From Moorella sp. Hama-1 (GTDB taxonomy: Bacteria; Bacillota; DSM-521; Neomoorellales; Neomoorellaceae): a DNA stretch of 64,000 nt. The notes under the pieces were generated by a model. That model saw only the letters and a program-made list of their open reading frames with translations, had not been told where the DNA came from and did no database searches. Positions 1 through 64,000 of the stretch are shown here, piece after piece (the first letter of the stretch is position 1; each line of letters opens with the position of its first letter). The DNA lies in assembly GCF_023734095.1 (NCBI RefSeq), contig NZ_AP024620.1, positions 802,501 to 866,500 of the forward strand. The letters are read 5' to 3'. The translations under genes were made by a program, and so were the position numbers.

Positions 1-909
1 CAGATAATTAATAATGAAAAACTCCGGGATAGGGTTATAACGATTTTTAACGATGCAGATAAGAATTACGCTACTAATCTTGAATCGGAAATAAAGAATC
101 TTAAAGGAATTGAGTTGCTGAAATACCCTCCTACCGTTTTTAATTTAAATGTGGGAGATGATATGGTTGATCTCTTTGAGCATACAAGCTTAGTACCGAC
201 TCTCTCATTTGCTGATCCCTGGGGTTACAAAGGTCTTAGTTCAAAACTTTTAACTGCACTCATTAAGGATTGGGGTTCAGACAGTATCTTCTTTTTTAAT
301 TACAATCGGATAAATATGGGAATCAGCAATCCTATGGTACAGCCACATATGGATGCCATCTTTGGTGTTGAAAAGGCGGCGAAATTAAGAACGAATGTGA
401 GAAACCTTAAACCCCAGGAACGTGAGGCCACCATTCTTAACGAACTGGCCAAGACGCTGTCAGCACGCGGGAAAATATTCGTTCTCCCATTTCGGTTTGC
501 CAGAGAAAATGGGAGAACAAGCCACTACTTAATTTTTGTATCGAAACACGTGCTGGGTTACAGCCTAATGAAGGAAATAATGTATAGGTATAGCTCAGAG
601 CATACCGATGGTGTAGCCAGCTTTTCGTACATACCAGTAGGGAACTTACAATTAGATTTTCTTTCCATGTTCTTAAAGCCTATTGAAGAATTAGGAGATG
701 AATTATTAAAAACATTCGCCGGCGAAACTTTGACCGTCAAGCAAATATATGATCAACACCAAGTGGGAACACCATTTGTTTTAAAAAATTATAAAGATGC
801 TATTCTAAAGCTTGAAACTGATGGCAGGGTATCATGTGATCCACCAAAACGAAGAAAACGAAGCGGCACTCTAACACTTGGGGATGCTGTTAAAGTAACT
901 TTCCCCTAA
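1..909 (+). CDS. TcmP-like three-Cys-motif partner protein, 5' end outside window
   Basis: The frame is open from base 1, so the true start lies upstream; the visible part is about 302 residues. The translation carries a DPWG motif followed by an alternating hydrophobic/charged pattern typical of proteins annotated as TcmP, which are usually encoded next to a DUF5131 (phage Gp37/Gp68) protein, as here (the next gene starts 61 bases on). The molecular role of TcmP is not established; a methyltransferase-like fold and links to mobile or defence DNA are commonly suggested. The gene is AT-rich compared with the DNA after 5.4 kb, which suggests transfer. The family call rests mainly on the translation plus the diagnostic neighbour. 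Confidence 0.7.
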   Translation, partial: QIINNEKLRDRVITIFNDADKNYATNLESEIKNLKGIELLKYPPTVFNLNVGDDMVDLFEHTSLVPTLSFADPWGYKGLSSKLLTALIKDWGSDSIFFFNYNRINMGISNPMVQPHMDAIFGVEKAAKLRTNVRNLKPQEREATILNELAKTLSARGKIFVLPFRFARENGRTSHYLIFVSKHVLGYSLMKEIMYRYSSEHTDGVASFSYIPVGNLQLDFLSMFLKPIEELGDELLKTFAGETLTVKQIYDQHQVGTPFVLKNYKDAILKLETDGRVSCDPPKRRKRSGTLTLGDAVKVTFP

Positions 910-969
910 GAAACATTTGCTCTTATTCTTCTGGGACTGTGGTGTAATGATACAGGGAGGATTATTTTC

Positions 970-1728
970 ATGGCAACTAACTCAAAAATTGAATGGACAG
1001 AAGCAACCTGGAATCCAGTTACTGGATGTACTAAAATCTCAAACGGGTGCAAGCACTGTTATGCTTATACAATAGCAAGGCGGCTTCAGGCAATGGGTAA
1101 CCCCCGTTACAAAAATGGTTTTAATCTAACGCTACATGCCGACCTTATTGATTTACCTCTTAAGTGGAAGACACCTAAAAAAATCTTCGTTAATTCAATG
1201 TCCGATTTATTTCATGAAGAAGTTCCTTTTCAATTCATTGAACGGGTTTTCTATACAATGAGGAAAGCAAACTGGCATATCTTTCAGATCCTTACAAAGC
1301 GGTCCAGACGGCTTCGCGAAATGGCACCATTTTTACCATGGCCTGATAATGTATGGGCCGGAGTAACAGTAGAGGATCAATCTGCAATATACCGAATTAA
1401 TGATCTGAGATCAGTCCCCGCCAGCGTTCGTTTCATATCCTTTGAGCCACTATTAAGCCCTTTAGAAGGCCTTAACCTTGACGGTATACACTGGGCAATA
1501 GTAGGTGGTGAGTCAGGCCCTGGGGCACGTCCGATGGAAACGCAATGGGTTAGAGATATACATAATAAGTGTAGCACCCAAAATGTATCTTTTTTCTTTA
1601 AACAGTGGGGAGGAGTCCAAAAACACAAAAATGGGCGTGTTCTGGATAACCAAACATGGGATGAATATCCCGAGCATCAATACGCTTTTGCTGGGGCTCG
1701 TTACCATGGCCGGATATCTGGCCGGTGA
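970..1728 (+). CDS. DUF5131 family protein (phage Gp37/Gp68-like)
   Basis: A 252-residue protein starting at an ATG preceded by AGGGAGG. Near residues 15-35 it has a three-cysteine motif (GC, six residues later GC, then HC), which resembles a radical-SAM-like iron-sulfur site and defines this family. The core contains WAGVTVED and the SFEPLL and GGESGPGARPM motifs that are strongly conserved in DUF5131. It forms the standard pair with the TcmP-like gene upstream. The last residues, after about 1690, run into GC-rich sequence of different character, so the natural C-terminus may have been replaced at a recombination junction. Substrate and reaction are unknown. Confidence 0.85.
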   Translation: MATNSKIEWTEATWNPVTGCTKISNGCKHCYAYTIARRLQAMGNPRYKNGFNLTLHADLIDLPLKWKTPKKIFVNSMSDLFHEEVPFQFIERVFYTMRKANWHIFQILTKRSRRLREMAPFLPWPDNVWAGVTVEDQSAIYRINDLRSVPASVRFISFEPLLSPLEGLNLDGIHWAIVGGESGPGARPMETQWVRDIHNKCSTQNVSFFFKQWGGVQKHKNGRVLDNQTWDEYPEHQYAFAGARYHGRISGR

Positions 1729-2022
1729 AGTGGTCCTGGTGACGGGCGCCGACGGTGGTATCCGGCCCTGGGAGAAGCTTTACGAAAAGATCCTCACGGT
1801 CGGGGAAGGGGTCAACGCTACTTCCCTTGAGCGCATTTATATCGCCCGGCCGGAGGAATTCGATGCCGCCGGGCTGAAGCGCTTCCTGTGGCTGGTCTCC
1901 CAGCCCGGCTGCGCGCCGATGTCCAAGGCGTGGAGGAAGCCCTGCGCCTGGTCTTGCCGGACTTCCGGGTAGAGAAGGGGCAGGAACTGGTCAGGTGGGG
2001 TAAGGTGGGCGGTAGGCGGTAA
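1706..2022 (+). pseudogene. GC-rich gene remnant with a frameshift, family not recognised
   Basis: From 1706 a frame reads MAGYLAGEVV and continues to 1972. A second frame picks up a plausible continuation around 1910 (residues LRADVQGVEEALRLVLPDF) and runs to a stop at 2022. The switch suggests a frameshifted 3' fragment of an older gene. Its GC-rich composition matches the chromosome further right, not the AT-rich genes on either side. It overlaps the 3' end of the DUF5131 gene. I do not recognise the family. Confidence 0.4.
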
Positions 2023-2142
2023 ACATGCAAAAAGGTATTATCAGGCTTGGATAAAGAACGTGTGACAGCTACCAACGGTTAGTGAGGTAAGGGAGCCCTG
2101 TTTTCTCGTTTAACTAGTTTAGAGGTTGGGAGGTGGTAGAGT

Positions 2143-3786
2143 TTGGAAGATAAATCTCAAACAGAAAGTTTTAGTCCAAAAGAGACGATACTTGAACAGT
2201 TTGCTGAGTTTGCAACTACTCCTAAAACAGGGTTTTATAATTCGTGCTGTATTACAAGTATTTTCATTACCTCGGGGAAGGGCAAATGGTATAGAAATGT
2301 ATTTACCGTAGCTGTTTTTGAAGAAACACCGTTTAAAAACTACAACCTGCGTTATCACAGCCCACATCTTTTTGATATTTCTAAAGAACTGAGCATAGGT
2401 ATTGTCTCTCAGCGGGTTACAATAGCGGATGCGATAAGTTTATATGAAACAGCATATAGAAGCGGTACATGGCAGCAGCCTGGATGCCCGGAGTTGGTAA
2501 TAGAAAAACTAACACCATTGCCGCCACAGTTTGTTCCGTTATCCGCTACCGTGCCTGTTAGACATATTCTGAAGAATTCATATCGTTACCCCCAATATAT
2601 GTTTGAGATGTTTTGTGAGAAGAAAGAGTTTTATTTAAACTTAAATCCCAGGTATTACCAGGGAGGAACTTCAGCGGCGGAGAAAAGGATTTACAATCTG
2701 GTGGAGAGTTACCTGCCTGTGGACCTTAGGTTTATTACTGACCGGTGGGGAAATGTTGTTTTTCAGTTTCCCGTAAACCTGCTTAAAGTTTCGGCAAGGG
2801 GTACGAGAGATGGCAAAGACCTCTTGGTGGCTATGAAGTGGCATCCCAGACTACGCAACGGACCTCGCCGCGATGTACATATTAAAGGCGAGGTATTATA
2901 TGACGGACTAATTTTAGGAAATGCCCTGGTAACCACTTCCACTGAAGTAAGTATGGAGCAACTTAGGTTGGGAACGACTGAGGGAGAGATTAATCTTCAA
3001 ATCTATAGCAGGGACTATATGTTATATAAAAGTACTTTCAATCTCATAAACCATATTAAAATAGACTTCAGTATTGCAAGTGGGGAACCGGTTACTATTT
3101 GCGTTCCGGCCAGTGGAAAACATGAAAAGGGTTTTACCTATGAGGTGCAGCCAGTCAGTTCTGCCCAAACAATGAATATCGGTAAGACTAGCGAATGGCG
3201 AGACTGGGTATGGACGCGGACGAACTTGGAATCAAAGCGTCAACTGGAAAGGCGGTTAGAATTCGTCCAGTACGGAGTGCATGGCAGGAACGAACGGGAG
3301 AAAGCACTGCAGGATTTGCGCCGGTTGATCGAATGGCATGGAGATAAAGGCGTATATCTTTGGGATCCATATGCCGAAGCACGTGATATTTGGGCCACCC
3401 TATTTGCTTGCCCGATGATACAAGCCCCTCTGCGGGTAATTACTTCATACAGCAAAAAGAGACGAAAGTTAGCTTCTCAGCAGGGCCTGGAAATTTCAGG
3501 ATATGAGGATTGGTTGGCAAGCTTTAAAAGAGATTTATCTGAAGCGGTTAAACAAAGAAAGGTGAATTTGCAGGTTCGTTGTCAACGTGATCAATATGGT
3601 TGGCAATTTCATGACCGCTTTCTTTTATTCCCAGGGCGAGAGCCTAAAGTTTGGTCCCTGGGATGCTCTTTGAATTCTATTGGTCGGCAACATAGTATTT
3701 TAATGAAAGTTTCACATGCTCAGCCTGTGATAGATGCCTTTGAGGATCTGTGGGAGGAGCTGGAGCAATGCCTCGTATGGCCTTAG
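2143..3786 (+). CDS. VPA1262-like protein with C-terminal PLD-like domain
   Basis: A 547-residue protein from a TTG start behind GGGAGGTGG. The N-terminal 300 residues look like proteins annotated as having a VPA1262 family N-terminal domain (moderate confidence). Near residues 485-525 it has HDRFLLF followed by WSLGCSLNSIG, the arrangement of a phospholipase-D-like fold (His plus a Ser-Leu-Asn turn) seen in some defence and phage-associated proteins. A second copy of the PLD motif is not obvious, so it may act as a dimer or be inactive. The 3' end overlaps the next gene by 19 bases, so the two are almost certainly translated together. The gene is AT-rich like its neighbours and unlike the rest of the window. 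Function is unknown. Confidence 0.6.
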   Translation: MEDKSQTESFSPKETILEQFAEFATTPKTGFYNSCCITSIFITSGKGKWYRNVFTVAVFEETPFKNYNLRYHSPHLFDISKELSIGIVSQRVTIADAISLYETAYRSGTWQQPGCPELVIEKLTPLPPQFVPLSATVPVRHILKNSYRYPQYMFEMFCEKKEFYLNLNPRYYQGGTSAAEKRIYNLVESYLPVDLRFITDRWGNVVFQFPVNLLKVSARGTRDGKDLLVAMKWHPRLRNGPRRDVHIKGEVLYDGLILGNALVTTSTEVSMEQLRLGTTEGEINLQIYSRDYMLYKSTFNLINHIKIDFSIASGEPVTICVPASGKHEKGFTYEVQPVSSAQTMNIGKTSEWRDWVWTRTNLESKRQLERRLEFVQYGVHGRNEREKALQDLRRLIEWHGDKGVYLWDPYAEARDIWATLFACPMIQAPLRVITSYSKKRRKLASQQGLEISGYEDWLASFKRDLSEAVKQRKVNLQVRCQRDQYGWQFHDRFLLFPGREPKVWSLGCSLNSIGRQHSILMKVSHAQPVIDAFEDLWEELEQCLVWP

Positions 3787-5420
3787 AGCATGTCTACTTA
3801 CAGCTGCATATGGGCTCCTATACTTATCCTAATCTTATTGACAGGAGAGTGTCTGATTTAATAAACTCGTGGCCGACGGGTAAAAATCAGTTGGGAAGCC
3901 TTAAGCAGGACTACCAAGCTTTTGTTAGCGAGAGGTCCCGGGATATTTCAAGGTTGTTGCAGGGGTTCTCTACTGATGAGATTGGCCGGTACCCAACACT
4001 TTCTATGGTCGATGAAAATAAAAGCCGGCAGGCCATTGCTTTGGCGGCGGGCGGGTTACTATCTTTGTTTAATACTCCCACGCTTGATGTTCTTCTTAAG
4101 TTAGCTGCAGTATGTACACTTATACAACTACCCGGTTATGTATTTCCTGCAATTGCTCGTTTTCTACTGAATCAGGAAGAATTGGCTTGGCAAGCGGTTA
4201 CAGCATCCCTTAAAAATGGGCTTCCTTTTAGTTTTAAGCTGCATGTAGATGGGGAAGAGGAAAATAATGGGGAGAAACGAGCTCTTGCTGCCTATAAAGA
4301 TGGGCTGGCCCGAGAGAACCTTCAACAGGTTTTATCATTCATGAAAAATTGGCATGCTGGGCATCGTACTTTTTTAAGTGGACCCATACAGATTATCTTA
4401 AATCTTGCATACTTTGCCGACAAAGATCTCTTTGCCAGGCTTGTAGCGAAGGAAGGTACGCCTGTTTTTGTTAACCTGATATGTGAAGATCCCCAGTATG
4501 CTTATGACTTGGAAACACTCTTCAAAATTGCAAACTTTGGTGGATTGTGGACCAGGTTGGAGATCCTGCACCATCTGACTATACTGTTACGTGAGGCAGG
4601 AGCACGGGAAGCAAGCGGAATCGAAAGCACAAAGCAACGTGCCTTTCGGAGAATGATTGCTGTTTATATCGGCAGGGTGATTATTCTCTTACTTGGGATA
4701 AAGAAGAGCGACGTACTCTGCCATATATTGAATACGCTAACAAGCATAGAACAATCGCGTAGGGATTTACCATTACTATACTATTTAGGACTAAATGTGG
4801 GGAAAGGCATTGCACTACACTTAAATGATAAAATTGTTGAGCAAGATCTACTCAAATGGGAACCGTTTAGGTCGAGTTCAGGCCTTATGTACATTCTCCG
4901 GGGCGTGCAGGATGGATTGGACCGAGAGAAATCTGTACTCTTGTCGGTGTGGAACAAGGTGCTAATACGTAAGTGGCTAAATGATCTTTGGGCGCTGTAC
5001 CGTACAGACGTGGAAGGTTCTGGAGGGAAAGATTGGCCTTTTTCGGCGTTGGATGCCGCTGTTTGGAACGCAATTACCAGAAGATGGAAAAAACGGAGCC
5101 GTTCCGTCATCTTTATTAACGGGCTTTGGCGCCGCTTATCAGCCACTGAACATCGATGGTTTACGAGTAGTATAGGCGAATGGAGGCATCTTGGAGCAAT
5201 TTACGCCGGTATTTTAGCCCATGCTGAGGCATGGAGGAATCTGGTACCAGATACTGAAATTCCTGAATCCGTTATCCATATCCTTGAATATGTAAATGAT
5301 CCACGCCACTGGTATAAAGTACCGGGAGATAAGAGAGAAACGGAAATCCCGGATTATTTTAGAGAAATACGGCAGGCTTACTTAGAAAGTACTGAAGCAA
5401 TTTTTCAAGGCAAAACGTGA
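3768..5420 (+). CDS. large helical protein of unknown function, partner of the VPA1262-like gene
   Basis: A 550-residue protein; ATG 3768 is chosen because GGGAGGAG lies eight bases upstream, inside the end of the preceding gene. The sequence is leucine-rich, with long predicted helices and no obvious catalytic motif, signal peptide or clear membrane anchor (a hydrophobic stretch near residues 95-130 is more likely buried helix). No recognised domain. The coupled start and shared composition argue that it is the obligate partner of the upstream protein, perhaps as a scaffold or sensor. The module ends at 5420; composition becomes GC-rich in the next gene. Confidence 0.6.
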   Translation: MPRMALEHVYLQLHMGSYTYPNLIDRRVSDLINSWPTGKNQLGSLKQDYQAFVSERSRDISRLLQGFSTDEIGRYPTLSMVDENKSRQAIALAAGGLLSLFNTPTLDVLLKLAAVCTLIQLPGYVFPAIARFLLNQEELAWQAVTASLKNGLPFSFKLHVDGEEENNGEKRALAAYKDGLARENLQQVLSFMKNWHAGHRTFLSGPIQIILNLAYFADKDLFARLVAKEGTPVFVNLICEDPQYAYDLETLFKIANFGGLWTRLEILHHLTILLREAGAREASGIESTKQRAFRRMIAVYIGRVIILLLGIKKSDVLCHILNTLTSIEQSRRDLPLLYYLGLNVGKGIALHLNDKIVEQDLLKWEPFRSSSGLMYILRGVQDGLDREKSVLLSVWNKVLIRKWLNDLWALYRTDVEGSGGKDWPFSALDAAVWNAITRRWKKRSRSVIFINGLWRRLSATEHRWFTSSIGEWRHLGAIYAGILAHAEAWRNLVPDTEIPESVIHILEYVNDPRHWYKVPGDKRETEIPDYFREIRQAYLESTEAIFQGKT

Positions 5421-5473
5421 GTGATTCGTAGCCAGACCTTTATTTCTATGCATAAGCAGGGGAGGTATCAGGA

Positions 5474-6043
5474 ATGGTCAACGGTAGTGCTCTTGCTAAT
5501 GAAAATATTTATCAAATTAAGGTGACCTTGAAAAGGATTAAACCGCCAATCTGGCGCCGGGTACAGGTGCCCGGCGGCATTACCCTCGCCAAGCTGCATA
5601 AAATCCTGCAGGTAGTTATGGGCTGGTATAATCGTCACCTCTACCAGTTTACAATCAATGGAAGCCATTATGGTGAACCGGATGATGAATTTTTAGTGGA
5701 AGTAAGAAATGCCCGGCGGCAAAAGCTAAAAGACGTGGTCAACCAGGAGAAGCAAAGATTTATTTACGAGTACGATTTCGGTGACGGCTGGGAGCATGAA
5801 ATTGTCGTTGAAAAGATTCTTCCGCCGGAGCCAGGGAAGCGCTACCCTGTATGCCTGAAAGGCAAACGCGCCTGCCCGCCTGAAGATTGCGGCGGTCCCT
5901 GGGGCTATGCCAGTTTGTTACATATTCTCCAGCATCCCGGGCATCCGGAATATGAAGATATGCGGGCCTGGGCAGGAGAAGATTTCGATCCCGAAGACTT
6001 CGATTTGGAGTTCGTAAACCAGGAGTTAAAAACCATCAAGTAA
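5474..6043 (+). CDS. plasmid pRiA4b ORF-3 family protein, copy 1
   Basis: A 189-residue protein with ATG 5474 behind GGGGAGG. It shows the family hallmarks: IYQIKVTLKRIKPPIWRRVQVP near the N-terminus, MGWYNRHLYQF, YDFGDGWEHEI, and a CPPEDCGGPWGY segment with paired cysteines, ending with a DFDPEDFDLE tail. The biochemical role of the family is unknown. A second full copy lies at 14949-15515, and each copy is followed by a TPR-type gene (intact here, broken there), so the pair was duplicated as a unit. Confidence 0.9.
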   Translation: MVNGSALANENIYQIKVTLKRIKPPIWRRVQVPGGITLAKLHKILQVVMGWYNRHLYQFTINGSHYGEPDDEFLVEVRNARRQKLKDVVNQEKQRFIYEYDFGDGWEHEIVVEKILPPEPGKRYPVCLKGKRACPPEDCGGPWGYASLLHILQHPGHPEYEDMRAWAGEDFDPEDFDLEFVNQELKTIK

Positions 6044-6116
6044 TGCAAGTACTGCAAGTAATGCTTTAACCTGGGACGTAAACTGATAGCCTGCTCCGCC
6101 TGGCAGTGGGGGCGGG

Positions 6117-6174
6117 GAAGGGCACCGTAGGGTGGTACAGTTGACGCCGGCGCGTAATGGCCGAACCCAAGCAC
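6117..6174 (+). repeat. 58-bp repeated gene-start unit, copy A
   Basis: This stretch, containing GGTGGTACAGTTGACGCCGG and ending in the first codons of a short frame (MAEPKH), recurs almost exactly at 8617-8673 and as a weaker third copy at 11231-11275. It contains no strong ribosome site. Each copy sits between unrelated gene pieces, so it marks a recombination joint or a former gene start. Confidence 0.7.
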
Positions 6175-6250
6175 TTTTTCATGGAGGACAATATGGTGCG
6201 CAAAAGGGGAAGAAGCAGTACATTAACATCAGGTACAGGGTGGTATGATT

Positions 6251-7132
6251 ATGCCGGATTTAGTAGAACTAATCGTTTTGGCGGCAGGAAAGACAAATCT
6301 GCGCTGCCTCCGGTTACCGGAACGGGAGATTATTACCTTACGGCCGGTCGGAGGCGTCAGGGATGAAACGGAGGGAGAAATCATCAGGGTCATCCCCTAC
6401 AAGAAATGGGAATACAACAAGCATACTTATCTTTCGGGTAAAGTCATTGATTCTTACATAGACGGTTCCGTATTAACCCCTGTTCCCTTGAGACTGTACT
6501 CGCATGGTTCCTGGGATTCTTTTTATTACTTTGCCGAGCTGTGGGAAATTGACCCCGACCTGGAGTTGCCTTCGTCTTTACCTGAGTGGGTAATTGCTGT
6601 TCTGAAAGCAGGTCCCCGTGAGGTATTTGAAATGGAGCAAATTATCCCGGGGGCAGACCCTGAGGATATAGAGGACCCCATATCCCTGGCGGTTGAATAC
6701 GCCCAACAGGGCAATATTGATAAAACATGGGAAATTTTGCAGGAGTGTCTGACCAAAGACCTGCGCTGCATTGATGCCTTTGCCCACCTGGGCACATATA
6801 CATTGGGAGATGGGCGCAGCACCTGGCATGCCAAAAAAGCAATGAAACGTTACCTGGCAGGGGTTAGCGTCGGCGAGCAGGCCTTGCCGCCAGGCTTTAA
6901 CGGCCTGCTTCCATGGAGCTGGATAAATAATCGTCCTTTTCTGCGCGCCCTGCACGGGCTCGGTCTGTGCCAGTGGCGCCTGGGCCAGTTTGATGCCGCC
7001 TGTAAGACATTCCGGCGCATTTTAATGTTTGACCCTATGGATGCCCTGGGATGCCGGTTTATTCTTCCGGATGTAGAAAAGGGACGCGAATACCTTGCAG
7101 CTATGGCGGAGGAAAATAGGCCCTATTTTTAG
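6251..7132 (+). CDS. TPR-type repeat protein, partner of the pRiA4b ORF-3 gene
   Basis: A 293-residue protein. ATG 6251 is preferred over 6245 because the broken copy at 15566 begins with the same residues (M-x-DLVELIVLAAG). The N-terminal half is not recognised; from about residue 145 there are helical repeats of tetratricopeptide type (AVEYAQQGNIDKTWEILQ, then GLCQWRLGQFDAACKTFRRIL). Probably a protein-protein interaction module; the function of the pair is unknown. Confidence 0.65.
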   Translation: MPDLVELIVLAAGKTNLRCLRLPEREIITLRPVGGVRDETEGEIIRVIPYKKWEYNKHTYLSGKVIDSYIDGSVLTPVPLRLYSHGSWDSFYYFAELWEIDPDLELPSSLPEWVIAVLKAGPREVFEMEQIIPGADPEDIEDPISLAVEYAQQGNIDKTWEILQECLTKDLRCIDAFAHLGTYTLGDGRSTWHAKKAMKRYLAGVSVGEQALPPGFNGLLPWSWINNRPFLRALHGLGLCQWRLGQFDAACKTFRRILMFDPMDALGCRFILPDVEKGREYLAAMAEENRPYF

Positions 7133-7251
7133 CAGAAGAAGCTGAAGTTACCTATTGACCGTCAGGTTAGGCAAGAATAAATTTCCTTTTAGTCGTGGAA
7201 ACGAGCAGAAAAATAACAGCAAAAAAAGAAGCTGAGGAATGGTGTTATAGG

Positions 7252-7651
7252 ATGCACCAACAAATAACTGCCAAGGTGAATGAAATAGAGAAAGGAGTCA
7301 GGTATTCCCCTGGATTGTTCTTATCGGATGCATCTTTATGGCCCTTATAGCCATGAGGTAGCCCAGGAGCTTCATGATGTAATTGAAATGGAGCTTCTAA
7401 AAGAAGATAACTTGAACATGGGTTTTACGCAAGGGACGGCGTGCGAGACTTATCTTAAACAACATGAGCGGGAGATCGAAACTTACCGCAATAAACTTGA
7501 TGCTGTACTTGAGAGATTTGGTAGTTTTAGCCCCTTACTTTTAGAACTTTATGCTACCACGCATTTTATTGCTACTGCCCGCTATCAGACTTACGGCGCG
7601 GTGACAAAACAAGAAGTTTATTATGGAAGTTCGCCAGGCGTAGGGGAATAA
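7252..7651 (+). pseudogene. broken Panacea/YwgA-like gene
   Basis: The frame from 7328 gives 107 residues beginning HLYGPYSHEVAQELHDV, which resembles the middle of Panacea or YwgA-type domains (a YGPYS motif followed by an acidic helix). Such domains normally have about 40-60 residues before this point; here the upstream frame from 7252 ends at a stop, so the 5' part is missing or frameshifted. Panacea domains are antitoxins of varied toxin-antitoxin pairs, but no toxin partner is visible. Confidence 0.35.
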
Positions 7652-7680
7652 ATTTACTATCCAACTGTGAACCTGCAGAT

Positions 7681-8102
7681 GTGATTATTGTCCTCTCAGG
7701 TGAACAGGTGAGCGGGTGGCGACCGGGGGTAAACCTCTACCAGGAAGGCCTGGCTCCAGCGTGGACGGAGTTGGCTGATGTGCTGAGGCGGCTGGGAAAA
7801 CAGGGCGAGGAGTTTAATACAGCTTTATTGTCTCTGCGTTCATTAAACGGAATGGGTACGGCGATGGTACGGTGATGTTCGCCCTGACCCGTTAAGTGCA
7901 ATTTAAATGGCCGGGTATAAAACCTCAGGATGCAAGCTTTAATACTTTGTCGAGATACGGCTAACCTCTTGCGGGGACGGGGCTATGACCGGCCGGCACT
8001 ACTTTGCATCCTGCCGGGAACGTTGATCGGCAGTCAGGTCCCCGGCCGGTTACGAGATTAGCCACTTCCTTTAGCCCTTGCTAGAATGGGGGGCGAAAGG
8101 AG
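7681..8102. other. gene fragments and leader, no intact gene
   Basis: A 64-residue frame at 7681-7875 has no recognisable domain and weak start signals. Its part around 7796-7826 recurs at 10669-10699, so I read it as a fragment. The rest to 8102 is the leader of the next gene, including the repeated segment at 8037-8115. Confidence 0.4.
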
Positions 8103-8115
8103 GTGAACACCATGG
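8037..8115 (+). repeat. duplicated leader with strong ribosome binding site
   Basis: About 75 bases (cores CACTTCCTTTAGCCC and GGGGCGAAAGGAGGTGA) recur at 10715-10790. In both places an ATG follows, but here it starts a 114-codon gene and there a short blocked frame. The copied unit is therefore a leader plus Shine-Dalgarno site joined to different downstream sequences. Confidence 0.75.
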
Positions 8116-8456
8116 CTAAAGTGACAGCGCCCTTGATGTCCCTGGATGCCAGCGGCGCCCTGGGGAAGGCCCTGGTCTTTGCCAAATGGAAGGGGATCAA
8201 TTATGCCCGGCGCTATTTTGTGCCCATGAACCCCAATACTGAGAACCAGGAAAGGGTCCGCGGCTACTTCACCCGGGCGGTGACCAGTTGGCAGGGGGAG
8301 GGCCCTGAGACCAGGGCCATGTGGAACGCGGCCGTACGCGGCCGGCCGCTGACGGGGATGAACTACTACCTGGCCCAGTATATCAAGTACCTTTCCAGCC
8401 ATAACGGCCAGGCCCCGGCCACGCCCTTCCTGCCCCCGGGGCAGCAGCAATCCTAA
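8112..8456 (+). CDS. phage-like protein of unknown function
   Basis: 114 residues from ATG 8112, eight bases after AAAGGAGGTG. The pattern (substrate-like SLDASGALGKALVF, KGINYARRYFVP, then NPNTENQERVR) resembles small structural proteins found in prophage remnants, with a conserved NPNT/Q-x-R helix. No signal peptide or membrane segment. The 3' end and following bases (8425-8508) are repeated at about 14087-14170 without the rest of the gene. Confidence 0.5.
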   Translation: MAKVTAPLMSLDASGALGKALVFAKWKGINYARRYFVPMNPNTENQERVRGYFTRAVTSWQGEGPETRAMWNAAVRGRPLTGMNYYLAQYIKYLSSHNGQAPATPFLPPGQQQS

Positions 8457-8894
8457 GGATTCAACCTGGAAGCGGCAGGGCCAGCGGCTTTGCCGCTTTT
8501 CCCCATGCCGGCCCTGCCTTACTGCCATGGGCAAAGACGGCAATGGGCAACGTTGTAAAAATATCACGAAGGAACTTTCTATAATTTGTCGAATATCCCC
8601 TTATAGTCCTAGCAGGGGGGCGCCGTAAGGTGGTACAGTTGACGCCGGCGCGTAATGGCCGAACACAAGCACATAAAGCAGGTAGCCCTTAGCGAACCAC
8701 TGAACAAGGATATTATTTACGAGAATGCTTTCCTGTAGGCGGCGAGTCTTTTTCGTAATGCCGGTGCCTGGAAATAGCCAGGTACGTTAGGGAACCGTTC
8801 CCTCTTGCCACCGGACCCCATGGCTGCTCCGAATTAATATTACCAGCACGATAGGATGTATAGTTGACAAGTTTTTTTGTGGGTGAGGCTTATT
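8457..8894. other. 438-base stretch with repeat copy B and a short decayed frame
   Basis: Contains copy B of the 58-bp repeat (8617-8673), continuing as a 27-codon frame (8655-8738, MAEHKHIKQVALSEP) that ends in a stop. The segment at 8588-8636 resembles 11174-11240. The last 60 bases are AT-richer and lead to the SWIM gene; I see no convincing promoter. Confidence 0.5.
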
Positions 8895-10625
8895 ATGGAC
8901 GAGAAAGACATGATAACCGGTTTAACAGAGGCATATATCCGCCAGTTGGCAGGCGAGCAAAGTTTTAAGCGCGGGATGAATTACTACACCATGGGAGCCA
9001 TCCGGGAGCCCTTCCGGCAGGAGGCGCAACTATGGGGGAAGTGTTACGGGTCCCAGGATGAACCATACAGGGTAAAAGTTGTGTTAGGGGAAAACGGCAT
9101 CCGCGAAGCCTCCTGCACCTGCCCCCGGGGCGGGTTCTGTAAACACATCGTAGCCCTTTTGCTTACATATATTCACGAACCCGGGGCCTTCCACGACATA
9201 AACTCGCTGGAGGCCATGCTTGCCTCTTTCAGCAAGGAAGATCTTATAGCTCTGATCGGGAACATGGTGCAGCGGGAGCCCTCATTGCTGGCGCTGGTGG
9301 AGAGAATGGTTGCTATGCCACCCGGGTCTTCTGTAGATATTGCTTTGGTACGCCGCGAAGTGGGGCGGGCCCTGCGCCACGAGGACCCTTCCGACATTGA
9401 GGCAGACCTGCGGGCTTTATTGAGCATGGCGGAAAACCTGGCTCAAAAAGGAGACTGGCTGGGGGCAGGCACGGTTTACCGGGAGGTACTGGACGCCCTG
9501 GCGGCCAGCTACGATGATGAGTTGCAGGGGATGGATTATGATGGAGCCATTGCTGCTATTGCTGGTGATTGCGTGGATGGGTTGAGCGAATGCCTGGACG
9601 AAGGCGATTACGACAGCGCCACACGGCAGGCCTGGTTGGCGACCCTTATGGCAGCGGAACTGGCGGATATCAAGCTGGGGGGCATAGACTTTGCGCCTGG
9701 CGCCTTCGATATCATTATCGAGCAAGCTACTGAAGAAGAATGGCCGCTCCTGGAGGAACGCGTTCGTGAACTTATACCGGAAAGCGATGATTGGGAGAGG
9801 GAGAGGCTGGTAAACATCCTGGCAGCCTGGCGGGTAAATTACGGTCGGCACGATGAAGCCTGCCGGATTATCCGCGAACTGGGCACGGTAAAGCAACAGA
9901 TGTTTCTCCTGGTAAGGGAGGGGAAACCAGGAGAAGCGGTAGCCCTGGCAAAGGAGCACTTTACAAAAAAGCCCGGCATAATAATCAACCTGGCTCGGGC
10001 GCTGGCAGATGCCGGTGCGGCGGAATATGGCGTTGCCTTTTTAACACAACTGGCAAATTCGGAAGAATCCCATCCAGGCTACCTGGAATGGCTGGCTGAG
10101 CATTACCGTCAAAATGGCGACCTGGAAGCGGCATTAAAATGGCAGCGTGCGGTATTTCTGCAAAGCCCGGCAGTAAAATCGTACGAAGTTTTACGTGAAG
10201 TAGGCGCAAGGCTCGGTGTTTGGGAAGAGGTGCGAACCGGGGTACTTAAAGAGCTGGAAGATAAAAATAACTATGGAAAGCTTATTGAGATTGCCCTGCA
10301 CGAGAATGACGTGACGCGGGCGCTGGAGCTTTTACCCCGGGCGCAACGCGGCGGTTGGCATGATTACAGGGCGGAAGTGGCCAGGGCCGCCGAGGAGAAA
10401 CAGCCCCTGGATGCCATAGCGCTATATCAAGAAATGGTAAAGACGGCTATCGGCTGGCGCCAGCGCAAAACCTATCGCCGGGCAGCGGAATTTTTGCGCC
10501 GCATAAAGGGCCTCTATGGACGCCTGGGTTATCGCGGGGAATGGGAAAAATACCTGGCTGCTCTGCGAAAAGAATATGCCCGTTTGCCGGCTCTGCAAGA
10601 TGAATTTAATAAGGCAGGTTTGTAA
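8895..10625 (+). CDS. SWIM zinc finger protein with helical repeat C-terminus
   Basis: 576 residues; ATG 8895 chosen over GTG 8877 because GTGAGG lies just upstream and the next residues (MDEKDMITGL) look native. A SWIM zinc finger lies near residues 70-90: SCTCPRGGFCKHIVALLL gives the CxC...CxH ligands. The remaining 480 residues are TPR-like helical repeats (LAQKGDWLGAGTVYREVLDAL, GDLEAALKWQRAVF). SWIM proteins bind DNA or partner proteins, often near helicases, but none is encoded here. A much shortened copy lies at 13141-13301. Confidence 0.85.
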   Translation: MDEKDMITGLTEAYIRQLAGEQSFKRGMNYYTMGAIREPFRQEAQLWGKCYGSQDEPYRVKVVLGENGIREASCTCPRGGFCKHIVALLLTYIHEPGAFHDINSLEAMLASFSKEDLIALIGNMVQREPSLLALVERMVAMPPGSSVDIALVRREVGRALRHEDPSDIEADLRALLSMAENLAQKGDWLGAGTVYREVLDALAASYDDELQGMDYDGAIAAIAGDCVDGLSECLDEGDYDSATRQAWLATLMAAELADIKLGGIDFAPGAFDIIIEQATEEEWPLLEERVRELIPESDDWERERLVNILAAWRVNYGRHDEACRIIRELGTVKQQMFLLVREGKPGEAVALAKEHFTKKPGIIINLARALADAGAAEYGVAFLTQLANSEESHPGYLEWLAEHYRQNGDLEAALKWQRAVFLQSPAVKSYEVLREVGARLGVWEEVRTGVLKELEDKNNYGKLIEIALHENDVTRALELLPRAQRGGWHDYRAEVARAAEEKQPLDAIALYQEMVKTAIGWRQRKTYRRAAEFLRRIKGLYGRLGYRGEWEKYLAALRKEYARLPALQDEFNKAGL

Positions 10626-10668
10626 ACCGTAAGTACAGTGGATGGAGTCGGCTGCCGTGCGAGGTGAC

Positions 10669-10790
10669 TAAGGAAAACAGGGGCGAGGAGTTAAATACAG
10701 CTACGGCAGCCGGGTTCCCGGCCGCTGACGAAATTAGTCGCTTCCTTTAGCCCCTGCTAGAATGAGGGGCGAAAGGAGGTGAGCACCATG
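10669..10790 (+). repeat. compressed copy of the 7796-8115 region
   Basis: 10669-10699 matches 7796-7826 (GGAAAACAGGG...CGAGGAGTT) and 10715-10790 matches 8037-8115; the roughly 210 bases between them in the first copy are missing. The ATG after the ribosome site reads only MTVST before a stop. Confidence 0.7.
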
Positions 10791-10801
10791 ACGGTTTCGA
10801 C

Positions 10802-11044
10802 GTGACAAGGAAAGTAAGAAAGATATATCCCAACCGGTTTGTTAAAATTAAAATACTGGAATCGCATATTGAGAATAACATTAGATACATCGATAATGTG
10901 GCAGTAATTCAGGCCTTTGAAAATGCGAAGGACGCAACCAGGGAGTTGGTAAGAACAAAGGATGATATTCTTGTTTATCACACCGGAAAAAAGAAAATTG
11001 AAGTTCCAATTAAGCAGATATTTGCTTTCCGAGGGGTGATTTAG
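10802..11044 (+). CDS. small hypothetical protein, 80 aa
   Basis: GTG start at 10802; lysine-rich and basic at the N-terminus, with no membrane segment. The start lies inside a repeated segment (GGTTTCGACGTGACAAGG, also at 13117-13141), so the native 5' end may be lost. Its stop overlaps the start of the next frame (TAGTG), the tight coupling often seen in toxin-antitoxin pairs. Family not recognised. Confidence 0.4.
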   Translation: MTRKVRKIYPNRFVKIKILESHIENNIRYIDNVAVIQAFENAKDATRELVRTKDDILVYHTGKKKIEVPIKQIFAFRGVI

Positions 11045-11124
11045 TGAAGATCAAGTTTCACCGTCGGGCTCTTATGGACTACCTGTGTATATACCAAACG
11101 CCAATGCAAAATCGGAAGGACTAG
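11044..11124 (+). pseudogene. 26-codon remnant coupled to the upstream gene
   Basis: Starts with GTG overlapping the preceding stop and reads VKIKFHRRALMDYL before ending early. The tight coupling suggests the 5' end of a second gene of an operon whose remainder was lost. No family can be assigned from 26 residues. Confidence 0.35.
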
Positions 11125-11488
11125 TGAAGTTAGGATGTTTTTTGATGGGAACAAACACCGAGGGGGCTTTGTCGAATATTCCTTTTATTGTTCTGACGGG
11201 GGGTCACCGGGAAACCTGGCAGTAGGGCGTGAAGGGCACCGTAGTGTAGTGCATAGGTTCTGAGCGCCGGGGGGTTATTCCCTTTGCAAGGTGACGAAAA
11301 GGTTCTCGGTGAAGTATTGGCTTTACACCAGGAATACTATCACGTATGGGACCGTTTGCCTAAATTGGGAGGCAGGCAGTTTAGCACTAAGGAAGTAAAC
11401 TTTGATAAGCTTGAAGAAGGTCCAGTCGATAAAGCCCTTAAGAACTGCAATAAAGAACCACCGGGTCTCCGGTGGGATAAAGGACCTT
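11125..11488. other. mosaic region, third copy of the 58-bp repeat and a weak frame
   Basis: 11231-11275 is a degenerate third copy of the repeat at 6117 and 8617. A frame from 11284 to 11526 (80 codons) has a weak start and a C-terminal part that looks random; I cannot support it as a gene. Confidence 0.4.
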
Positions 11489-11975
11489 TTACTGCAGGTA
11501 GTCTTCCAATTCAGACAGGTCGTTGATGTCGAAGATGTTGTCGATCACCTGCTGTAGTACGTACGCGTCCTGCTCCTTAATCCTGGCCACATACTCCCTG
11601 GGAAGCCTGCGGAACTTTTTGCTCAAGAGCCTGATGGCTACGTCTACCAGAGACTCCTGCCGGCCCTCCTGCCGGCCCTCCTGCCGGCCTTCTTGCCAAC
11701 CCTCCTGCCGGCCCTTTATCAGGCCCTTTTCAAATATCCTCTGGTAACCGGCGGACTCTTCGATATTTAGCATTTGTTCCACCTCCCGGAAAATAAGCTC
11801 GATCACCTGCCGGTCGTAAACCAGGCCGGCGAATATCTCCGCCCGCAGGAGCACGGCCTTTTTGGTCTCCCGGTCCAGGTCGCTGCTTAGAATATCCTTC
11901 GTGGCAAGAGCGCATTTTTGTAGCTGGCAGGGAGAGGGTTAAAGGGCAAGACAGGATAGCCAAGAAAATGCCCAC
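11489..11975 (-). pseudogene. Rpn/PD-(D/E)XK transposase-family C-terminal remnant
   Basis: The frame 11489-11854 encodes the C-terminal part of an Rpn-type protein: a helix with IFREVEQML, a run of GRQEGxQEG repeats, then a helical tail ending LSELEDYL. These features are standard at the C-terminus of the Rpn family of recombination-promoting nucleases. The N-terminal nuclease domain is absent; further fragments appear out of frame up to 11975. Non-functional as a nuclease. Confidence 0.75.
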
Positions 11976-12040
11976 AGGTTATAATAACCGTAGGGACAAG
12001 GCTTTATTATAAAGTCAAGTTAAGTAATGGGGTGATTTGC

Positions 12041-13072
12041 ATGCGCGCGATGTTATTAGAAAGCCCGGGACCCATCGCTGAAGCCCCCCTGAAAATGGTT
12101 GACCGGCCCCTACCTGAACCGGGGCCGGGGGAGGTTCTGATCAGGGTTAAGGCCTGCGGGGTCTGCCATACCGATTTACATACAGTTGAAGGGGAGCTGC
12201 CCTTACCCCATTTACCCTTGATACCGGGGCATCAGGTAGTGGGTATAATTGCAAGCGAGGGGCAGGGGGCCGGCACCGGGATGGAGAGGCAGCTGCCCGG
12301 CCCGGAGGGGCTTGCTCCCGGGCAGCGGGTCGGCGTTCCCTGGCTGCACTGGGCCTGCGGCCGGTGTGAGTTCTGCCGCCAGGGGTTGGAAAACCTGTGC
12401 CCAGATGCTAAATTTACCGGCCTGGACGTCAACGGCGGTTACGCCGAATACATGGTGGCGCCGGCGGATTTTGTGTTACCCCTGCCGGAGGAGTTTAGCG
12501 ACTATGAGGTAGCGCCCTTGCTTTGCGCCGGGATTATCGGCTACCGCTCCCTGCGCGTTGCCAGCCTGGTCCCCGGCGAGAGGCTGGCCCTCTTTGGTTT
12601 CGGCGCCTCCGCCCATCTGGCTTTGCAGGTAGCCCGGTACTGGGGTTGCGAGGTCTTTGTCTTCACCCGTAGCCGGGAACACCAGCAATTGGCTTTAACT
12701 TTAGGGGCGCGTTGGGCCGGCCGGGCGGGGGAAGAAGCCCCGGCTTTAGCCGACCGGGCTATTACCTTCGCGCCGGTCGGGAGCTTGATCCCTTACACCC
12801 TGCAGGCCGTTCGCCCGGGGGGTACCGTGGCCATTAACGCCATCCACCTGGACTGTATCCCGGAGTTCAGCTATGACTTTCTCTACGGCGAACGTTCCCT
12901 GAAAAGTGTCACCAACCTTACCCGGGAGGATGGGCGGGAATTCCTCGCCCTGGCGGCCAAAATTCCTATTCGCGTTGCTACAGAAATTTATCCCCTGGAG
13001 GAGGCTAACCAGGTTCTGCAAAGCTTAAAAGCCGGGAAGATTCAAGGCGCCGCAGTGCTAGAGGTAGCCTGA
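12041..13072 (+). CDS. zinc-dependent alcohol dehydrogenase
   Basis: 343 residues; ATG 12041 lies eight bases after TAATGGGG. Medium-chain dehydrogenase architecture: the catalytic zinc Cys is in CGVCHTDLH (about residue 36), followed by IPGHQVVG, and four structural-zinc cysteines lie in CGRCEFCRQGLENLCPDA (about 105-122). The nucleotide site GFGASAHLALQVA sits near residue 180. It should oxidise alcohols or reduce aldehydes with NAD(P). A linker near residue 75-95 is glycine-rich. Part of the N-terminal half is duplicated at 14163-14398. It stands alone between gene remnants, so its pathway is not indicated by context. Confidence 0.9.
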   Translation: MRAMLLESPGPIAEAPLKMVDRPLPEPGPGEVLIRVKACGVCHTDLHTVEGELPLPHLPLIPGHQVVGIIASEGQGAGTGMERQLPGPEGLAPGQRVGVPWLHWACGRCEFCRQGLENLCPDAKFTGLDVNGGYAEYMVAPADFVLPLPEEFSDYEVAPLLCAGIIGYRSLRVASLVPGERLALFGFGASAHLALQVARYWGCEVFVFTRSREHQQLALTLGARWAGRAGEEAPALADRAITFAPVGSLIPYTLQAVRPGGTVAINAIHLDCIPEFSYDFLYGERSLKSVTNLTREDGREFLALAAKIPIRVATEIYPLEEANQVLQSLKAGKIQGAAVLEVA

Positions 13073-13116
13073 GTTCACCTGCTATATCCCATTAACCCTT
13101 TGACACATATAGTGGC

Positions 13117-13301
13117 GCGGTTTCGACGTGACAAGGAAATATTAGTGGGGATAGATTATGATGGAACCATTGCCGCCATTGCTTGTGATTGCTGAACGCC
13201 TGGGCTACAGCGGGGAATGGGGAAAATACCTGGAAGCCCTGCGAAAAGAATATGCCCGTTTGCCGGCTCTGCAAGATGAATTTAATAAGGCAGGGTTGTA
13301 A
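13117..13301 (+). pseudogene. SWIM-protein gene remnant with large internal deletion
   Basis: 13117-13141 repeats 10793-10812; 13147-13195 matches the middle of the SWIM gene around 9528-9580; and 13195-13301 matches its last 105 bases (10520-10625), ending at the equivalent stop. About 940 bases are missing between the two matched blocks. Confidence 0.75.
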
Positions 13302-13327
13302 ACCGTAAGAACCGTTAACGCTATGCT

Positions 13328-13687
13328 CTACTCGCCATGTAGATGATTATTAATCACAGCTAAAACATCAGCCAAAGTGTTTTCGTAAGAGCAAAGTACT
13401 ACATTTTTGTGCTTTGTATGTTTATGATGGGGAAACGTGGCTATTTCCCTATGGTGTTCCTTATTATCCCAGCCCATAATAACAGTATTTCCATCCAGCC
13501 AGTAGTAATTATAACGTTCCAGTTTATCGTCGTGCCAGCGATCATAAATTTCTAAAAAAGAGCCATCAATAAAATAAATCCTGCCGGAAATAATGGTACG
13601 GTTCCGGCGTGTTAGTGTAGTAAAATCTTCAATGGCTGCAATAATAGTTTTATATTTGTCCAGCGCACTCGTATAATATTGCTTCAT
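13328..13687 (-). CDS. TumE-like toxin (DUF6516 type)
   Basis: 119 residues on the minus strand. The pattern RIYFIDGSFLEIYD, then YNYYWLDG, and a late HHxHxK segment matches proteins annotated as toxin-antitoxin system TumE family. TumE toxins are proposed to be RNA-targeting; I see no further evidence on activity. The start codon overlaps the stop of the upstream gene by one base (TAATG), the usual antitoxin-then-toxin coupling. Confidence 0.7.
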   Translation of the reverse strand: MKQYYTSALDKYKTIIAAIEDFTTLTRRNRTIISGRIYFIDGSFLEIYDRWHDDKLERYNYYWLDGNTVIMGWDNKEHHREIATFPHHKHTKHKNVVLCSYENTLADVLAVINNHLHGE

Positions 13688-14004
13688 TATTGCTGGCCCT
13701 CTAATGCTGATAAAAGCGTTTTAGCTTCCCTAACAACATCAAGCCACATTTCCCATTCTGTGTCGTCTCTGTGGGTTTCGAAGTCTTCCATATGGGGAGC
13801 TATCTTTTTCTGAAATTCTTCATAAGTCATATTGTATTTTGTTTCTAACCTTTTGATCTGTTCCTCTGCCTCTTTGATTTGATGTTTTAACTGGATGGTT
13901 TTTCTTTTGGCTGTAAGGTTCATGGCGTCTACGATTATCGCTTCCCGTTCCCGGGGTGGTAGTTTTACCAACCACCCCGGCGCTCGTATTTCTATCCGTT
14001 CCAT
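13687..14004 (-). CDS. putative antitoxin partner of the TumE-like toxin
   Basis: 105 residues; ATG at 14004 chosen because GAGGTGG lies seven bases upstream on the minus strand. The first 30 residues resemble a short sheet/ribbon element (RIEIRAPGWLVKLPP), followed by a charged coiled-coil of about 40 residues (KHQIKEAEEQIKRLETKY) and an acidic tail. It is not the helix-turn-helix TumA usually paired with TumE. Its antitoxin role is inferred from position and one-base overlap only. Confidence 0.5.
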   Translation of the reverse strand: MERIEIRAPGWLVKLPPREREAIIVDAMNLTAKRKTIQLKHQIKEAEEQIKRLETKYNMTYEEFQKKIAPHMEDFETHRDDTEWEMWLDVVREAKTLLSALEGQQ

Positions 14005-14045
14005 TAGTAACCACCTCAATTATTCAGGTATCTTTAGTTTAAAGT

Positions 14046-14445
14046 AGCTTTATTATTAAGTCAAGGGAAGAGAACTTGAGGTGGCCCTTCCTGCCCCCGG
14101 GCCAGCAGCAATCCTAAAGCAACGTCAGCCGGGAAGCGGCGGGGCCGGAGGCTTTGCCGCTTCTCTCCCGGAGTTGCCATTACCCCCGTTCCCCCTGATA
14201 CCGGGGCATCAGGTAGTGGGTATAGTTGCAGGCGGGGGGCAGGGTTCTGGCAACGGGATAGAGGGGCAGCTTCCCGGCCCGGAGAGGCTTCATCCCGGGC
14301 AGCGGGTCGGCATTCTCTGGCTGCACTGGGCCTGCGGCCGGTGTGAGTTCTGCCGCCAGGGGTTGGAAAACCTGTGCCCGGATGCCAAATTTATCGTAGT
14401 GGCAAGAGCGCATTTTTGTAGCTGGCAGGGAGAGGGAGAAGGCTG
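14046..14445 (+). pseudogene. scrambled remnant of the ADH region
   Basis: Three pieces of other loci are joined here: 14046-14070 resembles the ADH leader at 11999-12020; 14087-14170 resembles 8425-8508; 14163-14398 matches ADH codons at about 12190-12412, including the IPGHQVVG and CGRCEFCRQGL zinc motifs. It then joins sequence like 11902-11945 (GGCAAGAGCGCATTTTTG). No intact reading frame results. Confidence 0.75.
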
Positions 14446-14477
14446 AGCGATGCTCGGCCCTTTTACAAAGGGTTGAA

Positions 14478-14782
14478 AGCGGGGCAGAGCAAGTATTTTT
14501 ACCCGACCTGGTTATTGCTGACGTAGTGTGGACACTGGAAAAGTTTTATCGCCAACCTAAAGCGAGAATAAAAGAATTATTACTTCCACTATTATCCCTT
14601 CGAGGTATGCGGCTTTCTAGCAAAACAGTAGCCAGGAAAGCCCTGGATTGGTATGTAGAAAAAATGTTGATTGGACCGATGCTTTTGTTGCCGCCAGAAT
14701 GGTAGCCAGGAACTGGGTGGAGATATATTCTTATGATCGCCACTTTGATAAGTTCCCGGGAATCAAGAGGGTTGAGCCCTGA
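14478..14782 (+). pseudogene. PIN-domain toxin remnant with a frameshift
   Basis: One frame reads FLPDLVIADVVWTLEKFYRQ (14490s onward) and a second continues VDWTDAFVAARMVARN to SYDRHFDKFPGI and a stop at 14782. Together they form the middle and C-terminal part of a PIN (VapC-type) ribonuclease, including the acidic TDAF and YDRHFD sites. The N-terminal Asp is missing and there is a frameshift near 14675. No antitoxin gene remains. Confidence 0.7.
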
Positions 14783-14948
14783 TAAGAAAAATGAAGCATG
14801 TGATGCCCATAGTCAGAACTGCTGGAGGCTTACGAAACCCTTTTTGACGAAGAAGGTGAATTGCGCCCGCCACTAAAGGATGCAATGTATCCTTTGATTT
14901 GGTATTTTGACGGTCGATTTTATGATTCTGACGGGGGAGGCACCGGGA

Positions 14949-15515
14949 ATGGTCAACGATAGTATTAATGCTAATGAAACTATTTATCAACTTAAGGTTA
15001 CCTTGAAAAGGATTAAGCCGCCAATCTGGCGTCGGATACAGGTGCCCGGCAGCATTACCCTTCACAAGCTGCACGAAATCCTGCAGATAGTTATGGGCTG
15101 GCAGAATTATCATCTTTACCAGTTTACTATTGATGGCAGCTATTATGGCGAACTGGATGATGAGTTTTCTATGGACGTTGAAGACGCTTCGGAGTATAAG
15201 TTAAAAGACGTGGTCACCGGGGAGAAGGAAAGGTTTATTTACGAGTATGATCTCGGCGACGGCTGGGAACACGAAATTATTGTAGAAAAGATTCTGCCGT
15301 TAGAACCAGATAAGCACTATCCTGTATGCTTGAAGGGTAAACGCGCTTGCCCACCTGAAGATTGTGGTGGTCCCTGGGGCTATTACGATTTGGTGACTAT
15401 CCTTCAGAATCCAGACCATCCTGAATATAACGATAGGCGAACCTGGGCAGGAGATTTCGATCCCGAGGATTTCGATTTGGAGTTCATAAACAAGGAGTTG
15501 ATAACTATTATGTAA
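14949..15515 (+). CDS. plasmid pRiA4b ORF-3 family protein, copy 2
   Basis: 188 residues from ATG 14949 (same MVN start as copy 1, with GACGGGGGAGG upstream). Nearly all family motifs are kept: KRIKPPIWRRIQVP, MGWQNYHLYQF, YDLGDGWEHEI and CPPEDCGGPWGYYD. It differs from copy 1 (5474-6043) by many substitutions but no gap larger than a few codons. The TPR partner following it is broken, while the one after copy 1 is intact. Confidence 0.9.
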   Translation: MVNDSINANETIYQLKVTLKRIKPPIWRRIQVPGSITLHKLHEILQIVMGWQNYHLYQFTIDGSYYGELDDEFSMDVEDASEYKLKDVVTGEKERFIYEYDLGDGWEHEIIVEKILPLEPDKHYPVCLKGKRACPPEDCGGPWGYYDLVTILQNPDHPEYNDRRTWAGDFDPEDFDLEFINKELITIM

Positions 15516-15565
15516 CGGCGATCCCGGACTTATCGCTGAAGTCCCTTTTACAGGAGGTTATCACT

Positions 15566-15831
15566 ATGGCGGACTTAGTAGAACTAATTGTTTTGGCGGC
15601 AGGAGAAAAAAATCTCCGTTGCCTCCGGTTACCGGAACGGGATAAATAATCGTCTTTTTCTGCGCGCCTTGCACGGGCTTGGTCTCTGCCAGTGGCGCCT
15701 GGGACAGTTTGATGCCGCCCATCAGACTTTCTGGCGGATTTTAATGCTTGACCCCATGGATTATTCTTCCGGATGTAGAAAAAGGCCGCGATTACCTGGA
15801 GGTTATAGCGGGGGGAGATAGGCTTCGTTAA
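15566..15831 (+). pseudogene. TPR-protein gene with large internal deletion
   Basis: Starts MADLVELIVLAAGEKNLRCLRLPERD behind CAGGAGG, matching the start of the gene at 6251, then jumps to sequence equivalent to about 6925 (NNRPFLRALHGLG-like) and ends near the equivalent of that gene's stop. Roughly 600 bases are missing and at least one more frame change occurs near 15765. Confidence 0.8.
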
Positions 15832-15980
15832 AGACATTGCCCATCTTTGCTGCGTTCAACGATCTTACCTGGCTACTAGAGATTATCCGGGCTGGCACTT
15901 CAAAAATACAGCCACCTTACCGGTGGTATACCTTTACAAAACCGGAATCCGGTAGTAAGATTATAGTAAAATTAAATCAT

Positions 15981-16062
15981 CCATAGGGGTGCCGCAAGGC
16001 TGAGAAGGCGTTAAGCCTAACCCTTTGAACCTGATGTGGGTAATGCCACCGTAGGGAAGTAA
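15981..16062 (+). promoter_or_regulatory. TPP riboswitch (THI element)
   Basis: All conserved blocks are in order: AGGGGTGCC, CTGAGA, ACCCTTTGAACCTGATGTGG, then GGTAATGCCACCGTAGGGAA. It lies upstream of thiS and is followed by a terminator hairpin, so binding of thiamine pyrophosphate should favour premature termination of the thiSGH transcript. Confidence 0.97.
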
Positions 16063-16085
16063 TGATGATTGAGTGCGAACAAATC

Positions 16086-16136
16086 GGAGCTTCCACCCAG
16101 TACGATTGCGTACAAGGGCTGGAAGCTCCGTTTTTT
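16086..16136 (+). terminator. riboswitch-controlled terminator before thiS
   Basis: A perfect ten-base stem GGAGCTTCCA / TGGAAGCTCC (16086-16095 with 16120-16129) followed by six T residues. Its position 24 bases after the riboswitch makes it the expression platform. Confidence 0.93.
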
Positions 16137-16158
16137 GGAGAAAAGGAGGGATGGCCTG

Positions 16159-16359
16159 GTGCAAATCATTTTAAACGGCCGGGAGGAAGACGTACCTGAT
16201 GGCATAACCGTGGAGCGGTTATTAAACACCAAAAGTATTACCTCCGCCGCCGTCGTAGTGGCGGTGAATTCTGAGGTTGTAGCTAGGGAGGCCTGGCACG
16301 ATTTTGTAATCAAGGAGAAGGACCAGGTGGAGGTAATTAGAATCGTCGGCGGTGGGTAA
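16159..16359 (+). CDS. thiS: ThiS sulfur carrier protein
   Basis: 66 residues from GTG 16159, eleven bases after AAAAGGAGGG. Short ubiquitin-like protein ending in the required di-glycine (IVGGG), whose C-terminal thiocarboxylate donates sulfur to the thiazole ring. First gene of the TPP-riboswitch operon, directly before thiG. The activating enzyme ThiF is not in this window. Confidence 0.95.
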
Positions 16360-16426
16360 AGAGCAAAATTTGGGGGAGCCGTTCATGGCGGCATGCCACT
16401 ACAACTCATTTCGGGGGAGGATAAAA

Positions 16427-17194
16427 ATGGCAGATAAATTGGTTATCGGCGGTAAGGAATTAACCAGCAGGCTGTTTATCGGCACCGGCAAGTTCGCCAG
16501 CCACGAGGTAATGGGGCGGGCTGTGAGCCAGTCCGGTGCCCAGGTGGTTACGGTGGCCCTGCGCCGGGTCGACCTGGATAACCCCGGGGAAAGCGAGCTG
16601 TCTTATATCCCCGCGAGTTGCACCCTGATGCCCAATACCTCCGGCGCCAGGACCGCTGAAGAAGCGGTAAAGATCGCCAGGATCGCCCGGGCCGCCGGCT
16701 GTGGCAATTGGGTGAAGATCGAGGTGGTGGCCGATCAGCGCTACCTCCTACCGGATAACTTCGAAACGGTGAAAGCCACCGAGATCCTGGCCCGGGAGGG
16801 CTTTGTAGTACTACCCTATATGAACCCGGATCTCATGGTAGCCAAACAGTTGCGCGATGCCGGGGCGGCGGCCGTCATGCCCCTGGGTGCCCCCATCGGC
16901 TCCAACCGGGGTTTGAAGACGCGGGAGATGATCCGCATTTTAATAGAAGAGATCGACCTGCCTATTATCGTGGACGCCGGCATCGGCCGGCCCTCTGAGG
17001 CGGCAGAGGCCATGGAGATGGGGGCGGCAGCGGTGCTGGTGAATACGGCTATAGCCACGGCCCGCGACCCGGTGGCCATGGCCCGGGCCTTCGCCCAGGC
17101 GGTCGAGGCCGGCAGGGCGGCCTACCTGGCGGGCCTGGCGCCGGCCCGGGATACGGCCGAGGCCTCGTCACCCCTGACAGGATTTTTGGTTTGA
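16427..17194 (+). CDS. thiG: thiazole synthase ThiG
   Basis: 255 residues; ATG 16427 follows CGGGGGAGG and gives the family start [22 protein letters not shown]. Contains the catalytic lysine region ([18 protein letters not shown], near residue 100) and the [14 protein letters not shown] and [12 protein letters not shown] phosphate-binding loops. It condenses deoxyxylulose phosphate, dehydroglycine and ThiS-borne sulfur. The 67-base gap after thiS holds no gene; its end (CATTTCGGGGGAGG) is nearly identical to the leader of the gene at 43877. Confidence 0.97.
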
Positions 17195-17247
17195 TTTGCT
17201 AAGGTTTAAAGGCTTAAACGTTCATATTTGTTTTGGGGGCGGAAGGG

Positions 17248-18378
17248 ATGAGCTTTTATAATGACGTCTACCAGCAGTATGCGGAATTTGATTTTGCGGG
17301 CTTCCTTGGCAGTAGGACGCCTGCCGATGTCCGGGAGGTCCTGGCCAAGGAACACCTCCAGCCGGCTGATTACTTGACCCTCCTGGCACCTGCAGCCGCA
17401 GGCTTCCTGGAGGAGATGGCCCAGAAGGCCCACACCTTAACCCTGAAGAACTTCGGCCGGGTTATCTTTCTTTTTACACCTTTGTACCTCTCGGACTTTT
17501 GCGTGAACCGTTGCGCTTACTGCAGCTTCAATGCCGGCAACAAGTTCGCCCGGACCAAGCTCACCCTGGAGCAGGTCGAGGAAGAAGCCCGGGCTATCGC
17601 CGCTACAGGGATGCGGGACATCCTCATCCTCACCGGGGAATCGCGCCAGCACAACCCGGTGGCCTATATTAAGGATTGTGTAGGTATCTTAAAAAAGCAT
17701 TTCGCCAGCGTTTGTATAGAGGTCTACCCCCTTGATGAAGAAGAGTACCGGGAACTGGTGGCAGCCGGGGTGGACGGCCTGACCATGTTTCAAGAAGTCT
17801 ACGACCCCCGGGTCTATGCCCGCTACCACCGCGGTCCCAAGAGCAATTACCACTACCGGTTGGACGCCCCGGAAAGGAGCTGCCGCGCGGGCATGCGGAC
17901 CGTGGGGGTAGGGGCCCTCCTGGGTCTAGCCGGCTGGCGTCGGGAAGCCTTCTTTACAGGTCTGCACGCCGCTTATTTGCAGCGTAAGTTTTGGGACGTC
18001 CAGGTCAGCATTTCCTTACCCCGCCTGCGGCCCAGTATCGGCGGCTTTCAACCGGAACACCCGGTGGATGATAAGAGCTTTGTCCAGATCCTCCTGGCTC
18101 ACCGGCTGTTCTTGCCCCGGGCCGGCATTACCATTTCTACCAGGGAAAGCCCGGCGTTCCGGGATAATATCCTGCCCCTGGGGGTCACGAAAATGTCGGC
18201 AGGCTCTTCTACCAGGGTGGGGGGCTATGCCCACCCCGACGGCGCAGCGCCCCAGTTTGAAATCTCCGACCCGCGCAGTGTCATGGAGATCCAACAGCTC
18301 CTGCTTAAAAAGGGTTACCAGCCGGTCTTTGAAGACTGGCAGCAGTGGGACAGCCTGGAGAAACAGCTGTGTTCCTGA
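17248..18378 (+). CDS. thiH: 2-iminoacetate synthase ThiH (radical SAM)
   Basis: 376 residues; ATG 17248 lies just after GGGGGCGGAAGGG. The radical SAM cluster motif [10 protein letters not shown] is near residue 90, with GGESR-like SAM-binding residues (ILTGESRQH) about 45 residues on and the [11 protein letters not shown]-terminal motif typical of ThiH. It cleaves tyrosine to dehydroglycine for thiazole formation, releasing p-cresol and 5'-deoxyadenosine. It is the anaerobic alternative to ThiO, consistent with an anaerobe, and the last gene of the operon. Confidence 0.97.
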
Positions 18379-18501
18379 GGCGCTTATCTGAAGCTTGTTC
18401 CACACTTGACGCGGCTGCGGGCGCCCTCCGTATTTATTTTCAGCCCACGTATTTTATTGCAGAAAGCGGCAGACCAGGGTGCTCCCTCCAATTAAAAAAT
18501 T

Positions 18502-18540
18502 GGGCGATGAAATGATGGACCTATTTCATCGCCCTTTTTA
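18502..18540 (+). terminator. terminator of the thi operon
   Basis: Perfect twelve-base stem GGGCGATGAAAT / ATTTCATCGCCC followed by TTTTTA, 124 bases after thiH. Confidence 0.92.
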
Positions 18541-18663
18541 TATGTGCATGAGCAGCAGTTCAATGTTTTCGTCGCCCACCTGCGATTGCGGGTCCCTATG
18601 AACACAGCGCCGACACATGAGCGCAAAACTCCCTGCAATTAATTTTTAATCGCGTAGTTTTTC

Positions 18664-18693
18664 TTGACGACAGCTGGCAGGATATGCTAAACT
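18664..18693 (+). promoter_or_regulatory. sigma-A type promoter
   Basis: TTGACG (18664-18669) and TAAACT (18688-18693) with an 18-base spacer, 37 bases before the next gene start. Confidence 0.6.
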
Positions 18694-18729
18694 ATATCTG
18701 AGTTAAATTGTCTGTCTTGGGGGGTGCGG

Positions 18730-19260
18730 ATGGTGGAAAATGAGAATTATTTAAAACTCGTGACTCGGGAGCTGAAACTTGAGCTGAGGGGTGAACGGGA
18801 ATATATCAGGGAGATCCTCGAAAGCCGGTTGTACGACTTTCTGAAGACAAAAAATAACGATAGTTGCATCCAGCGCGATGATCCTGAGATGTTGGAAACG
18901 ATAGATGCGAGTGACAATATTGCTTCTCAAGGGACGGAAAAAGAAGAAGCGGTATCCGAAACGGCGAGAACGATACCGACCATCGCTGAATTAAGAGCGA
19001 AGGCCAAGCTGAATAACAACAAAGAACTAGTTGCTTTCGTGGTATTTTATAAAGACTATTACTACAAGGAAGCGCCGACCATGGACGACATTCGCCTGAT
19101 AATGAAGGATGAACTACGGGAAAAATCTACGGTAGTGGCCAGCGTAAGCACCTATCTGCAACGGGCTAAAAAAGAGGGGTGGATAGATCAGGACGGCAAG
19201 CGGTGGCGAATGACAGGCATAGGGTTACAGATTGCCAAGGGATGGTTGGGAGACGCTTGA
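18730..19260 (+). CDS. hypothetical protein with possible C-terminal winged helix
   Basis: 176 residues; ATG 18730 chosen because the run of G at 18718-18724 gives a better spacing than GTG 18724. The N-terminal 50 residues are a charged helix, the middle (50-85) is acidic and probably disordered, and the C-terminal 90 residues have a helix-helix-strand pattern ending KKEGWIDQDGKRWRMTGIG, resembling a winged-helix DNA-binding fold. Own promoter upstream. Not assigned to a family. Confidence 0.6.
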   Translation: MVENENYLKLVTRELKLELRGEREYIREILESRLYDFLKTKNNDSCIQRDDPEMLETIDASDNIASQGTEKEEAVSETARTIPTIAELRAKAKLNNNKELVAFVVFYKDYYYKEAPTMDDIRLIMKDELREKSTVVASVSTYLQRAKKEGWIDQDGKRWRMTGIGLQIAKGWLGDA

Positions 19261-19448
19261 TAAAATAACATGATTGAAGGCATGTTATTACAATGTGTAT
19301 CGTACGTATTTTGCTGTGTAACCGTATCAATCACAACGTAATATGGTAGAAAACGAGCCGCTAAAATACTGTAACGCCCTTTTACTGGACTTGATAAATG
19401 CCGGTTGAATGAGGATAATTGGTTTATAACGAGGGGAGGGTGACGATA

Positions 19449-20018
19449 ATGGCTTATTACAGCTGGCTGCGGGAGAAGGAGTTGCCTCATTTATGTTGTT
19501 TGGTGCCGGTGTACGACGAAGACGGTGGCAATTATACCCAGGTATGGATGGACGATGGGCGGAAGATCATAGAGCGTTACCGTACAAAGACGTTACTAAG
19601 ACATATTGCATCATATATTGGAGTTGACTTCAAACAAAAGTCGGCAGCGTGGTCGGACGATAGGAGTCGTAAGGCTATCCCTTTGATCTTTGGACCCAAC
19701 ATGACTATTGTTCCCCTACGTGTACGTAAGCCCCGTTATCGTGATGCAGGAAGTACAGGCTACGTCGTTAGGGAAAAGGTAATAACATGGGACGCGATCG
19801 ATGATCATGAATTTCATACAAGGATTGAGCTGGAAGGTGGCGATCATTTATTGTGCCTGCATAAACTCGACAGTTTATCTAATAGGTTGGCAGAGGCAGA
19901 GCGAGTGCGGCAGCGGAGCCGGAGAATAGTATCCAGTACTTCTACTGCTACTAAAACCGGTGGAATGACCACCATTCAAATAAAAAATGATACCGGCGAA
20001 ATTCTGGTTTTACCTTAA
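19449..20018 (+). CDS. hypothetical protein with ComK-like pattern
   Basis: 189 residues from ATG 19449 behind GGGGAGGG. The middle (residues 45-135) follows the order seen in ComK competence regulators: an RTKTLL..IASYIGVDF helix, a charged loop, then KAIPLIFGPNMTIVPLRVRKP (compare the PI-V-xxx-FPT region of ComK), then an aligned CLHKLDSLSNRLAEA segment. Identity to ComK is low and I cannot confirm homology. The C-terminal 30 residues are polar. Alternative: an unrelated family. Confidence 0.45.
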   Translation: MAYYSWLREKELPHLCCLVPVYDEDGGNYTQVWMDDGRKIIERYRTKTLLRHIASYIGVDFKQKSAAWSDDRSRKAIPLIFGPNMTIVPLRVRKPRYRDAGSTGYVVREKVITWDAIDDHEFHTRIELEGGDHLLCLHKLDSLSNRLAEAERVRQRSRRIVSSTSTATKTGGMTTIQIKNDTGEILVLP

Positions 20019-20271
20019 GGACAACTTAAAAAACAACTCCTTCGAACGCATCGTAATTAACCCTAAAATAGTGACGGGCAAGCCGGTTATTAAGGGCACC
20101 CGATTAACGGTACAGTATATATTAGGATTGCTGGCGCAGGGTGAAAGAATAGAGGATATCTTAAAGGAATACGAGGGTTTAACAGGGGATGATATTTTTG
20201 CCTGTCTGTTGTTCGCAATGGAAGCATTAGAAAGCACCACCTTTATCCCCTTGAATGTAGAGGTGGTATAA
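19987..20271 (+). CDS. DUF433 family antitoxin
   Basis: 94 residues; the DUF433 core starts near residue 20 (RIVINPKIVTGKPVIKGTRLTV) and continues with a short helix-turn-helix (GLLAQGERIEDILKEYEGLTGDDI). The start at 19987 lies inside the preceding gene, and a shorter start near the core is possible. DUF433 proteins are antitoxins of DUF5615 PIN-like toxins; the toxin here survives only as a stump. Confidence 0.8.
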   Translation: MIPAKFWFYLKDNLKNNSFERIVINPKIVTGKPVIKGTRLTVQYILGLLAQGERIEDILKEYEGLTGDDIFACLLFAMEALESTTFIPLNVEVV

Positions 20272-20340
20272 TTGCGCTTTATAGTCGATGAATGCACTGG
20301 GCAAGGTCCTGGCCTTGCCTTTTTATATTTTCCTGGGTAA
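20272..20340 (+). pseudogene. truncated DUF5615 PIN-like toxin
   Basis: TTG start directly after the antitoxin stop; reads LRFIVDECTG, the exact start of DUF5615 toxins with the first catalytic Asp, then diverges and stops after 22 codons. The rest of the toxin gene is gone and a terminator hairpin occupies the break. Confidence 0.7.
20299..20330 (+). terminator. terminator inside the toxin stump
   Basis: GGGCAAGG and CCTTGCC pair around TCCTGG, followed by TTTTTATATTTT. It lies within the residual toxin frame, so the deletion brought a terminator next to the antitoxin gene. Confidence 0.85.
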
Positions 20341-20436
20341 TAGCCGCAGGGGAAAAAGGAACTTGCCGAGTTGTGTCGAATAGAAATCACTGGGTAACGC
20401 TGGTATATATAGTAGAAGGGAGTAAACAACATTTTC

Positions 20437-21273
20437 ATGAATGTCCCACCTACCGAAACAGCACCGCTATATGACGACGAAATAGATCTGCGGGAGCTCT
20501 TATTAGTTCTCTGGCACCAGCGGGTGCTGATTGCTGTTGTTACTTTAATTGCCGTGGTGGCTGCCGCCCTGGCGAGCCTGGCGCTGCCCAAGGTTTACCG
20601 GGTGGAGGCCTTGATACAGATGGAGCGGTTAGATAATAAGCAGTCCGTGCAGAGTGAAGGCAAAGAGATACTGGAGAGCCGGGCGCTGTTAACCGCGGCC
20701 CTGAACCAGCTGGCCGTCCAGGCCGACCCCCTCACTTTTAAAGCCACCGGACAGCCGGTCAAAGATACCGATTACCTGCAGTTTTCCCTGGAAGGTCGCG
20801 ATCCTGCCCAGCTAACAAAGGTGGCCGATAAGATGGTAGCCCTCTTTCTTGATCAGCGCAATAAGATTTACAAAGAGCGCCGGGCGCCCCTGGACGAAAA
20901 CCTACATAAGATAACCGCTGACCTGCAACAATCCGGGGCAGATAAGGGTAAGATTGACGAGTTAATCACCAGCTTGCAGAAGGCCCCCTTGAGCGAAGTC
21001 GAGCAGAAGCTCTACGCCCTGCAGCTCGCCCAGATGCAGGATCTCCAGGCCCAGGAGAAGGTAGGCTTAATGCAGCAATATATCGCCCTGCAGGATAAGC
21101 TGGCGGCCATGCAGCCGGCCAAGATCGTCGATGGTTTCAGCGAACCCGTGAAGGTAAAGCCCCGTTTGGCCCTCAACGTAGCCGTCGCCTTTATCCTGGG
21201 CCTGATGGTGGGCGTTTTTCTGGCCTTCAGCCGTAACTGGCTGGCCGGGTTTCCGCCTAACGCTAAAGTCTAA
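20437..21273 (+). CDS. Wzz/YveK-type chain length determinant protein
   Basis: 278 residues with the Wzz layout: an acidic N-terminal motif (DDEIDLRELLLVLWHQR), a first membrane helix at about residues 30-50, an extracytoplasmic alpha-helical domain with heptad character (residues 60-240) and a second membrane helix near 248-268. Such proteins control polysaccharide export together with a tyrosine kinase; no kinase or glycosyltransferase genes are nearby, so this is an orphan. Followed by its own terminator. Confidence 0.85.
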   Translation: MNVPPTETAPLYDDEIDLRELLLVLWHQRVLIAVVTLIAVVAAALASLALPKVYRVEALIQMERLDNKQSVQSEGKEILESRALLTAALNQLAVQADPLTFKATGQPVKDTDYLQFSLEGRDPAQLTKVADKMVALFLDQRNKIYKERRAPLDENLHKITADLQQSGADKGKIDELITSLQKAPLSEVEQKLYALQLAQMQDLQAQEKVGLMQQYIALQDKLAAMQPAKIVDGFSEPVKVKPRLALNVAVAFILGLMVGVFLAFSRNWLAGFPPNAKV

Positions 21274-21340
21274 AAATAGTTTGTCGGTAAGTTTTCCGTT
21301 ACTCGAGTTAATATAGCCGCTGTTTTGATAGTAAAGCTTT

Positions 21341-21364
21341 CCCCGCTTCATGCGGGGACTTTTT
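21341..21364 (+). terminator. terminator after the Wzz-like gene
   Basis: CCCCGC / GCGGGG stem around TTCAT, followed by ACTTTTT. Confidence 0.8.
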
Positions 21365-21530
21365 ATGTTTCTGGCAGCTTTTATCCAGTGGGATTTTTTT
21401 ATCTCCAGGCAGGAATCCTGCCATTGCCTGGCGAAATTTACCATAATCATAATTCCCACTGGCGGCACATATGATAGAAACTGCCAGGGGCCCGTTATAG
21501 CCGGCGCCGGGAAACGCTCTGGGCGTTTAG

Positions 21531-21568
21531 GCGCGAGAAGCCTGGGGGGAATCCCAGGCTTCCCGCGC
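21531..21568. repeat. strong hairpin without T tract
   Basis: Arms of 16 bases (GCGCGAGAAGCCTGGG and CCCAGGCTTCCCGCGC, one mismatch) lie 76 bases before the VanW gene. No T run follows, so a terminator is unlikely; an RNA structure in the leader or a protein site is possible. Confidence 0.5.
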
Positions 21569-21643
21569 CATTATCAGGTCCCCCCATCCCTCAGGCACCC
21601 TGACGTAAAGGTTGATCATAGAAACTTACTATCAAACAGGGAG

Positions 21644-22516
21644 ATGGAGAACTTGCTGCGTGTCTTTACTTATCTGGTGGTAGCCACCGGTTTATTTTTG
21701 TCCTTTTTTATGCCCCGGCCGGCCCGGGCCGCCGGGCCGGTAGCAGCCTGGGAGGACCCGGACACCCAGCGGGCCATGATTGCCGTCCGGGACTTCAGTA
21801 CCGTCCTGGGCGGCAGGGTTGATTGGGAAGAGGCTACCCGGACGGTGACCATCCAGGTCTACGGCCGGCCGGCCCTGCACCTGGATCTAAATAACGGTAC
21901 CCTGGCCGGTAAACCCCTGAAACCCCGGCCCCTGATTAAAGACGGGGTGACCTACGCCCCCCTGCGCGTGATCGCGGAAGCCCTGGGGGCCAGGGTGGAG
22001 TGGCGCGAGGATGGAATCCATGTTTACACGCCGGCCGGCAAACCGGTAGATATAACTTTTATTCATAGGTTGGGCCAGTATACCATTACTTTTCCAGCGA
22101 AAGAGGCCGGGGGTCCCGGGCTCCATAACGCCCGCCTGGCCGGCCGGTATTTAAACGGTGCCATCGTGGCGCCAGGGGAGGTTCTATCCTTTAATAATAC
22201 CGTGGGGCCCCGTACCGCTGCGAAGGGTTTTGTACCCGGCATTATATTTATGGGGGATGATAAAATACCGGAGATCGGCGGCGGTGTCTGCCGGACGGCA
22301 ACTTTACTCCACAACGCCGTTCTGGCGGCCGGCCTGGAAGTGGTGGAGCGGCACCGCCACGGTCAACCGGTGACCTATGTGCCGCCGGGCTATGACGCCA
22401 CCGTTTATTACGGCATCCTGGACTACCGCTTCCGCAATAACCGGCCTGTGCCCATCAAGCTGGAGTTTAACAGCTGGGGGTCCAGCATCTCCATGGCCGT
22501 CTGGGAGCTGGGTTAG
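21644..22516 (+). CDS. VanW family protein with copper-amine-oxidase-like N-terminal domain
   Basis: 290 residues; ATG 21644 follows ACAGGGAG, and the long upstream extension has no signal. Signal peptide at residues 1-29 (LVVATGLFLSFFMPRPARAA). Residues 35-125 match the cell-wall-associated copper amine oxidase N-terminal repeat (RDFSTVLGGRVDWEEATRTVTI; YAPLRVIAEALGARVEW). Residues 150-285 carry the VanW signature NxTVGPRTxAxGFVxG...GGGVCRTATLLHNAVL. Exported, probably cell-wall linked; VanW biochemistry is unknown. Confidence 0.9.
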   Translation: MENLLRVFTYLVVATGLFLSFFMPRPARAAGPVAAWEDPDTQRAMIAVRDFSTVLGGRVDWEEATRTVTIQVYGRPALHLDLNNGTLAGKPLKPRPLIKDGVTYAPLRVIAEALGARVEWREDGIHVYTPAGKPVDITFIHRLGQYTITFPAKEAGGPGLHNARLAGRYLNGAIVAPGEVLSFNNTVGPRTAAKGFVPGIIFMGDDKIPEIGGGVCRTATLLHNAVLAAGLEVVERHRHGQPVTYVPPGYDATVYYGILDYRFRNNRPVPIKLEFNSWGSSISMAVWELG

Positions 22517-22589
22517 GCCGGATATAACACCTGTAAAAATTCGCCCGAGTCCGGCTTCGGGCTCAGGCGGGAAGCGAGGCTACCGGCTA

Positions 22590-22618
22590 TTGTGGATCAC
22601 GTAAATACGTGCTACACT
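22590..22618 (+). promoter_or_regulatory. vapBC promoter with palindromic operator
   Basis: TTGTGG (22590-22595) and TACACT (22613-22618) are 17 bases apart, and the spacer contains the perfect palindrome CACGTAAATACGTG (22598-22611). An operator placed between the -35 and -10 elements is the usual arrangement for VapBC autorepression. Confidence 0.7.
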
Positions 22619-22637
22619 AAAACCAGGGGTGATCCAG

Positions 22638-22883
22638 GTGGAGTATCAAAATGTGACTCTCTCTTTGCCCAAGGAGACCGTGCGCCGGGCCAAACATATT
22701 GCCATTGAACGAGGAACCTCCCTTTCCGGGTTCCTGGCAAAATTGTTGGAGGAAGCGACCCGCCGGGAAGAATCTTACCGCGGGGCTAAAAAACGGCATC
22801 TACACATGTTAAGGGAATCCGATCTGGGGACGCAGGGCCGGTTGAGCTGGCGCAGGGGCGATTTACATGAGCGCCGGCCTTGA
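22638..22883 (+). CDS. VapB-type ribbon-helix-helix antitoxin
   Basis: 81 residues; GTG 22638 is preferred to GTG 22629 because AGGGG lies at proper distance. N-terminal ribbon-helix-helix pattern (NVTLSLPKETVRRAKHIAIERGTSLSGFL) for DNA binding, then a basic C-terminal tail that should wrap the toxin. Overlaps the toxin gene by 17 bases. Confidence 0.85.
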   Translation: MEYQNVTLSLPKETVRRAKHIAIERGTSLSGFLAKLLEEATRREESYRGAKKRHLHMLRESDLGTQGRLSWRRGDLHERRP

Positions 22884-23325
22884 ACGGCAATTTGTGGATA
22901 CCAATATCCTTGTCTACGCCCACGATCTCTCAGCCGGAAATAAAAATGTCCAGGCCGGGAGGCTCTTGGAGGAACTTTGGGAAACGGGTCAGGGATGTCT
23001 GAGCATTCAAGTCCTGCAGGAGTTTTATGTAACGGTAACCCGAAAAGTCCCCCGGCCCCTGGCTGTGGCCAAGGCTACCCAGATCATTGCCGATCTGGGA
23101 TGCTGGCATGTCCACACTCCGGATGTAGCCGATATTTTAAGGGCCATTGATATACAACAAGAAAATAAGATTTCTTTTTGGGATGCGCTGATTCTCCGGA
23201 GCGCCCTGGCTCTGGAGTGTAAGGTGGTGTGGTCGGAGGATTTAAATTGTGGTCAGATATATGGTGAGGTTAAAGTCTTAAATCCGTTTGTAGATTTTGG
23301 CTGCGCCACTGGGGAGGAAAAATAA
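22867..23325 (+). CDS. VapC-type PIN ribonuclease toxin
   Basis: 152 residues with the PIN acidic residues: VDTNILVYAHD at the N-terminus, the mid-protein QVLQEFY glutamate, and ISFWDALILRSAL followed by WSEDLN. Length and layout are normal, so it is probably active. Its stop overlaps the start of the AIR-synthase gene (TAATG). Confidence 0.92.
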   Translation: MSAGLERQFVDTNILVYAHDLSAGNKNVQAGRLLEELWETGQGCLSIQVLQEFYVTVTRKVPRPLAVAKATQIIADLGCWHVHTPDVADILRAIDIQQENKISFWDALILRSALALECKVVWSEDLNCGQIYGEVKVLNPFVDFGCATGEEK

Positions 23326-24908
23326 TGATCGGTAAAGTAAACGACGATTTCTTCCGGCGGGCTATCCTGCCCTGTACGGGAGCAGAGACGCCCGAAGTGG
23401 TGGTCGGGCCGCGCATGGGCGTGGACGCGGCGGTTCTGAAAATCGGGGAAGAGTACCTGGCAATAGCTGAAGACCCGATCTTTCCGGGGCCGACGACTTC
23501 CCCCGACGACTTCGGCTGGATCACCGTCCACATCGGCGCCAGCGACGTGGCCGTCATGGGCGTTAAGCCGCGTTTTATGACCTACTCGCTTTTACTGCCG
23601 CCGGGCACCCCTGAGGACTATATCGCCGCCCTGGTCCGCAGCATCAGTACTTACGCCCGGGAGCTGGGCATCACCATTGTCGGCGGCCATACCGGCTTTT
23701 ACGGCGCCGTCACCATCCCGACCATCGGCGGGATCACCGTCTGGGGTACGGGCCGGGAGGTGGTGACCCCGGCCGGGGCCCAGGCCGGCGATACCGTGAT
23801 TATTACGAAAGGGGCGGCTATTGAAGCGGCAGCCCTGGTGGCCTGCGAACTGGGGGAGAAGCTCCTGGCGGCCGGGATCGCCCCGGAACTGGTGGCACGG
23901 GGGCAAAAGCGCCTGCGGGAGATGTCCGTGGTGACCGAAGCCGGCCTTGCCGTCCGGGTCGGCGGCGTCCACGCCATGCACGACGCTACTGAGGGAGGCC
24001 TGGCCCGGGGCCTGTGGGAGGTGGCCGAGGCTGCCGGCGTGGGCCTGCGGATCGAGCGTGCCCTGGTGCCGGTGCCGGCCGACGTCCGGGCTATTTGTGA
24101 CTATACCGGCCTCAACCCTTATGAAGTCATCAGCGAGGGCACCCTGGTCCTGACCTGCGCCCCGGAGAAGGCGGAAGCCCTGCTGGCGGCTTTGCAAGCA
24201 GCCGGCCTGGAGGCGGCGGTTATCGGCCGGGTGGTGCCGGCGGCCGCGGGGCGTGTCTGGGTGGAAGCTGACGGCCGGGAGCAGGAACTCCTGCCGCCGG
24301 CTGTTGACCGCTTCTGGGAGGTCTTTTTTAACGCCCTGGCCCTGAAGAACGACGCCCGGACCCCCGCCCAGGTCAACCTCTGCCGGGAGCTGGGACACGC
24401 TGTCCGGGAGCTTCAGGAAGCCAACATCGTCGCCCTGATCCCGGAAATCGGCGCCAACCTGGCCTATTGCCTGCCGGAGGCCAGGGAACTGCAGGACGTC
24501 GCCGCCATTCCCGGCCGCCTCCTGCGCTACAAAGACCGGGTGGCCACCCTGGGCGAACCGGAGATGGGCTGCTCCCACTACATGGGCGGCACCCTGCTGG
24601 CCGTGCGGGAGTTTTTCCCGGCCGCCCGGTGCGTGATCAACCTGCGGAACAACGACCGGGTCCGCCGTGCCTGTGCCGGCCTGGGCTTGAAAGTGGCCAG
24701 CATGCCGGTACCGCCCGACTACCGTCAGACGGACGCCGACTTTTACGCCGACCTGCGTCGCACCCTGACCGGTTGCCGGGAACTGCCCGATGTTATTGAA
24801 ATCCCCGACCGCATCAACCTGGAACGCCTCATCCTGGTCCTGGGAACTAACCTGGAGGAGACTGTCGCTAAAATCAAAGCCCTGGCGGGGAAAGTAAGAG
24901 AGATTTAA
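23325..24908 (+). CDS. AIR synthase-like / ThiN fusion protein
   Basis: 527 residues with two parts. Residues 1-330 are an AIR synthase (PurM/HypE/ThiL-type) ATP-binding fold: GVDAAVL, DDFGWITVHIGASDVAVMG, GGHTGFYG and a C-terminal MHDATEGGLARGLWEVA. Residues 345-527 look like the ThiN thiamine-phosphate synthase domain: PEIGANLAYCLPEA, DVAAIPGR, a conserved GCSHYMGG and INLRNNDRVRRACAGLGL with the arginine-rich phosphate loop. ThiN is best known fused to ThiD; this fusion to an AIRS domain is unusual. The natural substrate is unknown, but a role in thiamine phosphate metabolism is plausible given thiSGH 5 kb away. Translationally coupled to vapC. Confidence 0.8.
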   Translation: MIGKVNDDFFRRAILPCTGAETPEVVVGPRMGVDAAVLKIGEEYLAIAEDPIFPGPTTSPDDFGWITVHIGASDVAVMGVKPRFMTYSLLLPPGTPEDYIAALVRSISTYARELGITIVGGHTGFYGAVTIPTIGGITVWGTGREVVTPAGAQAGDTVIITKGAAIEAAALVACELGEKLLAAGIAPELVARGQKRLREMSVVTEAGLAVRVGGVHAMHDATEGGLARGLWEVAEAAGVGLRIERALVPVPADVRAICDYTGLNPYEVISEGTLVLTCAPEKAEALLAALQAAGLEAAVIGRVVPAAAGRVWVEADGREQELLPPAVDRFWEVFFNALALKNDARTPAQVNLCRELGHAVRELQEANIVALIPEIGANLAYCLPEARELQDVAAIPGRLLRYKDRVATLGEPEMGCSHYMGGTLLAVREFFPAARCVINLRNNDRVRRACAGLGLKVASMPVPPDYRQTDADFYADLRRTLTGCRELPDVIEIPDRINLERLILVLGTNLEETVAKIKALAGKVREI

Positions 24909-24982
24909 CATAACATCACAATTAATGACACGGATTATGACAACTTGTTAACAATTTCTTGATGGATCGTCCGGGGACTAAC

Positions 24983-25022
24983 AACCGCAACCCTAGTTAG
25001 GAATAAGGGGTTGTGGTTTTTT
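24983..25022 (+). terminator. terminator after the AIRS-ThiN gene
   Basis: AACCGCAACCC pairs with GGGGTTGTGGTT (one G-T pair), followed by six T residues. Confidence 0.88.
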
Positions 25023-25097
25023 ATTGAGATTACAGGGTGAAACGCATTGTTAACAATAAATACCGCTAAAAAGGGTTTAAAAAAACAAAAATAAACG

Positions 25098-25126
25098 TTG
25101 ACAATGTGAAAGCATGAGACTAAAAT
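25098..25126 (+). promoter_or_regulatory. sigma-A promoter of the salvage operon
   Basis: TTGACA (25098-25103) and TAAAAT (25121-25126) with an exact 17-base spacer, 55 bases before the DeoR gene; the strongest promoter seen in the window. It probably reads the whole 25182-32692 operon. Confidence 0.85.
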
Positions 25127-25181
25127 TAATGTAGAATTTCGGTTAATAAAAATCACGACACAAGTGGGAGGTGAAGTTTAA

Positions 25182-25985
25182 ATGGAACTGGTTACAAATA
25201 ATGATCGTAACAATGACCTCGCCCCCCAGGAAAGAAGACAATTATTATTTGAATACATCTATAAGGCTGGCTCGGCCAAGATTAGCGAATTGGCCTCCCG
25301 TTTTAACGTGTCAGAAATGACTATCAGGCGGGATATCGAGATCCTGGAGAAAAAGAATTTGATCATGCGTACCCACGGCGGCGTTCTCTATCGCGAGGGC
25401 ACTATTTATGACCTTGGCCTGGCCGGCAAGACGGTTCATCTCAACGAAAAAATGGCTATTGCCAGGGCCGCCCTGCCCCTTATCGAACCTGGTGATCTGA
25501 TTGCCTTCGATGCTAGCACTACTGGAGCCGAATTGGCCCGGCTACTAAATAATAACATTGAAGATTTAACAATCGTTACCAATAGCCTTACTGTTGCCAA
25601 TGTGGTCGCTCCTTACAATAATATAACGTTAATCCTAGTGGGGGGTAATTTAAGACCCAAGGCTTTATCGACCGTTGGCCCGCTGGCGGCGGATATCGTC
25701 GACCACTTTAACTTTACCAAAATGTTCTTTTCGTGCAATGCCGTGGACCCGGTGGAGGGTTTAACGGATACTAATGTTGCTGAGGCGGAGATGAAAAAAA
25801 TAATGCTCCAGCGGGCCGGGCAGCGTATCCTCCTGGCGGATTCTTCCAAGATTGGCAAGAGGGCGTTAGTTCGCTTCTGGCCCATGGAAGAGGTTGACGT
25901 CTTTGTAACAGATGCCCAGACCCCTGATGAAGCCGTCCAGGTATTTCAGGATCTAGGCGTCCAGGTAATTAAAGCCGGGAGTTAA
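25182..25985 (+). CDS. DeoR/GlpR-family transcriptional regulator
   Basis: 267 residues. N-terminal DeoR helix-turn-helix (KISELASRFNVSEMTIRRDIEILEKKNLIMRTHGG at about 30-65), then a sugar-phosphate sensor domain with the FDASTTGAELARLL, TNSLTVANV, LVGGNLR and KMFFSCNAVDP motifs and a late LLADSSKIGKRA. DeoR sensors bind phosphorylated sugars. As first gene of the operon with importer, mtnK, mtnA and aldolase, it probably responds to methylthioribose-1-phosphate or a relative (inference). Confidence 0.93.
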   Translation: MELVTNNDRNNDLAPQERRQLLFEYIYKAGSAKISELASRFNVSEMTIRRDIEILEKKNLIMRTHGGVLYREGTIYDLGLAGKTVHLNEKMAIARAALPLIEPGDLIAFDASTTGAELARLLNNNIEDLTIVTNSLTVANVVAPYNNITLILVGGNLRPKALSTVGPLAADIVDHFNFTKMFFSCNAVDPVEGLTDTNVAEAEMKKIMLQRAGQRILLADSSKIGKRALVRFWPMEEVDVFVTDAQTPDEAVQVFQDLGVQVIKAGS

Positions 25986-26044
25986 TTGCTGGAAGGCGCG
26001 CGGAAGCGCTTTCTATAAAAAGCCAAAGAAGGGGGTTATGATGC

Positions 26045-27121
26045 ATGTCAGTTTACGAAAAGGGCATGAACCGGAGGGACTTTATTGTTAAGAGCCTGGT
26101 GGCCGGAGGTATGCTGGCAGGTGGTTCCGTGTTGTTAAGCGGTTGCGGTTCCGGCTCTTCCGGAGCTACTGCCAAGGAAGGTAAGCGCTTGAAGGCTGCC
26201 TTCTCTAATGCCGGGCTCCAGGCCACCTGGTGCGCCCAGGGCAAGGATACGGTAGAGCGCTGGGGGAAATGGTTGGGAGTTGATATTACCTGGTATGATG
26301 GTGCCCTGAGTGCGGACAAGCAGCGGGCTGCCGTCGAGGATATGGCTACCAAGGACTGGGATTTTGTCGCCATTCAACCTATGGCTATCGGCACTTTGAA
26401 CGATCCCGTGAAGAAGATGATCGAGCGTGGGATACCGGTAATCGATATGGACACCATGCTCGCTCAACCTGGCGAATTGCCCATTACTACTTTTATTGCC
26501 CCGGATAATGTCTTGGGCGCCGAGCAGGTGACAGAGGCCCTGATGCAGGCGATTGGCGGCAAAGGCAATGTGGTCATGACCCAGGGTGCCCTGGGGCATA
26601 CCGGGGCCCAGGGACGCGCCCAGGGCTTTCATAATGTAATTAAGCGTTATCCCAATGTGAAGGTAATCGATGAGACCCCGGCCGATTTTGATGTCAACAA
26701 AGTCGCCCAGATCTGGGAAAACCTCCTCAACCGTTATAGTCAAATTGATGCTGCTTACTTCCATAATGACGATATGGCCCTGGCAGCCTACCAGGTTATT
26801 AAAAACGCCGGCCGGGAGAAAGAGATTAAAATCGGCGGTAACGACGGTATGCAGCCGGCAGTGGAAGCCGTCGAAAAGGGAATAATGGTGGCCACTTCCC
26901 GTAATTCTGCCCCGCGTATCCACTGGGGGGCGCTGATGATTGGTTATTATGCGGCTACCGAAAAGGATGCCAAGAAAAAAATACCGCCTTTTATCCTGGC
27001 TGATGGTCCTACTATTACCCACGATGTTGATCAGAGTAATAAACAGCCCTGGCTCAATAAGGGTTACGGTCAATCCCTTGCCCCGGGTCTCCTCTGGCAA
27101 GAGGATCATTTGATGGTGTAA
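26045..27121 (+). CDS. sugar ABC transporter substrate-binding lipoprotein, Tat-type signal
   Basis: 358 residues; ATG 26045 is about ten bases after AAGAAGGGGG. The start has a twin-arginine motif (NRRDFIVKS) followed by a lipobox (LLSGC near residue 36), so export through Tat as a lipoprotein is likely. The rest is a periplasmic-binding-protein type 1 fold (ribose-binding family): MAIGTLNDPVKKMIERGIPVIDMD, then a GxxGHTGAQGRAQGF loop and HNDDMALAAYQ. In this operon the most likely ligand is 5-methylthioribose or a similar deoxyribose (inference). Confidence 0.9.
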   Translation: MSVYEKGMNRRDFIVKSLVAGGMLAGGSVLLSGCGSGSSGATAKEGKRLKAAFSNAGLQATWCAQGKDTVERWGKWLGVDITWYDGALSADKQRAAVEDMATKDWDFVAIQPMAIGTLNDPVKKMIERGIPVIDMDTMLAQPGELPITTFIAPDNVLGAEQVTEALMQAIGGKGNVVMTQGALGHTGAQGRAQGFHNVIKRYPNVKVIDETPADFDVNKVAQIWENLLNRYSQIDAAYFHNDDMALAAYQVIKNAGREKEIKIGGNDGMQPAVEAVEKGIMVATSRNSAPRIHWGALMIGYYAATEKDAKKKIPPFILADGPTITHDVDQSNKQPWLNKGYGQSLAPGLLWQEDHLMV

Positions 27122-27184
27122 ACTCGGCGGTGCGGGGAGGGGTCAAACCCTCCCCGGTTAGCAAACTGCCTGAGGAGGGAAACC

Positions 27185-28663
27185 ATGGACAAAGTCCTGG
27201 AATTAAAAAATATAACCAAAAAGTACGGTCAGGTAGCAGTTCTTAAAAACGTCGATTTCGATCTTTACGCCGGCGAAGTCCATGCCATTATTGGCCAGAA
27301 CGGTGCCGGCAAAAGCACCCTGATGAAGGTGCTGGCCGGGGTAATTCACGATTACGAAGGCGAAGAGATACTCAGGGGACAGCCGGTGCGTTTCCGGTCT
27401 GCCGGGGAAGCTATGGATAGTGGTATCGGCATGGTACACCAGGAGTTGAGTGTCATTCCCCAACTCTCGGTGGCGGAGAATTTATTTGTCGGGACACCAG
27501 GGGGTAAAAAGACCTTTGTCAACTGGCGGGAGATGGAGCAGAAAGCCAGGCAATTACTAAGAGATTTTGGGCTGGAAAAGGTCAATGTTAAACGGCCCCT
27601 GGGCACCTATCTGCTGGGAATCCAGCAGATGATCGAGATTATCCGTACCATCCATTCCGGCGCCCGGATAATCATCATGGACGAACCGACCTCGGCCCTT
27701 TCACCCCCGGAGGTGGAACGCCTCTTTGAACTTATTGGCCGGTTAAAGGAGTCCGGTACCGGCATTATCTTTATTTCTCACTTCCTCGACGATGTCCTGG
27801 CGATAGCCGATCGGATCACCGTCCTCCGGGATGGCCAGAAGATAACGACCCTGGAGAATAAAGGTGTAAAAAAGAATGAACTCATCAGGTTAATGCTCGG
27901 CAGCAGCGAGGGAATAAGTGAAATTTTGGAGGTCGAGCTTAACGCCGTTGAAAAGGAGCCGGTTTTGCAGATCCAGGATCTGGCCTGCCGGCGGTTATTC
28001 CGGGACATTTCCTTGACCGTCGGCAAGGGTGAAGTCGTCGGGCTCTTTGGCTATATGGGCGCCGGCCATATGGAGCTGCCTCGGGTCCTCTTCGGCTTAG
28101 AGACCCCGGATAAGGGGCGGGTGGTCCTGCAGGGAAAAGAGATAAAGATTAAATCGCCCGGCCAGGCCCTGAGTTTGGGGTTGGCTTATGCCCCGGAGAG
28201 CCGGAAGAAGGCCTTGTGCCTGACCAAACCTATTTACGCCAATATGACCCTGCCTTTCCTGGCCAGTATCAGTAAATTCTTCATTAACCGCCCGCGAGAA
28301 CTGGAGATTAGCCGGCAGTTGATCCAGCGTACGGCCCTGCGACCGCCCCGACCCCTGTTGAATGTTGGTAGTCTCAGCGGCGGTAACCAGCAAAAGGTCT
28401 CCGTTTCCCGCTGGCTGCCGGCCAATCCGGTTGTTTTTATCCTCAGCGAGCCGACCCGGGGCATGGATGTCGGGGCCAAGGAAGAAATTATCAACCTGGT
28501 CCGCGACCTCAAGGCCGGCGGGATGGGTATCATTGTTGCTTCCTCGGAACCGGAAACAATCTTCGCCCTGGCCGACCGGATCCTGGTATTCTCGAAGGGC
28601 CAAATCGTCCACGAGTTTAGGACTGGGAAGGTTAATAAAGAAATTTTATTCCAGTATGCTTAA
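27185..28663 (+). CDS. sugar ABC transporter ATP-binding protein (RbsA type)
   Basis: 492 residues with two ABC domains. The first has a normal Walker A (GQNGAGKST), Q-loop and DEPTSAL Walker B; the second has the usual degenerate Walker A of this family (GYMGAGHMEL) with an intact signature LSGGNQQK and a SEPTRGMDVGAKEEI Walker B. Sits 64 bases after the binding protein and 26 before the permease. Confidence 0.95.
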   Translation: MDKVLELKNITKKYGQVAVLKNVDFDLYAGEVHAIIGQNGAGKSTLMKVLAGVIHDYEGEEILRGQPVRFRSAGEAMDSGIGMVHQELSVIPQLSVAENLFVGTPGGKKTFVNWREMEQKARQLLRDFGLEKVNVKRPLGTYLLGIQQMIEIIRTIHSGARIIIMDEPTSALSPPEVERLFELIGRLKESGTGIIFISHFLDDVLAIADRITVLRDGQKITTLENKGVKKNELIRLMLGSSEGISEILEVELNAVEKEPVLQIQDLACRRLFRDISLTVGKGEVVGLFGYMGAGHMELPRVLFGLETPDKGRVVLQGKEIKIKSPGQALSLGLAYAPESRKKALCLTKPIYANMTLPFLASISKFFINRPRELEISRQLIQRTALRPPRPLLNVGSLSGGNQQKVSVSRWLPANPVVFILSEPTRGMDVGAKEEIINLVRDLKAGGMGIIVASSEPETIFALADRILVFSKGQIVHEFRTGKVNKEILFQYA

Positions 28664-28689
28664 ATCTCAACACCGCCGAGGTGACATGT

Positions 28690-29688
28690 ATGGCAATACA
28701 AACAAAGAACGAGAAGCCTGATGGTATTGGCCGGCTCCTGAAAAGAAGCCTGCATTCCATGGCGCCCCTGTGGACCCTGTTAATCCTCTTGATCTTTTTT
28801 AGCCTGGCCTCCAATACCTTCTTCCGGATGATCAATTTTCGTAACATCCTGATCCAGGTATCCACGATGGCTATCATGTCCACAGGCATAACCTTTGTTT
28901 TATTAACCGGGGAGATCGATCTTAGTGTAGCGGATATTGGTGGCCTGGCCGGCGTTGTGGCTGCCTATGCTACGGCGACCCTCGCCTTGCCCCAGCCGTT
29001 GCCCATAATCCTGGCTCTGGTGGTAACCCTGCTGCTTGGTTACTTTAACGGTTTTGGTACCGCTAGGTTAGGTATCCCCTCCTTTATGATTACCCTGGCC
29101 ATGATGGTTATCGCCAGCGGTCTCTCCCTGTATTTTACCCGCGGCCGGGTAATCTTTAAGATACCGGAACTGGTCAAAACCCTGGGTGCCGGTAATATCG
29201 GCCCCATTCCCATTATCGTTATCGTCGCGGCTATCGTCCTGGGTCTGGCTCACTTTGTCCTGCAGTATACCCGCTTCGGCCGCTATGTCTATATGACGGG
29301 AGCCAACCGGGAGGCGGCGGAACTCTCGGGTGTCAATACCCGTGCCATTGTAACTGCCTGCCTGGCTATTTCCGGTTTCACGGCCGGCCTGTCCGGTCTG
29401 ATAAACCTGGGTCGCCTGGGTAGCGCCCAGCCTTCCGTCCCCGGCGACATGCTCATTAACGCCATTGCCGCCGTTGTCCTGGGCGGGACTTCCCTGGCCG
29501 GTGGTGAGGGCGGTATCCCCAACACCATTATCGGTCTGCTGATCCTGGGCGTTTTACGAAACGGCCTGGATCAGGTCAGCACTGACGTCTACCTGAAAAC
29601 CTTTATCACCGGCGTCATCCTGGTGGCCGCCCTGTTCCTTAATATTGTCGCCAGCCGCCTTCGCCAGACTGCCGAAGAAGAGGAATAA
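28690..29688 (+). CDS. sugar ABC transporter permease (RbsC type)
   Basis: 332 residues; ATG 28690 chosen because GAGGTG lies six bases upstream. About eight to ten membrane helices, with the conserved GEIDLSVADIGGLAGV segment and the GANREAAELSGVNT loop typical of RbsC/AraH permeases. One permease gene implies a homodimeric channel. Confidence 0.94.
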   Translation: MAIQTKNEKPDGIGRLLKRSLHSMAPLWTLLILLIFFSLASNTFFRMINFRNILIQVSTMAIMSTGITFVLLTGEIDLSVADIGGLAGVVAAYATATLALPQPLPIILALVVTLLLGYFNGFGTARLGIPSFMITLAMMVIASGLSLYFTRGRVIFKIPELVKTLGAGNIGPIPIIVIVAAIVLGLAHFVLQYTRFGRYVYMTGANREAAELSGVNTRAIVTACLAISGFTAGLSGLINLGRLGSAQPSVPGDMLINAIAAVVLGGTSLAGGEGGIPNTIIGLLILGVLRNGLDQVSTDVYLKTFITGVILVAALFLNIVASRLRQTAEEEE

Positions 29689-29739
29689 CCCGGCAGCCGG
29701 CGGGTGCCGATAAAACCCAAAACTGATGGAGGGATTTCC

Positions 29740-31005
29740 ATGGCTGACTTTACTGCCCACATTAAAGTACCGGGGTCTGATTTAAGCCGTTATCAGCCCC
29801 TTAATTTGGAAACGGTGATCGACTATGTAAGAAAGCGGCCCGAGCTCCAGGAGTTATTTTCCCCGGATGAGGAGCTGGTGAGTAGCGAGGTGGGTGACGG
29901 CAACCTGAACCTGGTCTTCCGCATCCAGGCTAAAAAGGACCCCGCCCGTTCAGTAATCATTAAGCAGGCCCTGCCCTATGTTCGGCTGGTAGGGGATAGC
30001 TGGCCCTTGAGCCCGGACCGGGCCCTTATCGAAGGCCGGGCCCTGGCCATCTTTTCCGCCATCTGCCCGGATCTTACGCCGAAACTCTACTACACAGATC
30101 AGGATATGTACCTAAATGTCATGGAGGATCTGGCGCCGCGGATTATTATGCGCAAGGGCCTGGTGAAGAGGGAACACTACCCCAACTTTACCAAGCACAT
30201 CGGTCGTTACCTGGCCCGCACCCTGGGCGAGACCCTGGATTTGTACCTGGATCCCCAGCTGAAGAAGTGGAATGCCGCCCAGTTCACCAATCCCCAGCTC
30301 TGCAAGATCACCGAGGACCTGGTCTTTACCAACCCGTATATTAAAGAAGGCAACGGCAACCACTTCAACGCCCTGATCGCTAAAGACGTTGATGTCATCC
30401 AAAACGATGTCGACCTCAAAGTGGAGATGGCCGAGCTTAAGGACGCCTTTATGAACCATGGCCAGGCATTGATCCATGGGGACTTGCACACTGGTAGTAT
30501 AATGGTTGATGCCACCACCACCAAGGTCATGGACCCCGAATTCGCCTTCTACGGGCCGGCCGGCTTTGATATCGGCGCTGTTATTGGTAACCTCTTCCTT
30601 AATTACGCCTCCCATGAGGGCCATACACCTGATCCCGGCGAGCGGCGGGAGTACCGGCAGTATTTGCTGGAATTGGCCCGGGGTGTCTGGGAGAACTTTG
30701 TGGCGGAATTCCAGTTCGTCTGGGAGGCCCAGGATCCTGTCCAGCGCCCGGCGGCTTACAGGGAACGGTATATGCGTAAGTTGCTCCAGGATACGGCTGG
30801 TTTCGGCGGCGCCAAGATGATGCGCCGGATTATCGGCCTGGCCCATGTGGAGGATCTGGAGAGCATCGTCGATCCAGAGAAGCGGGCGGTAGCCGAGCGG
30901 TTGGGCCTGGCCATCGGCCGGCGCCTGGTCAAGGAGCGCGCGCGTTTTACCAGCATCGAGGATATTATCAACGTGGTCTTAACTTCCCAGCCGGAGGTGT
31001 TGTAA
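29740..31005 (+). CDS. mtnK: S-methyl-5-thioribose kinase
   Basis: 421 residues; ATG 29740 follows GGAGGG. Aminoglycoside-phosphotransferase fold: SEVGDGNLNLVFRI nucleotide loop, lysine in VIIKQALPYVR, catalytic HGDLHTGSIMV and the metal-binding MDPEFAFYGPAGFDIG. It phosphorylates methylthioribose to methylthioribose-1-phosphate. Directly followed by mtnA (two-base gap). Its presence together with an importer suggests use of imported methylthioribose, since mtnP at 33146 makes the 1-phosphate directly from MTA. Confidence 0.95.
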   Translation: MADFTAHIKVPGSDLSRYQPLNLETVIDYVRKRPELQELFSPDEELVSSEVGDGNLNLVFRIQAKKDPARSVIIKQALPYVRLVGDSWPLSPDRALIEGRALAIFSAICPDLTPKLYYTDQDMYLNVMEDLAPRIIMRKGLVKREHYPNFTKHIGRYLARTLGETLDLYLDPQLKKWNAAQFTNPQLCKITEDLVFTNPYIKEGNGNHFNALIAKDVDVIQNDVDLKVEMAELKDAFMNHGQALIHGDLHTGSIMVDATTTKVMDPEFAFYGPAGFDIGAVIGNLFLNYASHEGHTPDPGERREYRQYLLELARGVWENFVAEFQFVWEAQDPVQRPAAYRERYMRKLLQDTAGFGGAKMMRRIIGLAHVEDLESIVDPEKRAVAERLGLAIGRRLVKERARFTSIEDIINVVLTSQPEVL

Positions 31006-31007
31006 AG

Positions 31008-32063
31008 ATGTACGAACCCATTGCCCCTATCAGCTGGCGGGACGGCCAGGTGGAGATGATCGACCAGACCCGCCTGCCTGGGGAACTGGTAATTATCCAC
31101 CCGCAAACGGTGGCGGAGATGTGGGACGCTATTAAGAAGCTCAAGGTCCGGGGGGCGCCGGCTATCGGCATCGCAGCTGCCCTGGGGTTATACCTGGCTG
31201 TGAAGGACTCTGACGCCGGGGATAAGGCCGGCTTTGAGGCTGATGTCCAAAAGGCTGCCGATTACCTGGCCTCTTCCCGGCCGACGGCGGTGAACCTCTT
31301 CTGGGCCTTAAAGCGGGTGCGGCAGGCGGTGGCTGCCGCGACCACCGAAGACGTGACTGCCCTAAAAGAGCTGGTCCTCAAAGAGGCCCTGGCCATCCGC
31401 GATGAAGACGAGGCCATGTGCCGCGCCATCGGCGAACATGGTGCCTACCTTTTAAGCGACGCTGACGCTGTATTGACCCACTGTAACGCCGGCACCCTGG
31501 CCACCGCCCGGTACGGGACGGCCCTGGCCCCCATCTATACCCTGGCCGCCCGGGGCAAGGTGTTGCAGGTCTTTGCCGACGAGACCAGGCCCCTCCTCCA
31601 GGGAGCCCGCCTGACCACCTGGGAACTGCACCAGGCCGGCATCCCGGTGACCCTGATCACCGACAACATGGCCGCCACCGTCATGGCCCGCGGCTGGGTC
31701 CAGGCGGTCATCGTCGGCGCCGATCGCATCACCGCCAACGGCGATGTAGCCAACAAAATCGGCACCTATGGTGTGGCCATCCTGGCCCGGGAACACGGCA
31801 TCCCCTTCTACGTGGCCGCGCCGGCCTCGACCTTTGATTTGAGCCTGGCCGGCGGTGACCAGATCCCCATCGAAGAGAGGGATCCAGCTGAAGTCAGCCA
31901 CTTCGGCCTGCGGCCTACGGCTCCGGAGGGGATTGGTATTTTCAACCCGGCCTTTGATGTGACCCCCCACCGCTACGTTACCGCCATAATCACGGAAAAA
32001 GGAGTTATCCGGCCGCCCTATAAACAAAATATCGCCCGGGTCTTAGCCGGCGAAAGCAGGTGA
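31008..32063 (+). CDS. mtnA: S-methyl-5-thioribose-1-phosphate isomerase
   Basis: 351 residues with the eIF2B-like fold. Key motifs: KVRGAPAIGIAAALG, the catalytic Cys in THCNAGTLAT (near 160) and Asp in IVGADRITANGDVANKIGTY (near 240). It converts MTR-1-phosphate to MTRu-1-phosphate and is also known to accept 5-deoxyribose-1-phosphate. Overlaps the aldolase gene by four bases. Confidence 0.97.
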   Translation: MYEPIAPISWRDGQVEMIDQTRLPGELVIIHPQTVAEMWDAIKKLKVRGAPAIGIAAALGLYLAVKDSDAGDKAGFEADVQKAADYLASSRPTAVNLFWALKRVRQAVAAATTEDVTALKELVLKEALAIRDEDEAMCRAIGEHGAYLLSDADAVLTHCNAGTLATARYGTALAPIYTLAARGKVLQVFADETRPLLQGARLTTWELHQAGIPVTLITDNMAATVMARGWVQAVIVGADRITANGDVANKIGTYGVAILAREHGIPFYVAAPASTFDLSLAGGDQIPIEERDPAEVSHFGLRPTAPEGIGIFNPAFDVTPHRYVTAIITEKGVIRPPYKQNIARVLAGESR

Positions 32064-32692
32064 CGCAAACATTGCTAGCAACCTTTAAAGAACAAATCGT
32101 GGAAGCAGGCCGCCGCCTCTACCAGAGGGGCATGGTCAATGGTAATGAGGGTAATATCAGCATTCGCTTGCCGGACGATCGGATTCTCACCACCCCCACC
32201 GGGGTGAGCAAGGGTTTCCTGCAGGCAGACGAGCTGGTGATCGTGGACCTGGACGGTAACGTCTTGGAGGGTAAGCAGAAGCCTTCTTCGGAGTTGAAGA
32301 TGCACCTGGCTGCCTACCAGGCGCGGCCGGACATTCAGGCCGCCGTTCACGCCCATCCCCGTTTCGCCACCACCTTTGCCGTGGCCCGGAAGGAGCTGCC
32401 CATAACGGCCATGCCGGAGATGGTGGTCATGGTGGGGGAGGTAGCCCTGGTCCCCTACGGGACGCCCTCCACCACGGAGCTGGTGGACCAGTTCGCCCCC
32501 TACTGGCAGGGCCATGACGCTTTTTTGCTCAGCAACCACGGTGTCCTGACCCTGGGTGGGGACATCTGGGCCGCCCTCTACCGTATGGAATCCGTGGAGC
32601 ACTACGCCGGCATCGTCCTGGCCAGCCAGGCCCTGGGGGGCCCCCATCACCTGGAGCCGGAGAACCTGGAGAAACTCTACCAGTTAAAATAG
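32060..32692 (+). CDS. class II aldolase (probable 5-methylthioribulose-1-phosphate aldolase)
   Basis: 210 residues from GTG 32060, overlapping mtnA. L-fuculose-phosphate-aldolase family: GNEGNISIRL, TPTGVSKG, catalytic Glu in PSSELKMHLAAYQ (about 73-75), and metal ligands in VHAHPRFATT and SNHGVLTLG. With mtnK and mtnA adjacent and no mtnB, mtnC or mtnD, it should cleave MTRu-1-phosphate to DHAP plus methylthioacetaldehyde, the oxygen-independent DHAP shunt known from other bacteria (family knowledge; substrate inferred). It could equally act on 5-deoxyribulose-1-phosphate. Confidence 0.85.
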   Translation: MTQTLLATFKEQIVEAGRRLYQRGMVNGNEGNISIRLPDDRILTTPTGVSKGFLQADELVIVDLDGNVLEGKQKPSSELKMHLAAYQARPDIQAAVHAHPRFATTFAVARKELPITAMPEMVVMVGEVALVPYGTPSTTELVDQFAPYWQGHDAFLLSNHGVLTLGGDIWAALYRMESVEHYAGIVLASQALGGPHHLEPENLEKLYQLK

Positions 32693-33145
32693 ATAGTTTA
32701 AGCGAAACGGATGGCCCCGGGGTGTTGCAGCGGAGGGAAACCAGCGAGTTTAAATGGCGTTACACCCCGAGCCTATATCTAGCAGAAACTTGGTTTTAAA
32801 AGCAAACCTTGCGAGTTAAGTAGCGGAGCGAAAGCGAATTTAGACGTTCAAAGGGAATTTCGGGCTATCTGGCAATAGACCGGCAGTCACGCCTGAGGGC
32901 GGACCTGCCGGTTTTTTATGCCATATGAATTAAAGGCCGGAGGTGCAGGCGGGGGGTGTAGTTATTAGATTGGTCCCGGCGTCGATAGGAGTTTTTTCGG
33001 GGCAGGCTATTATTTAGCCTAAACCCGCAGATTACGAAGCTTTTCGGGGTGGCAGGATTTTATCTTCTAATGACGAAATCTAAGGTGGCGAATGAAACGT
33101 ATCCCTGCTTTATCATTCTACATATAACTACAGGGGGAATCACCG
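32693..33145. other. 453-base intergenic region, structured, no gene
   Basis: Contains an inverted repeat GGCCCCGGGGTGT / ACACCCCGAGCC (32713-32725 with 32762-32773), then purine-rich sequence (AGCGGAGCGAAAGCG) and a terminator at 32879-32917. After the terminator there are about 230 bases without an obvious frame; a promoter for mtnP is expected but not clear. Confidence 0.5.
32879..32917 (+). terminator. terminator of the DeoR-mtnK-mtnA operon
   Basis: ACCGGCAG / CTGCCGGT stem with an inner loop, followed by TTTTTT. Confidence 0.88.
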
Positions 33146-33928
33146 GTGCGCATTGCTATTATCGGCGGTTCCGGGGTCTATGACCCCGGTATTTTAAGCA
33201 ACATCCGCGAGGAAAAGGTGACGACGCCCTACGGGACGGCCGTCATCAAGGCCGGCACCTATCAGGGCGAGGAGATAGGCTTTATGCCCCGCCACGGGGA
33301 GAAACATACCGTCCCGCCCCATAAAGTAAACTACCGGGCCAACATCTGGGCCCTGAAGAAGCTCGGGGTAGAAAGGGTCCTGGCCACGGCCGCCGTCGGC
33401 TCCACCAACCCGGAATTTAAGGCCGGCGAGTTTGTTCTTGTTGACGACTTCCTGGACTTTACCAAAACCCGGGTTTATACCTTCTTTGAAGGCGGTGCCA
33501 TGGGGGTTGTTCATACCGACTTTACCACCCCATACTGCCCCGAACTCCGGCAGGTGCTGGTAGCTACGGCCGCTGAACTGGGCATCAAAGCCCACGACGG
33601 CGGTGTCTACGCCTGCACCGAGGGACCTCGCTTCGAGACCCCGGCCGAGATCCGGATGATCCGCCAGCTGGGGGGCGACCTGGTGGGGATGACCAACGTC
33701 CCCGAGGTCATCCTGGCCCACGAAGCAGGACTCTGTTACGGCCTCATTGCCATGGTCACCAACATGGCCGCCGGCATCTCCGCTACACCTTTAAGCCATG
33801 AAGAAGTCCTGGCCATCATGGACCAGAACGGTAAAAACCTGCGCGACCTCATCATGCGGACCATCCCCTGCATCCCCCGGGAGAGAAACTGCCGCTGCGA
33901 ACTGACGGCGGGGAAGATTGGGGTGTAA
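33146..33928 (+). CDS. mtnP: S-methyl-5'-thioadenosine phosphorylase family protein
   Basis: 260 residues from GTG 33146 behind AGGGGGAA. Type II nucleoside phosphorylase: phosphate loop IIGGSGVYDP, MPRHGEKHTVPPHKVNYRAN, ACTEGPRFETPAEI, and a GMTNVPEVILAHEAGLCY base/ribose site. It releases adenine (or hypoxanthine) from MTA or the related 5'-deoxyadenosine, giving the sugar-1-phosphate that feeds mtnA. Base specificity (MTA or methylthioinosine) cannot be decided by eye. Its operon is separate from the mtnKA operon, but ahcY follows. Confidence 0.93.
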   Translation: MRIAIIGGSGVYDPGILSNIREEKVTTPYGTAVIKAGTYQGEEIGFMPRHGEKHTVPPHKVNYRANIWALKKLGVERVLATAAVGSTNPEFKAGEFVLVDDFLDFTKTRVYTFFEGGAMGVVHTDFTTPYCPELRQVLVATAAELGIKAHDGGVYACTEGPRFETPAEIRMIRQLGGDLVGMTNVPEVILAHEAGLCYGLIAMVTNMAAGISATPLSHEEVLAIMDQNGKNLRDLIMRTIPCIPRERNCRCELTAGKIGV

Positions 33929-34004
33929 TAGGTGGAGATATCCCCACCATAAAGTACCTACCATTTTTGAGTAGAACCCTATTTTCAAAGGGAGGTAAGC
34001 TAAA

Positions 34005-35255
34005 ATGCCAGAATCCATCATCCGCGACCCCGGTCTGGCCAGCGCAGGCCGCCTGAAGATTGATTGGGTCCGCAACAATATGCCCATCTTAAACGAAATC
34101 CGCCGCGAATTCGAAGAACGCCGGCCCTTTGCCGGCCAGAGGGTGGCCATCTGCCTGCACCTGGAGGCCAAGACCGCCTACCTGGCGGAGGTCATTCAAG
34201 CCGGCGGGGCCGAGGTGGCCATCTGCGGCTCCAATCCCCTGTCCACCCAGGACGACGTCTGCGCCGGCCTGGCCGGCAAAGGGGTGAACGTCTACGCCCG
34301 CCACGGCTGTACCGATGAAGAGTATAACTTCTTCCTGCACAAGGTCCTGGATACCAGACCTCGATTGGTCATCGACGACGGCGGCGACCTGGTCCACCTC
34401 CTCCATACCGGCCGGCGGGAGCTGCTGCCGGAGGTCATTGGCGGCGCCGAGGAGACGACTACCGGCATCCTGCGCCTGAAGGCCATGGAGGCCGAGGGCG
34501 CCCTGGCCTTCCCCATGGTCGCCGTTAACAACGGTGACTGTAAGCACCTCTTTGACAATCGCTACGGCACCGGGCAGTCCACCTGGGACGGGATCATGCG
34601 CAATACCAACCTGACGGTCTGCGGCAAGACCGTGGTCGTAGCTGGCTACGGCTGGTGCGGTAAGGGCGTGGCCATGCGGGCCAGGGGTCTGGGGGCCAGG
34701 GTGATTGTTACTGAGGTCAACCCCATTGCCGCCAACGAGGCCCTCATGGACGGCTTCCAGGTCATGCCCATGATCGAAGCGGCCCGGTACGGCGATTTCT
34801 TCATTACCGTTACCGGCTGTAAGGATGTCATCCGCGGCGAGCACTACGCCGTCATGAAGGACGGGGCCATCCTGGCCAACGCCGGTCATTTCGACGTGGA
34901 AATTAATAAACCGGAACTCCTGGCCCTGTCCCGCAGCCACCGGGTCGCCCGCCGCAACATCGAGGAGTTTGTCCTGGAAGACGGCCGGCGCATTTACCTC
35001 CTGGCCGAGGGGCGCCTGGTGAATATCGCTGCTGCCGACGGGCACCCGGCGGAAATCATGGACCTCACCTTCGCCCTCCAGGCCCTTTCCCTGGACTACT
35101 TATTAAAGAACGCCGGGCAGCTGCCCGCCAGGGTCCTGCCGGTTACCGAAGAAATCGACCGCCTGGTAGCTACCTTACGCCTGCGCTCCCTGGGTGTAGC
35201 CATCGACACCCTGACGGACGAACAAGAACGTTATCTGGCCAGCTGGCGCCACTGA
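34005..35255 (+). CDS. ahcY: adenosylhomocysteinase
   Basis: 416 residues; ATG 34005 follows GGGAGG. S-adenosylhomocysteine hydrolase: [21 protein letters not shown], the NAD-binding [17 protein letters not shown] loop, VTGCKDVI and NAGHFDVEI are all present, and the short C-terminal end (ERYLASWRH) is typical of thermophile enzymes. It hydrolyses SAH to adenosine and homocysteine. Its leader holds the recurring AGAACCCTATTTT motif (33961-33995). Confidence 0.97.
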
Positions 35256-35274
35256 ACTCAAGGGGGACTAAAAG

Positions 35275-36459
35275 TTGTTGACAGAAGCCCGGCGCCAGGA
35301 GGTACTGGAACTGGCGCGACAGTTGCTACGGCTACCCAGCCTTTCCGGCCAGGAAGAAAGGGTGGCCAGGGCCATCCAGGAACGGATGGTGGACCTGGGG
35401 TATGACGAAGCCCGGATAGACAGGCTGGGGAACGTAATCGGCATTATCCGCGGCCGGCGGCCTGGTCCCTGCCTGCTCTTTGACGGCCATATGGATACGG
35501 TGGACGCAACAGGTGCAGATTGGCAGCAAGACCCCTTCGGCGGTGAGGTGCAGGGCGGCCGGCTTTACGGCCGCGGCGCTTCTGATATGAAGGGCGCCCT
35601 GGCGGCCATGGTGGCCGCCGCCGGTTTTTTTGCCTGCGATCGCGATCGGGGCTTTGCCGGCACCCTGGCAGTGGCCGGCACCGTCCACGAGGAATGCTTT
35701 GAAGGGGTAGCGGCCCGGGAGGTTTTCCAGGCCGTTCGGCCGGACTATGTGATCCTTGGTGAGGCTTCGGAGCTGAAAATCAAGCGCGGCCAACGGGGCC
35801 GGGCGGAGATCGTCATCACCGCCCGGGGCCGGTCGGCCCACTCCTCTAATCCCGGTGCCGGGAACAACGCCGTTTACCAGATGGTCGAGGTCATCCCCCG
35901 GTTGCAGCGGCTGGAACCACCCGTCCACCCGGTGCTGGGGCCGGGCATTATGGAACTGACGGATATTATTTCTACACCTTACCCCGGGGCCTCGGTGGTA
36001 CCTGACGGCTGCCGGGTGACCTTTGACCGGCGCCTGCTGGTGGGGGAGACGCGGGCGAGTGTCCTGGCGCCTATCAAGGGCGTCCTGCAAGAGCTGGCAG
36101 CTACCTACCCCGGTTTTCAGGGGGAAGCCGCCTTCGCCCGGGGCGAGGGGAAATGCTACACCGGGGCCACCATCACCAGCGAGCGGTTTTACCCCGGCTG
36201 GCTGCTGCCGGACGACCACGAACTGGTCCAGCAGGCCCGGCGGGGCCTGGCGGCCGCGGGCCTGGAGCCGGTTTTGAGCCATTACTCCTTCTGCACCAAC
36301 GGTAGTTTTTACGCCGGCGAGGCCGGGGTGCCGACTATCGGTTTCGGCCCCTCCCGGGAGGACCAGGCCCATGTGGTGGATGAATATATTGAGCTGGAAC
36401 AACTTTGGGCCGCGGCAGCCGGCTATTACGCCCTGGCAGGGGCTGTGTTAAGCCATTAA
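35275..36459 (+). CDS. M20 family metallopeptidase (ArgE/DapE/YgeY type)
   Basis: 394 residues from TTG 35275 behind GGGGGAC. Zinc-peptidase motifs: LFDGHMDTVD with the metal His/Asp, GRGASDMKGALAAMVAA, the catalytic Glu in VHEECFEGVA, and a late ATITSERFYPGW. The dimerisation domain lies between residues 175 and 285. Closest in style to the YgeY branch sometimes linked to selenium or purine metabolism. Follows ahcY by 19 bases, so the two are probably one transcript, but the substrate is unknown. Confidence 0.9.
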   Translation: MLTEARRQEVLELARQLLRLPSLSGQEERVARAIQERMVDLGYDEARIDRLGNVIGIIRGRRPGPCLLFDGHMDTVDATGADWQQDPFGGEVQGGRLYGRGASDMKGALAAMVAAAGFFACDRDRGFAGTLAVAGTVHEECFEGVAAREVFQAVRPDYVILGEASELKIKRGQRGRAEIVITARGRSAHSSNPGAGNNAVYQMVEVIPRLQRLEPPVHPVLGPGIMELTDIISTPYPGASVVPDGCRVTFDRRLLVGETRASVLAPIKGVLQELAATYPGFQGEAAFARGEGKCYTGATITSERFYPGWLLPDDHELVQQARRGLAAAGLEPVLSHYSFCTNGSFYAGEAGVPTIGFGPSREDQAHVVDEYIELEQLWAAAAGYYALAGAVLSH

Positions 36460-36518
36460 AAAACATGCTCTACACCCCACAACGGGGAACTTTTTACCTC
36501 CCGGCGGCGTCTTATTAT

Positions 36519-38406
36519 CCCACATTCCGCACCTCTGGATATAGTTACCAACATTTTTGGGGGGCCTTAAAAAATATTCCTACCCACCACCGCTAGGTGG
36601 GAAAAGGTAGATTTCCTTACCGAACCCCGCGAGTTCAAGGGCTCTAATCACCTCCGTACCGTGGTAATTGATTAACGCCCTGTCCGGACCTTGTTTAACT
36701 ACCAGGAGATAATCAAACATCTCCAGGAGTGCCCGGGCCGTAGGGTTAGTACTTTTCCTCTTGCCCGGCAGGATTAAAGGAGCCTCTTGTTGCTCCAGAT
36801 TTTTTCTAACCCGATACTCCAGGTAAGCTGCCACCAGAAGGGCTAACTGAAAGACGAAGGACATGGCTTCTACCCGGTCCTTGTTTTTGAGAAAGATAGG
36901 CCCCAGGAGGACCGGCTGTTTAAGAAAACGGAACTGCCTCTCGACAGCGTTCTGTTCCTTATACTCCTTGAGCACTTCCCCGTCGGGGTAGGCTGCGGTA
37001 TCCATGAGATTGGTAATAAGGACGAAGGTGGAAGCCAGGTCCTTCTCCTGGGCCATTGCTTCCGGATCTTCATCTACCTGGATGTAGGCATGGTAAACAA
37101 CTGTGTTCTGGGGCTGCTCTTCTTTCTTGGGCCGCCCCCGTTTGGCATAGCTGCTCTCTATCTCTTCAGTAACTGTACCCTTGAAGATGAAAGGTTGGTG
37201 GCGGTATTCCTGGCAGAAGAGCTCTATGGCTTTCCTGGCATCGGCATCACAGGCGAAGGGACGCCGGGAGAGTTCCCGGGCGGCCTTTGCTAAAGTTTCC
37301 TTTTGCTTGGCCCACTTTTTTAAGAGGCTCTTCTCTTTGCGTTTATCCAAGGTCGTGGAGTGAACTACGATTAACCGGAAGTCCTTGCCGTCTATTTCCC
37401 GGACAAAGCTCTGGCTTTTATACCTGGCGGCGTCTTCCTTCTGGCTTAAATTCCCGATCTCCTGCCAGGCGCCGGTGTGAAAGGCCTCGGCTTTGATCTC
37501 CTTGTTAAGGCCAAAGTTCTCCGGTAACAGGGAGATGAATTGGAGGGCTGGTTTGTTTTCTTCCTCCTGGACCAGCAGCGCCAGGTTATCCTTGGTTACC
37601 AGGGCGCAGTCCGCCACAAAGATGATCTCTTTAAGCTTTGCCGGGCTGAAGTTTTGCACCAATTCCTCAATAACCTGAGGATACCAGGACTTATCACTCG
37701 TATTGCCGTCCAGGCTCTGACCTAAAATGGGTAACCCGTCCTTGTTTACGGTTAAACCGATGAGAAACTGCTTGAGGTCGGGGCGATGATCTTTGCTAAA
37801 ACCGAAGGTGATATCTAAATCTCCTTCACCCTCATAGGCTCCCTGCACGGAAATGGAGGTAGTATCGACGTGGATGCCTTCGATAGGCACGTTGTGAGTT
37901 GCGGCGGCAGTTAAGGCAATGCTGGAGAACAACTTCTTTAACTGGCCGCTGGCGAAGAGTTTATCCAGGGCCCGACCCAAGGCGTCGTCGTTAAAATCTT
38001 CAGCCCGGATCTGTTGCTCAGTTCCAAACAAGACCTCCAGGTCCTGGTTCTCAAAAAAGCGCTCGACATGATAAAGGGCCTCCCGGTCTACTAGGAGATT
38101 AATGATCAGCGCCTTAACCCGAGTGCCCGGGGAAAGATGGCACTGGACCGGGTCCCATTCGACTACGGCATCAATGATTTCTGTTATCTTTAGGACGTCA
38201 CATAGCCTGGCGATCAGGGCTGCGGGACCGGCCCGGAAGAAGCGCATATTATCGATGGCTACGGGCATCGAACATTCCTCCAGAATTCTCTTGGAGAAAT
38301 GATTCGACATGGAATTAGTAATTCCTGGTTAGAAGATTCTCTCTACTTTTATTTTCTTCTGCACCTAAAAATCATTTTTAGTTGCTCACAGGGTGCGGAA
38401 TGTGAG
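36519..38406 (-). mobile_element. complete IS1634-like insertion sequence
   Basis: Inverted ends CCCACATTCCGCACC (36519-36533) and GGTGCGGAATGTGAG (38392-38406) differ at one base and bound a 1888-bp unit containing one transposase gene. The 7-bp sequence TTATTAT is present on both sides (36512-36518 and 38407-38413) as a target duplication, showing an intact, simple insertion into non-coding DNA. Confidence 0.92.
36580..38310 (-). CDS. IS1634 family transposase
   Basis: 576 residues on the minus strand. DDE-type transposase: IHVDTTSISVQG with the first catalytic Asp near 145, a second in FVADCALVTKD near 230, and the late ERQFRFLKQPVLLGPIFLKN region with the glutamate. Long N- and C-terminal helical domains are typical of IS1634. 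No frameshift or stop, so the element may still be active. Confidence 0.95.
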   Translation of the reverse strand: MSNHFSKRILEECSMPVAIDNMRFFRAGPAALIARLCDVLKITEIIDAVVEWDPVQCHLSPGTRVKALIINLLVDREALYHVERFFENQDLEVLFGTEQQIRAEDFNDDALGRALDKLFASGQLKKLFSSIALTAAATHNVPIEGIHVDTTSISVQGAYEGEGDLDITFGFSKDHRPDLKQFLIGLTVNKDGLPILGQSLDGNTSDKSWYPQVIEELVQNFSPAKLKEIIFVADCALVTKDNLALLVQEEENKPALQFISLLPENFGLNKEIKAEAFHTGAWQEIGNLSQKEDAARYKSQSFVREIDGKDFRLIVVHSTTLDKRKEKSLLKKWAKQKETLAKAARELSRRPFACDADARKAIELFCQEYRHQPFIFKGTVTEEIESSYAKRGRPKKEEQPQNTVVYHAYIQVDEDPEAMAQEKDLASTFVLITNLMDTAAYPDGEVLKEYKEQNAVERQFRFLKQPVLLGPIFLKNKDRVEAMSFVFQLALLVAAYLEYRVRKNLEQQEAPLILPGKRKSTNPTARALLEMFDYLLVVKQGPDRALINYHGTEVIRALELAGFGKEIYLFPPSGGG

Positions 38407-38462
38407 TTATTATATAAGAGCTGCGAATAATATGTTAGCGATGCCGGTCGGGAGGGGAAAGG

Positions 38463-38549
38463 ATGACCAGGAGCACCGCCATTGTCATGACCTTAGCTGT
38501 GTTCGGGGTGATGGTTTTCCTGTCGCTGATGGGACATTTCCTGCCCTGA
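38463..38549 (+). CDS. single-pass small membrane peptide, 28 aa
   Basis: ATG 38463 lies behind GGGAGGGGAAAGG and reads MTRSTAIVMTLAVFGVMVF then LSLMGHFLP, a single hydrophobic helix with a short charged N-terminus. It follows the IS directly. The strong ribosome site and clean membrane helix support a real gene; function unknown. Confidence 0.55.
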   Translation: MTRSTAIVMTLAVFGVMVFLSLMGHFLP

Positions 38550-38565
38550 GGAGCGGCGCCGGCTT

Positions 38566-39582
38566 TCAGGCCGGCGCCGTTGCCGTTTCCAGATAGGTGA
38601 GGGTACAGGCTTCCGCATCCAGGCAGGCGTGAATACCCAGGGGCAGGGTGACCTGATGGGTGATGTGCCCGGCTGGCAGGCCGTAGAAGCAGGGCCGGCC
38701 CGTGGGTCGCAACCGGGCAGTGATTACCTCCCGGGCGGCTGCTTCCGGGGAAAGATCCTGGCTCCAGATGGGAGACGGGTTAGAAGGATTGGTCGTAGCG
38801 GGAGCAGGCCCCGGCGCCTGCCGGGGGGGATCAGTACGCCCCACGCAGTGGCCGCAGACGATACCGGCCGCCTCGTATAGTTTTCCGGCCAGGTGCAGCT
38901 GGGTTAGCATCCGGTCCAGACGGTAGGGGGCTTCGTCGACCTCCTCCAGGAAGAGGATCTTGCCCCGGGTATCAATCTCATAGGGCGTCCCCAAGGTGGC
39001 CACCACCAGGGAAAGGTTGCCGCCGGTGACGATCCCCCGGGCCTGGCCCGGGTTGATGGTCACCGCTGCCGGCATGCCCGGCGCCGTGGGGATGGGGCCG
39101 GGGGGTTCCGTGGCCGTCAAGGTGCGGAGCAGGGACTCCGCCGTATAGGGAGAAGGCGTTTGACAGCCCAGCTCCGGGTAGATCATGGGGCCGTGGAAGG
39201 TTACCAGACCGGTCTTTTTATTAATGGCCAGGTGCAGGGCGGTAATATCGCTGTAGCCTACCAGGATCTTCGGGTGGGCGGCGATAAGACCGTAGTCCAA
39301 ATAGGCCAGGAGCCGGAGGCTGCCATACCCGCCCCGGAGGCAGACAATGGCCTGCACTTCCGGGTCGCGGAACATCCTATGCAGGTCGGCCAGGCGCCGG
39401 TCGTCGCTGCCCGCCAGGTACCCGTTAACCTCATTTATATGATCACCGGTACGTATCCGGTAGCCCCTTTGGCGCCAGAAATCCAGGCCCCGTTCCAGGT
39501 ACCCAGGGTCGGGCAGGGGACTGGCCGGGGCGATGATTCCTACAGTAGCGCCCTTTTGCAGGGCTGGCGGCTTTAAGGTCAC
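38566..39582 (-). CDS. ldcA: LD-carboxypeptidase (S66)
   Basis: 338 residues from GTG 39582 behind GGGGGG. Serine nucleophile in GYSDIT (near 118), catalytic Glu in LFLEEVDEAPYRLDRML and the C-terminal His in GHITHQVTLPLGIHA. It trims the terminal D-Ala from tetrapeptides during peptidoglycan recycling. A Pro/Ser/Ala-rich insert (PGPAPATTNPSNPSP, near residue 265-280) is unusual for the family. Cytoplasmic: no signal peptide. Confidence 0.92.
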   Translation of the reverse strand: MTLKPPALQKGATVGIIAPASPLPDPGYLERGLDFWRQRGYRIRTGDHINEVNGYLAGSDDRRLADLHRMFRDPEVQAIVCLRGGYGSLRLLAYLDYGLIAAHPKILVGYSDITALHLAINKKTGLVTFHGPMIYPELGCQTPSPYTAESLLRTLTATEPPGPIPTAPGMPAAVTINPGQARGIVTGGNLSLVVATLGTPYEIDTRGKILFLEEVDEAPYRLDRMLTQLHLAGKLYEAAGIVCGHCVGRTDPPRQAPGPAPATTNPSNPSPIWSQDLSPEAAAREVITARLRPTGRPCFYGLPAGHITHQVTLPLGIHACLDAEACTLTYLETATAPA

Positions 39583-39730
39583 TTAAATCCCCCCCTATTG
39601 TATATTTACAAATGGTTGAGGCCGCTAACGTGCACGATGGTGGCTGAGAATGGCGGCACGGGGACAACATGGACGCGCCAGCGACCCACCAGTGAATGCT
39701 ATGGTACTTTCTTTAAATATATGTGCTTTT

Positions 39731-39762
39731 AAAATGAAAGACGGCAGGGGTTTCCTGCCGTC
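39731..39762 (-). terminator. terminator of the DUF1540 gene
   Basis: On the minus strand GACGGCAGG pairs with CCTGCCGTC and is followed by TTTCATTTT. Confidence 0.78.
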
Positions 39763-39794
39763 CGGTGGGCCGTACTAAGGCCTGGCTAAAGAAC

Positions 39795-40037
39795 TTACTT
39801 ACGGGTGATACCGTCACTGGTTTTCCCGGCCGAACCCTTGGCGACAAAGGTCTTGCAGCATGTCTCGGTCGAAGAATTTACGGGTGTGGGCGATATGGTC
39901 CCCGACATGGGGGCATCAACATTCTGGGCCTGGGACTTGCTCATGGAATCCGAGGTAACGAGAATCTGTGAGGCATCGCAGATGTTGCCGCTGGACCAGT
40001 AGTGGCAGTTATTGACGCTACAACTTATTTTCGGCAT
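39795..40037 (-). CDS. DUF1540 domain-containing protein
   Basis: 80 residues: N-terminal ISCSVNNCHYWSSGNICDASQILV matches the DUF1540 cysteine pattern (CxxxxCxYW...C), continuing with polar Ser/Thr repeats and a second cysteine pair (TCCKTF). DUF1540 proteins are small and often found in sporulating Firmicutes, perhaps metal binding. One copy here. Confidence 0.88.
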   Translation of the reverse strand: MPKISCSVNNCHYWSSGNICDASQILVTSDSMSKSQAQNVDAPMSGTISPTPVNSSTETCCKTFVAKGSAGKTSDGITRK

Positions 40038-40177
40038 AGGTTTGCCAGCACCTCCATAAATTTGTTTAATCCCTTTCTAAAATATCCCCCGTTAAAGAGA
40101 GTTTTATGTACAGGAACCATGGCGAGAAAAATTCGTCCTGGCGGGTTATACTATGTGTGAAGTTTTTGTGAAGTTCC

Positions 40178-40206
40178 TTGACATAGAGGCAGAGCTAAAG
40201 TAAGAT
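40178..40206 (+). promoter_or_regulatory. sigma-A promoter upstream of the SHOCT gene
   Basis: TTGACA (40178-40183) and TAAGAT (40201-40206), 17-base spacer. The first start codon is about 170 bases away, so the transcript has a long leader containing two CTGGCGTTGG copies (about 40256-40280). Confidence 0.7.
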
Positions 40207-40373
40207 CACCCCAGAGAGATACAGGCTGGGGGTATATGAGGGAGCTTGTGCAAGCTGGCGTTGGCACCTGGCGTTGGGACCGGTGACAATTACGTATAAA
40301 GACTGTACCGGCGGCCTTTGACCGGGACTTCTACGGTGGAACTTGCCAAATATGGTTATGGAGGTTATGATAT

Positions 40374-40610
40374 ATGATGTGGGGATATAACAATTGGTGG
40401 GGTATGGGCCTGGGAATGCTCCTTTGGTGGGCCCTGTTGCTTGGCATCTTTGTCCTGGCGATATACGGCCTGGTAAGCCTGCTGAACCGCCACGGCAGTC
40501 AACAGCCCCTCAAGCGCCCTGACCCCCTGGAAATTGTCAAGGAAAGGTACGCAAGGGGTGAAATTACTACTGAAGAATATCAGCATATGCGGGAAGAACT
40601 GCAGAGGTAG
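40374..40610 (+). CDS. SHOCT domain membrane protein
   Basis: 78 residues: an aromatic N-terminus (MMWGYNNWWGMGLGM), one membrane helix (residues 12-36) and a C-terminal SHOCT motif (DPLEIVKERYARGEITTEEYQHM). SHOCT proteins are small oligomerisation modules, often in envelope stress loci; htpX and psp genes follow here. Confidence 0.9.
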   Translation: MMWGYNNWWGMGLGMLLWWALLLGIFVLAIYGLVSLLNRHGSQQPLKRPDPLEIVKERYARGEITTEEYQHMREELQR

Positions 40611-40723
40611 GAGTTTCAAGACAGCGAAATGCTGGCCGAGCCTTGACCTGCCAGCCCCATAGTAAAGACGCTTATCAGCAGTAGTTCTTTTTGGTAGAAG
40701 CCTATTTTCGGGGGAGGTTGGCT

Positions 40724-41623
40724 ATGCGACGTCAATTAGGTGGCGATGCCGGTTTAACGGCGCGGATGTTTTTGACCATGTTTCTGCTGGCGGCCCTGTA
40801 TCTCTTTTTCCTGGCCGTTTTATGGCAGGCCGGCGTTAGTTACACGGGGATGATTGTTTTTGTCGCCATTATGCTGGGGGTCCAGTATTACTTCTCCGAC
40901 CGGATGGTCCTCTGGTCCATGGGGGCGAAGGAGGTATCACCCCGGGAGGCGCCGGAACTCCACGCCCTGGTGGAGCGTCTGGCGGCCCTGGCGGACCTGC
41001 CCAAACCCAGGGTAGCCATTGTCCCCACCCCCATGCCCAATGCCTTTGCCACCGGTCGTAACCCGGCCAATGCCGTGGTGGCCGTGACCACTGGCATAAT
41101 GGAGCGGCTCACGCCCTCAGAGCTGGAGGCCGTGCTCGGCCATGAGTTGACCCACGTTAAAAATCGGGATATGACTGTCCTGACCCTGGCCAGCTTTTTT
41201 GCCACTGTGGCCTCCTTTATCGTCCAGAACTTTTTCTTCTGGGGCGGGGGTTTCGGTGGCGGTCGTGACCGGGATGAACGGAATAATGTCATGCTGGTTT
41301 ACCTGGCGTCCCTGGTGGTCTGGCTGGTGAGTTACTTCCTGATCCGCGCCCTGTCCCGTTACCGGGAGTTTGCCGCCGACCGGGGTTCGGCCATCCTCAC
41401 CGGCTCGCCGGGGCAGCTGGCCTCCGCCCTGGTGAAAATCAGCGGCAGCATGGCCCGCATCCCCAACCGCGACCTGCGCCAGGCTGAGGCCTTTAACGCT
41501 TTTTTCATCATTCCGGCGTTGAACAGCAACAGCCTGATGGAACTCTTTTCTACCCACCCGTCCCTGGAGCGGCGCCTGGCCTACCTGCGGAAACTGGAGC
41601 AGGAGATGGAGGAACGGCGGTGA
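40724..41623 (+). CDS. htpX: HtpX zinc metalloprotease
   Basis: 299 residues; ATG 40724 follows GGGGAGG. M48 membrane protease: N-terminal membrane helices (about 15-55), the zinc motif LGHELTHVKNRDM (near 145), two further membrane helices (160-215) and the third ligand in YREFAADRGSA. It degrades misfolded membrane proteins. It overlaps pspAB by four bases (GTGA), so it belongs to the Psp operon. Confidence 0.96.
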   Translation: MRRQLGGDAGLTARMFLTMFLLAALYLFFLAVLWQAGVSYTGMIVFVAIMLGVQYYFSDRMVLWSMGAKEVSPREAPELHALVERLAALADLPKPRVAIVPTPMPNAFATGRNPANAVVAVTTGIMERLTPSELEAVLGHELTHVKNRDMTVLTLASFFATVASFIVQNFFFWGGGFGGGRDRDERNNVMLVYLASLVVWLVSYFLIRALSRYREFAADRGSAILTGSPGQLASALVKISGSMARIPNRDLRQAEAFNAFFIIPALNSNSLMELFSTHPSLERRLAYLRKLEQEMEERR

Positions 41624-42192
41624 GTTTTCTGGATGCCCTCCTGGGGCGTACCCGGGTGCCCCCGGCCCGGACGGAGCCCCTCTTTGCCCTGAGCACGGCC
41701 ATTGTCACCCTGGAGAGCGAGTTGGGCTGGCATCCCGGCGGCCGGGCGGGGGTAGTCCTGCGGCCGGCAGAAGACAGTCTTTACGCTGAAGCCCAGGAGG
41801 AGACGGGGGAACTGGTAACCCTGGCGGCCCGGGAGATGCAGGGCCAGGTAGAGATTCGTAAAGACGAATACGGCTATCAATGGCTACTTTTTGCCGACCC
41901 GGATTGGGAGGACCTGGTGGCCCTGGCCCACATGGCCGGCCAGAACCTGACGGAGCAGGGGGCCGGGGAGCGCCTCCTGGCGGCGGTCTTCAGGTTGGTT
42001 AAGGATGATCGGGTTTTATACCTGATCTTTAACTATAAACGGGGGGCTTTTTATCCCTTTATCCCCCTCGCTGACAAGGAGAAAGAGCGCGATAACGCCC
42101 AGGAGATGCGCCTGGCTGCCCTCATGGAGAAGGAGCTGCCCTGGGAAAAGGATTACAGCCGCTGGTACCCCCTGTGGGGCTGCCCGGTTTAG
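41620..42192 (+). CDS. pspAB: PspAB, PspA-associated protein
   Basis: 190 residues from GTG 41620 overlapping the htpX stop. N-terminal SFLDALLGRTR, a WHPGGRAGVVLRP segment, and LFADPDWEDLVALAHMA match the PspAB family found beside htpX and pspA. No membrane segment. Function unclear; thought to assist the membrane-stress response. Confidence 0.85.
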   Translation: MSFLDALLGRTRVPPARTEPLFALSTAIVTLESELGWHPGGRAGVVLRPAEDSLYAEAQEETGELVTLAAREMQGQVEIRKDEYGYQWLLFADPDWEDLVALAHMAGQNLTEQGAGERLLAAVFRLVKDDRVLYLIFNYKRGAFYPFIPLADKEKERDNAQEMRLAALMEKELPWEKDYSRWYPLWGCPV

Positions 42193-42320
42193 GGATCGCG
42201 TTTACCGAATACGGTATGACGGGACAGGAACAGCCTCCGTGTGGACCGGGGTTGCCCGGACGGCAGCCATGTCCTGGACATATAACCCGTAATAACCCGG
42301 AAAAGGAGTGTTAGGGTAAA

Positions 42321-43022
42321 ATGGGTATCCTTTCACGCATGTCGACTATTTTTAAAGCCAAAATGAATAAGGTGCTGGACCACGCGGAAAACCCCCAGGA
42401 GACCCTGGATTATTCCTACCAGCGGCAGCTGGAGATGCTCCAGAACGTCAAGCGCAACCTGACGGATGTGGTCGCTTCGAAAAAGCGCCTGGAGCTGCAG
42501 GCCGTAAAACTCAAGGACAACCTGCAGAAACTCGAGGATCAGGCCCGCCAGGCCCTGCAGCTGGGGCGGGAGGACTTGGCCACCACCGCTCTGGAACGCA
42601 AAGCCGCCATCCAGCAACAGCTAGATGGGCTGGAAGAACAGGTTAAGGGGCTAGAGGCCGAACAAGAAAAGCTGGCGGCCGTTGAGGCCAAACTCCAGGC
42701 CAAGGTAGAGGCCTTCCGGACGAAAAAGGAAGTCCTCAAGGCCCAGTATTCTGCCGCCCAGGCCCAGGTAAAGATCGGCGAAGCGGCCACCGGCCTTTCC
42801 GAAGAACTGGCCGACGTCTCCCTGGCCGTCCAGCGGGCGGAGGAGAAGACGGAGAATATGCGCGCCCGGGCTGCGGCCATCGACGAACTGGTCAACTCCG
42901 GCGTCCTGGATGACGCCCTGGAGACCGGCGACCCACTTGAAGCAGAGCTGAAGAAAGCCAGCGCCGGCAGCCAGGTCCAGGCCGACCTGGAACGTTTAAA
43001 GAAAGAGGTGGGCAAAGCTTGA
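42321..43022 (+). CDS. pspA: PspA/IM30 family membrane stress protein
   Basis: 233 residues of nearly continuous coiled coil (heptad-rich, LQAVKLKDNLQKLEDQARQA) with an amphipathic N-terminal helix (GILSRMSTIFKAKMNKVL) for membrane binding. An ESCRT-III-like protein that stabilises stressed membranes. 128 bases after pspAB. Confidence 0.95.
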   Translation: MGILSRMSTIFKAKMNKVLDHAENPQETLDYSYQRQLEMLQNVKRNLTDVVASKKRLELQAVKLKDNLQKLEDQARQALQLGREDLATTALERKAAIQQQLDGLEEQVKGLEAEQEKLAAVEAKLQAKVEAFRTKKEVLKAQYSAAQAQVKIGEAATGLSEELADVSLAVQRAEEKTENMRARAAAIDELVNSGVLDDALETGDPLEAELKKASAGSQVQADLERLKKEVGKA

Positions 43023-43297
43023 TTATACGGATTCTTACTGAAGGACAGTACCGGCTGGAGGGGCAGGCCCTGACCGACCTGGACCGCCTGGATGACAGCC
43101 TGCTGGACGCCCTGGCGGCAGGTAACCGGCAGGAGTACGAAGACAACTTCCGGGAGGTCCTGGCCCTGATTCGCGGCCGGGGCAACCGTGTTCCCGATAC
43201 AGAATTGGTGGAATCCGATTTGATCCTCCCGGCGCCGGATACCACCTTTGAGGAGGCGAAGGGGCTTTTTGTCGACTACCCCCGCCAGTTGAGCTAG
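43019..43297 (+). CDS. PspAA, PspA-associated protein
   Basis: 92 residues from TTG 43019, overlapping the pspA stop by four bases. Starts MIIRILTEGQYRLEGQALTDLDRLDDSLLDA, the PspAA signature of a small beta-strand/helix domain that binds PspA. Confidence 0.85.
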   Translation: MIIRILTEGQYRLEGQALTDLDRLDDSLLDALAAGNRQEYEDNFREVLALIRGRGNRVPDTELVESDLILPAPDTTFEEAKGLFVDYPRQLS

Positions 43298-43329
43298 GGA
43301 AAAGTGGAATACCTTACAGCCTGGGCTGT

Positions 43330-43367
43330 AAAAAAGCAGGCATCTTTTTGGAGGAGCCTGCTTTTTT
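43330..43367 (+). terminator. terminator of the psp operon
   Basis: AAAAAAGCAGGC pairs with GCCTGCTTTTTT around a 14-base loop, forming an A/T-flanked symmetrical hairpin that could stop transcription from both sides. Confidence 0.85.
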
Positions 43368-43432
43368 GGTGGTTATATATGGAATAATATGCTATAATAG
43401 CCATAAGATGGCATGGGGATATAAAATGCAGG

Positions 43433-43683
43433 CTATTAGGGGCCGGCGGGTACAGGCGAAGGGCGATTTGGTTCGCGGCGCTAGATACTTGCGCGAAGCC
43501 ACAGCGAGGCGGCGGTGAGCGGGATGGGGATCGGAACGTAAATTGAGGAACGAAGAGTTCCGCTCCCCGCTGCGTTCATTCAAAGGGATACAGCCGAGCC
43601 ACCCCCGCCGCTTAAGCAACTGAACGCCAAGTTTGCTCGCCGAGAACCACGGGAGCATGGAGACCTGTACCGCCAGCCCCTAG
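43433..43683 (+). repeat. MITE-like element with terminal inverted repeats, copy 1
   Basis: Ends are inverted copies: GGGGCCGGCGGGTACAGG at the left (about 43439-43456) and CCTGTACCGCCAGCCCC at the right (43664-43680), with a second inverted block inside (TTGGTTCGCGGCG / CGCCGAGAACCACG). 251 bp, no gene. A shorter relative lies on the other strand at 62694-62845, and a left-end fragment at 51321-51365. Confidence 0.75.
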
Positions 43684-43876
43684 CCAAAGGCTTACCACAA
43701 GAATCCACTTTTGCCAGAACCCTATTTTCGCAGGAGCCCCTCATGGGGGCAAACTCCACCAGCGAACGGGAGAAATGAGAGGCAAGGCTTTAATCTGAAA
43801 CTGGCGCAGCCAGTTTCGCCAAGCCTCCCACCTCTCACCTCCAACCTCACACATCTCATTTCGGGGGAGGAGAAAG
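43684..43876. other. leader between the MITE and the SLH gene
   Basis: Holds the recurring AGAACCCTATTTTCG motif (43705-43736), then CCCCTCATGGGGGCAA with CCACCAGCGAA (43737-43766, also found at 62865-62895 inverted), a CT-rich track and CATCTCATTTCGGGGGAGG as ribosome site for the next gene. Confidence 0.55.
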
Positions 43877-45181
43877 ATGCGTAAGGCTAGTTTGACGGGG
43901 TTGATTCTGTTCCTTATGTTTTTGCCCTGGGGTACGGCCTGGGCCGGCCCCACCGCGGACAAACTGCTCTCCCTGCTGCCGCCGGCCAGGGCGCAGGCGA
44001 CGGAACTGAGCCGGGGCGGTTTTGCCGTCATGCTGGCCGCCGCCGCCGGGATCAAGGGGGAGGACGAAGCCGGCGACCTGCCCGGGGATGTGCCGCCGGG
44101 CAGCTGGTATGCCCCGGCCCTCCAGGCCCTGTGGCAGCAGGGCCTGATCCAGGGTTATCCGGGCGGCACCCTGCGGCCGGAGCAGCCCATCACCGGCCTG
44201 GAAGCAGTTATCCTCACCGCCAGGGCCCTGGGGCTGCCCAACGAGATCAGCGGCCGGGGAAGTCCGGCCAGGGTGGAGACCGTGCCTTATGGCATGAGCC
44301 AGTACACCTTTTTCCAGCACATGGGTTTACTGCCGCCGGGGGAGCCGGGGAGCATCCTGGAGCCGGCTGCAGCGGCAGGGTGGCTGGCAGCCGTCTTCGG
44401 TTCTGAAAGCCAGGCGGAAAACCTCCTGGACCGTTGCCGCCAGGCCCTGGCCCGGCAGCAGGCCATCAGGGTCCAGGGCCAGGTCAGCCTGCAATTCCAC
44501 AGCCGGCCCGGTTTACCGGCTACCGCCGAACTGGACCGCCTGGTTATCCAGGGCGACTCTCTGAATGAGGTTATCCTGCCGGGAGGAATGCACCAGCTCG
44601 TTACCCTGCAACTGGAAAAGCAGCGGGAGATGACCATCGAGCAATTTGTCACTGCTGGCCGCCTCTACCGGCGGGTGACCGGCAGTGGCAGCGCCGCCGG
44701 GGCGTGGCAGGCTTTAACGCCGGCGCCGGAGGTGGCCGTCCTCCTGCGCCAGCAGCAGAACCTGGGTTTGCCGGCAGGTGTTTATCCCTACCTGCATTAT
44801 CGTTACCTGGGGAAAAGGGAGATAGAAGGCCGGGAGGTAGTGGGGGTGAGCTTCTATGCCCGGCAGAATAAGCCGGAAGTGACCGGCGATCTCCTGCCGC
44901 CACAGTTCTTCGGCGGTAACCTGGAGGGTTATTTGGAACAGCCGGATAAAATCATCCGCTCCGTGTCTTACTGGGGGATTGTCTACCTGGATGCCGGGAG
45001 TTTTTTACCTGTGGGAAGTGACCTGAACCTGGTCCTATCCTTCGCCCCCGGCCGCGGCAGGCAGCAGATAACAATGGCGGCCATGGAGATGCGTTTCCAG
45101 GCCACAGCCTATGCCTTCGAGGGTTTTAAAATCGAGCTACCGGCGGCTGCGGTGGCGGCGCCAGTACAGGAAAACCAGTAG
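43877..45181 (+). CDS. exported protein with SLH-like domain
   Basis: 434 residues. Signal peptide at 1-23 (LTGLILFLMFLPWGTAWAG). Residues 60-120 contain one clear S-layer-homology motif (WYAPALQALWQQGLIQGYPGGTLRPEQPITGLEAVILTARALGL). The C-terminal 280 residues are beta-rich, like outer lipoprotein or LolA-type folds (QVSLQFHSRPGLPATAELDRLVIQGDS), without a named family. Probably cell-surface. Its 3' end overlaps the convergent DedA gene by 45 bases. Confidence 0.75.
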   Translation: MRKASLTGLILFLMFLPWGTAWAGPTADKLLSLLPPARAQATELSRGGFAVMLAAAAGIKGEDEAGDLPGDVPPGSWYAPALQALWQQGLIQGYPGGTLRPEQPITGLEAVILTARALGLPNEISGRGSPARVETVPYGMSQYTFFQHMGLLPPGEPGSILEPAAAAGWLAAVFGSESQAENLLDRCRQALARQQAIRVQGQVSLQFHSRPGLPATAELDRLVIQGDSLNEVILPGGMHQLVTLQLEKQREMTIEQFVTAGRLYRRVTGSGSAAGAWQALTPAPEVAVLLRQQQNLGLPAGVYPYLHYRYLGKREIEGREVVGVSFYARQNKPEVTGDLLPPQFFGGNLEGYLEQPDKIIRSVSYWGIVYLDAGSFLPVGSDLNLVLSFAPGRGRQQITMAAMEMRFQATAYAFEGFKIELPAAAVAAPVQENQ

Positions 45182-45745
45182 CACCAGGCCGGCGGCGATA
45201 ACGACGTCGAAACGATGGAAGAGGGGCCCCAGGGCCTCCCAGTTGGCCCCCAGCTGGCGGCCGACATAAACAAGGAGGATGGACCAGGGCAGGGACCCCA
45301 GAAAGGTGTAGACAACGAAGCGACCGAAGGGCATGGCGGCAATGCCGGCCGGCAGGGAGATAAAGGTACGAATAATGGGCATCAACCGGGTAAAGAAGAC
45401 CGTAGCCTCGCCGTAGCGGTTAAACCACTTCTCCGCCACGGCAAATTCTTTTTCCGAGAAGAAGACGTAGCGGCCATACTTCCTTAAAAAAGGCCGGCCG
45501 CCCCACAGGCCTATGAAATAGGCGGCTATGGAACCGATGGTACCACCGACGGTACCGGCCAGGACGGTTCCCCAGAAACCCAGGCGACCCGTACTGACCA
45601 GGTAACCGCCAAAGGGAAGGATGACCTCGCTGGGCAGGGGGATACAGGCACTCTCCAGGGCCATGGCCACAGCAACACCGGTATAACCAAAACCGGCGAT
45701 GGCGCCGGTAATGGCCTGGAACAAAGGGGCCAGTAAACTGGACAA
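45137..45745 (-). CDS. DedA family membrane protein
   Basis: 202 residues with about five membrane segments and the DedA core: EsxCIPLPSEVILPFGGYL, GGTIGSIAAYFIGLWGGRPFLRKYG and the late FFTRLMPIIRTFISLPAGIAAMPFGRFVVYTFLGSLPW. DedA proteins act in undecaprenyl-phosphate or lipid transport. Converges with the SLH gene. Confidence 0.95.
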   Translation of the reverse strand: MSSLLAPLFQAITGAIAGFGYTGVAVAMALESACIPLPSEVILPFGGYLVSTGRLGFWGTVLAGTVGGTIGSIAAYFIGLWGGRPFLRKYGRYVFFSEKEFAVAEKWFNRYGEATVFFTRLMPIIRTFISLPAGIAAMPFGRFVVYTFLGSLPWSILLVYVGRQLGANWEALGPLFHRFDVVIAAGLVLLVFLYWRRHRSRR

Positions 45746-45876
45746 TCAAGAACCTCCTCTGAAATGAGATGTGCGAAGTGGGATGCTATTTTATTATACC
45801 AGGCCCTATCTTGGAGGAACAACTAAGAATTTGATTAAAGGTCAGCGCCAGCCCAGATAAAGGAACCCGGTTGCCC

Positions 45877-47088
45877 CTAACCCCGGTTGCGCAGGGAAGA
45901 GGTTTTTCTTTTTCCCGGCACTGCGCCCGGCGTCAATGCATCTTGAGGCGCCTTACCGGTAGTTTTTTTCATAGCCTGGCGCTGCAGTGGCGCCGGCTGG
46001 CCGCGGAGGCCGCGCACGGCGGCGACCATCAAAGTCAGGGCTGGCAGGAGGATGGTTATCGGCAGGCTGTAAAAGGGCCAGATGCGGGTGAACTGGATCA
46101 TCTGGGGGAAGGAGACAAAGAGGTGCAGGGCGAAGGGGGCGATAAGGAGCCCCAGGGGCAGGACCAGGGGCCGGTAATCCTTGAGCTTCAGCAGGGTAGC
46201 CAGACCCAGGGCGAGGAAATAAAAAGGCAGGCAGAGCTTGATAAACCCGGCGAAGGTCCACATAAAGATAATCAGGGCATCCAGGCGCTGCAGGAAATCC
46301 CCCAGGTTGATGAGCTGGACGGCCACCAGGGAAGGAAAGTTCACCCGCTCGGCTTCACTGGCCCCCAGAACGGCCACGTTCCGGAAGGCCACTAAGCTGG
46401 TGATCAGGGCGGCAAAAGCCATAGCCAGGGCGAAGGGTAAAAAAGATTTTTTCGGTTTGACCAGGAAGGGGATAACCACCAGGAAGAGGAAGGTCTCCGC
46501 AAAGGGGAAGGCGAGGATCGGGAGAATCCCCTGGATAACCGGAAGAAACTTGCCGTCGGGGAGGAGGGGTAACAGGTTCTCCAGGTGGGTCAGGTTGGGG
46601 GTGGCAAAGGTAAGAATGTCCAGCAGGATCATTATCAAATAAAGCCAGGGGGATAGGAGTTCGGCCAGGCGCGCCACCGGCTCCAGGCCCGAGCGTATTA
46701 TCCAGGCCGCCAGGGCCGCGAGGATACCGATAAAGACCCCCATAGGCGTCTGGACCATGATGGCTACGACATATAACTCGCCCAGGTTGCGCAGTATTAA
46801 AGCGGCCAGGTGAAAGCTGAGCCAGAGGTAAAAGAGAACCACCAGGGTGCCCAGCCAACGGCCCAGGACCCTGGGGGTATATTGGAAGGGGGTTTCGCCG
46901 GGAAAACGCACTCCTAGGGCGGTATAAAGCCAGGCGACACCAATACCCAGAACCCCCGCTAGAAGTACCGATAGCCAGGCACTCTCTTTAGCCGGGCCCA
47001 CGGGGATGATAAGGGTCGTAGTGCCAATTAAGAAACCGGTCAGGAGCATCGCCAGTTGCCAACCGCTTATGCGGCCGTCTTCGCGCAG
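45877..47088 (-). CDS. spore germination GerAB family protein, probable CTG start
   Basis: 403 residues with ten or eleven membrane helices, an APC-type permease fold (GFLIGTTTLIIPVGPAKESAWLSVLL onward). The first ATG is at 47049, but in-frame codons upstream read LREDGRISGWQLA, a conserved GerAB start, and AGGAGG lies nine bases before a CTG at 47086-47088; no ATG, GTG or TTG fits. GerAB subunits sense germinants in the inner spore membrane. The gene is divergent from gerAC and no gerAA is nearby. Confidence 0.85.
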   Translation of the reverse strand: MREDGRISGWQLAMLLTGFLIGTTTLIIPVGPAKESAWLSVLLAGVLGIGVAWLYTALGVRFPGETPFQYTPRVLGRWLGTLVVLFYLWLSFHLAALILRNLGELYVVAIMVQTPMGVFIGILAALAAWIIRSGLEPVARLAELLSPWLYLIMILLDILTFATPNLTHLENLLPLLPDGKFLPVIQGILPILAFPFAETFLFLVVIPFLVKPKKSFLPFALAMAFAALITSLVAFRNVAVLGASEAERVNFPSLVAVQLINLGDFLQRLDALIIFMWTFAGFIKLCLPFYFLALGLATLLKLKDYRPLVLPLGLLIAPFALHLFVSFPQMIQFTRIWPFYSLPITILLPALTLMVAAVRGLRGQPAPLQRQAMKKTTGKAPQDALTPGAVPGKRKTSSLRNRG

Positions 47089-47324
47089 GGCCCTGCACCT
47101 CCTAGATGCTAATTGAGCTATAGGACTGCAGACCGGTCCCTTGGGATGGTCGCGGGTTGTGTACCCAATTTACATTCACTCCGGGACAAATGGGGTTGCA
47201 CGCCGATCCCCTGGCAGCCGCAGTGCCTGTCTCCCGGCTCATAGAGGCGTGAGCAAAGGGCGTGAGCAGGCTCCTAATAGCATAACCTGGTAAGGAAGGT
47301 TATATGTGATAGGGCAGGTATAAA

Positions 47325-48590
47325 ATGCAGTTTCCCGGCCATGCTAACCTTATGAGCAGGGTGAGTAAGGGTTACTGGTTGATCATCCTGAGTATCCTCC
47401 TGGCGGGTGTACTGGCCGGCTGCTGGGACCGGCGGGAGATCAATGAGCTGGCTATTGTTGCCTCGGCCGCGGTAGACCTGGAGCCGGATGGTACCAGGGT
47501 GATTACGGCCGAGCTCTACCAGCCCCCCGGCGGAGGCGGCCAGGAGGGTGGGGGCGTCACCGTTGGCCCCCAGCGCCAGGCCCACTTGGCGACAGGGCGG
47601 GGACCCAACTTTTTTGAAGCCATCCGCGAATTAGCCCTGAAGGTGCCTTTAAGGGTCTACTGGGCCCACGATAACGCCATTATCGTAGGGGAAGACCTGG
47701 CCCGTCAGGGGCTCCGGGAGGTCCTGGATTTCTGGGACCGTAACCACGAGCTACGGCGCGGTACCATGATTCTCATCGCCCGGGGCCGGGCAGAAGAGGT
47801 AATTACCCGGGTCCAGGGAGGCCTGCAGCAAACCCTGGGCCAGGAGATTACCGGCCTGAATAAATGGGTTAAGGTCAATGGCTCCACCAGGATCCCCACC
47901 ACCCACGAAATTTTTGGCGAGCTTTCCGGGGGTGCGGCCAACACGGTTTTGCCGGTGATTACCGTCAGCCCTCAGGCCATGCCGCCCCGGACTACGACAC
48001 CCAAAGCCGGTGACCAGAGGCAGCAGGCCTTACCCCTTGAGGCGGATACGGCCCGGCTGGAGGGTATGGCCTTCTTTCAGCATGATAAACTCATGGGCTG
48101 GCTGGATCCCCGCCAGAGCCGCGGTCTGGCCTGGACCCAGGGCTGGGTAGCCCGGGGCGGCCTGGAGGTAAAATGCCCCCAGGACCAGGAGAAAGCTGTC
48201 GTCGAGACCATGTCTACCGAGCACCAGGTAGGGATTACAATGCAGGGCGGGCAATTGCGGGGGCAAATTAAGGTTAAGGTTACCGGAGATTTAACCGAAC
48301 AAGGGTGTTTCCATGACCTGACTAAAGACGAAGCCCGGCGGGAGATCGAGAAACAAATGGCCGCCCTAGTTACCTGCGAGATCCAGGCTGCCCTGGCGGC
48401 GACCCGGGCCAGCGGCACCGACGTCTTTGGTTTCGGCGGGGCCGTAAGCCGCAGGTATCCCGGAGTCTGGCAGCAGCTACAGATGCAGTGGCGGGAGCAG
48501 TATAAAACCCTGCCCGTGGACGTGGCGGTGGAAGCCCATGTGGTCCGGACGGGGCTGACGGCCCGGCCGTGGCAGCCCCGGGCGCGGTAG
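47325..48590 (+). CDS. Ger(x)C family spore germination lipoprotein
   Basis: 421 residues (start could be ATG 47352, giving 412). Lipobox LLAGVLAGC then WDRREINELAIVASAAVDLE, the standard GerAC beginning; further motifs include GRGPNFFEAIRELAL and the HDNAIIVGEDLARQGL region, and a C-terminal domain with LTEQGCFHDLTKDEARREIEKQ. It is exported, lipid-anchored and part of a germinant receptor with GerAB. A proline-rich segment near residue 215-235 is longer than usual. Confidence 0.93.
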   Translation: MQFPGHANLMSRVSKGYWLIILSILLAGVLAGCWDRREINELAIVASAAVDLEPDGTRVITAELYQPPGGGGQEGGGVTVGPQRQAHLATGRGPNFFEAIRELALKVPLRVYWAHDNAIIVGEDLARQGLREVLDFWDRNHELRRGTMILIARGRAEEVITRVQGGLQQTLGQEITGLNKWVKVNGSTRIPTTHEIFGELSGGAANTVLPVITVSPQAMPPRTTTPKAGDQRQQALPLEADTARLEGMAFFQHDKLMGWLDPRQSRGLAWTQGWVARGGLEVKCPQDQEKAVVETMSTEHQVGITMQGGQLRGQIKVKVTGDLTEQGCFHDLTKDEARREIEKQMAALVTCEIQAALAATRASGTDVFGFGGAVSRRYPGVWQQLQMQWREQYKTLPVDVAVEAHVVRTGLTARPWQPRAR

Positions 48591-48656
48591 AGAGCAGGTT
48601 GTGACCGGCAAAAGGAACGGTAGGGTTTGTCAGAACTAACAGGACTGTGAGGCTTT

Positions 48657-48902
48657 ATGATGAAGATCTATCTGGCAATTTTGGTAGTTTTTTTGGCCGC
48701 GGCGATCTTTATGATGGAGGGGCCGGCCCTCCTGCGGGCCCGGGCCTGGCGGGACTTCGTTATCTTTTGTATCTTTCTTTTTCTGGGGATGGTCGTCAGT
48801 ATTCTGCCGGCTATGGGGGTTAAACTGCCTTCACCCAGCAACTTCCTGACCCACCTCTTTGATCCCCTGGCCAACCTGGTGCTGGGTCCGCCGGGGCAAT
48901 AG
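48657..48902 (+). CDS. small two-helix membrane protein
   Basis: 81 residues: two membrane helices (about 3-20 and 34-55) and a short hydrophobic C-terminus. 66 bases after gerAC on the same strand, so it may be a GerD-like or unnamed accessory of the germination genes; family not recognised. Confidence 0.6.
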   Translation: MMKIYLAILVVFLAAAIFMMEGPALLRARAWRDFVIFCIFLFLGMVVSILPAMGVKLPSPSNFLTHLFDPLANLVLGPPGQ

Positions 48903-49176
48903 TGGGCGGGGACGCAAACTGACCATCCTCCCTGGCCGAATCTCCTGTCGAGCATGCCAGCCAGGCAGGAAAAAAAGCCCCCTGCGGCGAAATAAACAAA
49001 AGCGGTTATGGGAGAAAGGAGAGAACGTTAAATCATCTTTAATTTTTGTGCCATTGATGCAGGAAAATTAAACCGGAAGGCGAATATATAAAGAGAAACA
49101 CCTTCCGGCCCGGACGGCCAGGGAAGGGTTTGGGCGGTGGGCCACCGCCGTAAACTTATTAAAAAGGAGGCAAATC
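48903..49176. other. 274-base intergenic region, structured leader before the BMP gene
   Basis: Contains CCGGAAGG / CCTTCCGG arms (49074-49081 with 49102-49109) enclosing AT-rich sequence and a second small hairpin GGCGGTGG / CCACCGCC at about 49133-49149. No known riboswitch pattern fits. The ribosome site is AAAAAGGAGG. Confidence 0.4.
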
Positions 49177-50205
49177 ATGTTAAAGAAAGGGAAGAGACTT
49201 CTTGCTTTACTGCTGGTGGTTGTCTTTGCCGGGAGCCTGCTCCTGAGCGGTTGTGCTAAAAAGAGCCAGCCCGCTCCCCAGGCTGGGGCCGGGGACCAGA
49301 AAGCCAAGTTTAAAATCGCAGCCCTGCTGCCGGGCCCTATTAACGACGGCGGTTGGAACGCCTCGGCCTACGATGGCATCCAGAAGGCCGGCAAAGAGCT
49401 GGGGGCGGAAGTCGTCTACCGCGAGAGCGTGCCCCAGTCCGACTTTGAAGAGGCCTTCCGCGCCTATGCCTCCCAGGGTTATAATGTGATCATCGGCCAC
49501 GGTTTCCAGTTTGGCGACGCCGCCAAGAAGGTGGCCAAGGAGTTTCCCAAGACTACATTCTTAATCACCGATAGCAACATATCCCAGGATCCCAATGTCG
49601 GCTCCTATAGCGTCCTGGCCAAACAGGCCGGTTTCCTGGGCGGCGCCCTGGCGGCCTTGATGACCAAGTCGAATAAAGTGGCCTGCGTCGGCGGTCTGTC
49701 CATCCCGCCGGTGACGGATACCATCGAGGGCTTTAAAAAGGGCGTGAAGTACGTCAACCCCAAGGTGACCCCCCTGACGGCCATTACCGGCAGTTTTGAG
49801 GATGTAGCCAAAGCCAAGGAAACAGCCCGCGCCTTCATTGATCAAGGGGCGGACATCATGATGCACAACGCCGACCAGGCCGGCCTGGGGGTCATCCAGG
49901 CGGCCCAGGAGAAGAAAATCCTGGCCATCGGCGTCATTAAGGACCAGAGCGGCATCGCCCCGGATACCGTCTTCGTCAGCGCCTACCGGAACATTGCCGA
50001 CGGTATCGTGTACATGATCAAGCAGGTGCAGCAAGGTCAATTCAAAGCCCAGTTCTATCCCCTGGGCGTCAAGCAGGACGTTGTCGGCCTCTACTGGAAT
50101 GACAAGTTGAAGGACAAGGTGTCGCCGGAGGTTAAGACGAAGATCGATCAGATTATCAAAGACCTCAAAGACGGCAAGATCGACATCGATAAACTACCCG
50201 AGTAG
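49177..50205 (+). CDS. BMP family ABC transporter substrate-binding lipoprotein
   Basis: 342 residues with a lipoprotein signal (lipobox LLLSGC near 26). BmpA/Med-type fold: LPGPINDGGWNASAYDGIQKA, GHGFQFGDAAKKVAKEFPKTTF, DADIMMHNADQAGLGVIQAA and VFVSAYRNIADGIVYM. The family usually binds nucleosides. No ATPase or permease genes follow; the next gene is xpt, which fits a purine role, but the transporter must be encoded elsewhere. Confidence 0.93.
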   Translation: MLKKGKRLLALLLVVVFAGSLLLSGCAKKSQPAPQAGAGDQKAKFKIAALLPGPINDGGWNASAYDGIQKAGKELGAEVVYRESVPQSDFEEAFRAYASQGYNVIIGHGFQFGDAAKKVAKEFPKTTFLITDSNISQDPNVGSYSVLAKQAGFLGGALAALMTKSNKVACVGGLSIPPVTDTIEGFKKGVKYVNPKVTPLTAITGSFEDVAKAKETARAFIDQGADIMMHNADQAGLGVIQAAQEKKILAIGVIKDQSGIAPDTVFVSAYRNIADGIVYMIKQVQQGQFKAQFYPLGVKQDVVGLYWNDKLKDKVSPEVKTKIDQIIKDLKDGKIDIDKLPE

Positions 50206-50237
50206 GGGTAAACCAAGATAACGCTAAGATTATATCA

Positions 50238-50268
50238 GGGCCGGTGCCAGGAAGGCACCGGCCCTTTC
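50238..50268 (+). terminator. terminator after the BMP gene
   Basis: GGGCCGGTGCC pairs perfectly with GGCACCGGCCC, followed by TTTCT. Confidence 0.88.
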
Positions 50269-50407
50269 TATAACCCGGCGTGGAGCGGCACGCGCCAATC
50301 CACGTCCGGGTGCCGGCCTGTTGCCGGGGCCAGGGGTGGTTCTTCTCTTTTGCCCCAACTTACGCTATAATAACTTTATTATGGCGTGCAGGAAGGAGCA
50401 AGTGGTT

Positions 50408-50989
50408 TTGTCGGTAGTGGAGCTGTTAAAAGAGAAGATCCGCCAGGAAGGGCGGGTAATATCCGACGACGTCCTCAAGGTGGATTCCTTTTTAAACCAC
50501 CAGATCGACCCGGTGTTGATGTTGCAGGTCGGCGAGGAGTTTGCCCGCCGCTTTAGTGACGCCGGCATTACTAAAGTCCTGACGGTGGAGGCCTCCGGCA
50601 TTGCCGTGGCCCTGATGACCGGTCTCAGCCTTCGGGTGCCGGTGGTCTTTGCCAAGAAAAAGCAGCCCTCCACCATGGAGGGCGATACTTACTGCGGCCG
50701 GGTGCGTTCTTTTACTAAAGAAGAAATCATAGATATAGTAGTAGCCGGGAGCTACCTGGGACCGGCCGACCGGGTGCTGATTATCGACGACTTCCTGGCC
50801 TCAGGGGAAGCGATCCGGGGCTTGCTGAAGATCATTAACCAGGCCGGAGCCACCCTGGTGGGTGTGGGCACGGTCATCGAGAAGGTCTTCCAGACCGGCG
50901 GTGAGGCCCTGCGCGACCAGGGCCTGCGGGTGGAATCCCTGGTCCAGATCGGCAGCCTGGCCGGTGGCGAGATTGAGTTTTTGAACTGA
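50408..50989 (+). CDS. xpt: xanthine phosphoribosyltransferase
   Basis: 193 residues if TTG 50408 is used (ribosome site GGAAGGAG nine bases upstream; GTG 50402 is too close). Xpt hallmark residues: VLKVDSFLNHQIDP near the start, VTVEASGIAVALMTGL, the PRPP motif VLIIDDFLASGEAI and the VGVGTVIEKVFQTGG end. It converts xanthine to XMP for purine salvage. I see no purine riboswitch upstream. Confidence 0.93.
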   Translation: MSVVELLKEKIRQEGRVISDDVLKVDSFLNHQIDPVLMLQVGEEFARRFSDAGITKVLTVEASGIAVALMTGLSLRVPVVFAKKKQPSTMEGDTYCGRVRSFTKEEIIDIVVAGSYLGPADRVLIIDDFLASGEAIRGLLKIINQAGATLVGVGTVIEKVFQTGGEALRDQGLRVESLVQIGSLAGGEIEFLN

Positions 50990-51197
50990 TCTGTTACGGG
51001 CGAACGGGTTGTAGGCTAAGAATCGGTGAAATAGGCAGGCGCAGATGCCGTTGTCTCCCTGGGTGCCTAAAGAATTTTGCCGTATTTTCTCCCAGAGAAG
51101 CAGGAATTTCTATGGCCGTGGCGTATATAACTATTTAGAGAATAACGGTAACGAATAACACTAAACACTAAGGAATATCAGCAACATCTAAATAAGC

Positions 51198-51320
51198 GAC
51201 TTCCGAGTTGTCTCTTCCCTCCGGGAAGGGCAAACGTCAGGGCCGGGGAGCAATCCCTTGACCTGCTATTGGGCAAAGGAAGGTACTCTTTTCTGTAAGA
51301 GTATCTTTTTCTTTGCCCGG
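51198..51320 (+). promoter_or_regulatory. candidate molybdenum/tungsten cofactor (Moco/Tuco) riboswitch
   Basis: Starts near ACTTCCGAG and contains three stems: CTTCCC / GGGAAG (51214-51228), GTCAGGG / CCCTTGAC (51236-51262) and a long final hairpin in which GGGCAAAGGAAGG pairs with the segment ending in CTTTGCCC (51271-51318). The GGGCxAAGGAAG ... CTTxGCC arrangement is the same as in the E. coli moaA leader, the type example of this riboswitch. The final hairpin carries T residues (TTTTTC) and could act as a terminator. Placed upstream of a tungsten/molybdopterin aldehyde oxidoreductase operon, which fits. The 5' part of the consensus fits less well, so this stays a candidate. Confidence 0.5.
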
Positions 51321-51389
51321 GTGCAGGCTTAGCTGGGGCTGGCGGATACAGACGGAGGGCGACTGGGAGAACCCTATTTTTAGGAGGTG
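51321..51389 (+). repeat. short derivative of the MITE-like element fused to the leader motif
   Basis: GTGCAGGCTTAGC...GGGGCTGGCGGATACAGACGGAGGGCGA matches the left ends of the elements at 43425 and 62860 (minus), then joins AGAACCCTATTTTTAGGAGG, the recurring leader motif. The inner part is deleted. It lies between the candidate riboswitch and the aor genes. Confidence 0.65.
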
Positions 51390-51481
51390 AGGCAAGAGGG
51401 AGGGGCGAAGGAGTAAGAAACGATGTCGAATTTGTGATGAAAATCGCGTTTGTGGTCAAAATCGCGAAAGGGGGAATTATT

Positions 51482-51961
51482 TTGTCCAAGGTACTGGTAG
51501 TAGAACAGGACAAATGCACTGCCTGCCGTCGCTGTGAACTGGCCTGCGCCTTCAAACACACCGGCGAATTTAACCCGGCGGCGGCCCGGTTGTCGGTTGC
51601 GGCCTTCCTGGATGAAGATTACTACCAACCGGTGGTCTGCCAGCACTGTGACGAACCGGCCTGCATGGCCGTCTGCCCGGCCGGGGCCATCAGCCGCGAC
51701 GTGAAGACAAATGCCGTAGTAATCAACGAGGATCGCTGTATCGGCTGCCGCATGTGCGTCATGGCCTGTCCCTTTGGAGGGACCGATTATTCAATCGCCG
51801 AACAGAAGGTCGTCAAATGTGACCTCTGCGGGGGCGAACCAGAGTGCGTTTTAAATTGCCCCTGGGATGCGATTCAATATAAAGAGCCGTCTGGCCAGGC
51901 TTTGAGCCGGCGCCAGCAGGTGGCTCGCCGGTTTCAGGCTGCTTTACGGGAGGTGGTCTAG
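51482..51961 (+). CDS. polyferredoxin subunit of aldehyde oxidoreductase (AorA-like)
   Basis: 159 residues from TTG 51482 behind AAAGGGGGA. Four cysteine-rich clusters: CTACRRCELAC, CQHCDEPACMAVC, CIGCRMCVMAC and CDLCGGEPECVLNC, so up to four [4Fe-4S] centres. It should carry electrons from the AOR catalytic subunit to the FAD subunit. Immediately followed by aor (stop TAG then ATG). Confidence 0.93.
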   Translation: MSKVLVVEQDKCTACRRCELACAFKHTGEFNPAAARLSVAAFLDEDYYQPVVCQHCDEPACMAVCPAGAISRDVKTNAVVINEDRCIGCRMCVMACPFGGTDYSIAEQKVVKCDLCGGEPECVLNCPWDAIQYKEPSGQALSRRQQVARRFQAALREVV

Positions 51962-53761
51962 ATGTATGGTTGGATGGGCCAATTGCTGCGGGTAAATTTA
52001 AGCAGCGGCGAGGCTAAGGTCGAGAAATTAGATCCGGTGCTGGCTCGGGATTATGTCGGCGCCCGGGGCCTGGCGAGCAAGATACTTTATGATGAAGTCG
52101 ATCCCCAGGTTGACCCCCTGGCGCCAGAGAACAAGCTTATCTTCATGACCGGTCCCCTCACCGGCACGACGGCCATTTCCGGCAGCCGCTATAACGTTGT
52201 CACCAAATCGCCCCTGACAGGGGCTATCGCCGCCTCTAGCTCCGGTGGCTATTTTGGCGGCGAGCTGAAGTATGCCGGTTTCGACGGTATTATCTTTGAA
52301 GGCCGGGCGGCCGAGCCGGTTTACCTGTGGATTGAAGACGGCTCCTTTGAGCTGCGGCCGGCCGGTGAACTCTGGGGGAAAAACGTTCCTGAGACGGAAG
52401 ACGCCGTTAAAGCGGCCACCTGTCCTGACGCCAAAGTGGCCTGCATCGGCCCGGCGGGGGAGAAGCTGGTGCGCTTTGCCTGCATCATGAACGATAAACA
52501 CCGGGCCGCCGGCCGCTCCGGCGTCGGCGCCGTCATGGGGTCCAAAAACCTGAAGGCCATCGCCGTCCGCGGTCACGGCGGGGTGAAGGTGGCCGACGGC
52601 CCGGCCTTCCGGGAGGCTGTCCTGGCCGCCCTGGCCAAGATCAAGGCCAACGACGTCACCCACGGCGGGCTACCAACCTATGGCACCGGCGTCCTGGTCA
52701 ACGTCATCAACGCCCACGGCGGCCTGCCGACCCGGAACTTCCAGACCGGTGTCTTCCCCGGGGCGGAGAAAATCAGCGGTGAAGCCCTGGCAGCCAACTA
52801 CCTGGTACGCAAGAAGGGCTGCCTGGCCTGTCCCATGGCCTGTGGCCGCGCTACCCTGGTCCCCGGCGGGCCCTATGCCGGCCACGGTGAAGGACCGGAG
52901 TATGAGGCCCAGTGGTCCCTGGGGGCTGACTGCGGCATCGACGATTTGGCGGCCATCGTCAAGGCCAATTTCCTGGCCAACGAGTTGGGCTACGACCCCA
53001 TTACCTTCGGTTCCACCCTGGCCTGCGCCATGGAGCTTTACGAAAAGGGTTACCTGCCGGCCGGGGATACCGAGGTGCCCCTGGAATTCGGCAATGCCGC
53101 CGTGCTGGTAGAAACGGCCCGCCAGGTGGCCTATCGTGAGGGCATCGGCGACCTGCTGGCCGAGGGTTCCTACCGCCTGGCCGAGCGCTACGGCCATCCG
53201 GAGCTTTCCATGACCAGCAAGAAGCAGGAATACCCGGCCTATGACCCCCGGGCCTTCCAGGGCATCGGCCTCAACTACGCTACTTCCAACCGTGGCGGCT
53301 GCCACGTCCGCGGCTATACCATCGCCGCCGAGGTCCTGGGCATCCCCGTCCAGGCTGATCCCCTTTCCTCTGAGGGCAAGGCGGCCCTGGATAAGGCCTT
53401 CCAGGATCTCACCGCCCTGGTAGACGCCGGCGGTATCTGCCTCTTCACCACCTTTGCCCTGGGCGCGCCGGATGTCGTCAGCATGCTGGCGCCGGCCACC
53501 GGCGTGGCTTATAATGAGGAGAGGGGCCTTCTGGTGGGCGAGAGAATCTACAACCTGGAGCGGCTGTTTAACTTTGCCGCCGGCTTGACGAAGGACGACG
53601 ACACCCTGGCACCTCGCCTCCTGGAAGAGCCCATGCCCGAAGGCCCGGCCAAGGGCAAGACTTCGTCCCTGGCGCAGATGCTGGCCGAGTACTACCAGGT
53701 GCGCGGTTGGGACGAGGAAGGCCGGGTCACGGCGGCTACCAGGGAGAGATTGGGGCTGTAA
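51962..53761 (+). CDS. aor: tungsten-dependent aldehyde:ferredoxin oxidoreductase
   Basis: 599 residues, standard for the family. N-terminal [16 protein letters not shown] and [14 protein letters not shown]; pterin-binding segments [23 protein letters not shown] and [21 protein letters not shown]; a [4Fe-4S] site in [11 protein letters not shown] (near 288) with the fourth Cys in [14 protein letters not shown] (near 500). It oxidises aldehydes to acids, or the reverse in acetogens, using W (or Mo) bis-pterin. The gene context is aorA-aor-moaD-FAD. Confidence 0.97.
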
Positions 53762-53763
53762 CA

Positions 53764-54033
53764 ATGCAAGTCGAACTCTTAAGTTTCCTGCAGCGGGCGG
53801 CCGGGGAGAGCCGGGTCGAAGTGGAAGCGGCCACGGTGGGCGAGGCCCTGGCGGCCCTTATTTCTCGTTACGGCGACGCCTTCCGCCGCGAACTTATGAC
53901 CCTGGGCGGGCAGCCGAAAGCAGGTATCGCCGTCCTGGTCAACGGCCGCAATATCAACTTCCTCCAGGGGCTAGCTACCCCTTTGAGCCCGGGGGATAAG
54001 GTTACCCTGATACCGCCAGCGGCAGGGGGATAG
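53764..54033 (+). CDS. MoaD/ThiS-like sulfur carrier (AorD-like)
   Basis: 89 residues from ATG 53764, three bases after the aor stop. Ubiquitin-like fold with a C-terminal di-glycine (IPPAAGG). Probably supplies sulfur for the pterin cofactor or matures AOR; analogous small genes lie in other aor operons. Confidence 0.9.
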   Translation: MQVELLSFLQRAAGESRVEVEAATVGEALAALISRYGDAFRRELMTLGGQPKAGIAVLVNGRNINFLQGLATPLSPGDKVTLIPPAAGG

Positions 54034-54044
54034 ATTGGAGAAAG

Positions 54045-55487
54045 TTGGTGGCTAATGGAATGCACTATTTGATTATCGGCAACAGCGCCGCCGGGGTGGC
54101 TGCGGCCCGGGCCATCCGCGGCGCCGATCCAGGCGGAGAGATTACTATAGTAGGCGATGAGCCCTACCCTTATTACGCCCGCGTCCTGACGTCCTATTAC
54201 CTGGGCGGGTTGGTCTCCCGGGAAAGGCTCTGGCTGGCGGGGGAAGAGTGGTATCGCGAAGAACGTATTCAACTGCTTACCGGGCGGCGGGCCACCGGTG
54301 TTGATGCCGCCGGCCGCCGGGTGATCCTGGACGACGGCAGGGAGCTCTTTTATAACCGCCTGCTGGTGGCCACCGGGGCGAACCCCCAGCGGGTGGACTT
54401 CCCCGGGGCCGGCCTGCCCGGGGTCTTTACCCTGAGGACCATCGACGACGCGGCGGCCATCCGCAAATACGCCCGGCCCGGCGGCCGGGCAGTGGTCGTT
54501 GGCGGCGGCCTGGTAGGCATTAAGGCGGCGGAAGGCCTCCACGCTAGGGGGCTGCAGGTCCGCCTGGTGGTCTCCTCGAGCAGGCTCCTTTCCCAGGCCC
54601 TGGATGATCCGGGAGCGGAACTTATCCGCCGCGCCATGACCGCGGCCGGCTTTACCATTCACCTGCGGGAGGACGTGGTCGCCCTGGAGGGGCAGGAGCG
54701 GGTGACGGCAGCCATTCTCCGTTCCGGGGCCACCCTGCCGGCCGATGTCGTAGTAGTCGGTAAAGGGGTGCGACCCAACGTGGGCTTCCTGGAAGGCGCC
54801 GGTGTCGCTGTGAATAGGGGCATTGTAATCGATGAGTATCTGGCTACCTCCGTTCCCGGCATCTATGCCGCCGGCGATGTGGCCGAGGCCTTTGATCGTG
54901 CCTGGCAGAAACCGCGCCTCAACGCCATCTGGGGTAACGCTGTAGAACAGGGCCGCCTGGCCGGCCTCAACATGGCAGGTCACCATACGGTCTACCGGGG
55001 CGCCATCGGCCAGAATTCCCTGGTCGCAGGCGGCCTGGGGGTTATCAGCGGCGGCATCGTCAACCCGCCCGGTGAGGGACGCGACCAGCCCGCCGGCAGC
55101 GGCAATGCCACACCCTGGGTTGAGAATCAAGATCAGCCAGGAAGGGGCGAAGGCAAACACCCCGGCAGCGGCGGCATTCTCAATCCTCCAGTTGAGAATC
55201 AAGGCCGACAGGTTGGTGGTGAGGGGCAACAAGTTGTGAGGCAGGCAGCGGAGAACGGTATTTTCAGAGCCCCGGACGAGGGCTATCAGGTGGTAACCTG
55301 GCTGGATGAAAAGCGGTCTTACTACCGTAAAGTCGTCCTCCAGGGTCAGCGTCTGGTAGGGATGGTCGCCGTAGGACCGCCCGAGGGCGCCGGGAGCTTC
55401 CAGGCCCTCATCGGGCGGGAGGTCAAGGAAAAATACGTTGACGCCTTTCTTCGGGGCAACTTCACCTGGGCTATGGTCGGGCGGTAG
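54045..55487 (+). CDS. FAD-dependent oxidoreductase subunit (AorC-like) with a repetitive insert
   Basis: 480 residues. FAD site YLIIGNSAAGVAAARAIR at the N-terminus, EITIVGDEPYPYYAR, a second nucleotide site VVVGGGLVGIKAAEGL (near 150) and the DVAEAFD FAD end. This is the nitrite-reductase-like NAD(P)H oxidoreductase fold that links AOR to NAD(P). Residues about 335-405 form an insert not expected in the family, rich in Gly, Pro, Gln and Asn, with near-repeats (GGIVNPPGEGRDQ and GGILNPPVENQGRQ). The insert is in frame and the C-terminal domain resumes normally, so the protein is probably functional. Confidence 0.85.
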   Translation: MVANGMHYLIIGNSAAGVAAARAIRGADPGGEITIVGDEPYPYYARVLTSYYLGGLVSRERLWLAGEEWYREERIQLLTGRRATGVDAAGRRVILDDGRELFYNRLLVATGANPQRVDFPGAGLPGVFTLRTIDDAAAIRKYARPGGRAVVVGGGLVGIKAAEGLHARGLQVRLVVSSSRLLSQALDDPGAELIRRAMTAAGFTIHLREDVVALEGQERVTAAILRSGATLPADVVVVGKGVRPNVGFLEGAGVAVNRGIVIDEYLATSVPGIYAAGDVAEAFDRAWQKPRLNAIWGNAVEQGRLAGLNMAGHHTVYRGAIGQNSLVAGGLGVISGGIVNPPGEGRDQPAGSGNATPWVENQDQPGRGEGKHPGSGGILNPPVENQGRQVGGEGQQVVRQAAENGIFRAPDEGYQVVTWLDEKRSYYRKVVLQGQRLVGMVAVGPPEGAGSFQALIGREVKEKYVDAFLRGNFTWAMVGR

Positions 55488-55617
55488 TCTGGCTCCTTCC
55501 TCTGCCGGTATCGCCGGGCGGCTTGGGCGTCTACCTTGAATATGAGTCCCAACCTCACTCTAACTACCCATGCAGAGACTGATATTTCATCCGGGTCAGG
55601 GGGCTGAGGTTATTTAG

Positions 55618-55647
55618 CGAGCGGGATTACTCCCGCTCTTTTATTTT
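55618..55647 (+). terminator. terminator of the aor operon
   Basis: GAGCGGGA / TCCCGCTC stem followed by TTTTATTTTA. Confidence 0.88.
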
Positions 55648-55728
55648 AGGGGAAAGACAAAAAAACCTGCAAAAAGGGGAAAATAGGGTTAAAATAACCG
55701 GTCAGAAATGGTATAGTTAAACACGGAG

Positions 55729-56490
55729 GTGGTTCTCATCCCGGTAGTCAACCCTCTTTTCCTCATCAGTGGTAGTGGGATGATCCTGGTAGCCCTGGCA
55801 GCGGTCCTTCTTTGGCGACGTAAGGCCCGCTGGAGCTTCTTCGCCCTGGGCGGCCTGGCCTGGCTGGTGGCCATTATCCTCAAAGGGGTAATCTCCTTTT
55901 ACCTCAACCGCCCCGTTTACTTTGCCACCCAGCACCTGCCGGGGGCGATCTCCGGTCCCGCCTACTGGCTTTACACTGGCCTGCTGACCGGCATCTTCGA
56001 AGTGGGCCTGGTTTTGTTCCTGGTTAATGCTGTTTACTCCCTGCGCCGTGCTACCTGGCAGGAAGCAGTCGCCTTCGGGATTGGTTTTGGTGCCCTGGAA
56101 GCCCTTGCCCTGGGCCTGCCGGCCCTGCTCACTGTGATCTGGGGCCTGCGGGGTATCCTACCACCGGCGGCGGCCATGCCCCTGATGGTCCGGCAGGGAG
56201 CCCTTCTCTGGGCCCTGGCGCCGGTGGTGGAGCGGGCTTTTACCATACCTATTCATATAGCAGCCGCCGTCCTGGTTATCTACGGCGTCCGGGTGGGCCG
56301 GCTGCGCTGGTTCTGGCTGGCTTTTATTTATAAGACCGCTGTCGATGCGGTAGCGGCCTTCGGCCAGATTGCCTACGGCCTGCATACCCCCGGCCACCTC
56401 TGGACCATTGAGGCGGTGATTGCCCTTCTGGGTCTGATAGGGTTATGGATCACGGCTGCTATGCAGCGGCAGTTTGAGATGTTGTGGTAA
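55729..56490 (+). CDS. YhfC family membrane protein (putative intramembrane protease)
   Basis: 253 residues with seven or eight membrane helices. YhfC family motifs: [29 protein letters not shown] and [18 protein letters not shown], plus a late conserved His/Asp pair ([21 protein letters not shown]). The GTG start at 55729 overlaps the GGAGG ribosome site, so the true start may be slightly downstream. Function: proposed CAAX-protease-like activity. Confidence 0.85.
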
Positions 56491-56675
56491 CAGGGGTGGA
56501 ACTGGGCAGCGGTTTACGGTGGGAGATTAGAATCGCCGCCACCCACCGCAACCTGGAAGAAGCTGTGGCGCAGGAAGCCTTTCGCCGCGACCTTTACTAC
56601 CGCTTGAATGTATTGCATATCAAGCTGCCGCCCCTGCGGGAACGTTTGGAAGATATACCTTCTGGCGGCGGCTGA
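56484..56675 (+). pseudogene. remnant of a sigma-54 activator (AAA domain)
   Basis: About 60 codons, including [24 protein letters not shown] and [12 protein letters not shown], which are the sensor I and following motifs of sigma-54-dependent activators. Both the ATP-binding N-terminus and the DNA-binding C-terminus are missing; it ends at 56675. Confidence 0.85.
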
Positions 56676-56697
56676 AAAGCTGGGAGGCAGTAAAGGC

Positions 56698-57279
56698 TTA
56701 ATTATCTATCTCCGGCCAGAGGGGCTCCAAATTAATATTTAATCCTGGCAGCAAAGGTGAAGTTAGCGTGCCGCGATCTTCGTATTCCGCTATCTTAACC
56801 AAATGGTTTTCAGCGTCGCGCCGGTAAATTTCTACTTCCCGCAACTCCGGGTCAAATAGCCAGTACTCAAGAACATCGTAACGGGCATAGATGTTGCGCT
56901 TCAGTTTTTTATCCAGGCGGCGAGAAGTATCGGAGATTATTTCTACTACCAGATCTGGTGCTCCCTGGATGTTTTTGGGTGTCAGGCGGTGGCGGCGGTC
57001 ATTGCTTATAAAAATCAGGTCGGGCTGGACAACATCCTGGGGTGAAAGGACCACATCTAAGGGGGCAAAGAATACCTGGCCTAATCGGTTTGCCGTTATA
57101 TGCATATAAAGAACATGGAATAATTTACCCAGAAACCCCTGGTGGACAGTGGTTGGTGCCGGTGTCATATAATGTTTCCCTCCGATTAACTCATGCCGCC
57201 GCCCATCTTCCGGGAAGAGGATATAGTCCTCATAAGTTAAACTACCGGCAACGGCAACTTCTTTAAAGGCCAGATTCAC
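56698..57279 (-). CDS. Uma2 family endonuclease (DUF820)
   Basis: 193 residues; Uma2 restriction-like fold: LTYEDYILFPEDGRRHELIGG near the start, VVLSPQDVVQPDLIFIS with the conserved QPD, then PDLVVEIISDTSRRLDKKLKRNIYARYDVLEYWLFDPE. The PD-(D/E)XK residues appear intact. Often many copies in Moorella-like and cyanobacterial genomes; role uncertain. Confidence 0.93.
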   Translation of the reverse strand: MNLAFKEVAVAGSLTYEDYILFPEDGRRHELIGGKHYMTPAPTTVHQGFLGKLFHVLYMHITANRLGQVFFAPLDVVLSPQDVVQPDLIFISNDRRHRLTPKNIQGAPDLVVEIISDTSRRLDKKLKRNIYARYDVLEYWLFDPELREVEIYRRDAENHLVKIAEYEDRGTLTSPLLPGLNINLEPLWPEIDN

Positions 57280-57822
57280 CGAGAATCCCTCCTTTCCAGG
57301 TTTACTATACCATAATTTATACTTTTAGGAAAGCGCCCGATAGGGTTTGAGGTTTTTCCTGCGGAACATGGGTAACGCGCATTGAGCATGGCATAGCACC
57401 AGCCCGGTAGCTGATTCTTAACTTGCGAGGTTGGGTTTTAGTTCTACCACATCTTCCTCTGGCAAGCCACTCCCTGGACAAAAAGAGAGCTAGAATAAGG
57501 ATGGCGCTGGAAGTAATTATTAGAAGCCGTTTTTTCATGTTTGCAGGTGCACCCCGTAGGCGATAATTACGTGACATTAACCGAGACGGTCGCATTTTAA
57601 TGGTGATCGCTCTATTAATTACGCATTAATATTGTTAATTTTAGCATACAACCGAGGCTGATTCTAAACTCGACGGTATTTGTCATATTGTACCTTAAAC
57701 ATTCTGCTCAGGACCGCACCGGCAAAATATTCGCTATTAAGATTAAATGGCAGGATGGACAGACCCTTTGAGTATTGTTAAAATAAGGATACGTGGATTA
57801 CCAGGCGGAAGGGATGGGGATA
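57280..57822. other. 543-base gap; one weak minus-strand frame, no clear gene
   Basis: A minus-strand frame from 57538 to 57317 (73 codons) begins MKKRLLIITSSAILILALF, which looks like a signal or membrane segment, but there is no good ribosome site and its remainder is basic and unconvincing. The rest is AT-rich near 57600-57780. I see no RNA gene or repeat. Confidence 0.35.
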
Positions 57823-58587
57823 ATGGGGGATAAGATTGATGCTTTGTATGAACTGGTAACCCAAATGGCCGGGGAACTCAAGCAAACCCGGCAGGAACTC
57901 CATAACACCCGGCAGGATCTTACCGAGCAGATTACCGGTGTGAGACAAGAGCTTACCGGGCAGATCGCCGGGGTCAGGCAGGAGTTAACGGAGCAAATCG
58001 CCGGCACCCGGCAGGACCTGGACGAAAAATTTACCCGGGCGAACCTGCGCCTGCGCCAGGATTTAAGCGAGGAGATTAAAAGAACGAGGGAGGACCTGGC
58101 CGGGCAGATTACCGGCGTCAGGCAGGAGCTTCACGAGCAGATCGCCGGCGTCAGACAGGAGCTTCACGAGCAGATCGCCGGCGTTAGACAGGAGCTTACC
58201 GAACAAATCACCGGCGTCAGGCAGGATCTTACCGAACAAATCACCGGCGTCAGGCAGGATCTTACCGGGCAGATTACCGGCGTCAGGCAGGAGCTTCACG
58301 AGCAGATCACCGACGTCAGGCAGGAGCTTACCGAACAAATCACCGGTGTTAAGCAGGAGCTAACAGGGCTCACCGAACAGCTGGCTCGGGTTGAGCGGCG
58401 GTTAAACGCCACCTTCGATCAAGTGGGTATGTTAAGTGAGTTTCGGATTGAGGTTTTACATAGATTTGATGAACTTACCGAGAATCTAAACTCCATTTAT
58501 GAAATCATTGGTGAACACGATATTAAGATCCGGAATCTCTGCAGGCGTAAGCGCATTCAGGGGATGGCCATGCCTAGAGCTTTCTGA
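57823..58587 (+). CDS. hendecad-repeat coiled-coil protein
   Basis: 254 residues; ATG 57823 is nine bases after GGAAGGG. Residues 25-190 are a run of about 15 eleven-residue repeats close to TGVRQELTEQI, coded by 33-base DNA repeats that remain over 85% alike; these predict a right-handed or near-straight long coiled coil. After it comes a short helix with LNATFDQVGMLSEFRIEVLHRFDEL and a basic tail. No membrane helix. Function unknown; similar to low-complexity structural or adhesion-linked proteins. Confidence 0.75.
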   Translation: MGDKIDALYELVTQMAGELKQTRQELHNTRQDLTEQITGVRQELTGQIAGVRQELTEQIAGTRQDLDEKFTRANLRLRQDLSEEIKRTREDLAGQITGVRQELHEQIAGVRQELHEQIAGVRQELTEQITGVRQDLTEQITGVRQDLTGQITGVRQELHEQITDVRQELTEQITGVKQELTGLTEQLARVERRLNATFDQVGMLSEFRIEVLHRFDELTENLNSIYEIIGEHDIKIRNLCRRKRIQGMAMPRAF

Positions 58588-58618
58588 CGGGAAGAAATTA
58601 TGAAAGGGGCTATGATCA

Positions 58619-59293
58619 ATGCGCTGGTTAGGTCATTCAAGTTTTTACCTACAAAGCCCGGCGGGGGTACGGTTGGTTACCGACCCTTATGGGCCACAGG
58701 TTTCCCCGGCGGCGCCGGTAGTCACCGCTGATGTGGTGACTGTATCCCATGAGCATTTTGATCACAATTATCTGGACAACATCAAGGGCGAACCGCAGAT
58801 CTGGCGAGGCCTGACCCCGGATGGCGCTACTTGGGAAAAGGTAGACCGGACCTATAAGGATGTCCATGCCTATACCGTACCTACTTACCACGACGAGGCC
58901 TCAGGGGCCAAAAGGGGCAAAAACGCCGTCTTCGTCCTGGAGATCGGCAACCTGCGCCTGGTTCACCTGGGTGACCTGGGGCATGTACTCAGCGACGACC
59001 AGGTGCAGAGCATTGGCCGGGTGGATGTGCTAATGATCCCCGTAGGCGGCTACTTTACCATCGACGCCGACCAGGCCTGGCAGGTGGTGGCTGCACTAAA
59101 GCCACGGGTAGTCCTGCCCATGCACTACCTGGTACCGGGTATGCAGGGCTTCCCCATCGCCGGTGTCGACGTATTCACGGCCGGGCGGGCCAACGTACGC
59201 CGTTATGGGGAGGGCCAGGTTGATTTGCGGCCGGAAAACTTACCCGCGGAAACCGAAGTTTGGGTCCTGGCCGCCAGCCAGCCGCGGATTTAA
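58619..59293 (+). CDS. MBL-fold metal-dependent hydrolase (UlaG-like)
   Basis: 224 residues: GHSSFYLQSPAGVRLVTDPYG, the metal motif SHEHFDHNYLDNI, late H in LVHLGDLGHVLSD and H in LPMHYLVPGMQ. UlaG-type lactonase/hydrolase, commonly of unknown substrate. 31 bases after the coiled-coil gene. Confidence 0.93.
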   Translation: MRWLGHSSFYLQSPAGVRLVTDPYGPQVSPAAPVVTADVVTVSHEHFDHNYLDNIKGEPQIWRGLTPDGATWEKVDRTYKDVHAYTVPTYHDEASGAKRGKNAVFVLEIGNLRLVHLGDLGHVLSDDQVQSIGRVDVLMIPVGGYFTIDADQAWQVVAALKPRVVLPMHYLVPGMQGFPIAGVDVFTAGRANVRRYGEGQVDLRPENLPAETEVWVLAASQPRI

Positions 59294-59320
59294 ACCGGTA
59301 GAAGATATGGCTGCTAAAAC

Positions 59321-59362
59321 CCCACCGCCGAACCTGTTAATTCCCGGGCGGTGGGTGTTTTT
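59321..59362 (+). terminator. terminator after the MBL gene
   Basis: CCCACCGCC / GGCGGTGGG stem followed by TGTTTTTATG. Confidence 0.85.
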
Positions 59363-59390
59363 ATGCGTTATTGAAGGAGCTGTTTCCCTT

Positions 59391-60044
59391 ATGAAGAGAA
59401 AAGAAGCGCAGCCTAACGGCTTATCTGCTAAAAGTGGCGTTCTTGTAAAAAATGACGATTCTTACCTTACAATAGCCCGGGAAGCCAGAGCCGAAATAAA
59501 AATCGAGCGTTCCTTATTTATTGGCCACGCGCGGGAGGTCGACAGCGAAGGGGCAGCCAGGGAGTTCATCACCCAGATCCAGGCCGAGCATCGCCAGGCT
59601 ACCCATAACTGCTTCGCCTACCGCCTGGGGGTGGGCCAGCAGGAAACGACCTATTATAGTGACGCCGGCGAGCCCGCCAGCACAGCCGGCCGGCCCATCC
59701 TGGGGGCCATCACCAGCCTGGGGCTGACCAATGTTGTTGTGGTAGTGACGCGTTATTTCGGCGGTAAAAAGCTGGGGGTCCGGGGGCTCATCGAGGCTTA
59801 TGGCCTGGTAGCCCGTCGCGCCCTGGAAGAAGCGGGGGGCGTCCGGCGGGTAATGACGCGGGAACTGGAGCTCACCTGCAGCTACGCCGACCTGGACCGG
59901 GTACTCTATACCGTCAACAGCCGCGGCGGCAGGGTGGTAGCAACGGAGTACGACAGTAAAGTGAAGTTAAAGGTAGCCATACCCCTCTCGCTGTGGGAGG
60001 AAAATGAGGAACTGACGATAAAAAAATTGACTTCCTACTATTAA
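59391..60044 (+). CDS. YigZ family protein (IMPACT fold)
   Basis: 217 residues; ATG 59391 chosen because GAAGGAG lies upstream, and the longer frame starts inside the MBL gene. Core begins near residue 35: ERSLFIGHAREVDSEGAAREFITQI, then HNCFAYRLG, SDAGEPASTAGRPILGAI, VVVVVTRYFGGKKLGVRGLIEAYG. UPF0029 domain with unknown role, linked in eukaryotes to translation control. An N-terminal extension of about 30 residues is longer than usual. Confidence 0.93.
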   Translation: MKRKEAQPNGLSAKSGVLVKNDDSYLTIAREARAEIKIERSLFIGHAREVDSEGAAREFITQIQAEHRQATHNCFAYRLGVGQQETTYYSDAGEPASTAGRPILGAITSLGLTNVVVVVTRYFGGKKLGVRGLIEAYGLVARRALEEAGGVRRVMTRELELTCSYADLDRVLYTVNSRGGRVVATEYDSKVKLKVAIPLSLWEENEELTIKKLTSYY

Positions 60045-60089
60045 TGTAATACGATTAAAGCATCGATAATAGTGTTTGGAGGAATGGAT

Positions 60090-60296
60090 ATGGAGGTAAA
60101 GGTATCCAGCAAATACCAGATAGTTATTCCCAAAGATGTACGTAAACGCCTTAATATTACCAAGGGGCAGGGCTTAGAAATTATAATCAAGGGCAATACA
60201 ATTAGCCTGGTTCCAGAAAAACCGTTATCTGAACTAAAGGGATTCCTAAAAGGAATGAAACTTGATGACATCCGCGATGAGGAGGATCGGTATTGA
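60090..60296 (+). CDS. AbrB/SpoVT-type antitoxin (VapB-like)
   Basis: 68 residues; ATG 60090 is seven bases after GGAGG. N-terminal AbrB fold: VKVSSKYQIVIPKDVRKRLNITKGQGLEIIIKGN, then a helical toxin-binding tail. Its stop overlaps the TTG start of a broken VapC. Confidence 0.9.
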   Translation: MEVKVSSKYQIVIPKDVRKRLNITKGQGLEIIIKGNTISLVPEKPLSELKGFLKGMKLDDIRDEEDRY

Positions 60297-60560
60297 TTAC
60301 CATTGATTCCTGCGGGTGGCTGGAGTATTATACGGCAGGACCTCTGGCCGAAGAATATGGCAAGTATTTAAAAGATTTAACGCAAATAGTTACGCCGCTT
60401 GTAATCCTTTATGAAGTACCCAGTATCTCCTTCTCGCTGCCGAATGGCTGATGCCATGATTTACACTATGACCCGCCTGTATGGCACCACGATTGTGACG
60501 AGCGATAAGCATTTTAAGGACTTGGAGAAAGTAATTTACCTGGAAAAGACGCAGCCTTAA
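60293..60560 (+). pseudogene. broken VapC-type PIN toxin
   Basis: First frame: LITIDSCGWLEYYTAGPLAEEYGKY with the first catalytic Asp, ending with a stop near 60450. A second frame then holds MADAMIYTMTRLYGTTIVTSDKHFKDLE to 60560, the normal PIN C-terminus. About 40 codons of the middle are missing at the joint near 60436. Confidence 0.85.
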
Positions 60561-60673
60561 GGAGAATGGGACGGCATAAGGCCGGTACGCAGGCTACGGT
60601 TGCCCGGCCTTGCAAGTTTAAGGCCCTTCTTTGCCAAACTATAATTAAATAACGGCAAGAAGGATGGCAGCAT

Positions 60674-61393
60674 ATGGCCTGGACTTTCTGGTGGAAGCGA
60701 TATGGACGACAGCTTGGCGTATGTATAATTAACCAGCTACGATTTGCTTCAGGAGGGTGGTTAACTCGCCTGCTGGAAACCGGCAGGTTTATTAAGGAAC
60801 ATGCTGAACCTCTGGAAGTGTCCATCCAATCCTGGTTCCAGTCAGCCTGGCAGGCTACTACAGAAGAGTTGCAGCGGGCCTGGCGGCACCTGACGCCCTT
60901 ACGCCTGCCGCAGGCCTGGCAGGCCCGGGCCCTGCTGGGTCTCCTGGTACTTATCGTTCTAATCCCCGGTATTAGCTACTACCTGGCCCGCCCGCTACCA
61001 CCGCCCCCGGCGGCCAAACCCCTGCCGGCCAACTTCCGGGCTGATGACACCAATCTCCTGGCCCGGTTGGTGGCAGCCGAGGCCCAGGATGAGCCCTATC
61101 CTGGCCAGGTAGCGGTGGTGGCCGTGGTTTTAAACCGCCTGCGCGATCCCGACTTTCCGAAAACCATTGCCGGTATTATTTTTGAACCCTGGGCCTTTGA
61201 GAGTGTAGCCAACGGTCGCTACTGGCAGGTTCAGGTGTTGAGCCGGGACTACGCCGCCACCCATGAAGCCCTGAATGACTGGGACCCCAGTAACGGCGCG
61301 CTATACTTCTTCAACCCGGCCAAGGCCACCAGCCCCTGGATCTGGACCCGGCCCCAAATAACCCAGATCGGCAACCACATCTTTACCCGTTAA
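60674..61393 (+). CDS. SleB-type cell wall hydrolase
   Basis: 239 residues. N-terminal 90 residues unrecognised, a membrane anchor near 94-116 (LLGLLVLIVLIPGISYYLA), then the hydrolase domain: LLARLVAAEAQDEPYPGQVAVVAVVLNRL, IIFEPWAFESVANGRYW and AALYFFNPAKATSPWIW. The catalytic Glu is in AAEAQ. SleB lysozymes degrade spore cortex during germination; this anchored form may act in vegetative or mother-cell walls. Its 3' end overlaps the convergent cinA by 11 bases. Confidence 0.9.
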   Translation: MAWTFWWKRYGRQLGVCIINQLRFASGGWLTRLLETGRFIKEHAEPLEVSIQSWFQSAWQATTEELQRAWRHLTPLRLPQAWQARALLGLLVLIVLIPGISYYLARPLPPPPAAKPLPANFRADDTNLLARLVAAEAQDEPYPGQVAVVAVVLNRLRDPDFPKTIAGIIFEPWAFESVANGRYWQVQVLSRDYAATHEALNDWDPSNGALYFFNPAKATSPWIWTRPQITQIGNHIFTR

Positions 61394-62630
61394 CTTTTCC
61401 CCGCAAACTTCGCCACAGGAGGTCCAAGGCGCTCTGGGTCGACTGCCACTTGATATTCTCCCGCTGGCCGCAGAATAATTCCCGCCGCACCTCCACCTGG
61501 CCTTGAAAATCGATCCCCAGGTAAACCAGCCCCACCGGCTTCTCCGTTGTGCCGCCCCCTGGCCCGGCGATGCCGGTAATGCCGATGCCGATTTCCGTCC
61601 CCACGGCCCGGCGCGCGCCGCTGGCCATGGCGGCGGCCACCTCGGGGCTCACCGCCCCGTGGGCGGCCAGGACGCCCGGCTCCACTCCCAGGAATTTCAC
61701 CTTGGCCTCGTTGCTGTAGGTCACGAGACCGCCCAGGAAGTAGTCAGAACTGCCGGGGATGTTGGTCAGGCGGTGGGCCAGCAGGCCGCCGGTGCAGGAT
61801 TCGGCCACGGCCAGGGTCAGGTGCCGGGCGGCCAGCATGGCGCCGGTCACACCCTCCAGGGTTTCATCGTCAATACCAAAGATGTATTCCCCCAGGCGCT
61901 CCCTGATAGCCGCCTCCAGGGGCTGGATGAGTTGCCGGGCCGCCTCTGTATTGCCGGCCCGGGCCGTCAGGCGCAGCGTTACCTCGCCGGGTTTGGCCAG
62001 GGGCGCCACGGTGGGGTTATCGCCGTGGAGGAGGTCCTTGACGGTCTCTTCCACCGCCGACTCGCCCATGCCGGTAATCTTCAGCGCCCGGGAAAAGATG
62101 ACCTCCCGCCGGGCGCCGTAGGGTTCCAGCAAGGGTAACAGCCGGTCCGTTACCATGGGCTCGAACTCCCGCGGCGGCCCCGGCAGCAGGGCATAGACCT
62201 TGCCCCCGTGTTCCAGGAAGACCCCGGCCGCCGTACCGTAGGGGTTATCCAGGGCCCGGGCCCCGGCCGGGAGGAGGGCCTGCTTCAAGTTGTTGCTCGT
62301 CATGGGGCGCCGGCGGGCCGTGAAGTAACGGGTAATGTTTTCCCGGGCCGCCGGGTCTTCCACCAGGGGCAGGTCCAGGGTTGCGGCCAGGGCTTCCCGG
62401 GAAAGGTCGTCTTCCGTCGGCCCCAGGCCGCCGCTGACGATGATCAGGTCCGCCCGCCGGCGGGCATTGTCGATGGCTTCCCGGATGCGTTCCAGGTTAT
62501 CGCCGATTACTACCTGGCGGTAGAGGTTGATGCCGGCAGCGGCCAGTTCCCGGCCCAGGAAAGCGGCGTTGGTATTGACGATCTGGCCGAGGAGCATCTC
62601 CGTGCCGGTAAAGATGGCTTCAGCTTGCAA
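61383..62630 (-). CDS. cinA: CinA family protein
   Basis: 415 residues from TTG 62630 (upstream frame is MITE sequence, not protein). N-terminal MoCF/COG1058 domain: AIFTGTEMLLGQIVNTNAAFLGRELAAAGINLYRQ, VSGGLGPTEDDLSREALA; C-terminal CinA amidase: VAESCTGGLLAHRLTNIPGSSDYFLGGLVTYSNEAKV and GITGIAGPGGGT. Acts on pyridine nucleotides (NMN deamidase / ADP-ribose pyrophosphatase). The ribosome site is AAGGTG. Confidence 0.95.
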   Translation of the reverse strand: MQAEAIFTGTEMLLGQIVNTNAAFLGRELAAAGINLYRQVVIGDNLERIREAIDNARRRADLIIVSGGLGPTEDDLSREALAATLDLPLVEDPAARENITRYFTARRRPMTSNNLKQALLPAGARALDNPYGTAAGVFLEHGGKVYALLPGPPREFEPMVTDRLLPLLEPYGARREVIFSRALKITGMGESAVEETVKDLLHGDNPTVAPLAKPGEVTLRLTARAGNTEAARQLIQPLEAAIRERLGEYIFGIDDETLEGVTGAMLAARHLTLAVAESCTGGLLAHRLTNIPGSSDYFLGGLVTYSNEAKVKFLGVEPGVLAAHGAVSPEVAAAMASGARRAVGTEIGIGITGIAGPGGGTTEKPVGLVYLGIDFQGQVEVRRELFCGQRENIKWQSTQSALDLLWRSLRGKVNG

Positions 62631-62693
62631 GGTAAACACCTTCTTTAAAAATAGTGTTCTACCTAAATGTTTATTGCTGGGTAAAGCTTCTTG

Positions 62694-62845
62694 CGGGCTG
62701 GAGGTACAGGCTCCGGGCTCCGGTGGTTCTCGGCTAACAAACTTGGCGCTCAGCCTTGCCGTGCACCGCCGCCTCGCTACGGCTTCGCTGAGTTTGCTAA
62801 CGCCTCGAACCAAGTCGCCCTTCGCCTGTATTCTCCAGCCCCTGC
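62694..62845 (-). repeat. MITE-like element, short copy 2
   Basis: On the minus strand it reads like the element at 43433: GGGGCTGGAGAATACAGG near one end and CCTGTACCTCCAGCCC at the other, with the inner GCGAAGCC...GCGAGGCGGCGGTG block. 152 bp, lying between cinA and its upstream small gene, so it forms the cinA leader. Confidence 0.75.
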
Positions 62846-62903
62846 TAAGCCTGCATTTTAGCAGTTCGCTGGTGGAGGCTTGCCCCCATGAGGGGATCAT
62901 CCC

Positions 62904-62936
62904 CAAAAATGAAAAGCGCCTTTCAGGTGGCGCTCA
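62904..62936 (-). terminator. terminator overlapping the stop of the small membrane gene
   Basis: On the minus strand GCGCC / GGCGC pair around ACCTGAAA, then TTTTCATTTTT; it begins at the stop codon of the gene at 62934-63089. Confidence 0.7.
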
Positions 62937-63089
62937 GTGGGCGGTTTCCGCTGCGGTAGTAGTAGCGGCGGGCTCGTGACCCCCGTGTTCTCCCCCTCCC
63001 AGGCTGTTTACAGCCGTCACCAGAAGCCCCAGGACCAGCCAGCCGGCGATAAAAAGGACTAACTTCCATTTCTTCATTTTTTGCACCAT
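62934..63089 (-). CDS. 51-aa single-pass membrane protein
   Basis: Start ATG at 63089 behind AGAAAGGA, reading MVQKMKKWKLVLFIAGWLVL then GLLVTAVNSLGGGEHGGHEP and an Ala/Thr-rich tail. One membrane helix with positive inside charge; the outside carries two Gly-His-rich sites (GEHGGHEP), perhaps metal binding. Clear start, helix and terminator make it a real gene, family not recognised. Confidence 0.7.
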   Translation of the reverse strand: MVQKMKKWKLVLFIAGWLVLGLLVTAVNSLGGGEHGGHEPAATTTAAETAH

Positions 63090-63520
63090 CCTTTCTCCAG
63101 GGATTTGGAAGACATTTTTGCACGGGTTACGGACCCTGACTTGCTACCGTCTCTGGCAGCAGTTCCCGGTGGACTATGATTTGACCAGCCAGGTTATGCT
63201 CTAAATTACACGCTGAAATTTGATTCCAGCTATACCGGGTTAGGTTTAAACGAATATTTTCCCATTTAGTATACCAGAGGCTTTTACCGGTTGCAATGGT
63301 CGCAAGGGGGCTATATAATGCTAATTGAGCAAAATCTTCGGTACCGGAAGGGCTTTCTCCGGCGGGCACTATGACCCGGCCCGAACGACTACGGGATAAA
63401 CCGCAGCCTGGCAGGAAGGGCCGATTTCTTATCTTTTTCTCAGGTTGCCTTCATCTAAATTTCAACTTCTTATTTTATAATACCCTCAAAAGCAAGAGTA
63501 AAGGATTGGAGGTATGAAAC

Positions 63521-64000
63521 ATGTGGCTTCGAGCAGGACGAGCAAAGATTTCTGTACTGGCGGTCTTATTAGTCTTTCTGGCCGGGGTGGCGGTGACGGC
63601 AGGCTTCTACCATGTCACCGGTGCAGCGGCCGGTGCGCCGCAGGCTTACCAGAATGCCGTGGGTACAGCCCAGCCGGCTTCGGCCAGCATCCCGCCGGGC
63701 CTGGGGCCGGAGACCATTGCTGATATCGTTGAAAAAACCGGCCCGGCGGTGGTGCGTATCGATACGGTGACGGAGACCCCGGCCGCCAACAGCCCCTTTA
63801 ATGACCCCTTCTTCCGGCAGTTCTTCGGCGACCAGTTTAACAGCGGCCCCCAGGTCCAACGGGCCCTGGGCTCGGGCTTTATCATCTCTAGCGACGGTTA
63901 TATCCTGACCAACGAGCACGTCGTTGACGGTGCCAAACAGGTCAAGGTGACCATTGTCGGCTTCGACAAACCCCTGAACGCCATGGTGGTCGGTGCTGAC
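63521..64000 (+). CDS. HtrA/DegP-type serine protease, 3' end outside window
   Basis: 160 residues visible from ATG 63521 behind TTGGAGG. Signal anchor ([18 protein letters not shown]), a Gln/Ala/Pro-rich linker, then the protease core: [52 protein letters not shown] with the catalytic His, and the following strand. The Asp, Ser and PDZ domains lie beyond 64000. It should act in envelope protein quality control. Confidence 0.93.

Follow-up and report, generated by a model that had tools for sequence, protein, structure and literature searches.

Overlapping genes for a VPA1262-family protein and a helical partner probably form an uncharacterised phage-defence system

What do two overlapping genes in a repeat-rich island of Moorella sp. 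Hama-1 do? An earlier reading of the DNA, made from its letters alone (the sequence-only reading), had proposed that the pair may be a sensor/effector module for defence, its PLD domain acting by cutting nucleic acid or lipid. We analysed the two genes, here called A and B, together with their homologues and neighbours, starting from a 64,000-nucleotide stretch of contig NZ_AP024620.1 (the window); the features of the pair all lie on its plus strand. A/B is probably an uncharacterised phage-defence system, since the two genes are inseparable and, in many bacteria and some archaea, have anti-virus genes around them.

A coupled gene pair in a mosaic island

Gene A (2143–3786) opens with a TTG start behind a ribosome-binding-like site (GGGAGGTGG, 2128–2136) and encodes 547 aa, a VPA1262 N-terminal-domain protein with a predicted C-terminal PLD fold (NF040700, AF2 model and family alignment). 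Gene B (ATG 3768–5420) encodes 550 aa, a predicted all-helical, HEAT/ARM-like solenoid partner (AF2 model, fold matches and B-family profiles). An alternative start of B, GTG 3750, was the choice of the ORF lister; ATG 3768 stands at normal spacing after a ribosome-binding-like site within gene A (GGGAGGAG, 3752–3759) and yields an exact 19-base overlap with gene A, the very overlap that the sequence-only reading had given. The pair is translationally coupled. Its description as AT-rich also held, with GC contents of 0.43 (A) and 0.44 (B) against 0.55 in the window. When the region was shuffled 300 times, the longest stop-free run was 162 codons, so two frames of about 550 codons are not a product of chance.

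The neighbours named earlier, TcmP and DUF5131, were both recovered, TcmP as a match to TIGR04474. The TcmP gene is whole in the genome (342 aa; 12381–13409 of L036, the window's own locus) and is cut by the window edge, so an apparent TcmP truncation was rejected as a window-edge effect only. Together the two genes (L036 12381–14228, window about −119 to 1728) match the PADLOC candidate pair PDC-M30, and DUF5131 also matches PDC-M41B; judged by these profile matches, they may be more than the mobile-DNA passengers they had been linked to. Further upstream of the window lies a 1052-aa helicase-PLD protein (L036 6141–9299, window about −6359 to −3201) that matches MkoA (E 5.5e-65) and MkoC (E 4.7e-39); this Mokosh-like helicase has C-terminal PLD-like (HEKLAFVD) and zinc-finger-like parts. 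On the other side of the pair, a 582-aa protein (8877–10625) partially matches the PADLOC candidate PDC-S62 (E 4.5e-13).

Window segments 1757–2005, 7131–7665 and 7797–8505 recur upstream at 84–100% identity and comprise the end of a sugar-epimerase/CapD-like gene, a DarG-C-like ORF and a YdcF-like region; the repeats suggest that defence cassettes were inserted into a duplicated, fragmented locus. Here (5459–6043) and at one related locus, B is followed by a PRiA4_ORF3 gene. We rejected it as a third component and regard it as a module of its own, because a second copy (14934–15515) occurs without the pair. The PRiA4_ORF3-like gene and neighbouring pieces of a TPR gene are present twice (5459–7121 and 14934–15823, about 80% identity), and the second copy looks degraded. 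Given that the flanking sequences and the PRiA4_ORF3 gene recur elsewhere, A and B are the unrepeated segment (about 2.0–5.45 kb) of a mosaic, repeat-rich island.

A and B are inherited together

Scanning 84,980 species genomes revealed 80 loci with A, spread, to go by the genome titles, over Bacillota, Bacteroidota, Pseudomonadota, Campylobacterota, Acidobacteriota, Spirochaetota, Fibrobacterota, Chloroflexota, Melainabacteria and the archaeal Methanobrevibacter; identity to the window protein in the family alignment is about 23–54%. Directly 3′ of A, nearly all loci carry an ORF of ~370–600 aa that usually overlaps it. These partner ORFs form one family, with 83 of 87 (a few repeated records included) in a single-linkage cluster, which the window's three-member B group joins by iterated search and profile comparison (E 4e-7 and 4e-10). 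B overlaps A or lies within 30 nt of it in 75 of 77 intact pairs, confirming that homologues of the two genes are almost always adjacent, and tree distances for A and B are strongly correlated over the 77 pairs (Spearman 0.82; permutation maximum 0.11). Among close pairs, B is the less conserved member in 83 of 86.

An independent search for B in 39 A-bearing genomes returned 39 copies in 38 genomes, all within the A locus by coordinates; in the one exception, a Chitinophaga (L056), A is intact but B was not detected. In the window's phylum, B occurs in 4 of 398 genomes, each also carrying A: three copies adjoin an intact A, and the fourth is partial, at a contig end. B was never found apart from A among 437 genomes searched. 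The pair is thus co-inherited. It is also accessory in distribution, gene A being absent from all 10 other species of the source genus that were searched. In a Bradyrhizobium plasmid copy, the pair is naturally separated by an IS630 transposase gene (L002 7563–8764) lying between A and B.

Two coupled genes with an accessory spread, one of them evolving faster than the other, would fit a toxin–antitoxin pair, with A as a PLD-type toxin and B as its neutralising antitoxin. We consider this improbable: unlike most antitoxins, B equals its partner in size; the Chitinophaga A persists intact with no B detected; and other branches have, in place of B, an A carrying a large fused C-terminal part.

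Defence genes surround the pair

Around 20 pair loci on long contigs, 202 neighbour ORFs matched 84 + 57 PADLOC families (141 at E ≤ 1e-15), compared with 8 + 11 (19), mostly generic models, for the 242 ORFs of 20 random 16-kb windows from the same contigs. The ratio of 141 to 19 is only indicative, as families and not genes were counted and several models may match one protein; among the families listed, the first 25 of each set, the kinds of systems differ plainly. Families listed near the pair include CBASS cyclase/E1-E2/JAB, Avs4, Lamassu, Hachiman, AbiE, SIR2, RM, BREX BrxH, RT and PD-Lambda-2, and plasmid copies of the pair adjoin CBASS, reverse transcriptase and restriction genes. The defence context assumed by the sequence-only reading is borne out by this strong enrichment, and by the island criterion the pair counts as a candidate defence system. 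We regard a defence function as likely.

Some copies sit on plasmids near ParB or beside integrases, and VPA1262 itself belongs to VPaI-6, an integrase-bearing genomic island variably present in V. parahaemolyticus (PMC1464126), as would suit a housekeeping module of mobile elements, one that maintains or transfers plasmids or islands and is found beside defence genes only because it shares their islands. However, most loci are chromosomal, neighbour families are varied and little shared (the commonest is found at 8 of 81 loci), the enrichment is for defence families, and copies on viral contigs are very few (5 of 2.9 million), making such a housekeeping role very unlikely. A phage-borne origin of the pair was rejected as well, with copies in only those five viral contigs and one phage record.

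Gene A has a predicted PLD fold and an altered motif

The likeness of gene A to VPA1262 was upheld by NCBIfam model NF040700 (VPA1262_N_dom), which matches residues 81–539 at 232.3 bits (cut-off 80); the full-length model NF040699, built for a ~1026-aa fused protein, scored 35.6 bits, below its cut-off of 325. Gene A has no family in Pfam, PHROGs or solved-structure sequence searches, and no useful match in the viral-structure library. Its AF2 model (pLDDT 93.1, pTM 0.81) predicts an alpha/beta N-terminal domain with no assigned fold (residues 1–205, 2143–2757), a beta-sandwich (residues 210–345, 2770–3177; structure comparison) and a C-terminal PLD half-domain (residues 371–547, 3253–3783; VIA Z matches). 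Fold matches hardly cover residues 1–150, and residues 210–304 are similar to an Ig-like domain found in GH2 enzymes, with a VIA Z of about 11 across about 89 residues. For residues 371–547 the PLD superfamily tops the structure-match list: NucT (Z 12.8), SauUSI (12.3), Nuc (12.2), FAM83B (11.9) and MITD1 (10.0), with Zucchini also matched. The strings HDRFLLF and SLGCSLNSIG, from which a PLD-like domain had been proposed, do occur in gene A (residues 490–496 and 505–514), and structure prediction places a PLD fold, almost certainly correctly, in its last 177 residues.

Three motifs of this region are invariant in 74 homologues: W407-D408-P409 (3361–3369), H490-D491-R492 (3610–3618), which reads HxR instead of HxK, and S509-x-N511 (3667–3675), the GSxN counterpart. 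The catalytic HKD PLD signature is HxK(x)4D(x)6GSxN (PMC11442185). Gene A fails this signature, its family having Arg for Lys in 74 of 74 homologues and Pro at the Asp position in 69 of 74; the H, S and N of the signature are nonetheless invariant. With the signature lysine an arginine and the aspartate usually a proline, catalysis by A is not to be assumed, and the claim that the domain cuts nucleic acid or lipid is unsupported as it was stated. The mismatch would make membership in the catalytic PLD enzymes less probable while leaving room for a variant chemistry, and we lean slightly against A being a catalytic nuclease. In the N-terminal domain, N52 and K161 are invariant and K144 and D200 near-invariant across the same 74 homologues; the four residues (window 2296–2742) may mark a second functional site. 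K161 is counted with H490, R492, S509, N511, W407 and D408 among the invariant active-site candidates.

The pair could be a defence module with a non-catalytic PLD domain, the HxR domain binding nucleic acid or membrane and any enzymatic site lying in the N-terminal domain of A (N52, K161). The lysine and aspartate replacements and the invariant polar residues of that domain would fit, as would the presence of FAM83B and MITD1 among the structural matches; the PLD-like domains of FAM83 and MITD1 are thought to bind nucleic acid or membrane. Yet the nucleases Nuc, NucT and SauUSI match equally well, and the invariance of H490, R492, S509 and N511 in proteins of about 23–54% identity exceeds what binding alone usually demands. 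We therefore think a purely binding domain rather unlikely.

Gene B encodes a predicted helical solenoid

The AF2 model of the gene B product is all-helical (28 helices; pLDDT 88.0, pTM 0.89), in agreement with its earlier description as a helical protein of 550 residues. Its best fold match, the SPIRAL2 TOG domain (Z 10.5), falls inside the background of helical proteins. Matches to beta-catenin, importins and TOG domains were not taken as homology, the fold matches being no better than those of helical repeats in general, and the product appears HEAT/ARM-like in arrangement only. Searches of NCBIfam, PADLOC and PHROGs gave no match for gene B, and Pfam gave only a sub-threshold one and none to HEAT/ARM; solved-structure sequence searches assigned it no family.

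Relation to known systems

PLD-fold proteins in defence systems are already known, so the pair is not wholly new in kind. Like A, DrmC of DISARM (PMC12458937), MkoC of Mokosh and the pAgo-associated AgaP (PMC11442185) are PLD-fold proteins within defence systems. Their partners are helicases or Argonaute, whereas that of A is a helical solenoid with no recognised enzymatic domain, and the PADLOC DrmC and MkoC models do not match gene A. With Nuc, NucT and SauUSI, A shares the PLD fold, one motif per chain and the H and SxN residues; it differs in having HxR rather than HxK, no HKD aspartate, additional N-terminal and beta-sandwich domains and a helical partner gene. A divergent VPA1262 relative (L008) is weakly matched in its PLD-like part by models PDC-S05 (E 7e-9) and Menshen NsnC (E 3e-6), but the rest of A and all of B are unmatched and the gene neighbours differ. 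No system model in PADLOC (2023 release) matches A or B, the sole PADLOC match of the window's A being a marginal one to PDC-S05 (E 0.028). The pair is not described in PADLOC, Pfam or the open literature searched; the main text of the DefensePredictor paper mentions neither PLD, solenoid nor VPA, and VPA1262 is named in the literature searched in Vibrio epidemiology work only.

A possible mechanism

We think it somewhat more likely than not that the pair is an obligate anti-phage (or anti-plasmid) module of two components: B would sense or gate, and the PLD domain of A would attack a phosphodiester. The A and B proteins would form one complex, and the faster-evolving B solenoid, with the N-terminal and beta-sandwich part of A, would sense the invader or gate the response. 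The PLD half-domains of A may pair as in Nuc and NucT, building an active site from H490, R492, S509 and N511. This HxR site would then attack a phosphodiester, nucleic acid being the most likely substrate, and the attack would stop replication or kill the infected cell. The sensor/effector module of the sequence-only reading thus stands as regards adjacency, PLD fold and defence enrichment, while which protein senses and which acts is something we infer.

If this is correct, the PADLOC release consulted lacks a system broadly distributed across many bacterial phyla and Methanobrevibacter. An NCBIfam family whose name comes solely from a locus tag of Vibrio parahaemolyticus would become an immune module open to testing, and the question would arise of whether arginine can replace the catalytic lysine in the PLD superfamily.

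Variants of the VPA1262 core

The window holds the short, two-gene form of the VPA1262 family (NF040699/NF040700), with which A has the N-terminal domain in common. Several other genomes of the same phylum carry a long fused form, A plus a ~500-aa tail (NF040699). Profile comparison of five such tails with B showed no detectable similarity, and identity of the fused tail with B was rejected. On a Klebsiella plasmid and in one further genome, A is followed by a ~210–250-aa ORF; this Klebsiella form was not found in E. coli. These fused-tail and short-ORF variants suggest that the VPA1262 core can function with different partners.

A bolder and more tentative picture is of a widespread, undescribed two-component immune system, in which an HxR-type PLD effector of altered chemistry or substrate is gated by a fast-evolving solenoid recognising phage components, the VPA1262 core serving as a chassis with swapped partners (solenoid gene, fused tail or three-gene form). 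The VPA1262_N protein and the ~210–250-aa ORF lie at L008 7053–11381 and L147 1264–3712; in the L008 variant the PLD-like HDRF motif is found in the ~210–250-aa ORF, and a 639-aa ORF follows as well.
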